DNA of 64,000 bases from Aurantiacibacter odishensis (lineage in GTDB: Bacteria > Pseudomonadota > Alphaproteobacteria > Sphingomonadales > Sphingomonadaceae), in NCBI RefSeq assembly GCF_003605195.1, contig NZ_QYOS01000025.1, forward strand, positions 1 to 64,000, read 5' to 3'. Shown piece after piece: positions 1-64,000 of this stretch. The notes under the pieces are model-generated. The model had not been told where the DNA came from, searched no databases, and saw only the letters and a list, made by a program, of their open reading frames with translations. Position numbers and translations under genes: made by a program. The first letter of the stretch is position 1; the number at the start of each line of letters is the position of its first letter.

Positions 1-1193
1 CCGTAAGTGATTTCCACGCGGCGGTTCTGCAGTTCGCGCACGCCGTCTGCGGTGGGCACGCGGGGCATGCTTTCGCCGAAGGCTTCGCTGGAGATGCGAC
101 CGCCCGGAATGCCGCGACCGGTGAGGTATTCGCGGACCGAGGCGTTACGACGCTCTGCCAGACCCATGTTGTACTCGACCGAGCCGGAGCGGTCGGTGTG
201 GCCGGCCAGCATGATGGCTGCGGTACCGCAATCGCCGTAGGCGGTGATGGCGGAGTTGAGCACGGTTGCTGCTTCCGGAGTGATGGTGGACTCGTCCCAA
301 TCGAAGAACACGATGTAGGGGCCCTGCTCGCAGACCGGAGCCGGCGGCGGAGGCGGCGGCGGCGGCGGAGGCGGCGGGGGCGGAGGAGGCGGCGGCGGGG
401 GCGGCGGCGGCGGAGGCGGCGGGGGAGCGTCGTTGCCACCCAGCAGGAACCGCAGGCCCAGCGTACCGGAGTGCTGGTTGAAATCCGTCGTCATCGTGAC
501 GGGCAGCACCTGCTCAAACTGATATTCCGGCTCGTCGAAAAAGCCGCGATACTTGTATTCCGCGAACAGCTGCACGTTGTCAGACAGGTTGCCCGACACA
601 CCGACGATGCCCTGGTAGGCGAAATCGGAATCATTGTCGTCAACGAGCTGCACGTTGCTTGGGCGGTAGTCGAGGTCGGCTGCCATCACACCTGCACCGA
701 CACCGATGTAGGGTTCGATGCCACCCAGCTGGAAGTCGTACAGTGCATTCAGGAAGACGCTGTAGGTCGTCACATCGCCCTGACCGTCGGCCAGAAATGC
801 GCCGATCGACGTGTTGGTAGGCTCACCGCGCAGCAGAGTGCGACCAAGGTCGCTATCATCGAGGGGGGTGCCACCGACAACAAGGCCTCGGTGATAATCG
901 ATGTCCATCTTGGCGTAGCTGCCGTCTACTTCCAGGCGGAAGCCATTGTCGAAAGCGTAGCCGAGTTGTGCACCGGCAGTCCAACCGACGCCGACATTCG
1001 TCTCGAACTCGTAGTTCGTACCGCCAGGAATGGCAGGAACACCAGCCGCTGGTACAGTTTCGGTGAACTCACCTTCGTTCTGGGCATTCTCATTGGTGAC
1101 CACGCCACCACTGACACCGATATAGGCCTGCGCGTGGGCGGTTGCCGGAAGGGCAAGCGCGGCCACCGAGGCGCCGATCAATAGCTTCTTCAT
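1..1193 (-). CDS. OmpA-family outer membrane protein (3' end cut by window)
   Basis: Outer-membrane beta-barrel protein joined to a periplasmic OmpA/MotB-type peptidoglycan-binding domain. The ATG at 1193 gives a signal peptide (MKKLLIGASVAALALPATAHA, cleavage before QAY). A barrel domain of about 220 residues follows, ending near RFLLGG. A run of 28 prolines then links to a C-terminal OmpA domain (VFFDWDESTIT near its start, later AGHTDRSGS and NRRVEITYG). The conserved Asp and Arg of the TDRSG and NRRVE motifs are present. The reading frame runs off the left edge just after NRRVEITYG, so only a short tail is missing. The overlapping plus-strand frame is a shadow. Role inferred: outer membrane stability and cell-wall tethering. 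The family is certain, the specific role is not. Confidence 0.9.
   Translation of the reverse strand, partial: MKKLLIGASVAALALPATAHAQAYIGVSGGVVTNENAQNEGEFTETVPAAGVPAIPGGTNYEFETNVGVGWTAGAQLGYAFDNGFRLEVDGSYAKMDIDYHRGLVVGGTPLDDSDLGRTLLRGEPTNTSIGAFLADGQGDVTTYSVFLNALYDFQLGGIEPYIGVGAGVMAADLDYRPSNVQLVDDNDSDFAYQGIVGVSGNLSDNVQLFAEYKYRGFFDEPEYQFEQVLPVTMTTDFNQHSGTLGLRFLLGGNDAPPPPPPPPPPPPPPPPPPPPPPPPPPPPAPVCEQGPYIVFFDWDESTITPEAATVLNSAITAYGDCGTAAIMLAGHTDRSGSVEYNMGLAERRNASVREYLTGRGIPGGRISSEAFGESMPRVPTADGVRELQNRRVEITY
342..425 (-). repeat. Polyproline tract (28 consecutive Pro codons)
   Basis: Every minus-strand codon from 425 down to 342 is CCN (mostly CCG, with CCT and CCC interspersed), giving 28 prolines in a row in the linker of the OmpA-family protein. 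Proline-rich linkers are usual in sphingomonad OmpA proteins, but a run this long should stall ribosomes without EF-P. The near-repetitive GC triplets could also slip in replication or sequencing. Confidence 0.95.
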
Positions 1194-1359
1194 AGTTGTC
1201 CTCATTACGATCAACGAGATACTTCCCGTATCCCCTGGTCAATCGCAGGCTTACACCATTGTTCCGGGGTTGGGAACAAATCGATCAAAGCCCGCAAAAC
1301 TGTTGCGCAAAATCCACATTAACCAAACCGACGGTTGCGCCCGCCATCGGGAGGCATTT

Positions 1360-2544
1360 CTAGAAGGCAGAAAGCCCGGTGATCGCGCGCCCCAGAATGA
1401 GCGCATGGACATCGTGCGTGCCTTCGTAAGTGTTGACGGTTTCCAGGTTCAGCATGTGACGCATGACCTGATATTCCTCGGAAATTCCGTTGCCTCCGTG
1501 CATATCACGCGCAGCCCGCGCGATATCCAGCGCCTTGCCCACATTGTTCCGCTTCACGATGGAAATCATTTCCGGGGCGAAGCGGCCCTCGTCCATCAGG
1601 CGGCCGACGCGCAGCGAACCCTGCAGCCCGAGCGCGATCTCGGTCGCCATGTCGGCCAGCTTCAACTGGTAGAGTTGCTTGGAGGCGAGGGGCACGCCGA
1701 ACTGATGCCGGTCGAGCCCGTACTGGCGCGCCGCGTGGTAGCAGAACTCGGCCGCGCCCATGCTGCCCCAGGAAATACCGTAGCGGGCACGGTTGAGGCA
1801 GCCGAACGGGCCCTTGATACCCTCGACGTTCGGCAACAGCGCGTCTGCGGGCAGTTTCACCTCGTCCATCTGGATCATTCCGGTGGTACTGGCGCGCAGC
1901 GAAAGCTTGCCCTGTATCTTGGGCGCTTCCAGTCCCTTCATCCCCTTTTCCAGAACGAAGCCGCGCACCTTGTCTCCGTGCGCTTCGCTCTTGGCCCAGA
2001 CCACGAAGACATCGGCGAAGGGCGAATTGGAAATCCACGTCTTCGCGCCCGAAAGCAAATAGCCGTCGCCATCCTTCTTGGCGTAGGTCCGCATTCCGGC
2101 AGGGTCGGAGCCTGCGTCGGGTTCGGTCAGTCCGAAGCAGCCGATCAGTTCACCCGACGCGAGGCCGGGCAAATATTTCGCGTGCTGCTCTGCCGAGCCG
2201 TAAGCGTGGATCGGGTACATCACGAGGGAGGACTGCACGCTCGCCATCGAGCGATAGCCGCTGTCCACCCGCTCGATCTCTCGCGCGACGAGGCCGTAGG
2301 CGACATAGCTGGCGCCTGCGCCGCCGAATTCTTCCGGAATGGTCACGCCGAGAATCCCGGCCTGACCCATCAGCGGGAACAACTCGCTGGCGTCCGCCTC
2401 ATTCGCGAAATCGTCGATCACGCGGGTCTGCAGCGTGCCTTGCGCAAAACCGTGAGCGGCGTCGCGCACCATGCGCTCGTCCTCGGTCAGCTGGTCATCG
2501 ATGTTGAAGGGGTCGGCCCAGTCGAAAGGCACCATATCGGCCAT
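1360..2544 (-). CDS. gcdH: Glutaryl-CoA dehydrogenase-like acyl-CoA dehydrogenase
   Basis: FAD-dependent acyl-CoA dehydrogenase of 394 residues, most like glutaryl-CoA dehydrogenase, which oxidises and decarboxylates glutaryl-CoA to crotonyl-CoA in lysine and tryptophan breakdown. The N-terminal helical domain has the IPEEFGGAG segment, the middle beta domain has [12 protein letters not shown] and WISNSPFAD, and the C-terminal domain has [10 protein letters not shown]. The expected catalytic glutamate lies in [10 protein letters not shown] (about E374). The short, non-extended C-terminus also fits GcdH. It stands alone, with no CoA-transferase or hydratase beside it. A different short-chain acyl-CoA dehydrogenase is possible but less likely. 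Confidence 0.88.
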
Positions 2545-2608
2545 GGCAAATAGTCTCCTTTGAAACCGCCCTACTTAGTCGGGCGGGGCGGGGCAAGGAG
2601 GCTTGCGC

Positions 2609-2989
2609 TCAATGAGACCTTTTGTTCGCTTCGGACATCATCTGGATGAGCTTGTCCGGCGGGCAGGGCTTCGACGCCGTCAGCGCGTTGGGATAACGCT
2701 TGGCGATCTCGCATTCCGAGATGTGCCCGGAATGGAAGATGATCGGCACGCCTGCCTCGGTCAGCACGTCGGCCAGAGGGAAAACCTCGCCATCGGCGGT
2801 CATCACGTCGAGAATGGCGAAGTCGGGCATTTCCTGATCTATGGCGATGAATGCATGGCCCTTGTTGGCGTAGGGGCCTTCGACACGGTAGCCCATGTCG
2901 CGCACGGTCTCGGACAGGTCGAGAGCGATGATCACCTCGTCTTCCACCACCAGAACGGTGGGCTGATCAGTTGCTGCCTGACTTGCCAT
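2609..2989 (-). CDS. Single-domain response regulator
   Basis: Stand-alone receiver domain of 126 residues with no output domain. Visible residues are the acidic pocket (VVEDE), the phospho-acceptor Asp (AILDVMTADG) and the conserved Lys (TASKPCPP). The beta4 region reads IIFHSGH, at the place where sphingomonad stress regulators carry the FATGUY motif, so this is a diverged relative of that group. The start is ATG 2989, with AAGG about 9 bases upstream. The frame is open further upstream to 3100 without a ribosome site. No kinase is adjacent, so the partner is unknown. A role in the general stress phosphorelay is possible but not shown. Confidence 0.85.
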   Translation of the reverse strand: MASQAATDQPTVLVVEDEVIIALDLSETVRDMGYRVEGPYANKGHAFIAIDQEMPDFAILDVMTADGEVFPLADVLTEAGVPIIFHSGHISECEIAKRYPNALTASKPCPPDKLIQMMSEANKRSH

Positions 2990-3062
2990 ACACGTACCTT
3001 TCTCTCGCGCCCGAACACGGCGCGGCTCTACACTTACGCGGCAAGGGGGCGCGGGTTCCCGC

Positions 3063-3755
3063 TCAGGACGTGGCGCCGAACTTCGCCTCGTAGGCGGCAA
3101 GGTCGCCCGACTGGAGCAACTTTGCCTGTTCTACCCAGCTGTCGCGCCTGATGCGGCCCTGGAACCGGCCCAGTTTAGCGTCGATCCGGTCGATATCGGC
3201 ATCGGACCAGCCGGCAATCTGCGCGAAGCTGGTCACGCCGTGCTCGGCCAGCAGGGTGACGAGCTTCGGACCGACGCCCTTGATCCGGCGCAGGTCGTCG
3301 CCCGCAGCGGTATCGGGCGCCGCGGCAGGGGCGGGGGTTGGCGTCGGGGCAGGTGCGGGTGCGGGGGAGGGCGGCACTTCCTTCATGGCTTCGCGCATGG
3401 GAACGCCGTCGCCGGTCTCGGCATCGGTGCCCAATGGCGCGGCCGCGGTGGTATCCGCATTGGCGGCGGCCGAGGTCGGGCCGGGGGACGCATCGCTGCG
3501 CGCGGCTTCCACGTCCTGCACGTCGCTGGCGGCGGGGGTGACCGAAGGCTCGGGCGGACCCGTGTCGCGCTGAGCGGCCGGCGGAGCATCGATCAGCGCC
3601 TGATTACGTTTGGCACCCTTGCTCTCGCTGTCGTCCTTTTCCTCGATCTCTACCTTGGTGCGGCGGGAGGCGACGAAGATCCACCAGGCGACCAGCAGCC
3701 CGATCACCAGTGCGATGACGATCAGGACCCAGTTTGCCTGCAACAATTCAGCCAT
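3063..3755 (-). CDS. Membrane-anchored helix-hairpin-helix protein
   Basis: A protein of 230 residues with one N-terminal membrane segment (residues about 8-28). A long low-complexity Pro/Ala/Thr-rich linker follows (about 50-150), then a C-terminal helix-hairpin-helix domain starting at DDLRRIKGVGPKLVTLL and ending with FQGRIRRDSWVEQAK. In alphaproteobacteria this domain type also occurs fused to L21 and to the NuoE subunit. ATG 3755 is preferred over ATG 3761, because the GGAG element is about 9 bases from the former and only 3 from the latter. It lies 18 bases after the small membrane peptide gene on the same strand and is probably cotranscribed. Function unknown. Confidence 0.75.
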   Translation of the reverse strand: MAELLQANWVLIVIALVIGLLVAWWIFVASRRTKVEIEEKDDSESKGAKRNQALIDAPPAAQRDTGPPEPSVTPAASDVQDVEAARSDASPGPTSAAANADTTAAAPLGTDAETGDGVPMREAMKEVPPSPAPAPAPTPTPAPAAAPDTAAGDDLRRIKGVGPKLVTLLAEHGVTSFAQIAGWSDADIDRIDAKLGRFQGRIRRDSWVEQAKLLQSGDLAAYEAKFGATS

Positions 3756-3773
3756 GTGCATTTCTCCGATAAA

Positions 3774-3866
3774 TCACGTGTCCCGGCCCCAGATGGCCCA
3801 GCCGAGGCCCAGCCCGATCGCATAGGCGAACAGCATCAGCACCAGTACTTCCATCCAGATCGGCAT
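3774..3866 (-). CDS. Small membrane peptide (30 residues)
   Basis: Short frame starting at ATG 3866 behind a good AAGGA ribosome site, coding a 30-residue peptide that is almost one hydrophobic helix: MPIWMEVLVLMLFAYAIG, then LGLGWAIWGRDT. It sits between the OmpA-domain gene and the helix-hairpin-helix gene on the same strand, with 18 bases to the latter. It is too short for normal gene calling. Its support is the ribosome site, the clean transmembrane pattern with glycine spacing, and the operon position. Function unknown; it may partner the neighbouring membrane protein. Confidence 0.6.
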   Translation of the reverse strand: MPIWMEVLVLMLFAYAIGLGLGWAIWGRDT

Positions 3867-3931
3867 GAGGTTCCTTTGCAGCAGGTGGGACGATTCGGGC
3901 AAATCGCCCGGTCTTGTTTGCGATTGAAAGC

Positions 3932-4672
3932 CTAGCGCGGTCCGGGCGTGTCGACCGGGGTGGGAAGCAGCGGCTGGGTGGAAACCACTGCGAATTCGAT
4001 ACGACGGTTGGCAGGGTCGGTCGGTTCCAGCCCCTCCACCGGTTCGGCAGAGCCTTCCCCGTTCACACGTACTTCGTCCGCAGGGATTCCGCGCCGCACC
4101 AGCGCCTGCTTCACCGCCTGGGCGCGCTCTCGTGAAAGCATGATGTTGCGTTCCTCCGGGCCGGAGCGGTCGGTATGCCCGCTCACCTCGATCACCGCCC
4201 CTAGGCAGGGGCGCAGGGCGCGGGCGACTTCGTCGATCAGCGACTGGCTGCCTGCATCGATCTGGGCCGAGCCTTCCTCGAACCGGATGGTGCGCGCGCG
4301 CAGCAGGGCCTGCACGTCTTCCTGGCAGTGGAGCGGGTTGAAGTGCTGCTCCACCATCATGTCGCCATCGGACCAACTGATGCCGCCCACGCCGGGCAGC
4401 CGCGCGACGGCGTGGGCAATTTCGTTGCGCGTGGCCTCGTCCAGCCCCTCCGCCCCGGTGAGGACGACGTGGCGGCTGGGAAAGCCGTTGGGCGTTCGGA
4501 AATGCGCCTCCACCTGGCCGCCTCCCCCTGCCTCGGCAATGGCATCAGCAGCGGGCGCGGAAATGCGTTCCACCACGGCGGGCGCGTTGGCGCTGCCGAT
4601 GGTCACGGCAAGGACGAAGCAGGCCAGGAGGCCCAGGCACACGGCGACATAAGGCTTGCGCAGGAATTTCAT
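3932..4672 (-). CDS. OmpA-domain envelope protein with BON-like N-terminal region
   Basis: A protein of 246 residues with an N-terminal signal or anchor segment (residues 8-25). A middle region near residues 55-110 (HVVLTGAEGLDEATR, ARLPGV) has the look of BON/OmpA-associated modules. The C-terminal OmpA-like peptidoglycan-binding domain shows RFEEGSAQID, SGHTDRSGPEERN and ANRRIEFAV. The key Asp and Arg for diaminopimelate binding are present. ATG 4672 has AAGG about 8 bases upstream; the TTG at 4678 is rejected. The ribosome site and start lie in a perfect 13-bp inverted repeat, annotated separately. It is likely a periplasmic cell-wall linker. Confidence 0.82.
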   Translation of the reverse strand: MKFLRKPYVAVCLGLLACFVLAVTIGSANAPAVVERISAPAADAIAEAGGGGQVEAHFRTPNGFPSRHVVLTGAEGLDEATRNEIAHAVARLPGVGGISWSDGDMMVEQHFNPLHCQEDVQALLRARTIRFEEGSAQIDAGSQSLIDEVARALRPCLGAVIEVSGHTDRSGPEERNIMLSRERAQAVKQALVRRGIPADEVRVNGEGSAEPVEGLEPTDPANRRIEFAVVSTQPLLPTPVDTPGPR

Positions 4673-4684
4673 GCGCAAGCCTTA
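4650..4684 (-). promoter_or_regulatory. Perfect 13-bp inverted repeat over ribosome site and start codon
   Basis: Arms TAAGGCTTGCGCA (4650-4662) and its exact complement (4672-4684) flank 9 bases. In the minus-strand mRNA, the AAGG ribosome site and the A of the AUG lie in one arm, and codons for the LRKPY stretch form the other. The predicted hairpin would hide the ribosome site of the OmpA-domain gene. Confidence 0.6.
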
Positions 4685-4691
4685 GCGCGAG

Positions 4692-6314
4692 TTATCGGCG
4701 CGCGTCGAGTGTCTGCGCCAATCCGGCAAGTTGCAGAAATTCCTCGCGCCAGTAGCCATCCTGACGGCCTGCCAGCGAGACGGCCTCGTCATAGCCGAAG
4801 CCGTTCAGCAAGCTGTCTCCGCGCAGGTTCTGCCCATAGGCGGCAACGGCTGCGACGAAGGCCATGTCGCCGCGTGCGGGCCGTGCGTTGGCGAGCATTC
4901 GGCTGGAGACGGGGCGCTGGATGAGCCGCGAACGATCCTGCCCCGGAAGCTTGTAGCGAAGCTGCACGAAGGCGACCTCTTCGCCCGAGCCGCTCTGGCG
5001 CATCACGCTGCGCTGGTTGTCATCGTATCGGCGCGGACCGATCCAGCCCTTGCCGCCCGCAGGGACGATCTCGTACAGCGCCGTGACCTGGTGCCCTGCG
5101 CCGATGTCGCCTGCATCCACCGTATCGTTGTTAAAATCCTCTTCGGCGAGGACGCGGTTCTCGTAGCCGATGAGGCGATATTGCGAGACGTGGGCGGGAT
5201 TGAACTCCACCTGGATCTTCACGTCCTGCGCGATGGTGAAGAGGGTCGACTGCATCTCGTCCGAGAGAACCTTGCGCGCTTCCATCGCGCTGTCGATGTA
5301 GGCGTAGTTGCCATTCCCGTGGTCGGCGATCTGCTCCATCATCGCTTCGTTGTAATTGCCCTGGCCGAAGCCCAGCGTGGTGAGGGTGATGCCGCTGTCG
5401 CGCTGGTTCTCGATCATCTGGACGAGGCTGTCCTGATCGGAGATGCCGACGTTGAAATCGCCGTCAGTCGCCAGGATCACGCGGTTCACGCCGCCTTCGA
5501 TGAAGGCCTTGCGCGCCATGTCGTAGGCGAGGCGTAAGCCCGCAGCCCCGGCGGTGGAGCCGCCCGCTTCGAGCCTGTCGAGCGCGCGGCGGATGGCGCG
5601 CTCGTCGTTCGTCGGCTCCAGCACCACGCCGGTTGCGCCTGCATAGACCACGATGGAAACCCGGTCCTGCCGCCCAAGTTCGCCGGCGAGCTGGCGCATG
5701 GCGGTTTTCACCAGCGGCAGCTTGTCGGCATCGGACATTGAGCCCGAGACATCGAGCAGGAAGACGAGGTTGGCCGCCGGGCGCTGGCTTCGCGGCAGGT
5801 CATAGCCGCGCAGGCCCACGCGCAGGATGCGGGTCTCCGGGTTCCACGGCGTGATCGCCATGTCCGTGGTGACGGAGAATGGCTGGCTGCGGCTTTCCGG
5901 CGCGGGATAGTCGTAGCGGAAGTAGTTGATCAGCTCTTCTGTCCGCACGGCGGCCTCCGGCGGCATCTGCCCCTGAGAGAGAAAACGGCGGACGTTGGCA
6001 TAGGCGCCGGTATCGACATCGACCGAGAAAGTGGACACCGGCTCTGCCGCCACCAGCTTCACCGCGCCGATCGCTTCTCCGTCGTAGCGTTCGGTGCTTG
6101 TCGGGACGTAGTGGGACATGACCGGGGGCGGGGCCATCGCATATTCGGCATCGGCCATGGCGCGTTCCGCCATCATCGGCTCCTGTACATCGTAGGATGC
6201 AAGGTGCTCCGTCTTCTGTGCGCCTTCGTTCTGTGCGCAGGCAACCAGCGTCATCACCATGGCCGTGGCGGTTAGTGCACCTGCCATGCCGGAAATTCGT
6301 GCCGTCTTGGTCAT
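4692..6314 (-). CDS. VWA-domain lipoprotein (YfbK type)
   Basis: Predicted lipoprotein of 540 residues. A signal peptide ends in the lipobox VAC (TLVACAQNE), so it should be membrane-anchored and face the periplasm. An N-terminal YfbK-like region (FSVDVDTGAYANVRRFL, EELINYFRYDYP) precedes a von Willebrand factor A domain with an intact metal site (FLLDVSGSMS, then ATDGDFNVG). A DUF3520-like C-terminal region ends it. ATG 6314 has GGAGAG upstream, while the longer frame to 6362 lacks one. VWA proteins bind ligands through a bound divalent metal; the ligand here is unknown. It stands just upstream of the OmpA-domain gene on the same strand. Confidence 0.85.
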   Translation of the reverse strand: MTKTARISGMAGALTATAMVMTLVACAQNEGAQKTEHLASYDVQEPMMAERAMADAEYAMAPPPVMSHYVPTSTERYDGEAIGAVKLVAAEPVSTFSVDVDTGAYANVRRFLSQGQMPPEAAVRTEELINYFRYDYPAPESRSQPFSVTTDMAITPWNPETRILRVGLRGYDLPRSQRPAANLVFLLDVSGSMSDADKLPLVKTAMRQLAGELGRQDRVSIVVYAGATGVVLEPTNDERAIRRALDRLEAGGSTAGAAGLRLAYDMARKAFIEGGVNRVILATDGDFNVGISDQDSLVQMIENQRDSGITLTTLGFGQGNYNEAMMEQIADHGNGNYAYIDSAMEARKVLSDEMQSTLFTIAQDVKIQVEFNPAHVSQYRLIGYENRVLAEEDFNNDTVDAGDIGAGHQVTALYEIVPAGGKGWIGPRRYDDNQRSVMRQSGSGEEVAFVQLRYKLPGQDRSRLIQRPVSSRMLANARPARGDMAFVAAVAAYGQNLRGDSLLNGFGYDEAVSLAGRQDGYWREEFLQLAGLAQTLDARR

Positions 6315-6468
6315 AACAACTCTCCCCATCTGGACGTCGCCCGAGACGGACGACCATCGCAAATGGTATGTTACAACATTAATAATGGCTGAATTGCGGC
6401 GGAATTAAGGCAGTCGTGCCTTATTCTGCCCCAAGGGTCAAATTCCGTTTTGATTGAGAAGATAGTTG

Positions 6469-8040
6469 CTAGAGCGGGGGCCTGTCGATCGGAACGTCCT
6501 GCGCCGATGCCGGCTTGGGCGTTTTGCTGAACAGCAATCTGTCCTCCGGCCCGAAACCGCGCGTCCAGATAATGAAGCCATATACGGCGAGGATTGCCGG
6601 AATACCGAATGCCAGTTCCGCCCATTCGGGCAGCAGGATTGCCACCTGGCCCACCAGCACAGCCGCCGCTGCCGCCCACACCAGTGCCCAGCGCCAGTTG
6701 TTGATCGAATGGCCCAAAATCTTGCTCAGCATCACGGCCTTCACGATGGAAGCGATGCCCAGCGACACCATCAATGCACCCGCAGCAGCCGCCGCACGAT
6801 AGATGTCGGCGCGTTCCGGGCTGGAGAAGGTGAGCGTGTCGATCACCAGCATGGCGGCGACCGTGAGGAGCGCCTGCAAGGCAATCGTGCCTATCGAGAC
6901 CCACAGGTTCCGCACCCGCGCCATATAGATCAGCGCTGCTTCGGAAACGACCGCAGTCGCCGCCACCACTTCCGCCGCAAGCAGGAAAGCGAGGGCGGCG
7001 GTGCCGGGCACGAACTCACCGTCGTCTCCCATCAGGCCCATCAGCGCCTCGCCCGGGATACCCAGCGCCAGCGCGATCCCCGCTTGCGCGGCGACGATCC
7101 AGAAACCTACCTGGCATACCTGCTTGGCGATGGCGCCATAGTCCTTCACTTTCAGCTTGGCAGTTATGACGGGGCCGAGAATCGGCTCGAAGCTGGTTTT
7201 CAGCTTTTGCGGCAGGCTGGCGACCTGCTGCGCCATCCAGTAGATGCCGAGCGCCACAGGGCCTGCAAACCAGCCGAGAATCAGCAGGTCCACGCGCCGC
7301 GTGCCCCATTCGATCGCATCGGTAACGGCCAGCGGCAGCGCGCGTGCCACCATTGGGCCGAGGCGAGCGGGGTTGGGGGACCAGCCTCTGGGCAGGCCAT
7401 AAGTGCGGAAGAAGGGAACCAGCGCCGTCGCAAGCCCGGCAAAGATCGAGGCAAGATAAGCCAGCGTCAGGCCCGCGTTGCCGATGGCGGGCACGAACCA
7501 GAACGCGCCTGCAAGAATGGAAATCGTCCATGGCTCCACCACGGCGCGCGCGCGAACGGTGGTGCCGATGTCGTATTTATAGGCTTGGGCCGCCAGCACG
7601 ATCTCGGTTAGCGCGTAGCCGGGGATGGCCAGCACGATCCAGCGGTCGAGATCGTTAGACATGCCGTTGGGAAATAGCGGCGTCGGCCAGATGAAGAATA
7701 ACGCCGCCATGATGCCGGAGAACACCAGCGCCACCAGCATGGAATCGGCGATCAGGCCCGTCTCGTTCTCCTCGCCTTCCGCATCTCGCAGACGCTGCGC
7801 AAGGCCGCGTTTTTCGCCGATGGAGCAGACGAGCGCGGTCAGTTCGACCACCAGCAGCGCGTAGGCGTAGATGCCCAATGCCTCTGCGCCGTAGAGCTGC
7901 CCAGCGATGAAGAGGAACGGCAGGCGCGCCAGCAGTCGCAGAACGAAACCGAAGAAATTGGTGCGCCCGCCCTTGGCAAGCGCAGCAATATCGCCGCCCG
8001 GTTCCTCGGCGGCTTCCACCTTCGCCTTAGAAGTGCTCAA
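6469..8040 (-). CDS. Polysaccharide/lipid flippase-like membrane protein
   Basis: A protein of 523 residues with about 12-14 hydrophobic segments, resembling the MATE/MOP superfamily of Wzx-type polysaccharide exporters. The first helices contain GRTNFFGFVLRLLARLP and later GTRRVDLLILGWFAGP, which are typical of the family. It would move a lipid-linked sugar or similar substrate across the inner membrane. The start is taken as TTG 8040, overlapping the gpsA stop by four bases, with GAAGG upstream; a GTG seven codons later is the alternative. No glycosyltransferases are adjacent, so the substrate cannot be inferred. It is translationally coupled to tsaD-gpsA. Confidence 0.78.
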   Translation of the reverse strand: MSTSKAKVEAAEEPGGDIAALAKGGRTNFFGFVLRLLARLPFLFIAGQLYGAEALGIYAYALLVVELTALVCSIGEKRGLAQRLRDAEGEENETGLIADSMLVALVFSGIMAALFFIWPTPLFPNGMSNDLDRWIVLAIPGYALTEIVLAAQAYKYDIGTTVRARAVVEPWTISILAGAFWFVPAIGNAGLTLAYLASIFAGLATALVPFFRTYGLPRGWSPNPARLGPMVARALPLAVTDAIEWGTRRVDLLILGWFAGPVALGIYWMAQQVASLPQKLKTSFEPILGPVITAKLKVKDYGAIAKQVCQVGFWIVAAQAGIALALGIPGEALMGLMGDDGEFVPGTAALAFLLAAEVVAATAVVSEAALIYMARVRNLWVSIGTIALQALLTVAAMLVIDTLTFSSPERADIYRAAAAAGALMVSLGIASIVKAVMLSKILGHSINNWRWALVWAAAAAVLVGQVAILLPEWAELAFGIPAILAVYGFIIWTRGFGPEDRLLFSKTPKPASAQDVPIDRPPL

Positions 8041-9020
8041 GCGTCGTGCCCTTCGGCCTTCAGCGGACGCGCCAGCAGCGCCTGCACCACGTCACGCGCC
8101 GCTTCGCCTCCCAGCAGCGCGTTGACCGCTTCGGTGATCGGCATGGATACGCCGTGCTTTTCGGCAAGGTCGCGCAGCACCGACGCGGTGTGCGCGCCTT
8201 CTGCCACCGTGCGCTTGTCGGCCAGCGCTTCGGCGGCGCTCATCCCTTCGCCCAGCGCCTTGCCGAGAGAGAAATTGCGGCTGGAGGTGGAGGAGCAGGT
8301 AAGCACGAGGTCGCCAAGCCCGCACAGGCCGTTCAGCGTTTCGGGCTTGCCGCCCAGCGCCACGCCGAAGCGCAGCATCTCTGCAAAGCCGCGCGTGATC
8401 AGCGCATTGCGGGCGTTCTGCCCGAGTTGCAGCCCTTCCACCACGCCGCAGGCAATGGCGAGCACGTTCTTCACCGCACCGCCGATCTCCGCGCCGGTCA
8501 CGTCATCCGAATAGTAGGGCCGGAAATTGGGCCGCGCGATTTGCGGGGAAAGGCGCTCCCACTGCGCATCGCCGCCGCCGCAGGCCAGCGTGACGGCGGC
8601 GGGAAGCCCCGCGGCAACCTCGTGCGCGAACGTGGGGCCAGACAGCACGGCAATCTCGGCGCCGGGCGCAGCTTCCTTCGCCACGTCGTTCATCATGCGG
8701 CCCGTGCTCTGCTCGATGCCCTTGGAACACAGCACCAGATCGCGGGGGAACGCCTGCATCTTGTCCAGCACGCTGCCAAGGTGCTGCGCGGGCGTGACCA
8801 TCAGCAAGGTGTCGCACTGCGCCATCACTGCCAGGTCGTTCGTCGCTCGGATCGAGCGCGCAAGTTCCGCTGACGGAAGGAACAGTTCGTTGCGGTGCTG
8901 CGCGTTGATGGCATCGGCAAGGCCGTCTTCCAGCGCCCAGAGCAGCAACTCGCGCCCGTCGCTCGCCAGCATCTGGGAAAGGGCTGTCCCCCACGCGCCT
9001 GCTCCGACCACACCAATCAT
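8037..9020 (-). CDS. gpsA: Glycerol-3-phosphate dehydrogenase [NAD(P)+]
   Basis: A 327-residue cytosolic enzyme reducing dihydroxyacetone phosphate to sn-glycerol 3-phosphate, the backbone for phospholipids. The N-terminal Rossmann motif [13 protein letters not shown], the [11 protein letters not shown] segment, the [17 protein letters not shown] active-site region with its lysine, and the [12 protein letters not shown] motif are all present. Length is normal for the family. ATG 9020 overlaps the tsaD stop codon (ATGA), so the two genes are translationally coupled. Confidence 0.97.
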
Positions 9021-10054
9021 GCTTTCACTCCTGCGCCTCTTGCGGGCTCTGCATCGGGATCAAGTGGCCAGCGCGGCCGGGCTTTCAAGTCCAGCGGATC
9101 GGCCTCGCTGCCGGTGGCAAGACGCTCCACACCCGCCCAGGCGATCATCGCGGCATTGTCCGTACACAGGGCAAGTGGCGGAGCGGTGAACGGCAGGCCG
9201 AATTCGCCAGCCAGCCTTTCCAGACCTTCGCGGATCGTCTGGTTGGCAGCGACGCCGCCTGCCACGACCAGCGCCGTGACGGGAGGCATGGTAGTCAGCG
9301 CCCGGCGCGTACGATCGATGATACAATCGAGCGCGGCCTGCTGGAAACTGGCGGCAATGTCGGCATCCGAATGCTCCCCGGCATCGTGCGCGCGCAGCAC
9401 GGCGCTCTTCAGGCCTGCGAAACTGAAATGCGGTTCCTTGCTGTGGACAAGCGGACGGGGCAGGGGCACGGCCTCGGGATCGCCCTCGCGCGCAAGTTTC
9501 TCGACGGCAGGACCGCCGGGATAGCCGAGGCCGAGGATCTTGGCGGTCTTGTCGAACGCCTCACCCAGTGCATCGTCTATGGTAGTGGCAAGGCGCTGGT
9601 ACTTGCCCACGCCTTCCACCCTAAGGATCTGGCAATGCCCGCCGCTCACCAGCAGCAGGGCATAGGGAAATTCAAGGCGCTCATCGGCAAGGCGGGGTGA
9701 GAGCGCGTGGCCTTCGAGGTGATTGATCGCCAGCAGCGGCTTGTTGCTCGCCATGGCCAGCGCCTTTGCGGTGACAAGGCCCACCATGACCCCGCCGATC
9801 AGGCCCGGTCCTGCCGTCGCCGCGATCGCGTCGCAATCGTCCAGCGTCTTTCCGGCCTCGGCCAGCACCTTCTCGATCAGCGGGGCGAGCCGCTCTGCAT
9901 GGGCGCGCGCGGCGATTTCGGGCACTACGCCGCCATAGGGCGAATGCTCGGCCTCCTGGCTGGCGATGGCCTGCGCCAGGATCGCGCGATCACCCGTCAC
10001 CAGCGCCGCTGCCGTTTCGTCGCAGCTGCTTTCAATCCCGAGAACCAGTGTCAT
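9017..10054 (-). CDS. tsaD: tRNA N6-adenosine threonylcarbamoyltransferase
   Basis: TsaD (Kae1/Gcp family), 345 residues. With TsaB and TsaE it transfers the threonylcarbamoyl group to A37 of tRNAs reading ANN codons. Visible are the N-terminal [11 protein letters not shown], the metal-binding HLEGH (H112, H116), LLVSGGHCQ, and the C-terminal [11 protein letters not shown] and [12 protein letters not shown] motifs. It heads the minus-strand tsaD-gpsA-flippase run and is divergent from hemC, with only 44 bases between the starts. Both promoters must sit there or inside the neighbouring gene. tsaD next to gpsA and hemC is a common alphaproteobacterial order. Confidence 0.98.
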
Positions 10055-10098
10055 CCCGCTTCCCCTTAGACTTTCGCGCCGCTAGGGCAAGCAAAGGC

Positions 10099-11031
10099 AT
10101 GACACAGCAACCACTCCTCAGGCTCGGAACGCGGCGCTCGCCGCTGGCATTGGCACAGGCGGAGGAGGCGCGGGCGCGATTGTGCGCGGCCCACGGCTGG
10201 GACAGCAACGCCGTCGAACTGGTGCCGGTGGAAGCCAGCGGCGACAAGGTGCAGGATCGCCCGCTCGCGGAGATCGGCGGCAAGGCTCTGTGGACCAAGG
10301 AACTCGACGTGTGGCTGGGCGAAGGCGATATCGATGCCTCGGTCCACTCGCTGAAAGACGTGGAGACGATCCGCCCCGATGCCTTCACGCTCATCGCTAT
10401 CCTGCCGCGCGCGGACAAGCGGGACCGTCTCATTGGCGCTGCAAGCATCGCCGACCTGCCGAAAGGCGCGGTCATCGGCACCAGCGCCCCGCGCCGGGCG
10501 GCACAGGCACTGCACCAGCGGCCCGATTGCCGCGTCGTCACCTTTCGCGGCAATGTCGCCACCCGGCTCGGCAAGCTGGAAGCGGGGGAAGCCGATGCGA
10601 CTTTCCTCGCTGCCGCCGGGCTCTCGCGGCTGGGGCAGGACGATGTGGGTACCCCGCTCGATCCCGAGGACTGGCTGCCCGCACCCGCACAGGGCGCGAT
10701 TGCCATCGAGTGCCGAACCGACGACGAGCGCGCACGCGAACTGCTGTCCGTGCTGAATCACGCGCCGAGCCAGGCCGAAGTCATGGCGGAGCGCGCACTG
10801 CTGCTGGCGCTGGGCGGCACATGTCATTCGCCCATCGCCGTTCGCTGCACTTACGACGAAGGCCAGTTGTCGATGCGCGCCGCCCTGTTCAGCCCTGCCG
10901 GTCAGGAACGCGTGGAGGGAGAGGCGACATTTGCAGCAGGCGATGCCAACGCACCCGCGCGCCTCGCTGCCGAACTGCTCGGCAAGGCGACTTCCGGCAT
11001 TACCGCCGTGTTCGACGGCCCGCCGGAATGA
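10099..11031 (+). CDS. hemC: Hydroxymethylbilane synthase (porphobilinogen deaminase)
   Basis: A 310-residue enzyme that joins four porphobilinogens into hydroxymethylbilane on the path to heme and siroheme. N-terminal LRLGTRRSPLALAQA, the substrate region SVHSLKD, and RRAAQAL are present. The dipyrromethane-cofactor cysteine is in GGTCHSPIA (C242, the same number as in E. coli). The start is ATG 10099 with AAGG just upstream; the longer frame from 10048 would overlap the tsaD 5' end. hemD follows after 7 bases. Confidence 0.97.
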   Translation: MTQQPLLRLGTRRSPLALAQAEEARARLCAAHGWDSNAVELVPVEASGDKVQDRPLAEIGGKALWTKELDVWLGEGDIDASVHSLKDVETIRPDAFTLIAILPRADKRDRLIGAASIADLPKGAVIGTSAPRRAAQALHQRPDCRVVTFRGNVATRLGKLEAGEADATFLAAAGLSRLGQDDVGTPLDPEDWLPAPAQGAIAIECRTDDERARELLSVLNHAPSQAEVMAERALLLALGGTCHSPIAVRCTYDEGQLSMRAALFSPAGQERVEGEATFAAGDANAPARLAAELLGKATSGITAVFDGPPE

Positions 11032-11038
11032 TCGGCGC

Positions 11039-11707
11039 ATGATTTTCGTCATCCGGCCCGAACCCGGCCTGCAATCCACCCTGCAATCCGCCCGCGACAT
11101 GGGCCTTGCCGCCATTGGGCTGCCCCTGTTCGAAGTCATGCCCCTGCAATGGGATGCGCCTTCGCCAGATGATTTCGACGCCCTGCTGATCGGCAGTGCC
11201 AACGCCATGCGCCACGCGGGTAAGGCGCTGGAGAGATACGTCGATCTCCCCGTCCACGCAGTTGGCAACGCGACAGCCGAGGCGGCCAAAGAGGCTGGCT
11301 TCACTGTCGAGCGCGTGGGCGAGGGCGGGCTGCAATCCGTCCTCGACGACAATGCCGAGGCAACCCGCTACCTGCGCCTTGGCGGAGTCGAGAAAGTTGC
11401 GCTGGAACCCGGCAAGCACGCGATAACCGCCCGCGACGTTTATGAAGTGCGGCCCTTGCCGATCACCGGCAGCGCGCAGGTGGGCTTGCGCACGGGAATG
11501 CCATGCGTGCTTGTGCACAGTGCTGCTGCTGCCCGCCACTTCGGCAACGAAATCAACCGCATCGGTCTGGATCGGAACGCCATACATCTCGCCTGCATCG
11601 GTCCGCGTGTCGCGGCAGCGGCAGGTGAGGGCTGGGCGGTGGTCGAATCTGCTCCACAACCCAATGACGATGCCCTGTTGGCCTTGGCGCGCGACATGTG
11701 CCATTAA
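11039..11707 (+). CDS. hemD: Uroporphyrinogen-III synthase
   Basis: A 222-residue protein in the place of hemD, directly after hemC. HemD sequences are poorly conserved. Visible support is the N-terminal IFVIRPEPGLQSTL, AIGLPLFEVMPL and LIGSANAMRHAG, plus the C-terminal IHLACIGPRVAAAAGEGW, all at expected positions. It would invert ring D and close hydroxymethylbilane to uroporphyrinogen III. The start is ATG 11039. No strong ribosome site is seen, so coupling to hemC is likely. Confidence 0.88.
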   Translation: MIFVIRPEPGLQSTLQSARDMGLAAIGLPLFEVMPLQWDAPSPDDFDALLIGSANAMRHAGKALERYVDLPVHAVGNATAEAAKEAGFTVERVGEGGLQSVLDDNAEATRYLRLGGVEKVALEPGKHAITARDVYEVRPLPITGSAQVGLRTGMPCVLVHSAAAARHFGNEINRIGLDRNAIHLACIGPRVAAAAGEGWAVVESAPQPNDDALLALARDMCH

Positions 11708-11766
11708 GGCAACATCTCCGATAGGACGGGCCGTGCGAAGCCCGCGACGGGGCGCCAAAGGACACG

Positions 11767-12741
11767 ATGGACCAGAGTTACGAATTTCCCGGCGCAGAGG
11801 CGCAACGGCGTAGCATTCCCCTGCGACCGGCTCTGATCGGCCTGGCGCTTGCTTTCCTGCTGGGCATCCTCATCACGCTATGGTTGGCGCGCGACGGTGA
11901 TCTGGGCCTGGGCGGTCTTCTCAACGTGCGCAGTGAAGAACCTTCATCGCCTGCCACGACGGACGATCCCGCGACGCTTGCCGGAGAGGGCGTTACCGCG
12001 CCGCAGCCCACACCCAGCGCTTCTGCCAGCGCGCAGGCCGTGGCCGAAGACGCCCGCGAGGCGGTGCAGCGCGTGGAGCAGGTGGTGGAGCAGCAAGGCG
12101 GGCTCGACAGCCGGGTTGCCGCGATGGAGCAGCGCCTGACGCGCCTCGATCTCCAGTCGCAGGCCGCCGCTGGCAATGCCGCGCGGGCGGAGGGGCTGCT
12201 GATCGCTTTCGCCAGCCGCCGCGCCATCGAACGTGGCGCGCCGCTCGGCTACCTTGCAGACCAGCTTCGCCTGCGCTTTGGCGAGGCGCGGCCCAATGCG
12301 GTGCAGACCGTCATCGACGCGGCGCAGGATCCCGTCACGCTGGACCGGCTGGTTGCCCGGCTCGAAGGTCTAGCTCCGATCCTCAACGATGCGCCTGCTG
12401 ATGAAGGCGTCTTCACCCGCATCGGGCGCGAGTTGTCCTCGCTGTTCGTCGTGCGGCGGGAGAATACGCCGTCGCCTGTGGCGGAGCGTCGGCTGGAGCG
12501 TGCGCGCATGTTCCTCGACAGCGGGCGTATCGAGGCCGCCGTGCAGGAAGTGCGCAGCCTGCCTAACGCCGTGGAGGCCGAGGGGTGGATTGCCGATGCG
12601 GAACGCTTCGCGGCAGCCCAACGCGCGCTGGAAACGTTGGAGACCGCAGCCGTGCTGGACCCGCGCGGCCTGCGAGACAGCGAGGGTGAGACGGTGCAGC
12701 AGTTGAGCCCGGTGCTGCCGGGACGTGCGGGTGTGAACTAA
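11767..12741 (+). CDS. Mitofilin/Mic60-like inner membrane protein of the hem operon
   Basis: A 324-residue protein with a short cytoplasmic N-terminus, one transmembrane helix (about residues 22-41), a Pro/Ser/Ala linker, and a coiled-coil segment (about 95-150, AREAVQRVEQVVEQQ). A C-terminal helical domain ends near LETLETAAVLDP. This layout, together with the position after hemC-hemD, matches the alphaproteobacterial Mic60 homologues proposed to shape intracytoplasmic membranes. Sequence similarity in this family is weak, so the call leans on synteny and architecture. Its end overlaps the convergent hydroxylase gene by four bases. Confidence 0.65.
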   Translation: MDQSYEFPGAEAQRRSIPLRPALIGLALAFLLGILITLWLARDGDLGLGGLLNVRSEEPSSPATTDDPATLAGEGVTAPQPTPSASASAQAVAEDAREAVQRVEQVVEQQGGLDSRVAAMEQRLTRLDLQSQAAAGNAARAEGLLIAFASRRAIERGAPLGYLADQLRLRFGEARPNAVQTVIDAAQDPVTLDRLVARLEGLAPILNDAPADEGVFTRIGRELSSLFVVRRENTPSPVAERRLERARMFLDSGRIEAAVQEVRSLPNAVEAEGWIADAERFAAAQRALETLETAAVLDPRGLRDSEGETVQQLSPVLPGRAGVN

Positions 12742-13964
12742 CCTTTCAGAAGCTCGGGCAGGTCGCCGCTCATGCCGCGGGCCTCGTCCATGAACCAGTC
12801 CTTCAGCACCGGCGTGCGCTGAACGCCTGCCATGCCGAAGCGGCGCACGGCGCTCGCCAGCTTGCCGGGTATGCCAAACAGGCGGGTGAGGGTGTCGGTT
12901 GCGCCCATCACCATCAGCGAGTCCATCGCCCGCCACTTCTCGTACTTCGCCAGCATCTGCGCGTCGCCCGGCTCCAGGCCGAGGCGCATGCCTTCCGCCA
13001 GCACATCGACCAGTGCGCCGACATCGCGCAGGCCGAGGTTGAGGCCCTGGCCGGCAATCGGGTGCATCCCGTGCGCCGCATCGCCCACCAGTGCTAGGCG
13101 ATGGTCGATGATCTTTGCGGTATGCTGGAAACCGAGCGGGTAGGAAGACCGCTGGCCGACCACCTCGATCTCGCCGAAGATGCCGTGCATCCGCTTGGCG
13201 ATCTCGTGCTTGAACGCCCGCTCGCCCAGCGCCAGCACGCCCTTCGCGTCCTTCTCGTCCACGGTCCAGACCAGCGCAGAGCGGTGGCGACCCTGATCGT
13301 CGTCCAGCAGTGGCAGCAGGGCGAAGGGGCCGTCGGGGTAGAAGATTTCCCAGGCGACGCCGTCGTGCGGCTTCTCGTGCGTCAGCCCGATGATGATCGC
13401 GCGGTGGCTGTAATCCCACTGCGCCATGGTGAAGCCCGCTTCCTCGCGCGTTGGCGATCCGCGGCCCTCGGCTGCGCACATCAGGCTGGCTTCCAGCACG
13501 GTGCCGTCTTCCAGCGTGGCGGAAACGCCATGTTCGCCGCGCTGGCGATCGACGACATTGGCTTTCGAGTGCCAGGCAATAAGCGGTTCGTCCTTCGCCG
13601 CCTCGAACAGCGACAGGCGCAGCTGGCGATTGGGGAACATGCGGCCCAGCGTGCCTTCGTGCGGCTCCGGCTGGAAATCGATGCGGCCCGGCTTCATCCC
13701 GTCGGTAACGGCGATGGAGGCGATGGGGCAGCCGTAAGGCTCCAGCGCGTCGGCGATGCCGATGTTGGTGAACAGGTTCCAGCTTGCCGTGGAAATGGCC
13801 GAAGCGCGCCCGTCGAAGCCTTCCGCGGTCAGTTCGGCCGGGTCCGCCCGGTCGACCACGTGGCTGGAAATGCCCTTCTTCGCGGCTGCCAGGGCCAGCG
13901 TCATGCCGACAAGGCCGCCGCCGAGGATGAGGAGATCGCGCCTTGGATTCAACTTGTCGCTCAT
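12738..13964 (-). CDS. UbiH/UbiF/Coq6-family FAD monooxygenase
   Basis: A 408-residue flavin hydroxylase of ubiquinone biosynthesis. An N-terminal FAD-binding GGGLVGMTLA is followed by FDGRASAI. The family signature near the C-terminus, LVGDAAHGMHPIAGQGLNLGLRD, holds the second FAD contact. Members hydroxylate the ring of polyprenylphenol precursors; which position cannot be told from sequence alone. The start is ATG 13964 with GGAAGG upstream; the open frame to 14366 is antisense to the next gene. It is divergent from the DsbD-like gene with only 27 bases between starts. Confidence 0.9.
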   Translation of the reverse strand: MSDKLNPRRDLLILGGGLVGMTLALAAAKKGISSHVVDRADPAELTAEGFDGRASAISTASWNLFTNIGIADALEPYGCPIASIAVTDGMKPGRIDFQPEPHEGTLGRMFPNRQLRLSLFEAAKDEPLIAWHSKANVVDRQRGEHGVSATLEDGTVLEASLMCAAEGRGSPTREEAGFTMAQWDYSHRAIIIGLTHEKPHDGVAWEIFYPDGPFALLPLLDDDQGRHRSALVWTVDEKDAKGVLALGERAFKHEIAKRMHGIFGEIEVVGQRSSYPLGFQHTAKIIDHRLALVGDAAHGMHPIAGQGLNLGLRDVGALVDVLAEGMRLGLEPGDAQMLAKYEKWRAMDSLMVMGATDTLTRLFGIPGKLASAVRRFGMAGVQRTPVLKDWFMDEARGMSGDLPELLKG

Positions 13965-13991
13965 GCCTTCCGTCACTAGTTGTCGCGCACT

Positions 13992-16040
13992 ATGCAGGCA
14001 AGCACGCCGTCCCCCTCCATGGCCTTTTTCCGGTATCTCGCCAGTCTCTGCGCCCTGATCGGCGCGCTGGTGGCGCTGCCGGTGTCGGCGCAAGACTGCC
14101 CGCGCGGTCCGGACTTGATGGACCGGGGCAGCGCGCGGCTGGTGGCGGGTGAGGCAATCGCGCCGGGTGAAGGCGGCCAGCTCGCGCTCGATTTCCTGCC
14201 GAACGAGGGCTGGCACGGCTACTGGCGCAATCCGGGCGATGCCGGGCAGGGCATGTGCATCGACTGGGACCTGCCCGAAGGCTGGCAGGCGGGCGAGCCG
14301 CTTTATCCCGTGCCGCAGACCTACATCACGCAAGGCCTGATGAACCACATTTACGAGGGCGAGCACGCTGTGCTGCTACCAGTGACGGTGCCCGAAGGGA
14401 CTGCGCCGGGCGCCTACCAGGTCGGTCTCTATGCCGACTGGCTGACGTGCAGCGATACCTTGTGCGTGCCGCAGCGGGCGAGCCTTTCGGCAACGGTGCA
14501 GATAGGCGAAGGCGGCGCGGCGAATCCTCGCTTTGCCGACTGGAGCGCCGCGATCCCGCCGCTGATCGATTCCACGGCCCGGTTCGAGCTGACGGGCAGT
14601 TCGCTGCGTATCGCGATCCCGCTTCCTGCCAGCCTCGAGGTCGGCGATCCGCATGTCTTCATCGAACAGCGGGATGTCGTCGCCTACGCCGAGGCGCAGA
14701 CCTTCTATCGCGATGGCGACATGCTGGTGGCGGAGATGCCGCGCGGCGGCCTGCGGGCGGAACCGAGGGAATTGCGCGGACTGCTGGCGTTCAGCGACGA
14801 AGGCGAGGGCGTCCAGTTCGAAGCGGTGCCGGGGGACGTGCCCACCGGCGGCACGCCTATCGGGCCGGGAGGCGTTGAGACCCCTCTTGCCTTGCTGCTG
14901 GGCGGCGCGCTGCTGGGCGGAATGCTGCTCAACCTGATGCCCTGCGTCTTTCCTATCCTCAGCCTGAAGGCTCTGACGCTGGCGCGCGCTGGGGGCGAGG
15001 AGCGACAGGCGAAGATTGAGGGGCTGGCCTACACCGCGGGCGTAGTGATCGCCTGCCTTGCGCTGGGCGGCCTGATGCTGGTGCTGCGCGCGGGCGGGGC
15101 GCAGATCGGCTGGGCGTTCCAGTTGCAGGAGCCGCTGGTGGTGGCCGCGCTGTTGCTGGTGGCAACGCTGATTACCGCCAATTTCCTTGGCCTGTTCGAG
15201 ATACCCAGCTTGCCGATCCGTTCACGCGGAGAGGGCGGGGCCTTCGCCACCGGCCTGCTCGCCGCCGTGGTGGCGACACCTTGTACCGGGCCGTTCATGG
15301 CGGCCGCACTCGGCGCTGCGCTGCTGCTGCCCGCGCCGCAGGCCCTGCTGCTGTTCGCGGCTCTGGGCCTGGGGCTGGCGCTGCCCTTCCTGCTCTTGGG
15401 CTTCGTGCCAGCGCTGCGCCGTATGTTGCCCAAACCGGGCGCATGGATGCTGACGTTCCGCCGCGTGCTGGCCGTGCCCATGGGGCTTACCGCACTGGCG
15501 CTGGTGTGGCTCGCCTTCCGACTGGGCGGCACAAGTTTCGCCTTTGCCGCGCTGGCACTCGCCATCCTGCCGGTCGTCGCGCTTACGGCGCGGCGCAACG
15601 GCAACCTGCTGGTTTCGCTCATCGCGGTTATCGCGGCCCTGTATTTCGCGGTATCCTTGCCTTTCCGGGTGGAGGAGCAGGTTGCCAGCAGCGAAAGCGT
15701 GCTGGAACCTGTCGCCTATTCCGAGGCCGCCCTGGCCGAAGCGCGGGCATCGGGCGCGCCTGTCTTCCTCTGGTTCACCGCCGACTGGTGCCTCACCTGC
15801 AAGGTGAACGAACAGGTCGCCATCGAACGCGAAGCCACGCGCGAGGCGTTCGAGGACGCGGGCGTTGTCGCCATGCGCGGAGACTGGACGCGGCGCGACC
15901 CGGAGATTACGCGATACCTTGAACAATGGGGTGCAGCGGGCGTGCCGCTGTATGTGTGGTATCCGGCAGGCGGCGAGGGCGAGCAACTGCCGCAGGTGCT
16001 GACCCCTGCCATGCTTGCCGACCTTGCCGAAGCGGACTAG
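13992..16040 (+). CDS. DsbD/ScsB-like protein-disulfide reductase
   Basis: Membrane thiol-electron transporter of about 682 residues. An N-terminal signal sequence ends near VSAQDC. A periplasmic domain (about 25-280) precedes a membrane core with about eight helices and two redox cysteine motifs (NLMPCVFPILSLK and VATPCTGPFMAAA). A C-terminal thioredoxin domain has the active site DWCLTCK. The three parts match proteins that pass electrons from cytoplasmic thioredoxin to periplasmic partners. The start is uncertain: ATG 13992 or ATG 14019, neither with a clear ribosome site, while the TTG at 13980 is unlikely. The substrate partner is unknown. Confidence 0.88.
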   Translation: MQASTPSPSMAFFRYLASLCALIGALVALPVSAQDCPRGPDLMDRGSARLVAGEAIAPGEGGQLALDFLPNEGWHGYWRNPGDAGQGMCIDWDLPEGWQAGEPLYPVPQTYITQGLMNHIYEGEHAVLLPVTVPEGTAPGAYQVGLYADWLTCSDTLCVPQRASLSATVQIGEGGAANPRFADWSAAIPPLIDSTARFELTGSSLRIAIPLPASLEVGDPHVFIEQRDVVAYAEAQTFYRDGDMLVAEMPRGGLRAEPRELRGLLAFSDEGEGVQFEAVPGDVPTGGTPIGPGGVETPLALLLGGALLGGMLLNLMPCVFPILSLKALTLARAGGEERQAKIEGLAYTAGVVIACLALGGLMLVLRAGGAQIGWAFQLQEPLVVAALLLVATLITANFLGLFEIPSLPIRSRGEGGAFATGLLAAVVATPCTGPFMAAALGAALLLPAPQALLLFAALGLGLALPFLLLGFVPALRRMLPKPGAWMLTFRRVLAVPMGLTALALVWLAFRLGGTSFAFAALALAILPVVALTARRNGNLLVSLIAVIAALYFAVSLPFRVEEQVASSESVLEPVAYSEAALAEARASGAPVFLWFTADWCLTCKVNEQVAIEREATREAFEDAGVVAMRGDWTRRDPEITRYLEQWGAAGVPLYVWYPAGGEGEQLPQVLTPAMLADLAEAD

Positions 16041-16618
16041 CCTTCTTCCCTGTTCTCTTCGTCTGGTTCGCCCTGAACGGCGTCCGGCCTTCCACCGGCG
16101 CGGCACCATTCCAGGAACTCGCCGGTAATCCGGCCACCGCCCATTTCCAGCATCCCGCGTCCCGGCAGGGTGGCGGTAATGTCCCGCGTGCCCGAAAACA
16201 CGTCCAATTGCGGATCGTCGGCCGGTAGCCGCCCCTCCCAGTGCCATTCCCCATCGGCAAGTTTGGCATCGACGAGGAACCGGCTGGACATACCGTTGCC
16301 CAGTACCGGGAACAGCGCGCTCTGTCCCGGCCAGGCGCGGGCGTGGCGAATGATGACGAATTCGGGCGGCGCGGCGTCGACGTCGCAGGCAAGCGTCAGG
16401 AAGGGCGGCTCGCCCATGTTACCGAACCGGATTGCCTGCCCGTCCTCGGATACGGTCCAGCCAGCACGGTTGGTATCTGGTGAGGGTTCCGCCATGGCGG
16501 CGCGCTGGCCGGTGTCCTGCAGTTCCACGCGCTGAACGCTGCCCTGCTGAAGCGGGGCGGGCTTGTCGCAGGCCGATAGGGCGAGGGGTATCAGGACGAG
16601 GGTGGCAGCGCGGTGCAT
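16037..16618 (-). CDS. Hypothetical lipoprotein
   Basis: A 193-residue predicted lipoprotein: signal peptide with lipobox LSAC (cysteine at 17), then a soluble domain containing PPFLTLACDVD, FVIIRHARAW and EFLEWCRAG. Two later cysteines could pair. I do not recognise the domain; short secreted proteins of this size are common in sphingomonads. It lies downstream of nothing but upstream of uvrB on the same strand order (uvrB first, then this gene 66 bases on), and its end overlaps the DsbD-like gene by four bases. Function unknown. Confidence 0.7.
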   Translation of the reverse strand: MHRAATLVLIPLALSACDKPAPLQQGSVQRVELQDTGQRAAMAEPSPDTNRAGWTVSEDGQAIRFGNMGEPPFLTLACDVDAAPPEFVIIRHARAWPGQSALFPVLGNGMSSRFLVDAKLADGEWHWEGRLPADDPQLDVFSGTRDITATLPGRGMLEMGGGRITGEFLEWCRAGGRPDAVQGEPDEENREEG

Positions 16619-16684
16619 GTTCGCGCGCTACTCCGCTGGCCGGGCGTGAGGCAAGCGGATCAACGCATTGGACTGGGGATCAGA

Positions 16685-18874
<2,190 letters not shown>

Positions 18875-18896
18875 GGCGGGGGATATGGGTGACGGG

Positions 18897-18911
18897 GAAC
18901 GGATTGGCAAC
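18897..18911 (-). promoter_or_regulatory. Possible LexA (SOS) box upstream of uvrB
   Basis: The minus strand reads GTTG-N7-GTTC, seven of eight bases of the alphaproteobacterial LexA direct repeat GTTC-N7-GTTC, ending 23 bases before the uvrB ATG. uvrB is SOS-controlled in many bacteria, but a one-mismatch site is frequent by chance. Confidence 0.35.
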
Positions 18912-19028
18912 GTGGCTTTGTGTATTGCCTTGGCCAAGCGCGTTGGCAGGTAGGTTCATAACCGTTACACCCATTGTCCGAAGAAACAGGGCAGCACCAT
19001 TTGCGGCCCGCCACGAAAGGGAATTTTC

Positions 19029-19574
19029 ATGCGCCTTATCCATACCCTGCCGCTGATTGCCGGCCTTGCCCTTGCCGCTTGCGGCGATTCCGGCACGGTG
19101 GAGGATCCCGCCAATAATCCCGAGGGCGTGGCAAACGCGATGGCCAACCTGCCCAAGCCCGAAGCGGGCGAATACCAGACGACCGGCGAACTGGTGGAAT
19201 TCGAAGTGCCCGGCATGGCCGAGGACGAGATCGAGATGGCGCGCACCTTCATGGCCGCCATGTTCACCGAGCCGCAGAGCCAGTGCATCACTGCCGAGCA
19301 GGCCGAGGAAGGCTATGAAGGCATGATCGGCGACATGGGGCAGGACAACGAGGCCTGCGAGATGACCGCTTTCAACGCCACTTCCGACGGCTTTAACGCC
19401 ACGATGAACTGCGACGACGGGCAGGGCAACGTCGGCTCCATGACCTATGAAGGGCAAGTGACGAGCACCAGCATGGATGCCACCATGACGGTCGATGGCA
19501 ACGATCCGAACATGGGCTCGATGCGCATGGTCGTGCGGATGCAGACAGAGCGCGTGGGGGAATGCGCGGCATAA
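19029..19574 (+). CDS. DUF3617-type lipoprotein, copy 1
   Basis: A 181-residue lipoprotein with lipobox LAAC (cysteine 18). The mature part has the layout of DUF3617 proteins: a PKPEAGEYQTTGELVEF opening strand, QCITAEQAEE, CEMTAFN and MNCDD with paired cysteines, and TERVGEC at the end. The function of the family is unknown; members are exported to the envelope. The second copy begins 152 bases downstream on the same strand, and the two share layout throughout. The gene is divergent from uvrB. Confidence 0.82.
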   Translation: MRLIHTLPLIAGLALAACGDSGTVEDPANNPEGVANAMANLPKPEAGEYQTTGELVEFEVPGMAEDEIEMARTFMAAMFTEPQSQCITAEQAEEGYEGMIGDMGQDNEACEMTAFNATSDGFNATMNCDDGQGNVGSMTYEGQVTSTSMDATMTVDGNDPNMGSMRMVVRMQTERVGECAA

Positions 19575-19726
19575 GCCGGGCGCACGCGGATCACGGGGGC
19601 TGCCTGACCTGAAATGGGACGGCGGCCCCTTTCCCGCCCTGCCGCAATTGGCAGTTGGCGGGGGCATTGATATTCCCGGCCCCGATGACGGCGGTCTTTC
19701 CTGCCGCGAATTTGCTGGGGAATACA

Positions 19727-20263
19727 ATGCGTCCGATCCATATCTTACCGCTGTTTGCCGCCGTCCTGCTGGCTGCCTGCGGCAACGATCCTGACGAGGA
19801 CCTGTCGGGCGAAGCGCTGTCGATGGACGAAGTCATCGCCGAGGGGCAGGATAACGGGATCATGCCGCGGCCGGGCGAGTATTCCATCAGGTCCGAGCTC
19901 GTCTCGATCGAAATGGAGAACGGCCAGGTCACGGATATGGCGGCACTCGAAGCTGCCTTCCGCGAAGGCGCGGCCGAACAGGGCAATTTCTGCGTGACAG
20001 AGGCGATGGACCGCGAGGCCTGGATTTCGGCCATGCAGGATAACAGCTGCACGCTGTCGAGCCTGAACGCGGAGGGCGAGAGCATCGATCTTGTCATGAC
20101 GTGCGAGGCCGAGGATGGCCCGCAGGGGCGCATCACCATGACCGGCACTGCCGGGCAGACATCGTCCGAAATGGAAATGGCGTTCGCACAGCCGATCCCC
20201 GGCGTTGGCGACGCCAACATCGTGATAAACGTGGCGACGGAGCGCACGGGCGATTGCAGCTGA
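19727..20263 (+). CDS. DUF3617-type lipoprotein, copy 2
   Basis: A 178-residue lipoprotein, starting at ATG 19727 rather than the upstream 19655 codon because the signal peptide MRPIHILPLFAAVLLAAC then has a correct lipobox. The mature protein mirrors copy 1: PRPGEYSIRSELVSIEM, FCVTEAMDREAW, CTLSSLN, MTCEAEDG and ATERTGDC. The shared ending T-ER-G-C and matching cysteines show a tandem duplication that has diverged strongly. Function unknown. Confidence 0.82.
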   Translation: MRPIHILPLFAAVLLAACGNDPDEDLSGEALSMDEVIAEGQDNGIMPRPGEYSIRSELVSIEMENGQVTDMAALEAAFREGAAEQGNFCVTEAMDREAWISAMQDNSCTLSSLNAEGESIDLVMTCEAEDGPQGRITMTGTAGQTSSEMEMAFAQPIPGVGDANIVINVATERTGDCS

Positions 20264-20345
20264 GCAATCGCATGCTCCGCGGAGAAGAACCGCGTGAAAT
20301 TTCCTTCAGGCCCGCTATGTCCATCGGGAGCAAGCGGGATGAAAG

Positions 20346-21137
20346 ATGATTGCGGATGAAAAGCTGGAAAATTCCGGGCGCCGGGGGCCGCTGCAATGGC
20401 TTGGCGACCTGCGCGATGCCGCGCGCTTCCGCCTGCAACTGCTGAAGGGGCAGGCTCCGCCCGACGCGCACAGGCCGCCCTGGAAACTTTTCGCCGCCGA
20501 ACTGGGCCATGCCATCGCGCCGGTCACGCGGCTGCTGAAGCCGAAGCTGCCGATCGAGAAGGCGGAGAACCCGCGCATCGTCATCCTCTTTCCCGGCTTT
20601 GCCGCCAATCCCGGCTCCATGCGCTACATGGCGCGCGAGCTTGAGCGGGCAGGGCACAAGGCAAAGCGCTGGGGGCTTGGCACAAACTTCGGGCCGACGC
20701 CGGAGAACTTCGCCCTGCTGGCGGACCGGGTCCGCGCCGTGCACGATCGCTATGGGCAAAAGGTGGTGCTGATCGGCTGGAGCCTTGGCGGCGTGTTCGC
20801 GCGCGAAGTGGCCAAGGTTCACCCGGACTGCGTGGACAAGGTCATTACCATGGGCACCCCGTTCAGCCACACCCCCTATTCCAACAACCTGTGGCGGGTG
20901 TACCAGTTCACTGCCGGGCACCCGGTCGAGGAGTTGCCGATCGAGGCGGAACTGGCGGTGAAACCGCCCGTCGAGACCGTGGCGTTCTGGTCCCCTCGAG
21001 ACGGCGCGATTTCCCGTCGCGCAGCGTGTGGCCAGCCGGGGGAGCGGGACCGGGCCGTGGCCCTGCGCTGTTCGCACATGGGGTTTTGCGACTCCCGCGA
21101 AGTGATCCTCGCGCTCATTGAGGAACTGAAGCGCTAA
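20346..21137 (+). CDS. Alpha/beta hydrolase (lipase-like)
   Basis: A 263-residue cytosolic alpha/beta hydrolase. Strand and oxyanion region IVILFPGFAANPGSMRYM, nucleophile elbow GWSLGG, and a candidate catalytic His in CSHMGFCDS near the end are visible; the acid is probably the Asp in WSPRDGAIS. The first 75 residues form an extra N-terminal helical part. The motif set suits a lipase- or esterase-like hydrolase. It has no signal peptide. It stands alone between the DUF3617 pair and the Anbu operon, and the substrate cannot be told. Confidence 0.8.
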   Translation: MIADEKLENSGRRGPLQWLGDLRDAARFRLQLLKGQAPPDAHRPPWKLFAAELGHAIAPVTRLLKPKLPIEKAENPRIVILFPGFAANPGSMRYMARELERAGHKAKRWGLGTNFGPTPENFALLADRVRAVHDRYGQKVVLIGWSLGGVFAREVAKVHPDCVDKVITMGTPFSHTPYSNNLWRVYQFTAGHPVEELPIEAELAVKPPVETVAFWSPRDGAISRRAACGQPGERDRAVALRCSHMGFCDSREVILALIEELKR

Positions 21138-21216
21138 TCAGGCTTTGATTATTGAGACAATCTGGCGCATGCTGCATGTGCGAAGAAGCTGACTCCAGCA
21201 TAGCGAGGGGACCTGC

Positions 21217-22647
21217 GTGACCGCGTCCGACCAGGACAAATTCGACGAAATGCACATGCCCGACGGCAGCGTGCGCGAGGCCTATCAGGGCTACAACGAT
21301 TGGCTGGAGCAGCAGGATCAGGGCTGGATGCGCCGCAAGGCGTTCGAAGCGGAGAGCTTCTTCCGCAAGACCGGCATCACTTTCAACGTGTACGGAGAGG
21401 ACGATGCCGAGGAACGGCTGATCCCCTTCGACCAGGTGCCGCGTATCATCACCGGTGGCGAATGGCGCAAGCTGTCACGGGGTATCGAGCAACGGGTGAG
21501 GGCCTTGAATGCCTTCATGCACGATCTCTACCATCGCCAGGAAATCATCCGGTCAGGCCGCCTTCCGGAACGCCTGTTCCGCGACAACGCCGCGTGGCTG
21601 CCGCAGATGGTCGGCTTCACGCCGCCGGGCGGGGTCTACACCCATATCGTCGGCATCGACCTTGTCCGCACCGGGCCTGACGAGTTCATGGTGCTGGAAG
21701 ACAATGCCCGCACGCCCAGCGGCGTCTCCTACATGCTGGAGAACCGCGAGACGATGATGGCGATGTTCCCGGAGTTGTTCAGCAAGGTGAAGGTCTGCGA
21801 CGTCTCCGACTATCCGCGCAAGCTGGCCAAGAGCCTTGCTGCCTGCGCGCCCGAAGGCGTGGAAGGCAATCCCAGCATCGCCGTGCTGACGCCGGGCATC
21901 TACAATTCCGCCTATTACGAACATGCTTTCCTGGCAGACCAGATGGGGGCCGAACTTGTGGAAGGCAGCGACCTGCGCGTGATTGACGGCAAGGTGCACA
22001 TGCGCACGACCGTCGGTTTCAAGCCGGTCGACGTGATCTATCGCCGCGTGGACGACGAATTCCTCGATCCGCTCACGTTCAATCCCTCCAGCGTGCTGGG
22101 CGTGCCCGGCATCATGGACGTGTACCGGGCGGGCAATGTCACCATCGCCAATGCGCCGGGCACCGGTGTGGCGGACGACAAGGCGATCTATTCGTTCATG
22201 CCTGAGATCGTCGAGTTCTACACTGGCGAGAAGCCGCTGTTGCCGAACGTGGAAACATTCCGCTGCGCCGATCCCGACGCGCTGAAATACGTGCTCGACA
22301 ACCTTGCCGAACTGGTGGTGAAGGAAGTCCACGGCTCGGGCGGCTACGGGATGCTGATAGGCCCGACCGCCTCCAGGAAGGAAATCGCCGAGTTCCGCCA
22401 CAAGCTGGAAGCGCGGCCTGAGAATTACATCGCTCAGCCGACGCTCTCGCTTTCGACCTGTCCGATCTTCACCAAGAAGGGCCTCGCGCCGCGCCACGTG
22501 GACCTGCGGCCTTTCGTGCTGTGTTCGCCGGAAGGCGTCACCATCACGCCGGGCGGGCTTACCCGCGTTGCACTGAAGAAGGGCTCGCTGGTGGTCAATT
22601 CCAGCCAGGGCGGCGGAACCAAGGACAGCTGGGTGCTGGACGACTGA
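21217..22647 (+). CDS. Circularly permuted ATP-grasp protein (type 2)
   Basis: A 476-residue protein of the DUF404/DUF407 circularly permuted ATP-grasp group. Visible are the N-terminal GITFNVYGEDDAEERLIPFD, GIDLVRTGPDEFMVLEDNARTPSG and PGTGVADDKAIYSFMP, and the nucleotide/metal part KEVHGSGGYGML. Relatives are predicted peptide ligases. It starts with GTG 21217 behind GAGGGG. It is the first gene of a four-gene operon with an alpha-E protein, a transglutaminase and the proteasome-like Anbu. That set is conserved in many bacteria and was proposed to make and degrade an amide-linked product. The product is unknown. Confidence 0.92.
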   Translation: MTASDQDKFDEMHMPDGSVREAYQGYNDWLEQQDQGWMRRKAFEAESFFRKTGITFNVYGEDDAEERLIPFDQVPRIITGGEWRKLSRGIEQRVRALNAFMHDLYHRQEIIRSGRLPERLFRDNAAWLPQMVGFTPPGGVYTHIVGIDLVRTGPDEFMVLEDNARTPSGVSYMLENRETMMAMFPELFSKVKVCDVSDYPRKLAKSLAACAPEGVEGNPSIAVLTPGIYNSAYYEHAFLADQMGAELVEGSDLRVIDGKVHMRTTVGFKPVDVIYRRVDDEFLDPLTFNPSSVLGVPGIMDVYRAGNVTIANAPGTGVADDKAIYSFMPEIVEFYTGEKPLLPNVETFRCADPDALKYVLDNLAELVVKEVHGSGGYGMLIGPTASRKEIAEFRHKLEARPENYIAQPTLSLSTCPIFTKKGLAPRHVDLRPFVLCSPEGVTITPGGLTRVALKKGSLVVNSSQGGGTKDSWVLDD

Positions 22648-22669
22648 TGCGGATCGGAGAAAACCAACA

Positions 22670-23614
22670 ATGCTAGGCCGCGTCGCCCACGGAATTTTCT
22701 GGATGTACCGCTATCTCGAGCGGGCCGAGAACACCGCTCGCCTGCTGGCGGCGGGGCAGCGCATGGCGCTCACTCGCGGTGACGAGATGGCCGACCAGGA
22801 ATGGAAGTCCATCCTCACCACGCTGGGCCTGCGCCAGGCTTACGAGGAGCATTACGACGACTACGACGGCGCGCACGTGTGCGACTTCGTCCTGCGCTCG
22901 AAGCACAATTCCGAGAGCGTGCTCTCGATGATGGAGCGCGCACGCACCAATGCGCGAGCATGCCGCTCTGCGATCACGGCGGAGGTGTGGGAAGCGATCA
23001 ACGAAGGCTGGATGACCCTGCGCGACCTGCTGTCGCGCCCCGTCCGCAATTCCAATCTCAATATGTCACTGGGCGCGATACGGCGCGAAAGCACGCTGGC
23101 GCGCGGGGCCTCTCATGGCTCCATGCTGCGCAACGAGACCTATTCTTTCGCCCGGCTCGGGACCTTCCTGGAGCGGGCGGACAACACCGCGCGTATCCTC
23201 GACGTGAAGTACTACCTGCTGCTGCCCTCGCTGTCCTACGTTGGCACCCCGCTCGATACCGGGCAGTGGGACAACGTGCTGCGCGCACTGGCGGCGGAGC
23301 GCGCCTATCGCTGGCTGAATGCCGGGCGGATGGACGCACGCTCCATCGCCGATTTCCTGATCCTTGATGAGCGTTTCCCGCGCAGCCTCGCCTTCTGCTA
23401 CACTGCCATGCGCGGCAATCTGGGAGAACTGGCCAAGCTGCACGGCGCGGAAGGCAAGTCCCACGAAACCATGCGCGAGGCCGACTTCCGCCTCACCGGC
23501 AAGACGGTGGAGGACATCTTCGACCAGGGACTGCACCAGTTCCTGCTGGAATTCATCGCCGGCAACCAGGCGCTGGCCGGCGCCATTGCCGAAGACTATC
23601 GCTTCGTCTCCTGA
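22670..23614 (+). CDS. Alpha-E domain protein (DUF403)
   Basis: A 314-residue all-helical protein, start ATG 22670. The N-terminal MLGRVAHGIFWMYRYLERAENTARL is the signature of the alpha-E family, and the repeated ARLGTFLERADNTARILDVKYY in the middle is its second copy. These proteins always accompany permuted ATP-grasp genes and often a transglutaminase. Their biochemical role is unknown. It begins 22 bases after the ATP-grasp gene and ends 12 bases before the transglutaminase gene, consistent with one transcript. Confidence 0.93.
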   Translation: MLGRVAHGIFWMYRYLERAENTARLLAAGQRMALTRGDEMADQEWKSILTTLGLRQAYEEHYDDYDGAHVCDFVLRSKHNSESVLSMMERARTNARACRSAITAEVWEAINEGWMTLRDLLSRPVRNSNLNMSLGAIRRESTLARGASHGSMLRNETYSFARLGTFLERADNTARILDVKYYLLLPSLSYVGTPLDTGQWDNVLRALAAERAYRWLNAGRMDARSIADFLILDERFPRSLAFCYTAMRGNLGELAKLHGAEGKSHETMREADFRLTGKTVEDIFDQGLHQFLLEFIAGNQALAGAIAEDYRFVS

Positions 23615-23626
23615 CGGGAACAAACC

Positions 23627-24451
23627 ATGCGCCTTTCTATCCGCCATACCACCCGATATCGCTTCGCCAGCCCCGTGGCGCACGGCATCCAGCGGCTGCG
23701 CCTGACCCCCAAGGAAACGCAGGGGCAGAAAATCCTCGAATGGAACATGGAGTTCGAAGGCGCGCACGAGCAGCTTTCGTATGATGACCAGAATTACAAC
23801 CACGTCACGCTGGTGGCGGTGGAAGAAGGCGCGCGAGAAGTCGTCGTAACCTGCAGCGGCAAGGTCGACACGCAGGACCACGCGGGCGTCATCGGCCACC
23901 ATGCCGGTCACTTGCCGCTGTGGTCGTTCCTGAGCCAGACGCCGCTGACGAAGCCCGGCCCGCGGATCAAGGCGCTGATCGCCAATGTGGAACGCAGCGA
24001 AGAAGGTATGGTGGGAACCCTGCACAACCTTTCCAACACGATCCGCGACAGCGTGGAATACGGCACCGGCAGCACCGGCGTGGCTACCACGGCGGAGGAG
24101 GCGACGGTGGAGGGCAGGGGCGTCTGCCAGGACCATGCCCACATCTTCATCGCCGCAGCGCGCAGCCTGGATATCCCGGCGCGCTACGTTAGTGGCTACC
24201 TGATGATGAACGACCGGATCGAGCAGGAGGCTACCCACGCGTGGGCAGAGGCCTACGTGCAGGGCCTGGGCTGGGTAGGCTTCGACATTTCCAATGGCAT
24301 CAGCCCCGATCCGCGCTATGTGCGTGTGGCGACCGGGCGCGACTATACCGATGCTGCGCCCATCACGGGGATCAGCTTCGGCGCGATGACGGAGGATCTC
24401 TCGGTCGATCTCGCGGTGGAGCAGCAAAGGGAAGACCAGCAGCAACAATGA
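23627..24451 (+). CDS. Transglutaminase-fold cysteine protease-like protein
   Basis: A 274-residue protein. An N-terminal beta domain (MRLSIRHTTRYRFASPV, the usual start of this family) is followed by a transglutaminase core. The triad is visible: Cys in GRGVCQDHAHI, His in EATHAWAEAYV, Asp in GWVGFDISN. Proteins of this type act as peptidases or amide-exchange enzymes and travel with ATP-grasp/alpha-E pairs. The stop codon overlaps the Anbu start (ATGA), so translation is coupled. The substrate is unknown. Confidence 0.92.
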   Translation: MRLSIRHTTRYRFASPVAHGIQRLRLTPKETQGQKILEWNMEFEGAHEQLSYDDQNYNHVTLVAVEEGAREVVVTCSGKVDTQDHAGVIGHHAGHLPLWSFLSQTPLTKPGPRIKALIANVERSEEGMVGTLHNLSNTIRDSVEYGTGSTGVATTAEEATVEGRGVCQDHAHIFIAAARSLDIPARYVSGYLMMNDRIEQEATHAWAEAYVQGLGWVGFDISNGISPDPRYVRVATGRDYTDAAPITGISFGAMTEDLSVDLAVEQQREDQQQQ

Positions 24452-25203
24452 CATATTGCGTGGGAATGGTGCTCGACAAGGGCCTCGTCCTGATGAGCGA
24501 TACGCGGACCAACTCGGGCGTCGACAACATCTCTGTGTTCCGCAAGATGTTCAGCTGGTCCGTTCCGGGAGAGCGGATCATCACGCTGATGACGGCGGGC
24601 AACCTTGCAACCACCCAGGCGGTGATCAGCCGGCTGGAGGAACGCACCAAGCAGCCGTCCGAACGGCAGAATTCGCTGATGGAACTGCCCACCATGTTCC
24701 AGGTGGCTGCCGAAACCGGCAAGCTGCTGCGCGAAGTGATTTCCGAAACGCAGGACGACAACGGCCAGCACGGCAAGGGACGCTTTACCGCCTCGATCAT
24801 CCTCGCCGGCCAGATCAAGGGCATGGAACCCCGCCTCTTCATGATCTACCCGGAAGGTAATTTCATCGAGGCCAGCTTCGATACGCCCTTCTTCCAGATT
24901 GGCGAGACCAAGTATGGCCGCCCCATCCTCATCCGAGGATACGACCGCGACATGAGTTTCGAGGATGCGGTTAAGCTCCTGATGGTCAGCTTCGATTCCA
25001 CGCTGAAAGCCAACCTTTCCGTCGGTCTGCCGCTGGACCTGATGGTGATCGAGCGCGACGGCTTCGAAGCCAAGCACGAGCGGCGCATCGAAAGCACCGA
25101 TCCCTATTTCAACGCGATCAGCGACAGCTGGAGCGAAGCGCTGCGTTCGGCCTTCCACTCGCTGCCGGATTACAGTTTCTATCAGCGGGACGAGACGCCC
25201 TAG
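24448..25203 (+). CDS. Proteasome-like peptidase Anbu (BPH)
   Basis: A 251-residue member of the bacterial proteasome-homologue family Anbu. After removal of Met, Thr would be residue 1 (MTYCVGMVLDKG). The other Ntn-hydrolase residues follow at expected spacing: Asp17 (MSDTRTN) and a lysine near 32 (FRKMF). Later GRFTASIILAGQ and FFQIGETKYGRPIL match the family. The start is ATG 24448, not the upstream 24241 codon. It is the last gene of the ATP-grasp/alpha-E/transglutaminase operon, its classical context. Assembly as an open-ring helix is known for the family; the biological target is not. Confidence 0.93.
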   Translation: MTYCVGMVLDKGLVLMSDTRTNSGVDNISVFRKMFSWSVPGERIITLMTAGNLATTQAVISRLEERTKQPSERQNSLMELPTMFQVAAETGKLLREVISETQDDNGQHGKGRFTASIILAGQIKGMEPRLFMIYPEGNFIEASFDTPFFQIGETKYGRPILIRGYDRDMSFEDAVKLLMVSFDSTLKANLSVGLPLDLMVIERDGFEAKHERRIESTDPYFNAISDSWSEALRSAFHSLPDYSFYQRDETP

Positions 25204-25431
25204 TTCCTCGGGATCGGGTAGGTATTCCTACTTGGGTGAAATCCACTGCTACGCGCTCGCGCGATCCTCGGTGGAAACCCCTGACTGCGGCTATTCCCTA
25301 GGATGCATCCATTCCAGATGTCCGCTGATCCGCAGAAATCCTGATTCGTTGTTATACATCAATCCGTTATAGGTTCGATTCCGAGGTAATACGGATTGGT
25401 GGGATCGGGAATCCTGCGCAGTATCGCGGTC

Positions 25432-26124
25432 ATGGAACAGCGTATCACCATCCACATCGTCGGCGGCAACAGCCGTTCCCGGGCAGAGCAGTCGCGCCTC
25501 ATCCTGGCTCTTGGCCATCACGCGGAAGTCTATTCCGACCTTGTGGAACTGATCGACAGGCCGCCCCGATCAGGTGTCATCATCGCCAGCGACGATGTGC
25601 TGGAGCGCGGCATATCCACCCTGCTCGACTATCTTGCCGATGCCGGAATCTGGACGCCGCTGGTGGCGGCCAAACCGGAGCCTGAGGTGGAGGAAGTGGT
25701 AAAGGCCATTCAGGCCGGAGCGCTCGATTTCCTCAAGCTACCGCTGTCGGAGGCCGAAGTGCAACGCATGGTCGCCCACGTCCATTCGGATGCCGGTCGT
25801 CATGCGGAGGCGCGGCGCCGCCTGATCGATGCGCGGCGGCGGATCGGCACGCTCTCCCCGCGTGAACGTGAAGTGCTGGACTGGCTGACCGAAGGTTGCT
25901 CGAACAAGGCGATAGCCCGCAATCTGGAAATCAGCCCGCGCACGGTGGAAATTCACCGTGCCAACATGATGGACAAGCTCGGCGCCAACCATGCCGCCGA
26001 GGCGGTGCGGCTCCGGCTCGAAGCGCGGATGAATCGCGCCAGTGACAAGGAGAATCTGCCGGAGGAGTCTGAAGCGCTCCAGGCGGGCGCATCCCCCATC
26101 CGGCGGTCGGTCAACGCGGGATAA
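25432..26124 (+). CDS. LuxR/FixJ-type regulator with degenerate receiver
   Basis: A 230-residue regulator. The C-terminal LuxR-type helix-turn-helix is clear: LSPREREVLDWLTEGCSNK, then ISPRTVEIHRANMMDKLG. The N-terminal half folds like a receiver (HIVGGNSRSR, VIIASDD, VAAKP, DFLKLP), but the acidic pair is replaced by Gly-Gly-Asn and the phospho-acceptor position is Ser. Normal Asp phosphorylation is therefore unlikely, although the Lys remains. The start is uncertain: ATG 25432, or in-frame TTG 25396 or GTG 25399. A weak AT-rich promoter-like region lies at 25345-25373. No kinase is adjacent; targets are unknown. Confidence 0.82.
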   Translation: MEQRITIHIVGGNSRSRAEQSRLILALGHHAEVYSDLVELIDRPPRSGVIIASDDVLERGISTLLDYLADAGIWTPLVAAKPEPEVEEVVKAIQAGALDFLKLPLSEAEVQRMVAHVHSDAGRHAEARRRLIDARRRIGTLSPREREVLDWLTEGCSNKAIARNLEISPRTVEIHRANMMDKLGANHAAEAVRLRLEARMNRASDKENLPEESEALQAGASPIRRSVNAG

Positions 26125-26157
26125 TGCCCGCAGTTCGGGACAGGCTGCGCATCGGAA

Positions 26158-26865
26158 TTAACGGCAATAGGAATTGCCGTCGATCACGCCTTCAACATGG
26201 AAATGATCGTGGTGGGCGGCGTTGTAATCCGGCCCCAGCACCGTGCCGAAACGGCGGCAGGCGCTTTGCTGGACGACGCGCAGGAACTGCCTCTCCCGGC
26301 TATCGCCCCTCCAGCCTTCCTGCACGCTGATGTGTCGTCCGTCGGCCAGCACGAAGCCGCCGATATCGATAGCATCGGCGCTGGCGTGCGCGCTGCGCCG
26401 GGATGTCCCAGCCACATTGCGGCAGGAAAAGCTGCCCATGGTCTGGATACTGGCCAGCGGCGAGCCGAAAATCTGCCGTGCCGCGCGGTCCACGCCGAAA
26501 CGGGCCCAAGCGGCGAAGGCTGCGGAAACGGGGCAGGTCACAGGGCCGATATTGGTGACGTCCAGTCGCCCTTCGTCCGCAGCCAGTGCGTGCATCTGCA
26601 CCGTGCCCAGCGTGCTGCATCCCTGGCCGAGATAACGATCGGGCAGGGGATCGAATCGTACCCCTGCGTCGCCAAGTCCGGCAAGGCACATGTTGTCGGC
26701 AGAGTTTCTCGCGACGGGAGCTGGCGCATTCACGCGCGGCGATGAGGCCGTCGTGCTGGCCTGGTCCGAAGATGCGCGGTCGCTTGCGCCACCCGCAGAC
26801 TGCGGCAGGACCGAACATGCTGAAAGCGCCAGCGCGGCGACGCAAGGCACAAGGGCCTGTTTCAT
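26158..26865 (-). CDS. Extensin-like C-terminal domain lipoprotein
   Basis: A 235-residue lipoprotein, start ATG 26865 behind GGAG. Lipobox LSAC, then a Ser/Ala/Pro linker, then an extensin-like C-terminal domain (COG3921 type) from about residue 60. Features are CPVSAAFAAWAR, AHASADAIDIGGF and the metal-like HHDHFHVEG, a layout shared with M15-type D-Ala-D-Ala peptidases. This suggests a zinc-dependent cell-wall peptidase fold in the periplasm, although activity is unproven for the family. Four cysteines probably form disulfides. Confidence 0.82.
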   Translation of the reverse strand: MKQALVPCVAALALSACSVLPQSAGGASDRASSDQASTTASSPRVNAPAPVARNSADNMCLAGLGDAGVRFDPLPDRYLGQGCSTLGTVQMHALAADEGRLDVTNIGPVTCPVSAAFAAWARFGVDRAARQIFGSPLASIQTMGSFSCRNVAGTSRRSAHASADAIDIGGFVLADGRHISVQEGWRGDSRERQFLRVVQQSACRRFGTVLGPDYNAAHHDHFHVEGVIDGNSYCR

Positions 26866-26992
26866 AACGATCTCCATGCGCACACGTGGTTAACCATACA
26901 GCCCTAACTTATGGTTAACGCGTCCGTAACCTGTTTGGAAGGCGGGCACCGATCACGCGCTTCGATCGTTGCAAGGGAAACCGCAATTTCGT

Positions 26993-27011
26993 TTGACTCA
27001 TTGCGCGCAAT
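26993..27011 (+). promoter_or_regulatory. Possible serC promoter element with ATTGCGCGCAAT palindrome
   Basis: TTGACT (26993-26998) is followed at once by the perfect 12-bp palindrome ATTGCGCGCAAT (27000-27011), about 70 bases before serC. No good -10 match is seen 17 bases on. The palindrome could be an operator. The rest of 26866-27080 shows nothing clear. Confidence 0.3.
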
Positions 27012-27080
27012 CTCTAGTTCGCGGCCCGGGCCACGCGGTCCCAACGCCGCGCGAGCTCTCTGAAAGGAGAGAATACAACT

Positions 27081-28241
27081 ATGACTACGATGCCGACGCT
27101 CCGTCCGGAGCGCCCCTTCTTTTCGTCCGGTCCCACTGCCAAGCCTCCGGGCTGGTCGCCTGACAAGCTCGATCTAAAGAGCCTCGGACGTTCCCACCGC
27201 TCCAAATATGCCAAGGGTCGACTGAAGTACGCGATCGACCTGACGCGCGAACTGCTCGGCATCCCCGACGATTATCTCGTCGGCATCATGCCCGGTTCCG
27301 ATACCGGCGCGCTGGAGTGCGCGATGTGGACCATGCTCGGCGCGCGCCCCGCGACCGTCGCCGCGTGGGAAAGCTTCGGCAACGTATGGATCCAGGACGC
27401 GGTCAAGCAGCTCAAGCTGAAGGACCTGCAGGTGCTGGACGCCGACTACGGCGAAATCCCCGATCTTTCCGCGATCCCGCAGGAAAACGACGTTGTCTTC
27501 ACCTGGAACGGCACCACCTCGGGCGCGAAGATCCCGAATACCGACTGGCTCGCGCCGGGCCGTGAAGGGCTCGCCATCAACGATGCCACCAGCGCCGTCT
27601 TCGCGATGGAAATGGACTGGGCGAAGCTCGATGCGACCACCTATTCCTGGCAGAAGGTGCTGGGCGGCGAAGCGCAGCACGGCATGCTGATTCTCAGCCC
27701 CAAGGCCGTGGAGCGGATCGAAAGCTACGATCCAGAATGGCCGCTGCCCAAGCTGTTCCGCCTGAAGAAGGGCGACAAGATCAACCGCGGTATCTTTGAA
27801 GGCGCCACGATCAACACCCCCTCCATGCTGGCGACGGAAGACTACATCGCCGCGCTGGAATGGGTGAAGTCGATCGGCGGGAAGGAAGAGATGTTCCGCC
27901 GCGCAGACGCCAATGCCAAGATCGTGAAGGACTGGATCGAAGCCACTCCGTGGCTGCGCAACATGGTGTCCGACCCGGCCAAGCAGACCAACACCGGCGT
28001 GTGCATGGTCTTCCAGGGCGAATGGATCGACAGCCTGTCTGCCGAAGATGCTGCTGCCGTGCCGAAGAAGATCGCTGCCAAGCTGGAAGAGATGGACATC
28101 GGCTACGATTTCAACGGCTACCGCGATGCCCCTCCGGGCCTTCGCATCTGGTGTGGTGGCTCTCTCGAATCCGAGGATATCAGCCGCCTCCTGCCGTGGA
28201 TCGAATGGGCCTACGAAGAGCTCAAGGCCGGCAACCTCTAG
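27081..28241 (+). CDS. serC: Phosphoserine transaminase
   Basis: A 386-residue class V aminotransferase converting 3-phosphohydroxypyruvate and glutamate to phosphoserine. It is of the long alphaproteobacterial type (starts RPFFSSGPTAKPPGW, RSHRSKYAK). The PLP lysine is in SWQKVLGGE (about K192), after FAMEMDWAKLD. It starts at ATG 27081 with AAAGGAGAG upstream. serA follows 126 bases downstream, so the first two steps of serine synthesis are together. Confidence 0.96.
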   Translation: MTTMPTLRPERPFFSSGPTAKPPGWSPDKLDLKSLGRSHRSKYAKGRLKYAIDLTRELLGIPDDYLVGIMPGSDTGALECAMWTMLGARPATVAAWESFGNVWIQDAVKQLKLKDLQVLDADYGEIPDLSAIPQENDVVFTWNGTTSGAKIPNTDWLAPGREGLAINDATSAVFAMEMDWAKLDATTYSWQKVLGGEAQHGMLILSPKAVERIESYDPEWPLPKLFRLKKGDKINRGIFEGATINTPSMLATEDYIAALEWVKSIGGKEEMFRRADANAKIVKDWIEATPWLRNMVSDPAKQTNTGVCMVFQGEWIDSLSAEDAAAVPKKIAAKLEEMDIGYDFNGYRDAPPGLRIWCGGSLESEDISRLLPWIEWAYEELKAGNL

Positions 28242-28260
28242 GGTTTGCTCATTCGCGTGA

Positions 28261-28279
28261 CCCCGCCCTTGCGGCGGGG
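28261..28279 (+). promoter_or_regulatory. GC-rich hairpin between serC and serA
   Basis: CCCCGCC, five bases, then GGCGGGG form a perfect 7-bp stem 20 bases after the serC stop. There is no T-run, so it is not a classic terminator. It could protect the serC message end or pause transcription between serC and serA. Confidence 0.45.
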
Positions 28280-28367
28280 CGCGCAACATGCCCGCAAGTT
28301 TTCCGATTTCATTCCCGGTCGACGCCCGAAAACCCTTCCGCGCACCGGCACAAGACAGAGACAGACA

Positions 28368-29951
28368 ATGACCAAGCCTAAAGTCCTCATTTCCGACAAG
28401 ATGGACCCCAATGCTGCCCGCATCTTCGAAGAGCGCGGCTGCGACGTCGACGTCATCACCGGCAAGACGCCGGAAGAACTGAAAGCCATGATCGGCGAGT
28501 ACGATGGCCTCGCCATCCGTTCCTCCACCAAGGTGACGGCCGAAATTCTCGACGCTGCCACCAACCTGAAAGTGATCGGCCGCGCCGGGATCGGCGTCGA
28601 CAACGTCGATATTCCCGCTGCTTCGTCCAAGGGCGTGGTGGTGATGAACACCCCGTTCGGCAACTCGATCACCACCGCCGAGCACGCCATCGCGCTGATG
28701 ATGGCGCTGGCCCGCCAGATCCCTGAAGCCAACGCTCGCACCAAGGCCGGCGAATGGCCCAAGAGCGCCTTCATGGGCGTGGAAGTCACCGGCAAGACGC
28801 TGGGCCTGATCGGAGCAGGCAACATCGGCGCGATCGTTGCCAGCCGCGCGCTGGGTCTTCGCATGAAGGTGGTCGCCTACGATCCCTTCCTGACGCCGGA
28901 ACGCGCCATCGAGATTGGCGTGGAGAAGGTGGACCTCGACACGCTGCTGGCGCGGGCGGACTTCATCACGCTGCACACCCCGCTGACGGACGAAACGCGC
29001 AACATCCTCTCGCGCGAGCGCCTGCAGCAGGCCAAGGAAGGCGTGCGCATCATCAACTGTGCGCGTGGCGGCCTGATCGACGAAGCGGCGCTGAAGGACA
29101 TGCTGGAAAGCGGCCACGTGGCAGGCGCGGCGCTGGATGTGTTCAAGGAAGAACCGGCCAAGGAAAACCCGCTGTTCGATGCGCCCAACTTCATCTGCAC
29201 CCCGCACCTCGGTGCTTCCACCACCGAAGCACAGGTCAACGTGGCGCTGCAGGTGGCCGAACAGATGGCCGATTACCTCGTCAACGGCGGCGTCTCCAAC
29301 GCGCTCAACATGCCGAGCCTTTCTGCCGAGGAAGCGCCGAAGCTGAAGCCCTACATGGCGCTGGCGGAAAACCTCGGCTCGCTGATCGGGCAGCTTGCTC
29401 ACGGCGACCTGGACAAAATCAGCATCGAGACCGAGGGGCACGCTGCGGAACTCAACCAGAAGCCCATCGTGGGTGCAGTGCTGGCTGGCCTGATGAAGCG
29501 CTATTCGCAGAGCGTGAACATGGTCAACGCGCCCTTCATGGCGAAGGAGCGCGGCATGGAAGTGCGCGAGATCCGCAACGAACGCGAAGGCACTTTCCAG
29601 ACCCTGATTCGCGTGACCGTGGCCACCAGCCAGGGCAACCGTTCCGTCGCCGGCACGCTGTTCGGCAATTCCGATCCGCGCCTCGTCGAAATCTTCGGCA
29701 TCGGCATCGAGGCGGACCTGTCGGGCAAGATGCTCTATATCGTCAACCAGGATGCTCCCGGCTTCATCGGGCGCGTTGGCGCGCTTATGGGCGAATACGA
29801 CATCAACATCGGCACCTTCCACCTCGGCCGCCGTGCCAACGGGGAAGAGGCCATCATCCTTCTGAGCGTGGATCAGGAAATCCCGAAAGAAGTGATCGAC
29901 AAGGCCTGTGCGCTCGATGGCGTGAAGGTCGTCAGGGCACTCTCGTTTTGA
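28368..29951 (+). CDS. serA: D-3-phosphoglycerate dehydrogenase
   Basis: A 527-residue SerA, the first step of serine synthesis (3-phosphoglycerate to phosphohydroxypyruvate). It is the long form: catalytic and NAD domains (GKTLGLIGAGNIGAIVASRA, INCARGGLIDEAAL, CTPHLGASTTEAQ with the catalytic His), then the intervening domain and a C-terminal ACT domain (VNQDAPGFIGRVGALMGEY) that usually binds serine for feedback control. The start is ATG 28368; the longer upstream frame crosses the hairpin and is rejected. Confidence 0.97.
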   Translation: MTKPKVLISDKMDPNAARIFEERGCDVDVITGKTPEELKAMIGEYDGLAIRSSTKVTAEILDAATNLKVIGRAGIGVDNVDIPAASSKGVVVMNTPFGNSITTAEHAIALMMALARQIPEANARTKAGEWPKSAFMGVEVTGKTLGLIGAGNIGAIVASRALGLRMKVVAYDPFLTPERAIEIGVEKVDLDTLLARADFITLHTPLTDETRNILSRERLQQAKEGVRIINCARGGLIDEAALKDMLESGHVAGAALDVFKEEPAKENPLFDAPNFICTPHLGASTTEAQVNVALQVAEQMADYLVNGGVSNALNMPSLSAEEAPKLKPYMALAENLGSLIGQLAHGDLDKISIETEGHAAELNQKPIVGAVLAGLMKRYSQSVNMVNAPFMAKERGMEVREIRNEREGTFQTLIRVTVATSQGNRSVAGTLFGNSDPRLVEIFGIGIEADLSGKMLYIVNQDAPGFIGRVGALMGEYDINIGTFHLGRRANGEEAIILLSVDQEIPKEVIDKACALDGVKVVRALSF

Positions 29952-29993
29952 GGGAACTGGCGTTCTGAGAAAACTGCCCCTAGGGGAAGCCGC

Positions 29994-31106
29994 ATGACCG
30001 ATCCGACGCAGGACCTGCTTCCCGAAGGGCTGGAAGACCGCCTGCCGCAATCTGCGGCTGCGGCCACCCGTATCGAACGTGCAATGCTGGGCGTGATGGG
30101 CGCACATGGCTACGACCGTGTGCGCCCGCCGCTCGTGGAGTTCGAGCAATCGATGGCGCGCCGCATGAACGGCGTGATGACGCGGCACATGATTCGCTTC
30201 GTCGATCCCGCAAGCCTGCGTACGCTGGCCCTGCGCAGCGACATGACGGTGCAGGTCGGGCGCATTGCCGCCACCGGCCTTGCCGACGCACCGCGCCCGC
30301 TTCGCCTGTGCTACGCCGGGCAGGTGGCGCGCATTACCGGCAGCAAGCTGGAACCCCGGCGGGAGAACCTGCAGATCGGCGCAGAGCTGATCGGGCGCGA
30401 TACCGTGGCCGCCGCGGGCGAAATTCTCGAACTGGCCATCGCCGCGCTGGAAGCGGCGGGTGCCAAGGGCATTTCGGTCGACTTCACCCTGCCGGACCTA
30501 GTCGAGACACTGGCCGACGGCCCGCTGCCTCTCGACGCGCAGGCGCGCGAGCGGGTTCGCCGGGAACTCGATACGAAGGATGCAGGCGGTCTGGTAGAAG
30601 CGGGCGGCGCGGCCTACCTGCCGCTGATCCACGCGACCGGCCCGTTCCCCGAAGCCGCCGAGAAACTGGCGGCGCTCGACAGCACCGGTGTTCTCGACAC
30701 GCGCATCGATGGCCTGCGCCAGATAGCGGAGCGCGTGAAGGGCCGTGCCCGCCTGACGTTGGACCCCAGCGAACGCCACGGGTTCGAATACCAGAGCTGG
30801 TTCGGTTTCACGCTTTATGCAGAGGGCGTGCGCGGCGAACTGGGCCGGGGCGGCACCTATTGCATCGGCGGCAGCGATGAACCCGCGACCGGGTTTTCGC
30901 TGTATCCTGAAGAACTGGTGGAAGCGGTGAAGGCGGACGAGCCGCTGGGCGACAAGCTGTTCCTTCCTCTCGGTCACGATCGCGACGCTGCCGCGGCCTT
31001 GCGCGGAAAAGGCTGGCGCACCGTCGCCGCTCTGGACGAGGGCGACGATGCGCGCAGCCTTGGTTGTTCGCACAGGCTCGAAGGCAGCGAGGCGACGGCG
31101 CTCTAA
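29994..31106 (+). CDS. hisZ: ATP phosphoribosyltransferase regulatory subunit
   Basis: A 370-residue protein of the class II aminoacyl-tRNA synthetase fold, similar to histidyl-tRNA synthetase but lacking the anticodon domain. Motif-2-like FVDPASLRTLALRSDMTVQVGRI and LCYAGQVARI, and YQSWFGFTLYAEG, match HisZ. It activates the short HisG in the first step of histidine synthesis; hisG is not in this window. It starts 42 bases after serA on the same strand, and its stop nearly meets the convergent aldo/keto reductase gene. Confidence 0.88.
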   Translation: MTDPTQDLLPEGLEDRLPQSAAAATRIERAMLGVMGAHGYDRVRPPLVEFEQSMARRMNGVMTRHMIRFVDPASLRTLALRSDMTVQVGRIAATGLADAPRPLRLCYAGQVARITGSKLEPRRENLQIGAELIGRDTVAAAGEILELAIAALEAAGAKGISVDFTLPDLVETLADGPLPLDAQARERVRRELDTKDAGGLVEAGGAAYLPLIHATGPFPEAAEKLAALDSTGVLDTRIDGLRQIAERVKGRARLTLDPSERHGFEYQSWFGFTLYAEGVRGELGRGGTYCIGGSDEPATGFSLYPEELVEAVKADEPLGDKLFLPLGHDRDAAAALRGKGWRTVAALDEGDDARSLGCSHRLEGSEATAL

Positions 31107-31118
31107 CGCCGAACGCTA

Positions 31119-31934
31119 TCAGGAAAAGCTGGAGGGGTGAGGACCCATCCGGCCATCGACATCGTCCAGCGCGTCGATGGCAGCGATCTGATCGCCGGTC
31201 AGCGACGTCTGCAATGCCTGGAAGTTCGCCTCGATATGATCGCGGCTGCTCGATTTTGGGATCGGGGCCAGACCCTTTGCAAGGTGCCATGCGATGATGA
31301 CGGCGGAGGCAGGCTTGCCCGTTTCCTCCGCGATATGCTTAATCGTCTCGTTCTCCAGCCCTTCGCCCTGGCCAAGCGGCGACCATGATTGCGTCACGAT
31401 GCCCATGTCCTCGTGCACGCGGCGCAAGTCGCGTTGCTGAAACGTGGGGTGCAGTTCGATCTGGTTGAGCGCGGGGACGACGCCTGTCTCATCGACAATG
31501 CGCTTCAGGTCTTCCTCGCGGAAATTGGACACGCCGATGGACTTGGCCTTGCCCGCGGCGCGCAGTTCGATAAACGCCTTCCACGTGTCGACGAACTTGC
31601 CCTTGTCGGGGCAGGGCCAATGGATCAGCAGCATATCAACGTGTTCGCGGCCAAGCCGCTCCAGGCTCTCGTCAAATGCCTTCAGCGTCTCGTCGTAGCC
31701 CTGCCTGTCGTTCCAGATCTTCGTTTGCAGGAAGATATCGCTCCACTCGCCGATACCTTTCCCGACGCCAGTTTCGTTCTCGTAGACGGCGGCGGTGTCG
31801 ATCAGCCAGTAGCCTACGTCGATGGCATCGCCGACGGCTTTCGTCGCTTCATCGTCGGACATCTTGAACGTGCCGAAACCCAGTTGCGGAATCTGGCGAT
31901 CGTCGTTGAGGGTAAGGGTGGGATAGTCGGTCAT
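31119..31934 (-). CDS. Aldo/keto reductase
   Basis: A 271-residue NADPH-dependent aldo/keto reductase. The catalytic tetrad is visible: Asp (IDTAAVYENE, with Tyr), Lys (FLQTKIWND) and His (MLLIHWPCPD). Also seen are GVSNFREEDL, LNQIELHP and the cofactor motif PIPKSSSRDHIEANF. It resembles 2,5-diketo-D-gluconate reductase and methylglyoxal reductases of the AKR5 type. Start ATG 31934 has a strong AAAGGAG. The physiological carbonyl substrate is unknown. Confidence 0.9.
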   Translation of the reverse strand: MTDYPTLTLNDDRQIPQLGFGTFKMSDDEATKAVGDAIDVGYWLIDTAAVYENETGVGKGIGEWSDIFLQTKIWNDRQGYDETLKAFDESLERLGREHVDMLLIHWPCPDKGKFVDTWKAFIELRAAGKAKSIGVSNFREEDLKRIVDETGVVPALNQIELHPTFQQRDLRRVHEDMGIVTQSWSPLGQGEGLENETIKHIAEETGKPASAVIIAWHLAKGLAPIPKSSSRDHIEANFQALQTSLTGDQIAAIDALDDVDGRMGPHPSSFS

Positions 31935-32094
31935 CAAAGTCTCCTTTGACGAACCAACGGGCACCGCGCGCGATCTTTCCTGCGGATTGCACCTGCTTTC
32001 GGCCATGTCCGGGGCGCGCAAACCATCCCTTGCAGTTGCCCTTTCCCGCAGCATTGCCTAGGGCGCGGCGGGTTTTCTCGAAAAGGATTCTATA

Positions 32095-33384
32095 GTGGCC
32101 AACGTCACCGTGATCGGCGCCCAGTGGGGCGATGAGGGCAAGGGCAAGATCGTGGACTGGCTGGCCGCGCGCGCCGATGCCGTCGTGCGTTTCCAGGGCG
32201 GACACAACGCCGGCCACACGCTGGTGGTGGGCGACCAAACCTACAAGCTCTCGCTGCTGCCCAGCGGCATCGTCACCGGCACGCTCTCGCTGATCGGCAA
32301 CGGCGTCGTGCTGGACCCGTGGGCATTGAAATCAGAGATCGAGAAGCTGGAAGGGCAGGGTGTTTCGATCACGCCCGACAACTTCGGCATCGCCGACAAT
32401 TGCCCCCTGATCCTGCCGCTCCACCGCGACCTCGATGGCCTGCGCGAAAGCGCGGCGGGCAAGGGCAAGATCGGCACGACCGGGCGCGGCATCGGCCCGG
32501 CTTACGAGGACAAGGTCGGCCGCCGCGCGATCCGCGTTTGCGACCTTGCGCACCTCGACGATATCGGCCCGATGCTGGACCGTCTTTGCGCCCACCACGA
32601 TGCGCTGCGCGCCGGTTTCGGGCAGGGCGGCGTGGACCGCGAGAAGCTGCTCGCCGAACTGCGCGAGATTGCGCCCTTCGTGCAGCAATTCGCCCAGCCC
32701 GTGTGGAAGCGGCTGAACGACGTGAAGAAGACGGGCGCCAAGATCCTGTTCGAAGGCGCGCAGGGCGTGCTGCTGGACGTGGACCACGGCACCTATCCCT
32801 TTGTCACCAGTTCCAACACGGTTTCCGGCACCGTCGCCAGCGGCACCGGGATGGGTCCGGGCGCGGCGGGGTTCGTGCTCGGCATCGTGAAGGCCTACAC
32901 CACCCGCGTGGGCAGCGGCCCGTTCCCCACCGAACTGGAGGACGAGATCGGCCAGAAGCTGGGTGAGCGGGGCCACGAATTCGGCACCGTCACCGCGCGC
33001 AAGCGTCGCTGCGGCTGGTTCGATGCGGTGCTGGTTCGCCAGACCTGCGCGCTGTCGGGCGTTACCGGCATCGCTCTCACCAAGATCGATGTGCTCGACG
33101 GGTTCGATACGATCAGGATCTGCACCGGTTACAAGCTGGGCGACAAGGTACTCGACTACTTGCCCGCCCACGCGGCGGAGCAGGCGGCGGTGGAGCCGAT
33201 CTACGAGGAATTCGAAGGCTGGCAGGGCACTACCGTTGGGGCGCGCAGCTGGGCAGACCTTCCGGCGCAGGCAATCAAGTACATCCGCCGGATCGAGGAA
33301 CTGATCGACTGCCCCGTCGCCAGCGTATCGACCAGCCCGCAGCGTGAGGACACGATCCTGGTGCGGGACCCCTTCGCGGACTGA
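32095..33384 (+). CDS. purA: Adenylosuccinate synthetase
   Basis: A 429-residue enzyme joining IMP and aspartate with GTP, committing purines to AMP. N-terminal [11 protein letters not shown] (catalytic Asp13), [11 protein letters not shown] (His41), [14 protein letters not shown] and the GTP/IMP region [16 protein letters not shown] are present, and the length is normal. The start is GTG 32095 with AAGGA upstream. It is followed by the winged-helix gene 76 bases on. Confidence 0.98.
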
Positions 33385-33400
33385 TGTTGCTGCATAATTC

Positions 33401-33433
33401 TTGACTTGATCCTACTTTGTTCTACCTGTGTTC
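33401..33433 (+). promoter_or_regulatory. Promoter-like element with exact LexA direct repeat
   Basis: TTGACT at 33401-33406 could be a -35. GTTC-N7-GTTC (33419-33433), the exact alphaproteobacterial LexA consensus, covers the place of the -10 and ends 27 bases before the GTG start. A chance match of this eight-base pattern is expected about twice per window, so position is the main support. Confidence 0.42.
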
Positions 33434-33460
33434 TCAATTGATTCGCAGGGGAGAACACGC

Positions 33461-34471
33461 GTGGGCCAGGTCGATTTCGCTTATGACATGGCTGCCGATC
33501 CGGCAGGGCTGCCGCTGGCGGTTTCCATTTTCGCCGATGGCGAGGACGTGCGCCTCCTGTTGCAGGAAGACGTGGAAGCCGCCGGTTTCTCTATTCGCGA
33601 AAGCGGATCGATGGACGAACTGCTGGCAGGTGACGCTCGCGCCTTGGGGGATCTGGTGCTGGTCGATTGCCCACGCCCGGACGTCGCCTCGATGGCGGCG
33701 CTCGCCCGGCTCGACAGCCGCGTCTCCCACGCCGGGGGTAGGCTGATCGTTTCGACTGCGGTCGGCGGGCTTGAGGATATTTTTGGTGTCTGCGCGGAAA
33801 GCCAGCCGCAGATCCTGGTCGATCCCACGCGGGCGGAGCGTGTCATCGCGCTGGGTCGGATGCTGGCCGAACTGCCGAACTTGCGGCTGCGCGAACTGTC
33901 GGAGACCGATCGTCTGTCCCTGCTGCGCCTGACGGAGCAGGTGGGCAAGATCGCCGAACGACTGGATCGGATGGATCGCAAGGCCAGTAGCGGCCAATGG
34001 GGTCAGGATGCAGGCGCGGTCGATGACAGCGCCTTCCGCTTCGAAAGCCCGGTCGACAGTTACTGCGCGCCCGGAATGGAGCGGCAAGCTGCCAAGGTGC
34101 CGCAGCGCCAGAGCCGGCCCGCGCTGCCCAGCGCCACGCTGGTGCGCAAGATCATCACCGCGCGAAAGTTGCGCGCGCGCTTCCTCGACGCTGAACTGTT
34201 TGCCGATCCCGCGTGGGACATGCTGCTCGACTTGACGGCGGCCCGCGTCGAGCATCAGCGGGTGTCGGTAACGTCGCTCTGCATCGCATCAGGCGTACCG
34301 CCTACCACGGCGCTGCGCTGGATCGGACAGATGACCGAGGCCGGCCTGTTCGAGCGTGCCGAGGACGATTGCGACCGCCGCCGTGCTTTCATCCGCCTGA
34401 CGGACAAGGCAGCAGACGGCATGGCGCGCTATTTCGCCGAACTGGGCAGCGACGCAAAGGCGCTGGTCTAG
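33461..34471 (+). CDS. Winged-helix (MarR-like) DNA-binding protein
   Basis: A 336-residue protein. The C-terminal third (about 235-330) looks like a MarR-type winged helix: ARKLRARFLDAELFADPAWDMLLDL, VTSLCIASGVPPTTALRWI and RRRAFIRLTDKAADGM. The N-terminal part (15-130) resembles a receiver-like Rossmann fold without a clear phosphorylation site. A short coiled coil (LTEQVGKIAERLDRMDRK) connects them. The start is set at GTG 33461 because of GGGGAGA just upstream; GTG 33428 falls inside the LexA-like site. The last four bases overlap the convergent asparaginase gene. Targets unknown; SOS control is inferred only from the upstream box. Confidence 0.72.
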   Translation: MGQVDFAYDMAADPAGLPLAVSIFADGEDVRLLLQEDVEAAGFSIRESGSMDELLAGDARALGDLVLVDCPRPDVASMAALARLDSRVSHAGGRLIVSTAVGGLEDIFGVCAESQPQILVDPTRAERVIALGRMLAELPNLRLRELSETDRLSLLRLTEQVGKIAERLDRMDRKASSGQWGQDAGAVDDSAFRFESPVDSYCAPGMERQAAKVPQRQSRPALPSATLVRKIITARKLRARFLDAELFADPAWDMLLDLTAARVEHQRVSVTSLCIASGVPPTTALRWIGQMTEAGLFERAEDDCDRRRAFIRLTDKAADGMARYFAELGSDAKALV

Positions 34472-35448
34472 CGCCTGCCGAAGGCTTCCTGCACCGTTGC
34501 CGGGTCAGTCACGCCATTAGCGATGAGAATCTGCACCAGGATCCGCGCCTTGGCCGGGCCAAGCGCGCGGGCCGCCACGAAGCCGTTGGCCTCGTCTTCG
34601 GGCTCACGGTCGACCAGCCCCTCGTTGGCACGCGTGGCGCGCACGACCACTATGCCCTGCCGCGCCGCATCAGCCAGTGCCTCGCGCACGCTGTCGGGCG
34701 CATTGCCATCGCCAAGGCCCGCCAGCACGATGCCCTCGGCGCCCGCTTCCACCAGTCGCCGGACGCTGTCGCCCGTTTGTCCGGCGTAGCAGTGGAGGAT
34801 GGGGACTTCGGGAAATTCTGCGGGAAACTGCCAGCGCGCAGGCTCGTCCTTGCGCCATTGCGGTTGCAGCCAGTCCAGCGAGGCAGGCGTCGCCAGTGCC
34901 ACTGCACCGCGCGGGAAGCCCTCGAACGCGTTGGAACCGGTGGTGCGGGCCTTGCGCGCATCGCGGGCGGAAAGGACCTGGTCCCCCATCACCAGCAATA
35001 CGCCGCGCCCCTTGGCGTCGGGATCGGCGGCAACGCGCACGGCGTTGGCGAAATTGCGCAGGCCATCACTGCCCACCGCATCGGCGGGTCGCATCGCGCC
35101 CACCAGGACAACCGGCTTGGTCGTTGGTAATGTCAGGTCGAGCAGGAAGGCGGTTTCCTCCGCCGTATCGGTTCCGTGCGTGATGATCACACCCGCGCAG
35201 TCGGCATCGTCCATCGCCGCGTCGATTCCTTCGTGAAGGTCACGCCAGATGGTAGGGCCGATGTTGGCCGAATCGATGTTGGCGACCTGCCGACCCACCA
35301 ACTGAGCGTCCACGCCAAGTTCGGCGAAATCATCCAGGAAGGTGCCGATGTCGATCTGGCCGGGGCGATAGTCACGCCGCGTGGCGGAGCCTGCCTGCCC
35401 GGCAATGGTGCCGCCGGTGGCCAGTACGAGGATAAAGGGTTCGCGCAT
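34468..35448 (-). CDS. L-asparaginase-like amidohydrolase
   Basis: A 326-residue enzyme of the type I/II asparaginase family. The nucleophile Thr is in LATGGTIAG (about T14), the second active-site motif is ITHGTDTAEETAFLL, and VLVGAMRPADAVGSDG follows. It lacks a signal peptide, so it should be cytoplasmic and hydrolyse asparagine to aspartate and ammonia; glutaminase activity cannot be ruled out. It lies just downstream of the tRNA-Val gene on the same strand, and its 3' end meets the winged-helix gene. Confidence 0.93.
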   Translation of the reverse strand: MREPFILVLATGGTIAGQAGSATRRDYRPGQIDIGTFLDDFAELGVDAQLVGRQVANIDSANIGPTIWRDLHEGIDAAMDDADCAGVIITHGTDTAEETAFLLDLTLPTTKPVVLVGAMRPADAVGSDGLRNFANAVRVAADPDAKGRGVLLVMGDQVLSARDARKARTTGSNAFEGFPRGAVALATPASLDWLQPQWRKDEPARWQFPAEFPEVPILHCYAGQTGDSVRRLVEAGAEGIVLAGLGDGNAPDSVREALADAARQGIVVVRATRANEGLVDREPEDEANGFVAARALGPAKARILVQILIANGVTDPATVQEAFGRR

Positions 35449-35511
35449 GAGCGCGGCGTTAGCGGCGGGCTTGCGGGAAAGCCAGTGGTCTTGGCCCGAC
35501 CGGCGAATTCC

Positions 35512-35607
35512 AAAAACTGGTGGGCGATGACAGGCTCGAACTGCCGACCCTCTCGGTGTAAACGAGATGCTCTACCAACTGAGCTAATCGCCCCAACACC
35601 AGTTTTT
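35512..35607 (-). repeat. Inverted repeat pairing tRNA-Val leader with its 3' end
   Basis: AAAAACTGGTG (35512-35522) and CACCAGTTTTT (35597-35607) are exact complements lying at the two ends of the tRNA-Val gene; the first includes the CCA end. In the precursor RNA they could extend the acceptor stem and finish in a U-run. Confidence 0.7.
35518..35593 (-). tRNA. tRNA-Val (anticodon TAC), CCA encoded
   Basis: A cloverleaf of 76 bases on the minus strand: acceptor GGGCGAT/ATCGCCC, D arm GCTC-AGTTGGTA-GAGC, anticodon stem TCTCG/CGAGA with loop TTTACAC (anticodon TAC, reading GTA), T arm GGCAG-TTCGAGC-CTGTC, and encoded 3' CCA. All stems pair, with a single G-T in the T stem. The 5' leader and 3' trailer form a perfect 11-bp inverted repeat, listed separately. 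Confidence 0.97.
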
Positions 35608-35726
35608 AGCTTGCGACCATTACGTTCGCAGCGCGCGCCCCTTAGCCCATGGTTTGCCCGCGTGGGAAGGGGGAAAGACGCCTTCGCTCAAAATTGTCGC
35701 TCCCGACCGCCGGTGGTGGCCTAAGC

Positions 35727-36332
35727 TTACGAATCGCTGGCGGGTTCCGCCCCTGCCAGCGCGTCCAGCACTTCGGCACGCGCCTCTTCGCTGCCCCAGT
35801 CGTATGCGCCGATCACGCGCCACAGTTCGTTGCCCTCGGCATCGTAGAGCACGGTCAGCGGCAGCACCGGGCCGCCACCGAAGGTGAAGGCCAGTTCGTT
35901 GTCCGGGTCCAGCCACTGCGGCAGGTTCGGCAGGTCGCGCGCTTCGAAGAAGGGCTCCACCACTTCGGCTCCGCGCATGTCCTCGCTCACCGTCAGCACG
36001 CGAACCCGGCCTTCCAGATCGGCGGCGAGTTCGTCGAGCAGCGGCATTTCCACCACGCACGGCGCGCACCACGTCGCCCACAGGTTCAGCAGCACCGGCT
36101 CTCCCACTTCCGACAGCACCAGTTCCTCTCCCGCCGGATCGACGACAGTCACTTCAGGAATGGCCTCTCCGGCGAAGCTGCGGTCGAGCTTGCCGGTCAG
36201 TTCGATAGTTTCGCTTGGCTGCGGCGCGGTCACGTTTTCTTGCGCCGCATCCTCCGCCCCGTTATCGCACGCGCCAAGAGACATGGCCGCACCGGCGGCA
36301 AGGCAGATCAGGAACAGGCGCGACTTGGCCAA
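35727..36332 (-). CDS. TlpA-like thioredoxin-fold lipoprotein
   Basis: A protein of about 201 residues with a lipoprotein signal ([21 protein letters not shown], lipobox LGAC) and a TlpA/ResA-type thioredoxin domain. The redox site is [13 protein letters not shown], with the cis-Pro region near [12 protein letters not shown]. It is anchored in the envelope and likely reduces disulfides, perhaps in cytochrome maturation. The start is TTG 36332: GGAGG stands 8 bases upstream in ideal position, and no ATG fits the signal peptide. It is divergent from argH with just 19 bases between start codons, and the two ribosome-binding regions overlap. Confidence 0.86.
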
Positions 36333-36351
36333 GGATACATCCTCCAATGCA

Positions 36352-37724
<1,373 letters not shown>

Positions 37725-37728
<4 letters not shown>

Positions 37729-37964
37729 GGCGCGCTCTCCTGGTCCTTCCCCTGCTGGCACTGGCGGCCTGCGCCCAGACCGCCGATCTCGAGCCTGCGG
37801 CAGGCGAGACCCTGCCGCCCGCGCCATACGGGGCGCAGGAACCACTCGATGCCGAGGAATTGCTCACGCTCGACCCGCAGGCTGCGCCCGAACGCAGCGT
37901 TGAATTGCGGCGGGAGAGCGAGGAGCGCGAGGACGATCCGTTCGACCTCCCGCCCGAGAGCTGA
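37725..37964 (+). CDS. Small lipoprotein between argH and lysA
   Basis: A 79-residue lipoprotein: [16 protein letters not shown] with lipobox LAAC, then an acidic, proline-rich tail without secondary-structure motifs, ending [12 protein letters not shown] 37725 overlaps the argH stop, so it is coupled to argH. In other proteobacteria the same place beside lysA or dapF is taken by the tiny LptM/YifL lipoprotein that helps LptD assembly. The sequence here is longer and lacks an obvious LptM motif, so that identity is only a suggestion. Confidence 0.72.
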
Positions 37965-37979
37965 CAGGAATTACGTAAA

Positions 37980-39260
37980 GTGGATCATTTTCAACTCAGA
38001 AACGGCGAACTTCACGCCGAGGACGTGCCCCTTTCACGCATCGCGGAAGAAGTGGGCACGCCCGTCTATGTCTATTCGCGCGCCACACTCGAGCGCCACG
38101 CGCGCGTTTTCCGCGAGGGGCTGGAGCCGGTGGCAAAGGCATCCGGCAAGGAGCCGCTGGTTGCTTTCGCGGTAAAATCCAATCCCAACGTCGCCGTGCT
38201 GAAAGTGCTGAGCCGCGAAGGCTTCGGCGCCGATGTCGTTTCGGGCGGTGAACTGGTGCGCGCGCTGACGGCGGGGATCCCGGCGGACAAGATCGTGTTC
38301 TCCGGCGTCGGCAAGACGCGCACCGAGCTGCAACTGGGCCTCGAGAAGAAGATCGGCCAGTTCAACATCGAATCCTCCGAGGAAGGCCGCGAGCTTGCCG
38401 AACTCGCGGCGAGCCAGGGGCTTGAAGCGCAGGCGACCTTGCGCATCAATCCCGATGTCGACGCGAAGACGCACGAGAAGATCTCCACCGGCCGTGCCGA
38501 GAACAAGTTCGGCATCCCGCTGGTCCGCGCCCGCGAGGTGTTCGGTGAGCTCGCTAACCTGCCGGGCCTCAACCTGCGCGGCGTGGCGGTGCACATTGGC
38601 AGCCAGTTGCTCGATCTCGAACCGCTGGAAACGGCCTTTGCCAAGGTCGGCAAGCTGGTGGCGGACCTGCGGGCCGATGGCCACACGATCACCCACGTCG
38701 ATCTCGGCGGCGGACTGGGCGTGCCGTACAAGGCCAGCGAGAACCCGCCCAGCCCTGCCGAATACGGCGCGATGGTGGCCCGCGCGACAGAAGGTTGGGA
38801 CGTTCACCTGACGTTCGAGCCGGGCCGCGTGATCGCGGGCAACGCCGGTGTGCTCCTGACCCGCGTGGTGCGCGTGAAGCGCGGCGGTAACGGTCCGCCG
38901 TTCGTGATCGTCGATGCCGCCATGAACGATCTCGCCCGCCCGGCCATGTATGGTGCGTGGCATGATTTCGATGCCGTCGTGCCCGTTGGCGACAAGATGA
39001 TGGCCAACATCGTGGGCCCGATTTGCGAGACGGGCGACACCTTCGCCACCGACCGCGAGATTGACGCCTTGCAATCGGGCGAGCTGGCGGTGTTCCGCAC
39101 CGCCGGAGCCTATGGCGCGACCATGGCAAGCAGCTACAACTCGCGCGGGTTCGTGCCCGAAGTGCTGGTGGATGGCGAACAGTTCGCCGTGGTGGCGGAC
39201 CGTATCCCAGCCGATGCCATCATGGACGCGGAACGCGTGCCGGACTTCCTGCTCGACTGA
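37980..39260 (+). CDS. lysA: Diaminopimelate decarboxylase
   Basis: A 426-residue PLP enzyme, the last step of lysine synthesis. The PLP lysine is in AFAVKSNPN (K66), with HIGSQLLDL, THVDLGGGLGVPY, FEPGRVIAGNAG and the active-site Cys segment GPICETGD. The start is GTG 37980 with AGGA about 10 bases upstream. It is in operon order argH-lipoprotein-lysA, and the siroheme gene begins at its stop codon (TGATG). Confidence 0.97.
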   Translation: MDHFQLRNGELHAEDVPLSRIAEEVGTPVYVYSRATLERHARVFREGLEPVAKASGKEPLVAFAVKSNPNVAVLKVLSREGFGADVVSGGELVRALTAGIPADKIVFSGVGKTRTELQLGLEKKIGQFNIESSEEGRELAELAASQGLEAQATLRINPDVDAKTHEKISTGRAENKFGIPLVRAREVFGELANLPGLNLRGVAVHIGSQLLDLEPLETAFAKVGKLVADLRADGHTITHVDLGGGLGVPYKASENPPSPAEYGAMVARATEGWDVHLTFEPGRVIAGNAGVLLTRVVRVKRGGNGPPFVIVDAAMNDLARPAMYGAWHDFDAVVPVGDKMMANIVGPICETGDTFATDREIDALQSGELAVFRTAGAYGATMASSYNSRGFVPEVLVDGEQFAVVADRIPADAIMDAERVPDFLLD

Positions 39261-40039
39261 TGCGCTCGCTGCCCCTCTTCCACCGCATTGCCGGACAGCC
39301 GGTGATCGTGCTGGGGGAGGGGGCCATGGCCGAACCCAAGCGGCGGCTGGTCGAACGTGCCGGCGGCCGCGTGGTGGCGGACATGCAGGAAGGCATCGAC
39401 GAAGGCGCGCGGCTGGCCTTCGTTGCTCACGACGACGAGAAGATGTGCGAGGGTGACGCCATTCGCCTGCGCTGTGCCGGGTTGCTGGTGAACGTGGTGG
39501 ACCGCCCGGACCTGTGCGATTTCACCACGCCCAGCCTGCTGGAGCGCGATCCGGTGCTGATTGCCGTGGGCACCAGCGGCGCGTCGGCGGGCCTCGCTAA
39601 GCAGCTGCGCCTGAGGCTGGAAAAGCTGCTGCCATCCGACCTTGGCGATCTGGCCCAGAAGCTTTCCGCCATGCGCGCCGCGATCAAGGAGCGCTTTCCC
39701 GACATGGGCGAACGCCGCCGCGCGCTGGACGAGGCGCTGGGCGCAGGCGGCCCGCTCGATCCGCTGGCGGAAGGCGGGGCAGGGCGCGTCGGAGACTGGC
39801 TCGAAAGCGCTGGCGATCATCAGACAAATGCGGTGCATCACTTCACTCTGGCGAGCGACGATCCCGAAGACCTCACCATTCGCCAGGCCCGGTTGCTGGG
39901 CAGCGCCGACGCGGTGATTGCCGACCCCGCCATCCCCGCCGCCGTACTGGACCGCGCCAGAGCCGACGCAGAGCGCTTGACGCTGCCCTACGATGGCCCG
40001 ATGCCTGTTGGTCTCGTGGTGTTCCTTGAACGCGCCTGA
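39260..40039 (+). CDS. Siroheme synthase N-terminal-type precorrin-2 dehydrogenase
   Basis: A 259-residue protein like the CysG N-terminal/Met8p domain: LPLFHRIAGQPVIVLGEGAMAEPKRRLVERAG, a Rossmann NAD site, then NVVDRPDLCDFTTPSLLERDPVLIAVGTSGAS. This module oxidises precorrin-2 to sirohydrochlorin and inserts iron. The separate methyltransferase half is not fused or adjacent. The last 90 residues include HHFTLASDDPEDLTIRQARLLGSADAV, which resembles the start of uroporphyrinogen methyltransferases, so the protein may be a shortened CysG. The start overlaps the lysA stop by one base. Confidence 0.82.
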   Translation: MRSLPLFHRIAGQPVIVLGEGAMAEPKRRLVERAGGRVVADMQEGIDEGARLAFVAHDDEKMCEGDAIRLRCAGLLVNVVDRPDLCDFTTPSLLERDPVLIAVGTSGASAGLAKQLRLRLEKLLPSDLGDLAQKLSAMRAAIKERFPDMGERRRALDEALGAGGPLDPLAEGGAGRVGDWLESAGDHQTNAVHHFTLASDDPEDLTIRQARLLGSADAVIADPAIPAAVLDRARADAERLTLPYDGPMPVGLVVFLERA

Positions 40040-40099
40040 TTGGCGATTGCGAGGGATTACAGTCATTTAACTTAAAGAGCCGAGATTTGCTCGTCACAC

Positions 40100-40139
40100 C
40101 TCCTGCAGGAACGGCGCGGTGCCGTTTCGTTTGCAGGAG
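40100..40139 (+). promoter_or_regulatory. Two-tier hairpin covering the ribosome site of the 51-residue peptide gene
   Basis: CTCCTGCA (40100-40107) is the exact complement of TGCAGGAG (40132-40139), which contains the AGGAG ribosome site. Inside, AACGGC (40110-40115) pairs with GCCGTT (40121-40126) around a five-base loop. If formed, this structure would shut off translation of the peptide starting at 40146. An AT-rich near-palindrome (TTTAA-C-TTAAA, 40066-40076) lies upstream and may mark the promoter. Confidence 0.55.
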
Positions 40140-40145
40140 ACTACA

Positions 40146-40301
40146 ATGAAGCTTCCCAAGATCGATCTGGCGAGTCTGCCCGATCTCGACACCCTGACGG
40201 GCCTGTTCGGCTCCATCCGTACCCCCGGCCATGACGACACGATCATCGTGATCGCCACGGTCGTCTACGACACCAACCCTCCCGGCAGCGGCCTGATCTG
40301 A
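40146..40301 (+). CDS. 51-residue peptide, candidate precursor or signal peptide
   Basis: The start is ATG 40146, six bases after a strong AGGAG. Product: MKLPKIDLASLPDLDTLTG, a short GLFGSIRTPGHDD turn, then a hydrophobic stretch TIIVIATVVYDT and the tail NPPGSGLI. It has no cysteines and no signal peptide. The leader-like amphipathic half followed by a distinct C-terminal half recalls precursor peptides that are modified after translation, but I recognise no known class. The gene ahead ends 106 bases upstream, and two unknown genes follow at 11 bases and then with overlap, suggesting one unit. Function unknown. Confidence 0.62.
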   Translation: MKLPKIDLASLPDLDTLTGLFGSIRTPGHDDTIIVIATVVYDTNPPGSGLI

Positions 40302-40312
40302 GGTCCGGGGCG

Positions 40313-41281
40313 ATGCAGGTTCATCCCGACATCGCCGCGTTGCGGAGCGACCGCGCTCCGCAACGCGAGGCCCAGGAAGCGATGCTTGCAGCGGGCGAGG
40401 CCTGGGCGAGGGAGCCGGGAGCCGCCGACCTGCAGTCCGCTCTGCGTGCGTTCGGCGCAGGAGCCCCGCTGGAAGCGTGCCCGATGCTGGAGGCGATGTT
40501 CACGGGCAGCGGCGAAGCAGAGCGGCTGATGGACCTGATGAGCCGCCATTACTGCCGCGCCATGGCCGCGCACCCCATCGGCCATCCGCCGTTCCGTCAG
40601 GGGTTCGATGGCACCTCCACCTCCATACTCCTTGCAAGTTCAGGTCGCGCGCAACTGATGTTGCAGGCAAAAGAGCCGGGCACGATGATCCATCCGGGAT
40701 ACATGTTCTGTGACGCTGTGCGCTTCGATGCCGTGCTGGGCGGAGCGGCCGATGCACGGATCGTCCGCATGGCGCGGCGCGACGGCACCACCGCGGGATT
40801 CTCGCAGGAGTCGCTGGTCCTGCGTGCCGGTCATCGCCTCGCTCTCGATCTCGCCAGTGAGACACTCGTGGTGGACGAGGTGCAGAGCCGGTTCGTCGTG
40901 CTGCGCCTGCTGCGCACCGCTGCCGATCCGCAGCCGGGCCGTGAATACGATGCGGCCAGCGGCAATCTGATGCACCAGAGCGCCGGGCGCATCGGCACCA
41001 GTCGGCGCGAGGCGACCATCGCCTTGCTTGGCCGGATGGGCCGCACCGACGCCGTCCCCGCCATGGCGCGCGTCGCGCTTGAAGAGGGAGATGTGTCGAT
41101 GCGCTGGCAAGCCTTGCGAGAGGCGCTGGCTCTAGACACGGCGACGGGATTCTGCGCCCTCAACACCGTGGCCCGCCGCAAGGACGATCCGCTGGCACGC
41201 GAAGCGGGCGCGCTGCGGGCGCGATTGCTCGAAACCTATCCCATGCTTGCCGAACTGGAGGCCGAACAATGCCCCGCGTGA
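40313..41281 (+). CDS. Unknown protein A of the peptide cassette (cupin-like barrel plus helical tail, inferred)
   Basis: A 322-residue protein I do not recognise. Residues 1-95 look helical (EAMLAAGEAWAREPG, LMDLMSRHYCRAM). Residues 100-205 look like a beta barrel (TSTSILLASSGRAQLML, SLVLRAGHRLALDL, TLVVDEVQSRFVVLRLL). Residues 230-320 look like HEAT-type helices (REATIALLGRMGRTDAVPAMARVAL, SMRWQALREALALD). The barrel part lines up by pattern with protein B but lacks its histidine cluster. No signal peptide or membrane helix. It starts at ATG 40313, 11 bases after the small peptide gene, and overlaps protein B by 13 bases. Function unknown. Confidence 0.7.
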   Translation: MQVHPDIAALRSDRAPQREAQEAMLAAGEAWAREPGAADLQSALRAFGAGAPLEACPMLEAMFTGSGEAERLMDLMSRHYCRAMAAHPIGHPPFRQGFDGTSTSILLASSGRAQLMLQAKEPGTMIHPGYMFCDAVRFDAVLGGAADARIVRMARRDGTTAGFSQESLVLRAGHRLALDLASETLVVDEVQSRFVVLRLLRTAADPQPGREYDAASGNLMHQSAGRIGTSRREATIALLGRMGRTDAVPAMARVALEEGDVSMRWQALREALALDTATGFCALNTVARRKDDPLAREAGALRARLLETYPMLAELEAEQCPA

Positions 41282-42168
41282 TCCAATACGAAGACAGTGC
41301 AGCCTGCGACCTTGGCGAATGCATCGATGCGCTGGAGGCGGAAGGCTTCCGGCCATTCGAGGAAGAGAGCCTGCTCCACGGCGCGAAATGGCTGCGACGC
41401 CTTGCCAACAACCGCAGTTTCCTCGGCGACATGATGCTGGAGGAACTGAAAGCGGGCGTCGACGTGGCGGAGGATGCCAGCAGCTATGGTCCGCAGGTGG
41501 TCATGCTGTCGCCGCTGGGCCGCGAATACTACATGCGCGCAAATTTCTGGCCGAGCGCGGACGAGCACATGTTCCGCGCCAGCGGATCATCGGCCTTCAG
41601 CTACGAATTGCCGCACGATCACAATTTCGATTTCCTCACCGTCGGCTATTTCGGCCCCGGCTATTCAAGCGACTACTACGAATACGATTACGACAAGGTG
41701 GCAGGCGCCATCGGCGAAAAGGCCGGGCTGCGCTTCGTCGAACGCTCCACGCTCGATCCCGGCAAGCTGATGCATTACCGCGCGCACCTCGACGTCCATT
41801 CGCAACTGCCGCCCGAAAGCCTCTCGGTGTCGATCAACATCATGCACGCCAGCGGCGCGCAGGGGCTGCTCGATCAATACCGCTTCGACGTGGAGAAGGA
41901 CGAGATCGCGGGCGTCATCAGTCCGGGCGGGAACGAGACCTTTCTGCGCGTGGCCGTAGGGCTGGGGAGCGAGGATGCGCTCGACCTTGCTGACCGTCTC
42001 GCCCGCGCCCACCCGAGTGACCGCATGCGGCTCGTGGCATTGGAAGCGCAGGCCGGCATTCTCGACCTCAAGGAGCGCGATGACCTGTGGCGTCGCGCTG
42101 AAGACAGCGGCAGCCGTCTAGTCGCTCAGGAGGCAATACGCAGGAGAAGGGCGCTAGAGCAGGGTTAG
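41269..42168 (+). CDS. Unknown protein B of the peptide cassette (possible cupin-like metal site)
   Basis: A 299-residue protein I do not recognise. The middle contains ELPHDHNFDFLTVGYFGPGY (H116, H118) and TLDPGKLMHYRAHLDVHSQ (PG at 164-165, H169, H173, H177). The spacing is like the two cupin motifs, where histidines bind iron or another metal. The C-terminal 75 residues are helical (ALDLADRLARAHPSDRMRLVALEAQAG) and match protein A in layout, suggesting an old duplication. It overlaps protein A by 13 bases, so translation is coupled. It could be an oxygenase or isomerase acting on the small peptide, or a binding protein. This is inference only. Confidence 0.7.
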   Translation: MPRVIQYEDSAACDLGECIDALEAEGFRPFEEESLLHGAKWLRRLANNRSFLGDMMLEELKAGVDVAEDASSYGPQVVMLSPLGREYYMRANFWPSADEHMFRASGSSAFSYELPHDHNFDFLTVGYFGPGYSSDYYEYDYDKVAGAIGEKAGLRFVERSTLDPGKLMHYRAHLDVHSQLPPESLSVSINIMHASGAQGLLDQYRFDVEKDEIAGVISPGGNETFLRVAVGLGSEDALDLADRLARAHPSDRMRLVALEAQAGILDLKERDDLWRRAEDSGSRLVAQEAIRRRRALEQG

Positions 42169-42267
42169 GTCCCTAAAGCGAGGTCTGGGCGGAGCATGCG
42201 ACCGTTATCTGGACTGGCGCGGGCAATGCGGAATGACTGAGACTGGGGTGGGAAGCGGATGTCTCTT

Positions 42268-42582
42268 TCAGGCTGCACGCGCCATTCCGGCGACCAAGGT
42301 CACAGTGCAAGCCGCAAGGCTCAACACTGCGAGAGTGTTGCTGAACGAACGCGCTAGCGAACCCTTCTTGGCCCCACGACGCACAAAAATGCAGGCAAGG
42401 CCAGTGATTAGGAAAATGGCCGCGGCAATCATCATTGCTGCCTCGTATTGAAACCGAGAAGCAAACATCATGATCAGGGCGACCGGGAAACAAGCAAGCC
42501 AAACTCCCAATGCCGTGTTCCGAAAACGGCGATCACTCTTGCGTTTGGCAACGATCCAATCAGGTTCCTCGGGGGTGCTCAT
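42268..42582 (-). CDS. Small membrane protein, unknown
   Basis: A 104-residue protein with three predicted membrane helices (about 23-40, 45-62 and 80-102) and a basic cytoplasmic loop (VRRGAKKGSLARS). The start is ATG 42582 with AAGG five bases upstream. The surrounding 42180-42690 is visibly less GC-rich than its neighbours and its codon use is less biased, so this may be a recently gained or fast-evolving gene. It stands alone downstream of ruvX on the same strand. I recognise no family. Confidence 0.55.
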   Translation of the reverse strand: MSTPEEPDWIVAKRKSDRRFRNTALGVWLACFPVALIMMFASRFQYEAAMMIAAAIFLITGLACIFVRRGAKKGSLARSFSNTLAVLSLAACTVTLVAGMARAA

Positions 42583-42690
42583 GACGCCTTGTTGTCAGGC
42601 CGAAGCACCGTCGGCAAGCGGGTCGTTAGCAGAATGTCCGCTCTCGGCCTTGGGGCTACCGGTTCTGCCTGTCCTGCAAATGGCTGACAG

Positions 42691-43188
42691 CTAGAGAATT
42701 CCACCTGCGAGACGGTCAATCGCGCCTTGCAGGATGACGGCGGCGGCGTGGCTGTCGATGCGTTCGGCGCGTTTACGACGGCTGGTGTCCTGCGCGATCA
42801 TGTCACGCTCCGCCGCCGTGGTGGACCAGCGCTCGTCCCACAGCAGTACCGGCAGGCCAAGGCCGTTCTGTGCGCTCGCGAGGTTGCGCGCAAAGGCGCG
42901 GCTGGCCTGCGCGCGGGGACCGGCGCTGCCATCCATGTTGAGCGGCAGGCCGATGACGATGCCTGCCGCGGAGCGTGTTTCGCACAGCTCCTGCAAGGCT
43001 GCGCGGTCGCGGGTGAATTTGCCCTTGGACAGGGTCTTGCCCGCCGTGGCGAAGGCCCACCCGGCATCGCAGATCGCCGTGCCGATGGTCTTGGTGCCAA
43101 GGTCCAGCCCCAGCAGAACGCCGCCCAGCGGCAGCGCGCTGCGGAACTCTGCGGCGTCTTCGGTTACGAGGCCTGGGCTGGCTGCCAT
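42691..43188 (-). CDS. ruvX: Putative pre-16S rRNA nuclease / Holliday junction resolvase (YqgF)
   Basis: A 165-residue RNase H-fold nuclease. The first catalytic Asp lies in LGLDLGTKTIGTA, GIVIGLPLNMDGS and LWDERWSTTAAER give the second acid and family motifs, and DSHAAAVILQGAID ends the fold. YqgF trims the 5' end of 16S rRNA. The start is ATG 43188, overlapping the end of the DUF3089 gene by 25 bases; no better start exists before the first motif. It is the last gene of the long minus-strand run beginning at pyrE. Confidence 0.92.
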   Translation of the reverse strand: MAASPGLVTEDAAEFRSALPLGGVLLGLDLGTKTIGTAICDAGWAFATAGKTLSKGKFTRDRAALQELCETRSAAGIVIGLPLNMDGSAGPRAQASRAFARNLASAQNGLGLPVLLWDERWSTTAAERDMIAQDTSRRKRAERIDSHAAAVILQGAIDRLAGGIL

Positions 43189-44285
43189 GCACGCACCCGG
43201 TTGACGACGTCTGCCTGGAGGTTCCGCCAGAACAGAGGGATGTCGTAGACGTGATAGTTGTTGCCCGGCAGCACGTACTGGCCAAGCTCGGGCGGATCGC
43301 CAATCAGCAGGATTCCGCTTTGCGGGTCGCACCGCGCGGGCACCGCGCCTGCCAACAGCTCTCCGTTCGACAGGTCGCCATCGGGCACCAGCGTGCCCAG
43401 ATTGCGCTCCGCATCGGCGCTGCCGTTGAGAGTGCCCGTCAGCGGGTTGAAGCACACGATTGGCGTGTCCGAGCGGCTCTCGCCGTCGATGCCGGGGGTT
43501 TCGTTGTAAAGCCGCAGGTACTGGCCGGGATCGGCAGGCTCGGCAAAACTGGCCCAGCTCGCAACGCAGCCCGCCTGCTGCCCGCTGGCACAGGCAGGCA
43601 GGCCGAGCGCGGGCAGGTCCGTTTCCATCGAGATCGGCATGCCGATGGGGTAGGCGACGGCCACCCGGTCCATCAGCGGCGTGCCCTTCAGCTTGTCTGT
43701 CAGCAGGCGCACGACGTGGTAGCCGCCCTGGCTGTGCCCGGCGAGCACGATGGGCGTGCCTTCTGGCACCGAATCGACGAAGAAATCGAACGCCTGCTCG
43801 ATATCGGCATAGGCAGCGTCCAGCGCGCGGCCGGCCTCGGGGGAATCGGTGAGGAAGGCACCGTAGGTCGCCTGCCGGTAGCGCGGCACCCAGACTTCGC
43901 TTGCGCGGTTGAAGGCGCTGGCCATGCCGCGCACCATCAGGCGGGCGCGGTTCTGCGAATCCTCGTGGTCGAGCGGGGCGTTCCATGCATCGTTTTCGAG
44001 GAAGCTGGTAGGGTGGACGAAGAAAACAGCGAAGTCAGGCGTTTCCTTCGCATCTTCGCGTTCTTCGAGCGCGCCGCGGGACGAGAGTTCTTCGCTGAAG
44101 GCGGGTTGCCAGCGGGCGGGATCGTTCACGCCCTTGCCGGGACGGCTGAACCACATGGCCGGATCCTGGTAGGCGTTCGCCTCCAGCGGGTCCTGCTCGG
44201 TGAACTCGACGTCGGGCACCAGCGCCATCTCGGTCAGCTCCTCGGCATAGAGGCGCAGCACGAACAGCACGGCAATGGCCAGCAC
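43164..44285 (-). CDS. DUF3089 alpha/beta-hydrolase, membrane-anchored
   Basis: At least 373 residues of the DUF3089 family: DFAVFFVHPTSFLENDAWNAP, nucleophile elbow GHSQGGYH, and PGNNYHVYDIPLFWRN near the end. The N-terminus is a membrane anchor. The start is doubtful. GTG 44285 cuts the hydrophobic helix in half, while the open frame continues to LRKFLYIVAFLIVL, whose first codon CTG (44321) has GGAG 8 bases upstream and overlaps the AI-2E gene end. A CTG start is plausible but rare. The enzymatic substrate is unknown; the fold suggests an ester or lipid hydrolase facing the periplasm. Confidence 0.82.
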   Translation of the reverse strand: MLAIAVLFVLRLYAEELTEMALVPDVEFTEQDPLEANAYQDPAMWFSRPGKGVNDPARWQPAFSEELSSRGALEEREDAKETPDFAVFFVHPTSFLENDAWNAPLDHEDSQNRARLMVRGMASAFNRASEVWVPRYRQATYGAFLTDSPEAGRALDAAYADIEQAFDFFVDSVPEGTPIVLAGHSQGGYHVVRLLTDKLKGTPLMDRVAVAYPIGMPISMETDLPALGLPACASGQQAGCVASWASFAEPADPGQYLRLYNETPGIDGESRSDTPIVCFNPLTGTLNGSADAERNLGTLVPDGDLSNGELLAGAVPARCDPQSGILLIGDPPELGQYVLPGNNYHVYDIPLFWRNLQADVVNRVRAWQPAQAS

Positions 44286-44313
44286 GATCAGGAAGGCGAC
44301 AATGTAGAGGAAC

Positions 44314-45465
44314 TTACGCAGGGTCGTTCTCCGGGGTGAGGGTGTGATCGGCTGTCTGCCGCGCGTTCTCGTCCAGCAGGCTTCCGTCCTCTTCGTCCTT
44401 TGCGCGGGCGCGCTCTTCCAGTGCGACCTTGATCATGGCGAGCAGAGGGTCGGCGAGCAGCAGGCCGAGAATGCCGAACAGGATACCCATGATGAGCTGC
44501 ATGGCCAGCACCAGCGCGGGCGCCAGGTCCACCGTCTTGCGGGCGATCATGGGGATGACGAAGTAGCCGTCGATATTCTGCACGGCGAGGTAGACGACGA
44601 TGGTGTAGATGCCCATTTGCGCGCCGCCGGAAAAGCCGACCAGCACCATCAGTCCGCCGGAGATAATCGCACCGACGTTGGGAATGAAGGCAAGAAGGCC
44701 GGTGAGAATGGCCAGCAGCGCCGCCATCGGGATCTGCTCTCCCGTGACCAGCCCGTATCCCAGCAGCGCGACGTAGGTGAAGCACCCCTCGAACACCATG
44801 CCCACCAGCCTGCCGAACAGCAGGCGGCGCATGGTGTAACCCATCTGGCTGGCGGTGTGATAAAACTGGTCGCGCCGCCCCTTGGGCAGCATCCAGGCAA
44901 CGCCGCGCTCGTAAAGGCGCGGTTCGGCAGCGACATAGATGCCGATGATGACGATCAGCAGCAGCGTGGTCAGTCCGCCCAGCAGGCCGGTGAGCGCGCG
45001 GGTGACGGTGCCGAAACCGCTGGCGGCCTGGCTGGCCATAGCCTGCACGGTATCCATGCTGATCTGGAAGCCCTGCTCGCGCATCCAGCTGAAGATCGAG
45101 CGCGCCTGCTCCTCAACGATGGTGGGGAATTCGGCGGCCTGTTCGGAAATCTGCGCCCCGGCGAACATCGAAAGCCACGCGAGGAAACCGACCGCTGCGA
45201 GCAGCACCAGCGCGATCCGCCAGGGGCGCCCGATGGGCAGCCAGCGCCCGAGCAGCCGCGCCCCGCCATCCACCAGCGTGGCGAACACCATGGCGCCGAA
45301 GATCACCAGCAGGCTCTGCGAGATGTAAACCGCCAGCACCACAAGGCCGACGACCGTGGTCCAGGTCAGTGCGCGCCAAGCCTCGAACCGCAGTTCCGGA
45401 GAGGATATGCGCGTAGGGCTCGCGCCCATCGCACCGTCGTCGTTCGGTCCGGCTGATTCGCCCAC
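44314..45465 (-). CDS. AI-2E family transporter (PerM/YdiK-like)
   Basis: A 383-residue membrane protein with about eight helices. An N-terminal pair of helices (TVVGLVVLAVYISQSLLVIFG) is followed by a soluble helical part (residues 110-160), and family motifs FIPNVGAIISG and GYFVIPMIARKTVDLAPALVL are near the C-terminus. Members include autoinducer and sodium/proton exporters; the substrate here cannot be told. The start is GTG 45465 behind GGGAGA. It lies 5 bases after the lepB stop in the same operon. Confidence 0.88.
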   Translation of the reverse strand: MGESAGPNDDGAMGASPTRISSPELRFEAWRALTWTTVVGLVVLAVYISQSLLVIFGAMVFATLVDGGARLLGRWLPIGRPWRIALVLLAAVGFLAWLSMFAGAQISEQAAEFPTIVEEQARSIFSWMREQGFQISMDTVQAMASQAASGFGTVTRALTGLLGGLTTLLLIVIIGIYVAAEPRLYERGVAWMLPKGRRDQFYHTASQMGYTMRRLLFGRLVGMVFEGCFTYVALLGYGLVTGEQIPMAALLAILTGLLAFIPNVGAIISGGLMVLVGFSGGAQMGIYTIVVYLAVQNIDGYFVIPMIARKTVDLAPALVLAMQLIMGILFGILGLLLADPLLAMIKVALEERARAKDEEDGSLLDENARQTADHTLTPENDPA

Positions 45466-45470
45466 GGCGC

Positions 45471-46325
45471 CTATTCTCCCCTGATTTCAGGGCGCAGACT
45501 GGTCCACGCGCGGCCGCCGCGCAAGGCCTGGAACCATGTTATCGGGTTCCACGTGGCCTGCCCGTCGAGCGAGAAGGTGATGAATTCGGCGCGCCCGCCC
45601 ACGTCTTCCAGCGGCACGGGGCCGCCAAGGCCGCTGGCGAACACCGGCGCGCGGCTGTCTGCCGAATGATCGCGGTTGTCGCCCATCAGGAACACGTGCC
45701 CGTCGGGAACAGTGATTTCGGCCATGTCGTCGAGCGCCTGGTCCATGTGATCGATGATCAGGTAACTCGCCCCGTTGGGAAGTGTTTCCCGGTAGGTGGG
45801 CGGCTCGTAGACCTGCGTGCCGTCCTCCAGCGTGACGAGGTAGGGCGCGAAGACCGAAAGGCACTCTGTGCCGTAGCCGCAGATGTTGTCGTTCTCCACC
45901 GGCAGCCGTACGGGCGGTTCCATCTCCTGCGCTACGGGTTCGCCGTTGAGAATGATCTGCCCGTCGACCAGCGCGATGGTATCACCGGGCAGGGCGACGA
46001 CGCGCTTGATGTAATCCTCGGCGCGGTAGGGAGGCACGGCGATGACGATGTCGCCGTATTCGGGCGTGGCGGGCGCAATGCGCCAGTCACCGCGCGGGGC
46101 AAGGTGGAAACTGGTGGAGACCCAGCTCCAGCCGTAGGGATACTTGCTCACCACCAGCCGATCCCCCACCAGCAGGTTGGGCACCATGCTGGCGCTGGGG
46201 ATGTAGAACGGCTTTGCTACGAAGGTGTGGAAGGCGAGAACGGCAAGCAGCATCAGCGCAAGGCCGCGCACTTCGGCAAACCAGTTGATCGGCTTCTTCG
46301 GCTTCTTCGGCTTCTTGTCGCTCAT
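45471..46325 (-). CDS. lepB: Signal peptidase I
   Basis: A 284-residue inner membrane protease that removes signal peptides. A Lys-rich N-terminus (KKPKKPKKP) is followed by one membrane helix. Box B has the nucleophile Ser (YIPSASMVPNLLVGD, S46), and box D has the general-base Lys (YIKRVVALPGD, K107). GHVFLMGDNRDHSADSR is box E. The start is ATG 46325; the longer frame overlaps acpS. It follows acpS by 11 bases. The acpS-lepB order is common in alphaproteobacteria. Confidence 0.97.
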   Translation of the reverse strand: MSDKKPKKPKKPINWFAEVRGLALMLLAVLAFHTFVAKPFYIPSASMVPNLLVGDRLVVSKYPYGWSWVSTSFHLAPRGDWRIAPATPEYGDIVIAVPPYRAEDYIKRVVALPGDTIALVDGQIILNGEPVAQEMEPPVRLPVENDNICGYGTECLSVFAPYLVTLEDGTQVYEPPTYRETLPNGASYLIIDHMDQALDDMAEITVPDGHVFLMGDNRDHSADSRAPVFASGLGGPVPLEDVGGRAEFITFSLDGQATWNPITWFQALRGGRAWTSLRPEIRGE

Positions 46326-46336
46326 GCGGGTGGCAA

Positions 46337-46741
46337 TCAGGCTTTCGGATGGGCTTCGATGATCACGAAGGCCTGTGCCCATGGATGATCGTCAGTGAGG
46401 GTGACATGAATGGAAACGGTGTGACCGGGCGGTGTCATTTCCTCCAGCCGGGCTGCCGCGCCGCCGGTGAGGGCGAGGGTGGGCGCACCAGAGGGCGCAT
46501 TCACCACGCCGATGTCCTTCATGTAGACGCCGCGCTTGAAGCCGGTGCCAACGGCCTTGCTGAAGGCCTCCTTGGCGGCGAACCGCTTGGCATAGGTGCC
46601 CGCCTGCGTATGCGGACGGCGCGCGGCCTTGGCGTTCTCCACGTCGGTGAAGCTGCGCTGCTTGAACCGCTCGCCCCAGCGGTCGAGCGAGTTCTGGATG
46701 CGCTCGATGTTGCACAGGTCGGAACCGAGACCGATGATCAT
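46337..46741 (-). CDS. acpS: Holo-[acyl-carrier-protein] synthase
   Basis: A 134-residue phosphopantetheinyl transferase charging acyl carrier protein for fatty-acid synthesis. It starts [15 protein letters not shown] with metal-binding Asp8, and [16 protein letters not shown] has the metal-binding Glu58, both at canonical positions. The end [19 protein letters not shown] fits the family. It lies 10 bases after pdxJ on the minus strand, the usual pdxJ-acpS-lepB order. Confidence 0.97.
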
Positions 46742-46751
46742 CGTGCGTCCC

Positions 46752-47492
46752 TCATCGTGCGTGATCCATCAGTTCGCGCATCTTCAGTACGGCAGGCTCC
46801 AGCCCGCAGAAGATTGCCTCGCCGATCAGGTAGTGGCCGATGTTGAGCTCCGCCAGTTGCGGGATGGCGGCGATGGGCTGCACGTTCTCGTAAGTGAGTC
46901 CGTGGCCCGCGTGCGGTTCGATGCCGTTCTTGGCGGCAAGCGCGGCCATGTCGGCGATGCGCTTCAGTTCCTTCTCGACCCTGCCGGAATCGCCGTCCAG
47001 ACCGGCATGGGCATATTCGCCGGTGTGGAATTCCACCACCGGCGCGCCCAGCCGCAGGGCGGCGTCGAGCTGGCGCTCCGATGCCTCGATGAACAGCGAG
47101 ACGCGGATGCCGGCATCCTGCAGGCGCGACACGATCGGCGCGAGCTGGTTGTGCAGGCCCGCCGCATCGAGGCCGCCCTCGGTCGTGCGCTCCTCCCGCT
47201 TTTCGGGCACGATGCAGGCGGCGTGCGGCTTGTGGGCAAGCGCGATGGCGAGCATTTCCTCGGTTGCGGCCATTTCCAGGTTGAGCGGCAGGTCGGTCGC
47301 ATCCTGGATGCGGCGCAAGTCCTCGTCGCGGATGTGGCGGCGGTCCTCGCGCAGGTGCGCGGTGATGCCGTCGCCGCCGCAGGCCGCCACGATTTCCGCC
47401 GCGCGCACCGGGTCGGGATGGTCCCCGCCGCGCGCGTTGCGGATGGTGGCGACGTGGTCGATGTTGACGCCGAGGCGAAGTTGCTTGGTCAT
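46752..47492 (-). CDS. pdxJ: Pyridoxine 5'-phosphate synthase
   Basis: A 246-residue TIM-barrel enzyme condensing 1-deoxyxylulose 5-phosphate and aminoacetone phosphate to pyridoxine phosphate (vitamin B6). N-terminal [18 protein letters not shown] with the active-site His, [21 protein letters not shown] and the C-terminal [25 protein letters not shown] are all present. It starts at ATG 47492, 48 bases after the serine hydrolase gene on the same strand. Confidence 0.97.
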
Positions 47493-47540
47493 GGTGGCAG
47501 CGCCTCTAGTCGAACCGGACGGGCAATTCCAGTTGCCCTT

Positions 47541-48602
47541 CTATCTGCAGGCCACTTCGGCCAGCACATCGTGCATAACGCCGCTGCCGGTCCATACTTC
47601 GCCGAATTCGAAATCGCCCTGATCGGTGGCAAGCGCCACGGCGATGCCGCGATCGGGCAGGATGATGTTGCGGGTCTGGTACTTGCCGATGGCCCCACGC
47701 CGCTCGACGATGCGAACGGGCGCGTCGCACCCATCGAGAGAAGCCTCGAACACCCACTGGCCCAGCGCCATCGAGCCCGATGCAGGATCGCTCTGCCACA
47801 GCCGCGCCAGTGCGCTGTCGCTCAGCAGCCGACCGCTCATCAGCGCCTGATCGAACGCGAGGATATCGTCCAGCGGTCCTACCAGCGCGCCCGATGCACC
47901 GTAACCGGCGATGCGCTGCGCCTCGGCATCGGTGCGCGACGCGAAAGCCCGCTCGCTGCCTGACTCCTGGAAACTGGTGTTGATCCAGCCTGCATCCAGT
48001 CCGATCCCCTGCGCCAGCAGCAGGTCGAGACTGGTGCCGGTGGCCGCTTCCAGCACGGCGCCGAGCACGATGTAGTCGCAATTGTTGTAGGCCCATCTGC
48101 CATCTGCGGGGACCTCTCCTTCGCCCGTGCAGTAGGCAAGGGGATCGTCCTCGTCGGCGTAGAAGGACGGGAAACCGTCTGCGCCCGGTGCCGTATCGTC
48201 CGGATTGGGCAGGTCGCTGCGGTGGCGCAGCAGGTCTTCGACCGAGATATCGCGGCCGCGCAGCGGGCGAATCCATGTGCCGACATCGCTCCCCAGTGAA
48301 AACCGCCCGTCCTCCACTTCGCGCATCACCAGCACGGCGATCACCTGCTTGGTGACGGACGCCCAGGGCCAGCCCTCGATCGTGCGGGTCGCGGCTTCCT
48401 CGGACGAGCTGTCGCCGTAATATATGGTGTCGGGCTTGCCGGGCACCGCGAAGGCGACATCGCCGGTGAAGCCGCTCTCCAGCAGCCTGGCATAGCCGCG
48501 CAGGTCCGCATCCTGCTTGGCGAAGGGATCGCCCGGTGTCGCGCAACCGCCAAGGATCGCGCAGCCGAGCGCTCCTGCAAGAAGCCGCGCGGCGAGAGTC
48601 AC
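47541..48602 (-). CDS. Serine beta-lactamase-fold hydrolase, lipoprotein
   Basis: A 353-residue predicted lipoprotein (lipobox LGGC) of the class C beta-lactamase/D-aminopeptidase family. The nucleophile motif SxxK is ASVTKQV and the Tyr motif YxN is AYNNCDY, followed by LGAVLEAATG and a C-terminal strand with RRGAIGKYQ in place of the third motif. Members include esterases and penicillin-binding-like peptidases; antibiotic hydrolysis should not be assumed. The start is GTG 48602, overlapping the pyrE stop (GTGA), so it is coupled to pyrE. Confidence 0.86.
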   Translation of the reverse strand: MTLAARLLAGALGCAILGGCATPGDPFAKQDADLRGYARLLESGFTGDVAFAVPGKPDTIYYGDSSSEEAATRTIEGWPWASVTKQVIAVLVMREVEDGRFSLGSDVGTWIRPLRGRDISVEDLLRHRSDLPNPDDTAPGADGFPSFYADEDDPLAYCTGEGEVPADGRWAYNNCDYIVLGAVLEAATGTSLDLLLAQGIGLDAGWINTSFQESGSERAFASRTDAEAQRIAGYGASGALVGPLDDILAFDQALMSGRLLSDSALARLWQSDPASGSMALGQWVFEASLDGCDAPVRIVERRGAIGKYQTRNIILPDRGIAVALATDQGDFEFGEVWTGSGVMHDVLAEVACR

Positions 48603-49177
48603 TTCCGGCTCCCCGGTTTGGTGATGGGCAGGGCGGCGAGGTCAGCGGGCACTTCGTCTTCCGCATAGGTGGGAAAGTCGATATCGATCAGAGGGAAGAA
48701 CGGCACGCCAAGGTCGACCGATCCGTTCGAACGGTCGACCAGCGCCACTTCGGCCAGCACTTCGCCCCCCTCGCGGGCCACGGCGGCAATCGCCTCGCGG
48801 CTGGAAAGGCCGGTGGTGACCACGTCTTCCACCATCAGCACCTTCGCGCCCGGTTCCAGCGCAAAGCCGCGGCGCAGGTGGAACTCGCCATCGGGGCGTT
48901 CGAGGAACATGGAATCGAGATTGAGCGCGCGGCCCATTTCGTGGCCGATGATGATGCCGCCCATCGCCGGACTGACCACGGCATCGAGCGAATCGAGGAT
49001 CTCGCCGGGGATCTTTTCTCCCAGCGCCTCGGCCAGTCTCGCGGCGCGGTGCGGGTTCATCAGCACCCGCGCGCATTGCAGGTAGTGGCCGCTGTGCCGC
49101 CCGCTGGACAGCTTGAAATGCCCTTCCAGCAAGGCACCGCTGGCGCGGAATTCGTCGAGGACCTCGTCCTGTGTCAT
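48599..49177 (-). CDS. pyrE: Orotate phosphoribosyltransferase
   Basis: A 192-residue enzyme forming OMP from orotate and PRPP. LLEGHFKLSSGRHSGHYLQCA, AVVSPAMGGIIIGHEMGRAL and the PRPP-binding loop VLMVEDVVTTGLSS are visible. The start is ATG 49177 with AAGGA about 12 bases upstream; the longer frame to 49447 overlaps the ctaC promoter region. It heads a minus-strand run of eight genes (pyrE, hydrolase, pdxJ, acpS, lepB, AI-2E, DUF3089, ruvX) with tight spacing. Confidence 0.96.
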   Translation of the reverse strand: MTQDEVLDEFRASGALLEGHFKLSSGRHSGHYLQCARVLMNPHRAARLAEALGEKIPGEILDSLDAVVSPAMGGIIIGHEMGRALNLDSMFLERPDGEFHLRRGFALEPGAKVLMVEDVVTTGLSSREAIAAVAREGGEVLAEVALVDRSNGSVDLGVPFFPLIDIDFPTYAEDEVPADLAALPITKPGSRK

Positions 49178-49271
49178 GGTGCTGGCCAGTCCTTTCGCTT
49201 CGGCAATCGCAAGTAATCGGGCACCCTTGGACCAAGGTCCGGATAGGCGTCTGGGAAAAAAGTCCCTAGTT

Positions 49272-49304
49272 GCGCTTGAGGCATGGGGCAAGCGCGCGTA
49301 TAGG
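49272..49304 (+). promoter_or_regulatory. Probable ctaC promoter overlapped by an inverted repeat
   Basis: TTGAGG (49276-49281), 17 bases, then TATAGG (49299-49304) look like a housekeeping promoter 56 bases before ctaC. GCGCTTG (49272-49278) and CAAGCGC (49289-49295) form a perfect inverted repeat covering the -35 and spacer, a place where a regulator could bind. The rest of 49178-49360 has only the CCTTGG-A-CCAAGG palindrome at 49225-49237. Confidence 0.45.
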
Positions 49305-49359
49305 CGCGGCGTTGGCGGCCCCTGTCGGGGTCTGGGGGCATTCGTGCCCGGGACGAAAA

Positions 49360-50433
49360 ATGGAAAGCATTGAAACCATGAATTTCGGCGCATTCGCCCG
49401 CAAGAAACTAAACTTCCTCGCACTTTTCGTGCTGGCAGCCTTCGCAATGGCTGCTTTGCCGTTTGGTGCGATGGCGCAGGAAGGCGCCGTCGATCCGGAT
49501 GCTGTCGTTGTCGAGGAATCGGCGGCCGAAGCTCCGGCTTTCGAATATTACGGCCCCGAAATGATCAAGGGTCAGCCGGTAGGCTCCGATGAGGACCTGC
49601 TCGGTTCGATGACTTTCCAGCCGCAGTTCACCGATAACGGCGAATATGCGCTGTGGATGCACGATGCTATCCTGATGCCGATCATCACCGTGATTAGCCT
49701 GTTCGTTCTCGCGCTGCTGCTGTGGGTCGTTCTGAAGTACAACAAGCGCACCAACACTGTCCCTTCCAAGACCAGCCACAATACTCTCATCGAAGTGATC
49801 TGGACCGTTATTCCGGTCCTGATCCTGGTCGTCATCGCGGTGCCGTCGATCACCCTGCTGGCCCGCCAGTACCAGTCGCCGCCCGAAGACGCGATCACGA
49901 TCAAGACCAATGGCTACCAGTGGTACTGGGGTTACGAATACGTCGACAACGGCGGCTTCGAAGTCATTTCCAACATGCTGAGCGAAGAAGCCGCGCTGGA
50001 AGCTGGCGAACCGCACCAGCTGGCGGTGGACAATCGCATGGTCGTGCCGGTCGGCGTGCCGCTGCGCATCCAGACCTTCGGTGCCGACGTGATCCACTCG
50101 TTCGGCGTGCCGTCGCTTTGGTTCAAGCTGGACGCCGTACCGGGTCGCATCAATGAAAAGATGCTGACCATCAACGAGCCGGGCATCTACTACGGCCAGT
50201 GCATGGAGCTTTGCGGTGCCCGTCATGGTTACATGCCGATCGCCATCGAGGCGCGCCCGCTGGAAGAGTTCAATGCCTGGGTGCAGACGCAGCCCGGCGG
50301 CATGACCCGCGCGCAGATCGAGGCGCAGAATGCCGCGCCTGCCGCGCAGGACGCCCAGTCCGCAGAGGATGCCGCCGAAGCCGGTGACACCGAAGCTGCC
50401 GAGGAAGCCGAAGCTGCCGCCGAGGCCGCGTAA
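49360..50433 (+). CDS. ctaC: Cytochrome c oxidase subunit II
   Basis: The CuA-bearing subunit of an aa3-type oxidase, about 357 residues. A signal sequence ends near AMAQEG, two membrane helices lie near 105-180, then the periplasmic cupredoxin domain: [30 protein letters not shown] and the CuA ligands [14 protein letters not shown]. An Ala/Glu-rich tail of about 50 residues ends it ([17 protein letters not shown]). The start is either ATG 49360 or ATG 49378; both have weak ribosome sites. First gene of the oxidase operon. Confidence 0.96.
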
Positions 50434-50486
50434 GCTCTCTCGTATTTGATTTAACTGACGATTATAGCAGACAAGGTTCCATAGAA

Positions 50487-52205
50487 ATGGCCACCACCGC
50501 TGAAGGTTTCGACGCCCACCACGAAGACCACGCCCACGATCATGCCGATCACAAGCCGGGTTTCTTCGCTCGCTGGTTCATGTCGACCAACCACAAGGAC
50601 ATCGGCACGCTGTACCTCATCTTCGCGATTATCGCGGGTGTGATCGGCGGTGCCATTTCCGGCGCGATGCGCGCCGAACTGGCGGCTCCCGGCCTGCAGT
50701 ACATGGGCATGTTCGTCGACATGCTGGGCGGCGATGGCTCCAGCTTCGATCAGCAGGGCCACATGTGGAACGTGCTGATCACCGCGCACGGCCTGATCAT
50801 GGTGTTCTTCATGGTCATGCCCGCCATGATCGGCGGTTTCGGCAACTGGTTCGTGCCGCTGATGATCGGCGCGCCGGACATGGCCTTCCCGCGCATGAAC
50901 AACATCTCGTTCTGGCTGACCGTGGCAGGCTTCCTGTCGCTGCTGTTCTCCATGTTCGTGCCTGGCGGCATCGGCATGGGCGCCGGCGTTGGCTGGACGG
51001 TCTATGCGCCGCTCTCCACCTCCGGCTCGGTCGGTCCGGCTGTCGACTTCGCGATCTTCTCGCTGCACCTTGCCGGTGCGGGCTCGATCCTTGGCGCGAC
51101 CAACTTCATCACCACCATCTTCAACATGCGCGCACCGGGCATGACCCTGCACAAGATGCCGCTGTTCGTATGGTCGGTTCTGGTCACTGCATTCCTGCTG
51201 CTGCTGGCGCTGCCGGTGCTTGCCGCCGCCATCACCATGCTGCTGACGGACCGCAACTTCGGCACCACCTTCTTCGATCCGTCGGGCGGTGGTGATCCCG
51301 TTCTCTACCAGCACCTGTTCTGGTTCTTCGGCCACCCCGAAGTCTACATCATGATCCTGCCGGGCTTCGGCATGATCTCGCAGATCGTGGCCACCTTCTC
51401 CAAGAAGCCGGTGTTCGGTTACCTTGGCATGGCCTATGCCATGGTCGCCATCGGTGTGGTCGGCTTCATCGTGTGGGCGCACCACATGTATACCGTCGGC
51501 CTCGACGTGAACACGAAGATGTACTTCACTGCCGCCACCATGGTCATCGCGGTGCCGACCGGCATCAAGATCTTCAGCTGGATCGCCACGATGTGGGGCG
51601 GCTCGCTGGAGTTCAAGTCGCCGATGGTCTGGGCCATGGGCTTCATCTTCCTGTTCACCGTAGGCGGCGTGACCGGCGTCGTGCTGGCCAACGGCGGCGT
51701 GGACGACAACCTGCACGACACCTATTACGTGGTGGCGCACTTCCACTACGTGCTGTCGCTGGGTGCCGTTACCTCGATGTTCGCGGGCTGGTACTACTGG
51801 TTCCCGAAGATGTTCGGCCGCTGGCACTCCGAGTTCCTGGCGCACCTGCACTTCTGGGTGTTCTTCGTCGGCGTGAACGTGATCTTCTTCCCGATGCACT
51901 TCCTGGGCCTCCAGGGCATGGCGCGTCGCTACCCGGATTACACTGCCGCCTTCGCCTACTGGAACGAGATCGCCACCATCGGCTATATGATCATGGCCGT
52001 GTCGATCGTGATCTTCTTCGTGAATATCGCCTACGCGATCTTCTTCGGCAAGAAGCCGGAAGCCAACTACTGGGGCGAAGGTGCGACCACGCTGGAATGG
52101 AGCCTTTCCAGCCCGCCGCCGTTCCACCAGTTCGAAACGCTGCCCGTGATCGAGGACCACCACAGCCACGACGATCACATCAGTGAAAAACCGGCGACCG
52201 CCTGA
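50487..52205 (+). CDS. ctaD: Cytochrome c oxidase subunit I
   Basis: The catalytic subunit of 572 residues with 12 membrane helices, binding heme a and the heme a3-CuB centre. Key segments: the His-rich cytoplasmic N-terminus, [29 protein letters not shown] (heme a ligand His), [18 protein letters not shown] (CuB His and cross-linked Tyr), [10 protein letters not shown] and [15 protein letters not shown]. It acts with CtaC and CtaE in proton-pumping oxygen reduction. The start is ATG 50487. A long open frame on the other strand is a codon-bias shadow. Confidence 0.99.
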
Positions 52206-52234
52206 TCGGCGCTCCTCGCCTGACGAAAAACGGG

Positions 52235-52264
52235 AGGGGGCGCGCCGGAGACGGGGCGCCCCCT
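52235..52264 (+). promoter_or_regulatory. Strong hairpin between ctaD and ctaB
   Basis: AGGGGGCGC (52235-52243) pairs exactly with GCGCCCCCT (52256-52264) over a 12-base loop, 29 bases after the ctaD stop. No U-run follows. It probably lowers or stops readthrough into ctaB partly, or stabilises the ctaCD message, which is needed in larger amount than the assembly genes. Confidence 0.5.
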
Positions 52265-52282
52265 TCGCTTGAGATAGATAAC

Positions 52283-53194
52283 GTGACCACAACCGCAGCA
52301 CCCATAGCGACACAGCTTCCCGCCGACTGGCGTGACTTCTTCGCGCTGACGAAGCCGAAGGTGATGCGCCTCGTCGTCTTCACCGCGCTGTGCGGCATGC
52401 TGGCAGCGCCCGGCACCATCCACCCGGTGATCGGTTTTACCGCCATCCTGTGCATCACGCTCGCCGCCGGCGGGGCAGGTGCCCTGAACCAGTGGTGGGA
52501 AGCCGATATTGACGCCAAGATGAAGCGCACCGCGCGCCGCCCGCTGCCGCTGGCCAAGCTGCGCCGCGAGGACGCGCGCGATTTCGGCATCCTCCTCTCA
52601 GGCACCTCGGTCGTCATCATGGGGCTGGCGGTGAACTGGCTGTCCGCTGCCGTGCTGGCGTTCAGCATCTTCTTTTACGTGGTGATCTACACCATGTGGC
52701 TGAAGCCCAGCACACCGCAGAACATCGTCATCGGCGGGGCTGCCGGGGCCTTCCCGCCGCTGATCGGCTGGATCGCGGTAACGAACGAGATCACGGCGAT
52801 GCCGCTGCTGCTGTTCGCTATCATCTTCATGTGGACCCCACCGCACTTCTGGGCCCTCGCGCTGTGGGTGAAGATTGACTACGCCGAAGCCGGTATCCCG
52901 ATGATGCCGGTCGCTCGCGGGGAGCGGACGACCCGCCGCCAGATCCTCGCCTATTCGGCGCTGCTGCTGCCGCTCAGCGTCACTCCGTGGATGATCGGCG
53001 GGACCGGGGCCGCCTATGGCCTGTCCGCCATCGCCCTTTCCGGGGCCTTCCTCGCCCTGTCCGTTCCGGTGGGCCTGCGCACCAGTGTCGACGGCGACAC
53101 GATGCGTCCCGAGAAGCGGCTGTTCGCCTATTCCATCCTCTACCTGTTCGCGCTGTTCGGTGCATTGGTCGTAGACCGGGTGATCCTCGCATGA
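52283..53194 (+). CDS. ctaB: Protoheme IX farnesyltransferase (heme O synthase)
   Basis: A 303-residue polyprenyltransferase with about nine membrane helices, adding a farnesyl group to heme b to give heme O, precursor of heme a. The first Asp-rich motif region [23 protein letters not shown] and LYKP-like [28 protein letters not shown] are visible, with [12 protein letters not shown] later. The start is GTG 52283. The small membrane protein gene overlaps its stop (ATGA). Confidence 0.97.
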
Positions 53195-53316
53195 CGCCCG
53201 AAGAGAAGAAGGAATTCGAGCGCCGCCGCAAGCAGCGCAATCTCGTGGTCGGCCTGATCCTGGCCGGCTTCGTGGTGTTGTTCTACATGATCACAATCGT
53301 TCAGATGAGTGACTGA
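53191..53316 (+). CDS. Small membrane protein of the oxidase operon (CoxF-like)
   Basis: A 41-residue protein: a charged N-terminus ([16 protein letters not shown]) and one membrane helix ([20 protein letters not shown]). ATG 53191 overlaps the ctaB stop. In alphaproteobacteria a tiny protein of this shape regularly lies between ctaB and ctaG and is sometimes called CoxF. It is presumably an oxidase assembly factor. Its length makes automatic callers miss it; coupling and placement support it. Confidence 0.8.
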
Positions 53317-53317
53317 C

Positions 53318-53923
53318 ATGGCTACAATGACCCTCGAAGATCGTAACAAGCGCACCATGCTCTTCGGCTTCGGCATGGCGCTGGCCATGCTGGGCATGGG
53401 CTATGCCGCCGTTCCGCTTTATGACCTGTTCTGCCGCGTCACCGGGTTTGGTGGCACGACGCAGGTGGCAAGCGAGAGCGATGCGGCCCTGGCGGAGCGG
53501 CTCGGCGCCAGTGCTGGCGGGGTCACCTACTCGATCCGCTTCGATGCCAACACCTCGCGCAACATGCCGTGGGAATTCAAGCCGGTGCAGGTGACTGACC
53601 GGGTCGCCATAGGCCAGCGCGACATGGCTTTCTACACCGCGAAGAACAATTCCAGCGTCCCCATCACCGGCACCGCCACCTTCAACGTGGAGCCGGAGCA
53701 GGCCGGACGCTATTTCAACAAGATTCAGTGCTTCTGCTTTACCGAGCAGACGCTGCAGCCGGGCGAGGAAATTCGCATGCCGGTGCTCTACTACGTCGAT
53801 CCGGCCGCGCTGGACGACGCGAACATGGAAGGGGTGGAGCAGATCACCCTGTCCTACACTTTCCACCGCGCGGACGCCCGTGTCGCTGGGGGCCCGACTT
53901 CGGGCGAGGAGAACCCCAGCTAG
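53318..53923 (+). CDS. ctaG: Cytochrome c oxidase assembly protein CtaG/Cox11
   Basis: A 201-residue copper chaperone that delivers CuB to subunit I. One N-terminal membrane helix with MGYAAVPLYDLFCRVTGFGGTT precedes a periplasmic immunoglobulin-like domain. The copper-binding pair is in KIQCFCFTEQTL. The start is ATG 53318; an in-frame GTG at 53309 overlaps the preceding stop and is less likely. It is in operon order between the small protein and ctaE. Confidence 0.96.
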   Translation: MATMTLEDRNKRTMLFGFGMALAMLGMGYAAVPLYDLFCRVTGFGGTTQVASESDAALAERLGASAGGVTYSIRFDANTSRNMPWEFKPVQVTDRVAIGQRDMAFYTAKNNSSVPITGTATFNVEPEQAGRYFNKIQCFCFTEQTLQPGEEIRMPVLYYVDPAALDDANMEGVEQITLSYTFHRADARVAGGPTSGEENPS

Positions 53924-53987
53924 GCTCTGGACCCGAACGCAACCACGCATTACAGGCGCAGCAAACCCAAGGATCAGGATCAACATC

Positions 53988-54869
53988 ATGGCCGGTGCCA
54001 AGAACCACGATTACCACATTCTAGACCCTGACATCTGGCCGTTCGTCGGCTCGATGTCGGCGCTCACATTCACTACCGGCATGGTGATGTTCATGCACGC
54101 CGACGATGCTTCCTTCCCGGAAGGCCTTTGGCGCATCGTCCTGGGCCTCGGCATCGCCGGCCTGATCGCGACCTTCTTCGGCTGGTTCTCCAAGATCGTG
54201 AACGAAGCGCAGCGCGGCGATCACACCCCCGTGGTGCAGCTGCACATGCGCTATGGCATGATCCTGTTCATCGCTTCTGAAGTGATGTTCTTCGTCGGCT
54301 GGTTCTGGTCGTGGTTCGACTTTGCCCTTTTCCCGGCACCCATCGAGATGGTGGACGAAGGGCTGTGGCAGAGCATGGTCGGACAGGAAGGCGCCGCAAT
54401 GCTGGCGAACTTCCCGCCCGATGGCATCGAAGTCCTCAACGCGTTCGACCTGCCGCTGCTCAACACGCTGATCCTGCTGTGTTCGGGCACCACGGTCACC
54501 TGGGCGCACCACTGCCTGATCAACGGCGACCGTGATGGCCTGAAGAAGGGCCTCTGGCTCACCATCGGTCTCGGCGTGCTGTTCAGCGCGATCCAGGCCT
54601 ACGAATATGCCGCTGCCCCCTTCGGCTTCGGTGGCAACAACTACTCCAGCGCCTTCTACATGGCGACTGGCTTCCACGGCTTCCACGTGCTGGTCGGCAC
54701 GATCTTCCTGATCGTCTGCCTGCGCCGTGCATACCTTGGCCACTTCACGCCGCGCCAGCACTTCGGTTTCGAAGCCGCTGCGTGGTACTGGCACTTCGTG
54801 GACGTCGTCTGGCTGTTCCTGTTCATCACCGTCTACGTCTGGGGCGGCTGGGGCGCCGAGGTCCACTAA
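53988..54869 (+). CDS. ctaE: Cytochrome c oxidase subunit III
   Basis: A 293-residue subunit with seven membrane helices. It starts MAGAKNHDYHILDPDIWPFVGSM (ATG 53988). LHMRYGMILFIASEVMFFVGWFWSWFDFALFP, TVTWAHHCLINGD and YMATGFHGFHVLVGTIFL, with the final WYWHFVDVVWLFLFITVY, match the family. Subunit III stabilises the oxidase and guides oxygen and protons. The start is chosen at the second open codon because the upstream extension is out of family. Confidence 0.98.
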   Translation: MAGAKNHDYHILDPDIWPFVGSMSALTFTTGMVMFMHADDASFPEGLWRIVLGLGIAGLIATFFGWFSKIVNEAQRGDHTPVVQLHMRYGMILFIASEVMFFVGWFWSWFDFALFPAPIEMVDEGLWQSMVGQEGAAMLANFPPDGIEVLNAFDLPLLNTLILLCSGTTVTWAHHCLINGDRDGLKKGLWLTIGLGVLFSAIQAYEYAAAPFGFGGNNYSSAFYMATGFHGFHVLVGTIFLIVCLRRAYLGHFTPRQHFGFEAAAWYWHFVDVVWLFLFITVYVWGGWGAEVH

Positions 54870-54875
54870 GCCTTC

Positions 54876-55271
54876 GTGACTGACGAGACTGAAACTTCGA
54901 AGGGGCGGCCCGCAATGCGCGAGGCCGCCCTTTTCGGTTCCTGCCCGCGCTGCGGGGCGAGGACCATGTTCGACGGCTGGATCAAGTTCGCCGATACCTG
55001 CGACAACTGCGGCCTAGCTTACAGCAAGTTTAACGTGGGTGACGGCCCGGCGGCGTTCCTGACGCTGGGCATAGGCACGATCATCGTCGTGCTGGCGCTG
55101 TGGCTGCAACTCAGCGTCGAACCACCCTGGTGGGTCCACGTGATCCTGTGGTTGCCGCTGACCGTGATCGGCGTGATCGCGGGCCTGCGCATCACCAAGG
55201 CATCGCTGCTTGTCGCCGAATACCAGCGCCGGGCGGAAGAGCACCGCCATGACGGGAGCGACCTCTCGTGA
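54876..55271 (+). CDS. DUF983 zinc-ribbon membrane protein
   Basis: A 131-residue protein with an N-terminal zinc-ribbon of four cysteines (GSCPRCGART and DTCDNCGLAY), then two membrane helices (about 62-80 and 87-103). DUF983 genes regularly sit between ctaE and the SURF1 gene in alphaproteobacteria and are presumed to help oxidase assembly, but no activity is known. The start is GTG 54876, 6 bases after ctaE. Its end overlaps the SURF1 start. Confidence 0.9.
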   Translation: MTDETETSKGRPAMREAALFGSCPRCGARTMFDGWIKFADTCDNCGLAYSKFNVGDGPAAFLTLGIGTIIVVLALWLQLSVEPPWWVHVILWLPLTVIGVIAGLRITKASLLVAEYQRRAEEHRHDGSDLS

Positions 55272-55900
55272 CTGCAGGACGCGTGCCGATTATCCCCACG
55301 ATAATCGTGATCGCCGCCGCTGCCGTCATGGTCGCGCTGGGCGTGTGGCAGCTTGGCCGGATGGGTGAGAAGGAAGCGCTGATCGCGCAATACGCGGCCA
55401 ACGAGGACTTGCCGATCCTTCGCAGCTTCGAACCTTTCCCATCGGACGCCTCGGAAAACACCGCGCACCTCGATGCGAATCTATTCCGCACGGTGGAGAT
55501 CGATTGCGAAAACCCGCGCGATTGGAAGGGTGTGGCGGGCCGGAACGCGGACGATCAATCCGGCTACGTCCACATGTTCGCCTGCGACAAGGCTCTCACG
55601 GATGGTGTTCCGGGCACCGTACTCTACGCCACCATCGGCTGGTCGCGCTCTCCACAGCAGCCTGAGTGGCAGGGCGGCACCGTGACCGGCATCCTTTCCA
55701 CGGCAGGCGAGGATTACGAGGTTGTCGCAAGCGAACCGCAAGCGGGCCTCGAACCGCTCGCCAGGCCCGATCCCGGCGACCTGCCGAACAACCACTTGGC
55801 CTACGCGGGCCAGTGGTTCTTCTTCGCGCTCACCGCGCTGGTGATCTACTTCCTCGCGCTGCGCCGCCGCTGGCGGGACGACAGCGCCAAGCGCAAGTGA
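55268..55900 (+). CDS. SURF1-family oxidase assembly protein
   Basis: A 210-residue SURF1 protein: two membrane helices, one at each end (PTIIVIAAAAVMVALGVWQLGRM and LAYAGQWFFFALTALVIYFLALRRR), around a periplasmic domain. The GVWQLGR N-terminal and NNHLAYAGQWFFFA C-terminal motifs are family hallmarks. It helps insert heme a into subunit I. The start is GTG 55268 (GTGA overlap with the DUF983 stop). Confidence 0.95.
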   Translation: MTAGRVPIIPTIIVIAAAAVMVALGVWQLGRMGEKEALIAQYAANEDLPILRSFEPFPSDASENTAHLDANLFRTVEIDCENPRDWKGVAGRNADDQSGYVHMFACDKALTDGVPGTVLYATIGWSRSPQQPEWQGGTVTGILSTAGEDYEVVASEPQAGLEPLARPDPGDLPNNHLAYAGQWFFFALTALVIYFLALRRRWRDDSAKRK

Positions 55901-55961
55901 CAGCGCGGCAATCACTGCTTGCTTGCCCAGCGCGGGCCATGGCTTTAACGCGCGCCTTACG

Positions 55962-57389
55962 ATGAAATACATTTCCACCCGTGGCAGCGCCCACAATTCG
56001 TCTACAGGGCCGCTCGATTTCGAAGGCGTGACGCTGGCGGGCCTCGCCAGCGATGGCGGCCTCTATGTGCCCGAGGCATGGCCGCAATTCTCGGAGCACG
56101 AGATCGCGGCAATGTCGGGCCTGTCCTATGTCGAGCTGGCCGTGCGGGTGATGACGCCCTTTGTCGAAGGCTCTCTGACGGTCGAGGAACTGCGCGACCT
56201 GTGCACGCGCGCTTATGGCCGCTTCTCCCACGCGGCCGTCACGCCACTGGTGCAACTCGATCAGCAGCAGTGGATTCTCGAGCTGTTTCACGGCCCGACG
56301 CTCGCTTTCAAGGACGTGGCGCTGCAACTTCTAGGCCGCCTGTTCGAGCATTTCCTGAAGCAGAGCGACGATCACCTCACCATCGTCGGCGCGACCAGCG
56401 GCGACACCGGCAGCGCGGCCATCGATGCCGTCGCGGGGCGAGAGCGGGTAGATATCTTCATGCTGCACCCCAAGGGCCGCGTCAGCGACGTGCAGCGCCG
56501 CCAGATGACGACTGTGCGCGCGCCCAATGTGCACAACCTCGCCATCGAAGGCAGTTTCGACGATGCGCAGGCGATGGTGAAGCGCATGTTCAACGACGAT
56601 GCGATGGCGGCTTCTCGGGGCGGCAAGTTTCGCATCAGCGCGGTCAACTCGATCAACTGGGCGCGTCTGATGGCGCAGGTGGTCTATTATTTCGCCGCAG
56701 CGCTGCAGATGGGCGCGCCGCGCCGCAAGATAGCTTTCAGCGTGCCGACCGGCAATTTCGGCGACGTGTTCGCGGGCTATGTCGCCGCGCAGATGGGCCT
56801 GCCGATCGAGAAACTTATTGTCGCCACCAACGTGAATGACATTCTCCACCGCGCGCTGGCCACGGGCGACTATTCGGCAGGCACGGTCACGCCCACGTCC
56901 GCGCCCAGCATGGATATCCAGGTCAGCTCCAATTTCGAGCGGCTGCTGTTCGATCTGGGCGGGCGCGACGGGGCGGCGATGGCCGAACAGATGCGCGGCT
57001 TCGAAGCGACCAAGGCCATGCAACTCACCAACGCCCAGCGTGAAGGTGCGGCGCACCTGTTTGCCAGCGCCCGCGTGGACCAGGCCGGCATGGCAAAGGC
57101 CATGACCTGGGCGAACGAACAGTGCGGATACGTGCTCGACCCGCACACAGCGATCGGGTTCCAGGCTGCGCGCGAGGCAGGAATCGCCGCATCGACGCCG
57201 ATAGTCACGCTGGCCACGGCGCATCCGGCGAAGTTCCCCGACGCGGTGGAACGCGCCACCGGCATGCGCCCCTCGCTGCCGACTCGCGTGGGTGACCTGT
57301 TCGAGCGGACCGAGGCGTTCGAGGAATTGCCCGGCGAATATGGCGCGGTGGCCGACTACGTATCCAAGCACGCCACGCCGAGCAGCTGA
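55962..57389 (+). CDS. thrC: Threonine synthase
   Basis: A 475-residue PLP enzyme converting O-phosphohomoserine to threonine. It is of the long bacterial/fungal type: MKYISTRGSAHNSSTGPLDFEGVTLAGLASDGGLYVP at the start, PLP lysine in GPTLAFKDVALQLL (K117), GATSGDTGSAAIDAV, and FSVPTGNFGDVFAGY. The start is ATG 55962. Placement after the ctaC-SURF1 operon is typical for this group. The next gene begins at its stop codon. Confidence 0.97.
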   Translation: MKYISTRGSAHNSSTGPLDFEGVTLAGLASDGGLYVPEAWPQFSEHEIAAMSGLSYVELAVRVMTPFVEGSLTVEELRDLCTRAYGRFSHAAVTPLVQLDQQQWILELFHGPTLAFKDVALQLLGRLFEHFLKQSDDHLTIVGATSGDTGSAAIDAVAGRERVDIFMLHPKGRVSDVQRRQMTTVRAPNVHNLAIEGSFDDAQAMVKRMFNDDAMAASRGGKFRISAVNSINWARLMAQVVYYFAAALQMGAPRRKIAFSVPTGNFGDVFAGYVAAQMGLPIEKLIVATNVNDILHRALATGDYSAGTVTPTSAPSMDIQVSSNFERLLFDLGGRDGAAMAEQMRGFEATKAMQLTNAQREGAAHLFASARVDQAGMAKAMTWANEQCGYVLDPHTAIGFQAAREAGIAASTPIVTLATAHPAKFPDAVERATGMRPSLPTRVGDLFERTEAFEELPGEYGAVADYVSKHATPSS

Positions 57390-58276
57390 TGGCCGAGCTT
57401 GTCCGTGATCCGGTAATCATGGTGGGCGAGGGCTGGCCGGACTACGGGCTTGTCGATTCGGGCCACGGCCGCAAGCTGGAGCGCTATGGGAAACGCCGCT
57501 TCATCCGTCCCGAACCGCAGGCCATGTGGTCGCCTCGCCAGGGCGACTGGCAGGCTGACGGCGAATTCGTGCCCGGCAGCGACGAGGACGGCGGCGGCCG
57601 CTGGCAGTTCGCGAGAGAGGTTCCGCGCGATGGCTGGCCGCTTGGCTGGGAAGAGGTGACCTTCACCGCCCAGTGTACGCCGTTCCGCCACCTCGGTTTC
57701 TTTCCGGACATGTCGCCCGTATGGCACTGGATGCGCGGCCAACTGGCCGGGCGCGAGGATGCGCAGACGCTGAACCTCTTCGGCTACACCGGCGTCGGCT
57801 CGCTGGCGCTGAGCAAGTGCGGGCCGGTGACGCACGTCGATGCCAGCAAGAAGTCCGTTGGCCAGGCGCGCGAAAACGCCGCGCTATCGGGCATGGAGGA
57901 TCGCCCGATCCGCTGGCTGATCGACGATGCAGTAAAGTTCACCGCGCGCGAAGTGCGGCGCGAGCGACGCTACGACGGCATTATCCTCGACCCGCCCAAG
58001 TTCGGGCGCGGCCCCAAGGGCGAGACCTGGCGAATCGAGGACGGGCTGCCGGGGCTGATTGCGGATTGCCGCCAGCTGCTCGATGCCAACAGCAAGTTCC
58101 TGTTCCTCACCGTTTATGCCGTGCGGATGAGTTCGCTCGCCATCGGTGGCTTGCTGGCGGAGGTTTTTGCCGACCTGCCGGGCAAGGTGGAGCACGGCGA
58201 CCTTGCCGTTCAGGAAGACGGACCGGATGGCCGCCTGCTGCCCACCGCGATCTTTGCGCGGTGGAGCAACGACTGA
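57389..58276 (+). CDS. Class I SAM-dependent methyltransferase (RlmI-like, without PUA)
   Basis: A 295-residue methyltransferase. The SAM motif is LNLFGYTGVGSLAL, with VDASKKSVGQARENAALSG (motif II) and the catalytic-type IILDPPKFGRGPKG. These match the catalytic domain of 23S rRNA cytosine-5 methyltransferases such as RlmI, but the usual N-terminal PUA domain is missing and replaced by a Trp-rich region. It therefore probably methylates RNA; the position is unknown. The start codon shares one base with the thrC stop. Confidence 0.85.
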   Translation: MAELVRDPVIMVGEGWPDYGLVDSGHGRKLERYGKRRFIRPEPQAMWSPRQGDWQADGEFVPGSDEDGGGRWQFAREVPRDGWPLGWEEVTFTAQCTPFRHLGFFPDMSPVWHWMRGQLAGREDAQTLNLFGYTGVGSLALSKCGPVTHVDASKKSVGQARENAALSGMEDRPIRWLIDDAVKFTAREVRRERRYDGIILDPPKFGRGPKGETWRIEDGLPGLIADCRQLLDANSKFLFLTVYAVRMSSLAIGGLLAEVFADLPGKVEHGDLAVQEDGPDGRLLPTAIFARWSND

Positions 58277-58280
58277 TCGA

Positions 58281-59057
58281 TCAGCCGACGGCGCGCAGGT
58301 CCGCCAGGAATTCCCTGATTCGCGCGGCGTTGTAGCCAACATCGCTCACGCCCACCCGGCTGACGCTGCGCATGTCGACGCGGGTAGAGCCATCGGCCAC
58401 CGGCGTCACTTCCACGATCACGTCGTCGTAAAAGCGCACGTAGCCCGCCGTCGCGGTGGCTTCCAACCTGCCAGCCTCGGCATCGTAGGCGGCGATTTCC
58501 CAGCCACGATCTTCCATCAGCGCCTGCGCATCGGCCAGCACTTCCTGCGGCTGCCTGTCGATCACGATCGGCTCAATGTCAGCGTAGGCACCTTCGTGGA
58601 ACGCGCGCCATTCCTCGCGGCTGAAGGGGCCGGTGCTGACCGGGTTGTCGACAGCCAGCGAGGTGAACTGGGGCGGGTCGTTCAGGTCGGTGGTGATGTC
58701 ATGAATAGGCGGAACCTTGCCGCCGGGTATGACAAGCAGGGTGTAAATGACCGCCGTCAGCGCGCCGGCAAGGATCGTTCCGACGAACAGCTTCGCGACC
58801 TCTCCCGTGCTGCGCCAGAAGGCGAACGCCAGCCCGAGAATGCCGATGACTGTCAGCACACGCGCCGGATTCAGGGCCATGTAGAACGGGCCGAAGCCTG
58901 CCAGCTTGTCGATGATATCGTACCGGGCGAGGGTGGCCGCCACCAGCACGATGACAATCGCGATCAGTGCGCCGCCCAGAACGAAATTGCCGAGCCAGCG
59001 AACGGCCTTGCTGTCTTTCCTCGTGCCCGTTGCCGATGCTGCACGCGTTTCCGCCAT
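58281..59057 (-). CDS. DUF1499 membrane protein
   Basis: A 258-residue protein with three N-terminal membrane helices (about 22-45, 60-80 and 88-110), followed by a soluble DUF1499 domain from about residue 120 (IHDITTDLNDPPQF, ending VGYNAARIREFLADLR). DUF1499 is of unknown function. The start is ATG 59057 with GGGGA upstream; the extension to 59609 covers folB on the other strand and is spurious. Its 3' end faces the methyltransferase gene, with 4 bases between the stops. Confidence 0.85.
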   Translation of the reverse strand: MAETRAASATGTRKDSKAVRWLGNFVLGGALIAIVIVLVAATLARYDIIDKLAGFGPFYMALNPARVLTVIGILGLAFAFWRSTGEVAKLFVGTILAGALTAVIYTLLVIPGGKVPPIHDITTDLNDPPQFTSLAVDNPVSTGPFSREEWRAFHEGAYADIEPIVIDRQPQEVLADAQALMEDRGWEIAAYDAEAGRLEATATAGYVRFYDDVIVEVTPVADGSTRVDMRSVSRVGVSDVGYNAARIREFLADLRAVG

Positions 59058-59216
59058 GATCCACGTCCCCTTGTTGTGTCTTCGCGCAAGGCTTGCCCGC
59101 AAAAAGGGGCCAGCGTCAACTGCGGCCAGAGGCCCATGCCCCGGAACACGATTGCGAAATTGACTGTGTCTGTTTCCTTGTAAATCGCGCCGCAGCCTGT
59201 AATCACGCGGGCCATC

Positions 59217-59585
59217 ATGGCAGACAGCCTTCATCTCGAACTCGCCGATTACGTGCACATGGTGCACACCGGAATCTATTCTGAGGAAACCGGCCAGCCG
59301 CAGCCGCTGCGTTTCACCGTGCGCGCAAAGCTGAAGGTGGAGCCGCATTACGATGCGGAAACGCCGCTGGATGCCAGCAAGAATTACATGGACCTGAAAT
59401 TCGCCTGTTCCGACGCGCTGGGGGATCGGCACTACAAGCTGATCGAGGCCGTGGCGGATCACGTGTGCGAGACGCTGTTCCTGCAGGACAGCCGTGTCGA
59501 GGAAATCAGCGTCAAGATCGTCAAGCTGGCTTTGAGCGAGGCGGATGAGGAAATCGGCATCACACTGGTTCGGGAGCGCAGGTGA
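59217..59585 (+). CDS. folB: Dihydroneopterin aldolase-like protein
   Basis: A 122-residue protein of the FolB fold. It starts with LHLELADYVHMVHTGIYSEETGQPQPLRF, like FolB. LSEADEEIGITLVRERR closes it, where FolB usually has a PFAxxxVGV-type strand. The catalytic Lys is probably in KIVKLALS. It would cleave dihydroneopterin in folate synthesis. Length is normal. It is followed by a coupled small gene and moaA. Confidence 0.8.
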   Translation: MADSLHLELADYVHMVHTGIYSEETGQPQPLRFTVRAKLKVEPHYDAETPLDASKNYMDLKFACSDALGDRHYKLIEAVADHVCETLFLQDSRVEEISVKIVKLALSEADEEIGITLVRERR

Positions 59586-59911
59586 TGGCGCTGGTGCGCA
59601 TCGAGGCACGCGAATTGCCCAATTCGCCGCTGGATGCCGCCGCCGCTTTCCACGCGCGCATCCTGCCCGAGGCGCGCCGCGCGTCCGGCAGCGACCTGGT
59701 GCTGCTGTTCGACCCGGCCGATCACACCCACCTGCACTGGCGCACCGCTGCGGTGGAGGAACTGGCTCGCGAAGCCGCTCCGTGCCGCGTGAACGGCGCA
59801 GTCGGCGGCTCCAGCGCGGATGTGAAGGCCGTGTGCGAATACCTGCAAGGCGCGCCGGGCGTGACCGGACAACTGTTCGCTATCCATGACAATTCGGGTG
59901 CAAGTGACTAG
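59585..59911 (+). CDS. Conserved hypothetical protein next to folB
   Basis: A 108-residue protein with alternating strands and helices (DLVLLFDPADHTHLHWR, AVEELAREAAPCRVNGAVGG), perhaps a small Rossmann-like fold. ATG 59585 overlaps the folB stop (TGATG). It lies between folB and moaA, both pterin-related, so a pterin role is possible but unproven. No catalytic motif is seen. Confidence 0.65.
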   Translation: MALVRIEARELPNSPLDAAAAFHARILPEARRASGSDLVLLFDPADHTHLHWRTAAVEELAREAAPCRVNGAVGGSSADVKAVCEYLQGAPGVTGQLFAIHDNSGASD

Positions 59912-59923
59912 ATAGGCAGGCAC

Positions 59924-60925
59924 ATGAGTTGCTCAAAGCCCCTCGTCGACGCGTTCCAGCGCCGGATTTCCTACCTTCGCCTGTCGGTGACGGACCGCTG
60001 CGACTTGCGCTGTTCCTACTGCATGCCCGAACGCATGACCTTCCTGCCCAAGAAAGAAGTGCTTAGCCTGGAGGAGCTGCACAAGCTCGGCCTCGCCTTC
60101 ATCGAACGCGGTATAACCAAGATCCGCCTCACCGGCGGCGAGCCGCTGGTGCGCCGCGACGTGATCGAACTGGTGCAGGCACTGGGCCGCAAGCTTGGAG
60201 ACGGGCTGGACGAACTCACGCTCACCACCAACGGCACCCGGCTGGAGGAATTCGCGGGCGACCTGTTCGAGGCAGGCGTGCGCCGCGTGAACGTCTCGCT
60301 CGACACGATGGATGGCGAGCTGTTCGAAACGCTCTCCCGCCGCGACCGGCTGGTGCAGGTGCTGCGCGGTATCGCCGAGGCGAAGCGAGTCGGCCTCAAT
60401 GTCAAGATCAACACCGTCGCGCTGAAGGGGATCAACGAGAGCGAGATTCCCTTCCTCGTCGAATGGGCGGGCACCCACGGCCACGACATGACCCTGATCG
60501 AGGTCATGCCGCTGGGCGAGGTGGATGGCGAGCGCGTCGATCATTACTTGCCGCTGCCCGCCGTGCGTGAGGTGCTGGAACAGCGCTTCACGCTCACAGA
60601 CATCGCCGACAACACCGGCGGCCCGGCGCGCTATGTGCGGGTGGAGGAAACCGGCGGACGGTTGGGCTTCATCACACCGCTCACCAACAATTTCTGCGCC
60701 ACCTGCAACCGCATTCGCGTGACGGCGACGGGGCAGCTCTATGCCTGCCTCGGCGGGGCCGAGAAAGTGGACCTGCGCGCCGCTCTGCGCTCCGATGCAC
60801 CCGATGCCAACCTTGCCGCTGCGCTGAACGAGGCGATGCGGATCAAGCCGGAAAAGCACCACTTCCGGATCGAGAAGGGTGCCGAGCCGACTCAGCCGCG
60901 CCACATGTCGATGACGGGCGGCTGA
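59924..60925 (+). CDS. moaA: GTP 3',8-cyclase (MoaA)
   Basis: A 333-residue radical SAM enzyme starting molybdopterin synthesis. The N-terminal cluster motif is TDRCDLRCSYCMPE (C26, C30, C33), the LTGGEPLVRRD motif binds SAM, and the C-terminal second cluster is NNFCATCNRIRVTATGQLYACLG. The chain ends MSMTGG, the family double glycine that enters the active site. moaD and moaE follow. The moaD start overlaps its stop by one base. Confidence 0.98.
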   Translation: MSCSKPLVDAFQRRISYLRLSVTDRCDLRCSYCMPERMTFLPKKEVLSLEELHKLGLAFIERGITKIRLTGGEPLVRRDVIELVQALGRKLGDGLDELTLTTNGTRLEEFAGDLFEAGVRRVNVSLDTMDGELFETLSRRDRLVQVLRGIAEAKRVGLNVKINTVALKGINESEIPFLVEWAGTHGHDMTLIEVMPLGEVDGERVDHYLPLPAVREVLEQRFTLTDIADNTGGPARYVRVEETGGRLGFITPLTNNFCATCNRIRVTATGQLYACLGGAEKVDLRAALRSDAPDANLAAALNEAMRIKPEKHHFRIEKGAEPTQPRHMSMTGG

Positions 60926-61167
60926 TGGCCGTTACCGTAGTTTTCATCGGCAAGCTTGCCGACCTTGCAGGCGAGGGCGAGCGCGAGGTTGCCGCTCCGC
61001 TGATATGGGCTGGCCTTGCCGATGCGCTTGGCGCGGAGATCGCCGCCGCCGTTTCCGACGATCGCACGAAGATCGCGGTGAACGGCGAAGTGCTGGCCGA
61101 CAAGACTGCCCTTTCCGCCAGCGACGGGGACGAAGTGGCGCTGCTGCCTCCCGTGTCTGGCGGCTGA
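60925..61167 (+). CDS. moaD: Molybdopterin synthase small subunit
   Basis: An 80-residue ubiquitin-fold sulfur carrier. It starts TVVFIGKLADLAGEGERE, has the usual strand DEVALLPPVSGG, and ends in the Gly-Gly that is thiocarboxylated by MoeB and feeds sulfur to MoaE. It begins at the moaA stop (TGATG), and moaE follows one base after its stop. Confidence 0.95.
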   Translation: MAVTVVFIGKLADLAGEGEREVAAPLIWAGLADALGAEIAAAVSDDRTKIAVNGEVLADKTALSASDGDEVALLPPVSGG

Positions 61168-61168
61168 C

Positions 61169-61618
61169 ATGGCGCGGGACGTCCAGCTTCTCACCAAGGG
61201 CTTCTCGCCCGGCAAGGCGCTGGGCCTCTTCGCCAAGGCTCACCCGGACGCGGGCGGGATCGCCAGCTTCGTCGGCAAGGTGCGGCCCGACGGGGGCGTG
61301 AAAGTCCTCGAACTCATCAGCTACGAACGTCTGACCCTGCCGGGCATGGAAAAGCTGGCTGACGAGGTGGAAGGCCGCTGGCAACTCGATGGCCTGCTGA
61401 TCCACCACCGCACCGGCCATATGCGACCCGGCGCGCCGATCGTGCTGGTGGCCGCCGCCGCGCGGCACCGCCGCGATGCATTCGAGGCGGTGGATTTTGC
61501 GATGGACCACCTCAAGTCGCGTAGCTGGTTCTGGAAGCGGGAGAAGCGCGGCGACGGCTGGCACTGGATAGAACCGCGTGCGCAAGACCACGACGACGCA
61601 AAACGCTGGGACATTTGA
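61169..61618 (+). CDS. moaE: Molybdopterin synthase large subunit
   Basis: A 149-residue catalytic subunit adding the dithiolene sulfurs to cyclic pyranopterin. GIASFVGKVRPDGGVKVLELISYERL, IHHRTGHMRPGAPIVLVAAAARHRRDAFEAVDFAMDHLKSRSWFWKRE contain the conserved His/Arg/Lys residues; WKRE holds the active lysine. The stop codon lies within an Fnr-box-like sequence. Confidence 0.97.
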   Translation: MARDVQLLTKGFSPGKALGLFAKAHPDAGGIASFVGKVRPDGGVKVLELISYERLTLPGMEKLADEVEGRWQLDGLLIHHRTGHMRPGAPIVLVAAAARHRRDAFEAVDFAMDHLKSRSWFWKREKRGDGWHWIEPRAQDHDDAKRWDI

Positions 61619-61628
61619 TCGGGGTCAA
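61615..61628 (+). promoter_or_regulatory. Probable Fnr/FixK box
   Basis: TTGAT-CGGG-GTCAA, nine of ten consensus bases, with inner C and G also matching FixK-type sites. It overlaps the moaE stop and ends 55 bases before the membrane-protein ATG at 61684, a fair distance for a class II Fnr-activated promoter. An Fnr regulator is encoded just downstream. Confidence 0.5.
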
Positions 61629-61683
61629 AGCATAGCCGCGCGAATGGATGCATTGCCTTCTCACGACAGGAAGGAAACGCATC

Positions 61684-62109
61684 ATGGTCGAACAACTTAC
61701 CCGCGAGAAAATTGCCCAGCAGGCTGATATCCGCATCGAAGCGCCGCGCGTCGCCGCGCCGACGGATCGCACTTTCGAACTTCCCACCGGGCTTTACGCC
61801 ACCACGGTGGCCTTGTTCCTCGGCTTCATCGGCACGCTCGCCATGGGCTTCGGCAATCCCGAAATGGTGATCCCCTTCGCCATCTTCGCCTTCTTCGTGG
61901 TGGCCTTCTTCGGTGTGCCCGCGATCTGGACGCGCCTTGCGCCCGCGACGAAGAGCAAGCCCAAGACCTGGAGTCGTTTCCGGCAGGACGGGATCATGAC
62001 CGCCTATGGCCGCACCAGCGCACGCGATGCCACGGTGCAAGTGCTGATCCTGCCGGTGCTGATCTTCGCCTGGGGCCTCGTCTGCGTGACGATCGCCGCG
62101 CTGGTCTGA
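61684..62109 (+). CDS. Small membrane protein behind an Fnr-like box
   Basis: A 141-residue protein with a hydrophilic 30-residue N-terminus, then three predicted helices (about 37-58, 65-82 and 118-138) and a basic loop (TKSKPKTWSRFRQDG). The start is ATG 61684 with AGGAAA upstream. I do not recognise a named family. Its position beside the Fnr-type regulator gene and the box ahead suggest it is made when oxygen is scarce. Confidence 0.72.
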   Translation: MVEQLTREKIAQQADIRIEAPRVAAPTDRTFELPTGLYATTVALFLGFIGTLAMGFGNPEMVIPFAIFAFFVVAFFGVPAIWTRLAPATKSKPKTWSRFRQDGIMTAYGRTSARDATVQVLILPVLIFAWGLVCVTIAALV

Positions 62110-62112
62110 CAG

Positions 62113-62796
62113 TCAGGAAAAACTTTCCAGGCGCGCCGGGTCGAGGATATCGATCCCGCGCGCCCCTTTGCGTTCGATAATCTTCGCGCGTTCCAGCGCG
62201 GTGAAGACGCGGCTCACGGTCTCGATGGTCAGGCCCAGCATGTTGGCCATTTCCCCGCGCGTCAGCGGCAGTTCGAATTGCAGGCGCAGATGACAGGGCG
62301 AATCGCTTGCCGCCTGCGCCAGTGCCAGCAGCAGCTTGCTCACTTGCTCGTTCGCACCGAAGCCCGATCCCAGCGCCAGCAGCTTGCGCGCCAGATGCAG
62401 GTCTTCTTCCGACCGACGCAGCAGCGCGCGGGTGAGGGCGGGGTGCTGCTCCAGCGCCCGCGTCATGTCTGTCCTGGCGAACACGCAAAGCTGCGAATCG
62501 GTCAGCGCCACGACGTCGTGGGCTGGGAAGGGGGCGAACATCTCGCCCACGAACCCGGCCGGATGGATCAGCGCGAGGATGCGCTCGTTGCCGTCCTCGT
62601 CATAGGCCGAAATCTTCAGCGCGCCGGAAACCAGCGTGGCGCAGGCGGTATCCTCGTCCCCGGCTGTGAATAGGGTTTCACCGCGCGAAAGGTGGCGCGT
62701 GCGTCCGGCACGAGCGAGTTCGCTGCGCTCCTCTTGCGTCAGGACCGAACAGGCCGCGCTGTCTCTTACCGCGCAGGTTTTGCACGCGAGGGACAT
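62113..62796 (-). CDS. Fnr-type oxygen-sensing regulator
   Basis: A 227-residue Crp/Fnr-family regulator. Four cysteines for a [4Fe-4S] cluster are visible: C5, C8, C16 in the N-terminus (CKTCAVRDSAAC) and C104 (DSQLCVF). The effector domain is followed by a helix-turn-helix with IETVSRV (E192, S195, R196), the E--SR contact pattern for TTGAT half sites. It should sense oxygen and activate anaerobic or microaerobic genes. It is convergent with the membrane-protein gene, and the lipoprotein upstream is on the same strand. Confidence 0.92.
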   Translation of the reverse strand: MSLACKTCAVRDSAACSVLTQEERSELARAGRTRHLSRGETLFTAGDEDTACATLVSGALKISAYDEDGNERILALIHPAGFVGEMFAPFPAHDVVALTDSQLCVFARTDMTRALEQHPALTRALLRRSEEDLHLARKLLALGSGFGANEQVSKLLLALAQAASDSPCHLRLQFELPLTRGEMANMLGLTIETVSRVFTALERAKIIERKGARGIDILDPARLESFS

Positions 62797-62808
62797 GACG
62801 CCCGGCGC

Positions 62809-63309
62809 CTATCCCGCCAACCGGCCCAGCAGGGATCGGATGGTGGCGTCCTGCTGCTCGACAAGCGCATCGATCTCGCTGCGCACGTCGAAAATCGATT
62901 CGGTTGCGAAGGCCGAGGTTGCCGCATCCACGTAGATCCGGTCGAGATCGGCCAGCGCGATCATCGTCTGGCTGCGCTGTGCCTCGAGGTTCGCGATGGC
63001 AACCTGCGCGCGGGCCCAGGCTTCGGTTCCGCGGGCAGCGCCTGCGGCAAAGGCGGTGACGGCACGCGCATCGGGTTCGGCTGAGAGGAACCGCTGGTGT
63101 GCGGCGCGGGCACTGGCGGCAAGCTCGTCCAGCGAAGCCAGCGTAGTTGCGGGCGGGGCGGGCGGCGGCGGCGCGGGTTCCACTTCCAGCGATCCGCTCA
63201 CCCGCTCTACATCGCGAATGGCGAGCGAGGGATAATCCCCCTCTGGCGAAGCGCATGCGGCCAGCAGCGCGAAAGCGGAGACAGGGAGGAGGCGAGAGAC
63301 TTGCACCAT
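62809..63309 (-). CDS. Hypothetical lipoprotein with helical domain
   Basis: A 166-residue lipoprotein (lipobox LAAC), a proline-rich linker ([12 protein letters not shown]), then a long helical part (residues 60-160) rich in Ala and charged residues (LADLDRIYVDAATS, SEIDALVEQQDATI) that could form a coiled coil. I recognise no family. It lies just upstream of the Fnr gene on the same strand, 12 bases between, so the two are probably cotranscribed. Function unknown. Confidence 0.68.
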   Translation of the reverse strand: MVQVSRLLPVSAFALLAACASPEGDYPSLAIRDVERVSGSLEVEPAPPPPAPPATTLASLDELAASARAAHQRFLSAEPDARAVTAFAAGAARGTEAWARAQVAIANLEAQRSQTMIALADLDRIYVDAATSAFATESIFDVRSEIDALVEQQDATIRSLLGRLAG

Positions 63310-63383
63310 AGGCTGCTTTCCCTACATTCGGCACGGAAAGCTTTCCAGCACGCATTTCGGTCGCAGATTCGGCCACGCGAAGG

Positions 63384-63412
63384 TTGACAGCTATCGGCGC
63401 TTCGCCTAACGG
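63384..63412 (+). promoter_or_regulatory. Probable rplU promoter
   Basis: TTGACA (63384-63389) is a perfect -35, followed by 17 bases and TAACGG (63407-63412), a partial -10. It lies 116 bases before rplU on the plus strand, the only plus-strand gene it could serve apart from a short RNA. Confidence 0.5.
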
Positions 63413-63425
63413 CAGCGCTCTTTCC

Positions 63426-63448
63426 GGTGCCCTGTGGGCGCCTTTTTT
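63426..63448 (+). terminator. Terminator-like hairpin in the rplU leader
   Basis: GGTGCCC, TGT, GGGCGCC (one G-T pair) followed by TTTTTT is a textbook intrinsic terminator. No plus-strand gene ends just before it; it stands after the probable rplU promoter and 80 bases ahead of rplU. It may therefore be an attenuator, or end a very short RNA. Confidence 0.7.
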
Positions 63449-63527
63449 GTCATTGCCGTGAAACGGGCCGGGGTTCTCTTGGTTCGGGGTGCGGCAGAAG
63501 ACACCAGATGAAACGGATTTAAGCACC

Positions 63528-64000
63528 ATGTTCGCAGTAGTGCGCACGGGCGGCAAGCAGTACCGCGTCGCCGAAGGAGACAAGATCGCAGTCGAGAAGC
63601 TGGCGGGTGACGCTGGCGAGACGATTGTGCTGGACGATGTTCTGCTGGCCGGCGAAGGCGCCGAACTGGCCGACGCTTCGAAGGTCACGGTTTCGGCGGA
63701 AGTGATCGCCCAGGCCAAGAGCGAGAAGGTGACGGTTTTCAAGAAGCGTCGTCGTCACAACTACCGTCGCAAGAACGGCCACCGCCAGCAGATGACCCTG
63801 CTGCGCATCACGGCCGTGGGCGAAGGCAAGGCTGCGCCGAAGAAGGCTGCTGCCAAGAAGGCGGACGCTCCTGTGAAGGACACTTCGGAAGAGAAGGCTG
63901 CGGACAAGCCGAAGAAGGCCGCTCCCAAGAAGGAAGCTGCTGGCACGGCGAAGAAGGCTGCGCCCAAGAAGGCTGCCGCCACCAAGAAGAGCGCCGACAA
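63528..64000 (+). CDS. rplU: 50S ribosomal protein L21 (3' end cut by window)
   Basis: The L21 core occupies residues 1-103: [20 protein letters not shown], then [25 protein letters not shown], the rRNA-binding signature. A long Lys/Ala/Pro-rich extension of at least 50 residues follows ([20 protein letters not shown]), of the histone-H1-like sort seen in alphaproteobacterial L21, where a helix-hairpin-helix domain often follows. The reading frame is still open at the right edge, so the C-terminus is missing. rpmA (L27) would be expected next. Confidence 0.97.

Follow-up and report, generated by a model that had tools for sequence, protein, structure and literature searches.

Organization of the peptide cassette

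The analysed stretch (hereafter the window) comprises 64,000 nucleotides of a contig from Aurantiacibacter odishensis and carries on its forward strand a cassette of three genes, coding for a short peptide and for two larger proteins designated A and B. The features considered in this analysis are the following:

40100..40139 (+), RNA stem-loop directly 5' of the peptide start; its outer stem takes in GCAGGAG (40133-40139)
40146..40301 (+), peptide gene from ATG to stop end; 51 residues, precursor-like, no Cys
40152..40214 (+), leader block, peptide residues 3-23, LPKIDLASLPDLDTLTGLFGS
40233..40271 (+), constrained hydrophobic core block, peptide residues 30-42, DDTIIVIATVVYD
40313..41281 (+), protein A gene, 322 residues; predicted degenerate thiol-dioxygenase-fold cupin (~30-224) and HEAT-like helices (227-319), no conserved His
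41269..42168 (+), protein B gene, 299 residues; thiol-dioxygenase-fold cupin (~11-219) and HEAT repeats (219-298) in predicted models
41614..41622 (+), H116-D-H118 of B, presumed first two metal ligands
41797..41799 (+), H177 of B, presumed third metal ligand, within D-[VI]-H-x-Q

The layout given in the initial annotation proved exact: a strong ribosome site (GCAGGAG, 40133-40139) precedes the peptide ATG at 40146, 11 bases separate the peptide stop end from the start of A, and the first 13 bases of B are shared with A. None of the three products had a Pfam or NCBIfam match above cut-off. Each gene was single-copy in the genome hosting the window (3.19 Mb in 25 contigs), and the G+C content of the cassette was the same as that of the flanking DNA. 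Its 5' neighbours are a lysA-type decarboxylase gene and a siroheme-synthase-type gene (Pfam); on the 3' side, the opposite strand carries a small unknown gene, a ruvX-like frame (by eye) and a DUF3089 gene (Pfam). The location was recurrent, as lysA-type genes were present in 48 of 122 stretches and siroheme-synthase-type genes in 39 of 122. In L054 the cassette follows yidC-like and engB-like genes and in L055 it lies between the two, in neither case beside lysA; these gene names were assigned by eye. Simple scans detected neither a promoter nor a terminator flanking the cassette.

The region 40095-40150 was predicted to fold into a hairpin of -26.1 kcal/mol (z -4.99), a value equalled by none of 200 shuffles, and a longer stretch (40060-40160) gave a z of -2.09. 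The ribosome site of the window lies within the 3' arm. RNAalifold yielded no structure from 75 upstream regions in plain alignment, an outcome probably due to differing hairpin register among loci, and a per-locus hairpin test with shuffles was used in place of the alignment-based fold. By this test, 45 of 79 loci, including the window, had a strong hairpin ahead of the peptide (shuffles: mean 6, maximum 11 in 30 rounds), and in 43 of these 45 its 3' end was located 14-23 nt 5' of the peptide start. Stem sequences varied among the loci compared (window, L073-L152) and pairing was kept. The inclusion of the ribosome site in the hairpin suggests a translational control of the peptide.

Comparison of 80 peptides (window and 79 relatives) showed residues P4, L11, P12, G19 and G22 to be identical in all of them; within the core block, D31 was present in 79 and Y41 in 78, and residues 25-29 and 43-51 were variable in both sequence and length. 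Estimation of dN/dS from 238 close pairs gave 0.17 for the leader, 0.27 for the core, 0.44 for the linker and 0.87 for the tail, a regional pattern from which the frame is concluded to be coding. The leader-like and hydrophobic halves recognized in the initial annotation are both under constraint, and the NPPGSGLI tail singled out along with them is the least constrained region.

The window peptide had 78 database entries including its own, all without name or 'hypothetical'. A six-frame search with a profile of the aligned peptides covered 71 loci, of which 26 were distant, 25 intermediate and 20 control stretches, with 20,393 ORFs in all. The short ORF just before A occupied all 20 top ranks, none of them from the control stretches; some of these loci belonged to genomes also represented in the model and were not independent. 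Top ranks included L231 and L037-L039 and, weakly, L224 (E 1.6), from another family. As judged from the sequences, a short putative precursor with a conserved leader and a distinct core lies beside enzyme-like genes, which is one criterion for RiPP loci; another, modifying-enzyme-like genes conserved together with the precursor, was likewise found.

Predicted folds of proteins A and B

In predicted models, B is a thiol-dioxygenase fold with three conserved histidines and A is the same fold without the site. Together with alignments, these models bear out two earlier proposals, namely that A and B share a layout of barrel and HEAT repeats and that A has lost the histidine site. Homology between the two proteins was recovered by hhalign (E 1.2e-4, probability 55.6), and A looks like a degenerate paralogue of B. 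The cupin-like histidine pattern first assigned to B was retained in part. Among 56 B proteins, H116 and H118 were kept in 54, the other two being gapped there, and H177 in 55, with Arg in the remaining one, but H169 (16/56) and H173 (44/56) were not conserved. H116 and H118 were also invariant in alignments of 14 and 23 rows, as was H177 in one of these two. The set H116, H118, H177, Y170, D175, Q179 and N190 was held in members ~27-36% identical to the B protein of the window.

Searches of the scanned B proteins against Pfam (E up to 0.5-1) and NCBIfam (E up to 1) returned no oxygenase family. Three B proteins had weak matches to DUF693 (E 0.1, 0.017 and 0.2, all below cut-off), and neither a DUF692 nor a PqqD-like (RRE) domain was detected in A or B with these two libraries. 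A PDB-chain sequence-profile search with B retrieved mostly HEAT-type repeat proteins and no thiol-type oxygenase, so that the link to cupins comes from predicted structure; at sequence level, profile searches linked the cassette to no known family of oxygenases or of RiPPs.

At least 14 proteins (for example P0009, P0017 and P0034) among 120 matches listed bear the name 'transposase' in public records. This assignment was rejected on the basis of the lack of such a domain, the single copy and the predicted cupin-HEAT fold. Loci L228 and L175 encode a short B and a short protein in the place of A (233-242 residues), with no room for the usual HEAT tail; their peptides are related and end in or near DPVFVIPIII.

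Known thiol dioxygenases, including those of cysteine, 3-mercaptopropionate and mercaptosuccinate, the plant cysteine oxidases and ADO, resemble A and B in predicted fold and B in its three histidines. The cassette differs from them by the HEAT domain of B, the lack of an oxygenase match in Pfam or NCBIfam, the related partner devoid of a site, the co-encoded peptide (Cys-free in the window) and the Ser-His-Tyr set, which is apparently not kept. These enzymes are known to act on small thiols and on N-terminal Cys; if the proposal developed below is true, a HEAT-fused branch with a site-less twin would extend their chemistry to peptide natural products.

Distribution of the cassette, peptide diversity and exporters

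The B search recovered 3477 database clusters at E <=0.001 among 7993 scored candidates, and the protein may accordingly serve as a handle for genome mining. The nearest named B proteins were from Aurantiacibacter, placed in family Erythrobacteraceae by the NCBI taxonomy. In the home family, a search with a distant query found B in 104 of 298 genomes; in three other families, B was present in 3/96, 10/198 and 8/196 genomes. It was present in 55 of 196 genomes at the level of the order, in 5 of 385 at that of the class, and in 15 of 398 in a sample of the phylum, 13 of these 15 belonging to the home family. One record (P0216), named Nocardioides plantarum, suggests that B reaches Actinomycetota. 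Carriage of the cassette as phage cargo drew no support from a tblastn search with this distant B, which gave no match in 50,697 phage records.

The co-occurrence of the three genes in other genomes, put forward as a check on the initial annotation, was confirmed. Peptide, A and B were found together in all 30 first loci, the window included, and among the best 80 of 317 confirmed loci found by B, which constitute the set of named relatives (Aurantiacibacter rhizosphaerae being an example of a named isolate), A was present in 80 and the peptide in 79, the exception being L108. The absence of the peptide from relatives with both large genes, which the initial annotation would have taken as a refutation, was not borne out by these 79 of 80, although no candidate was seen in 4 of 26 distant and 2 of 26 intermediate loci. 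The first peptide profile matched 14 of the 26 more divergent loci L031-L056 at E <1e-3, and ten further candidates were identified by eye; the loci devoid of one were L051, at a contig edge, and L052.

The 26 distant loci (L072, L155, L156, L157, L174, L175 and L212-L231) lie outside the home family or at its edge, L072, L212 and L231 belonging to it. A was recognized in 22 of them (not in L218, L223, L228 and L157) by a profile that included two of the 22, L072 and L156. A short leader-type peptide, selected among short ORFs preceded by a ribosome site and partly by eye, adjoined A-B in 22 of the 26, either before A or after B; those lacking a candidate were L213 (contig end), L218, L223 and L157. 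For 31 aligned peptides, which excluded L216 (identical to the L217 peptide) and L230 (nearly identical to L229) and comprised L036-L039 from the home family, most conformed by eye to [IL]-x-x-L-[DE]-x-x-V-x-x-x-G with a hydrophobic stretch after it that is often rich in I/V. Poor fits were L156a, L156b, L225, L227, L228, L175 and L229. At least one Cys was present in 15 of the 31, but none in the window peptide. The leader-type block was kept and the cores differed between classes of the phylum.

Three tandem precursors were encountered in each of L215 and L222, and two on the Alteromonas plasmid L156, where A and B overlap again by 13 bases. A DotM-C-type protein is encoded on the same plasmid ~5 kb from the cassette (18033-19361). 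The 63-residue peptide of L220 (9502-9693) has the look of a double core, its segment TLFIFAAR resembling a second one, TAFIFAAQ. A-B pairs occur three times, as separate units spread over ~16 kb, in locus L226 (G1556:C1:343500-363000), which also has an exporter of the MacAB type and an ABC ATPase.

Exporters were sought with seven reference proteins covering few transporter types, in stretches of which several distant ones end at short contigs, and compared with 20 control stretches placed blind in 19 of the same genomes. A membrane fusion protein (MFP) with a MacB permease was present in 6 of the 24 distant genome loci (L215, L216, L217, L221, L224 and L226) and a C39-ABC exporter in one, and neither occurred in the 20 controls. 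A lone MFP-like match was seen in 1/24 distant loci and 2/20 controls. One exporter type or the other was thus present in seven of the 24 and absent from 17, some of them on short contigs; one of the two plasmid loci also had an exporter next to the cassette. The contrast with the controls (one-sided Fisher ~0.009, calculated by hand, or ~0.014 if L216-L218 count once) is suggestive rather than strong, the 24 loci not being independent, since L216-L218 belong to one genus and L229/L230 to another. Transporter types were borne out by Pfam in L072, L156, L215, L224 and part of L217. L072 carries a Peptidase_C39 ABC exporter (E 2.6e-30) and an HlyD protein divergent from the cassette, and L156 has HlyD, MacB ATPase and MacB permease genes upstream and an ABC ATPase with an ABC-2 permease directly after B. 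Further ABC ATPases adjoin B in L156, L215, L224 and L226; an ABC ATPase beside bacteriocin genes is a known self-protection arrangement. In the group of the window, the tested exporter types were found in 0/80 and 0/25 stretches of 3-17 kb each. No C39 peptidase (PF03412) was detected in the genome of the window by a search that was positive in 8 of 14 control genomes.

Two alternative explanations can be weighed against these data. A short hydrophobic peptide beside larger partners, patchily distributed outside the home family, could be the harmful member of a toxin-antitoxin-like pair, neutralized by A-B; PADLOC, a library confined to known systems, has no model matching A or B, which would leave room for it, and a role of the cassette in anti-phage defence likewise drew no support from that library. 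The conserved leader/core pattern, the tandem precursors, the exporters and the recurring syntenic location in the home family make it very unlikely. The second would see in B a metabolic small-thiol dioxygenase with A as partner and the peptide as a small subunit or regulator, and not as a precursor. Its predicted fold is indeed that of cysteine and 3-mercaptopropionate dioxygenases, and both the recurring location by lysA-type and siroheme-synthase-type genes and the conserved core block would suit it. However, the sequence of the peptide, its number (up to three) and its position relative to A-B vary with lineage, some distant loci have exporters, and the Ser-His-Tyr set, a feature of CDO-type enzymes, looks replaced by Ser-Ser-Asn in alignments inspected by eye. 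We regard this second explanation as improbable.

A candidate pathway of peptide modification

The reading we prefer, with a probability of roughly two in three, is that the cassette represents an undescribed RiPP-type pathway in which an A-B dimer binds the leader through A and/or HEAT repeats and B oxidizes the core. A and B would form a heterodimer, and the pseudo-enzyme A, the HEAT helices or both would hold the leader motif LPxLDxxxGxxGS. Fe(II) bound to B by H116, H118 and H177 would then use O2 to oxidize a residue of the hydrophobic core (DDTIIVIATVVYD in the window), after which the leader may be cleaved near G22-S23. As the window peptide contains no Cys, B, if it is its oxygenase, must act on a non-thiol residue, for which D30-D31, the aliphatic run and Y41 are conserved candidates. 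Loci with a MacAB or C39 exporter are likely to release a bioactive peptide. The group of the window has a conserved core and no exporter of the tested types beside the cassette, which suggests a product that probably either stays intracellular or exits by another route, such as an unlinked exporter.

The initial annotation had suggested a precursor served by a metal enzyme in two copies, one active and one not, and the proposal has gained support from the retained leader, the diverging cores, the tandem precursors, the exporters and the predicted folds of B and A. Several observations count against it: the tested exporter types are absent from the group of the window and from 17 of 24 distant loci, profile searches gave no link to known oxygenase or RiPP families, the distant peptides, partly selected by eye, do not all fit one motif, the home group shows a conserved core where an arms-race toxin would be expected to vary, and the Cys-free window peptide lacks the usual substrate group of the fold.

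Another possible explanation is based on binding. A and B could constitute a non-catalytic or sensing complex (chaperone, immunity partner or sensor) for a peptide that would act, or signal, in unmodified form. Binding is a frequent role of HEAT repeats, A is devoid of a metal site, unmodified bacteriocins too are accompanied by exporters and ABC ATPases, and modification of the peptide is so far a proposal drawn from sequences and models. On the other hand, binding alone needs none of the residues held by B at ~27-36% identity (H116, H118, H177, Y170, D175, Q179 and N190), and we consider this explanation unlikely.

A broader form of the RiPP-type reading is tentative, and we would grant it somewhat less than even chances. 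The cassettes would then make up a new RiPP class of thousands of members, in which an iron protein of thiol-dioxygenase fold oxidizes C or S positions of a peptide and a dead copy of it serves to receive the leader. In the group of the window, the Cys-free version would make a conserved, non-antibiotic cellular peptide. Such a Sphingomonadales form, with no tested exporter adjoining, would by itself be of interest as a conserved peptide with a putative cellular role.

The initial annotation knew of no described family with this gene set, and a literature search likewise found no description of the peptide with A and B, in a coverage that mostly excludes subscription papers and preprints. The closest parallels in outline are MNIO (DUF692) pathways with RRE partners such as pbs, in which an iron oxygenase, a separate partner taking the leader and a short precursor are associated (PMC12257519). 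By analogy, the cassette would work like such an oxygenase-plus-partner RiPP pathway, yet it is not a member of the MNIO/RRE family: B is predicted as a cupin and not a TIM barrel, A has the enzyme's own fold, and neither protein matches RRE or DUF692. Cupin-fold oxygenases acting on precursor peptides are described in the same report, where PbsQ and BpmG are cupin/JmjC hydroxylases of RiPP clusters (PMC12257519). They are of the JmjC type and represent one tailoring enzyme among several, whereas the cupin pair is the sole conserved enzyme seen in the cassette.

The leaders of some distant loci recall a further class. That of L072, '..LTLDEADVVSAGA', is of double-glycine type, ends in GA and lies beside the Peptidase_C39 ABC exporter, and the L229/L230 leader, '..ELTLEDAEFVSGGG', ends in GGG. 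Bacteriocins and microcins with double-glycine leaders and C39-ABC or MacAB exporters are well known, and the cassette is like them in these leaders, in the exporter of L072 and in the MacAB-type exporters and further ABC ATPases of several loci. It is unlike them in the constancy of the A-B pair and, in the window, in having no adjoining exporter of the tested types. In L229, the GGG-leader peptide and A-B are preceded by a frame resembling an NRPS adenylation protein (82-5166, by eye).
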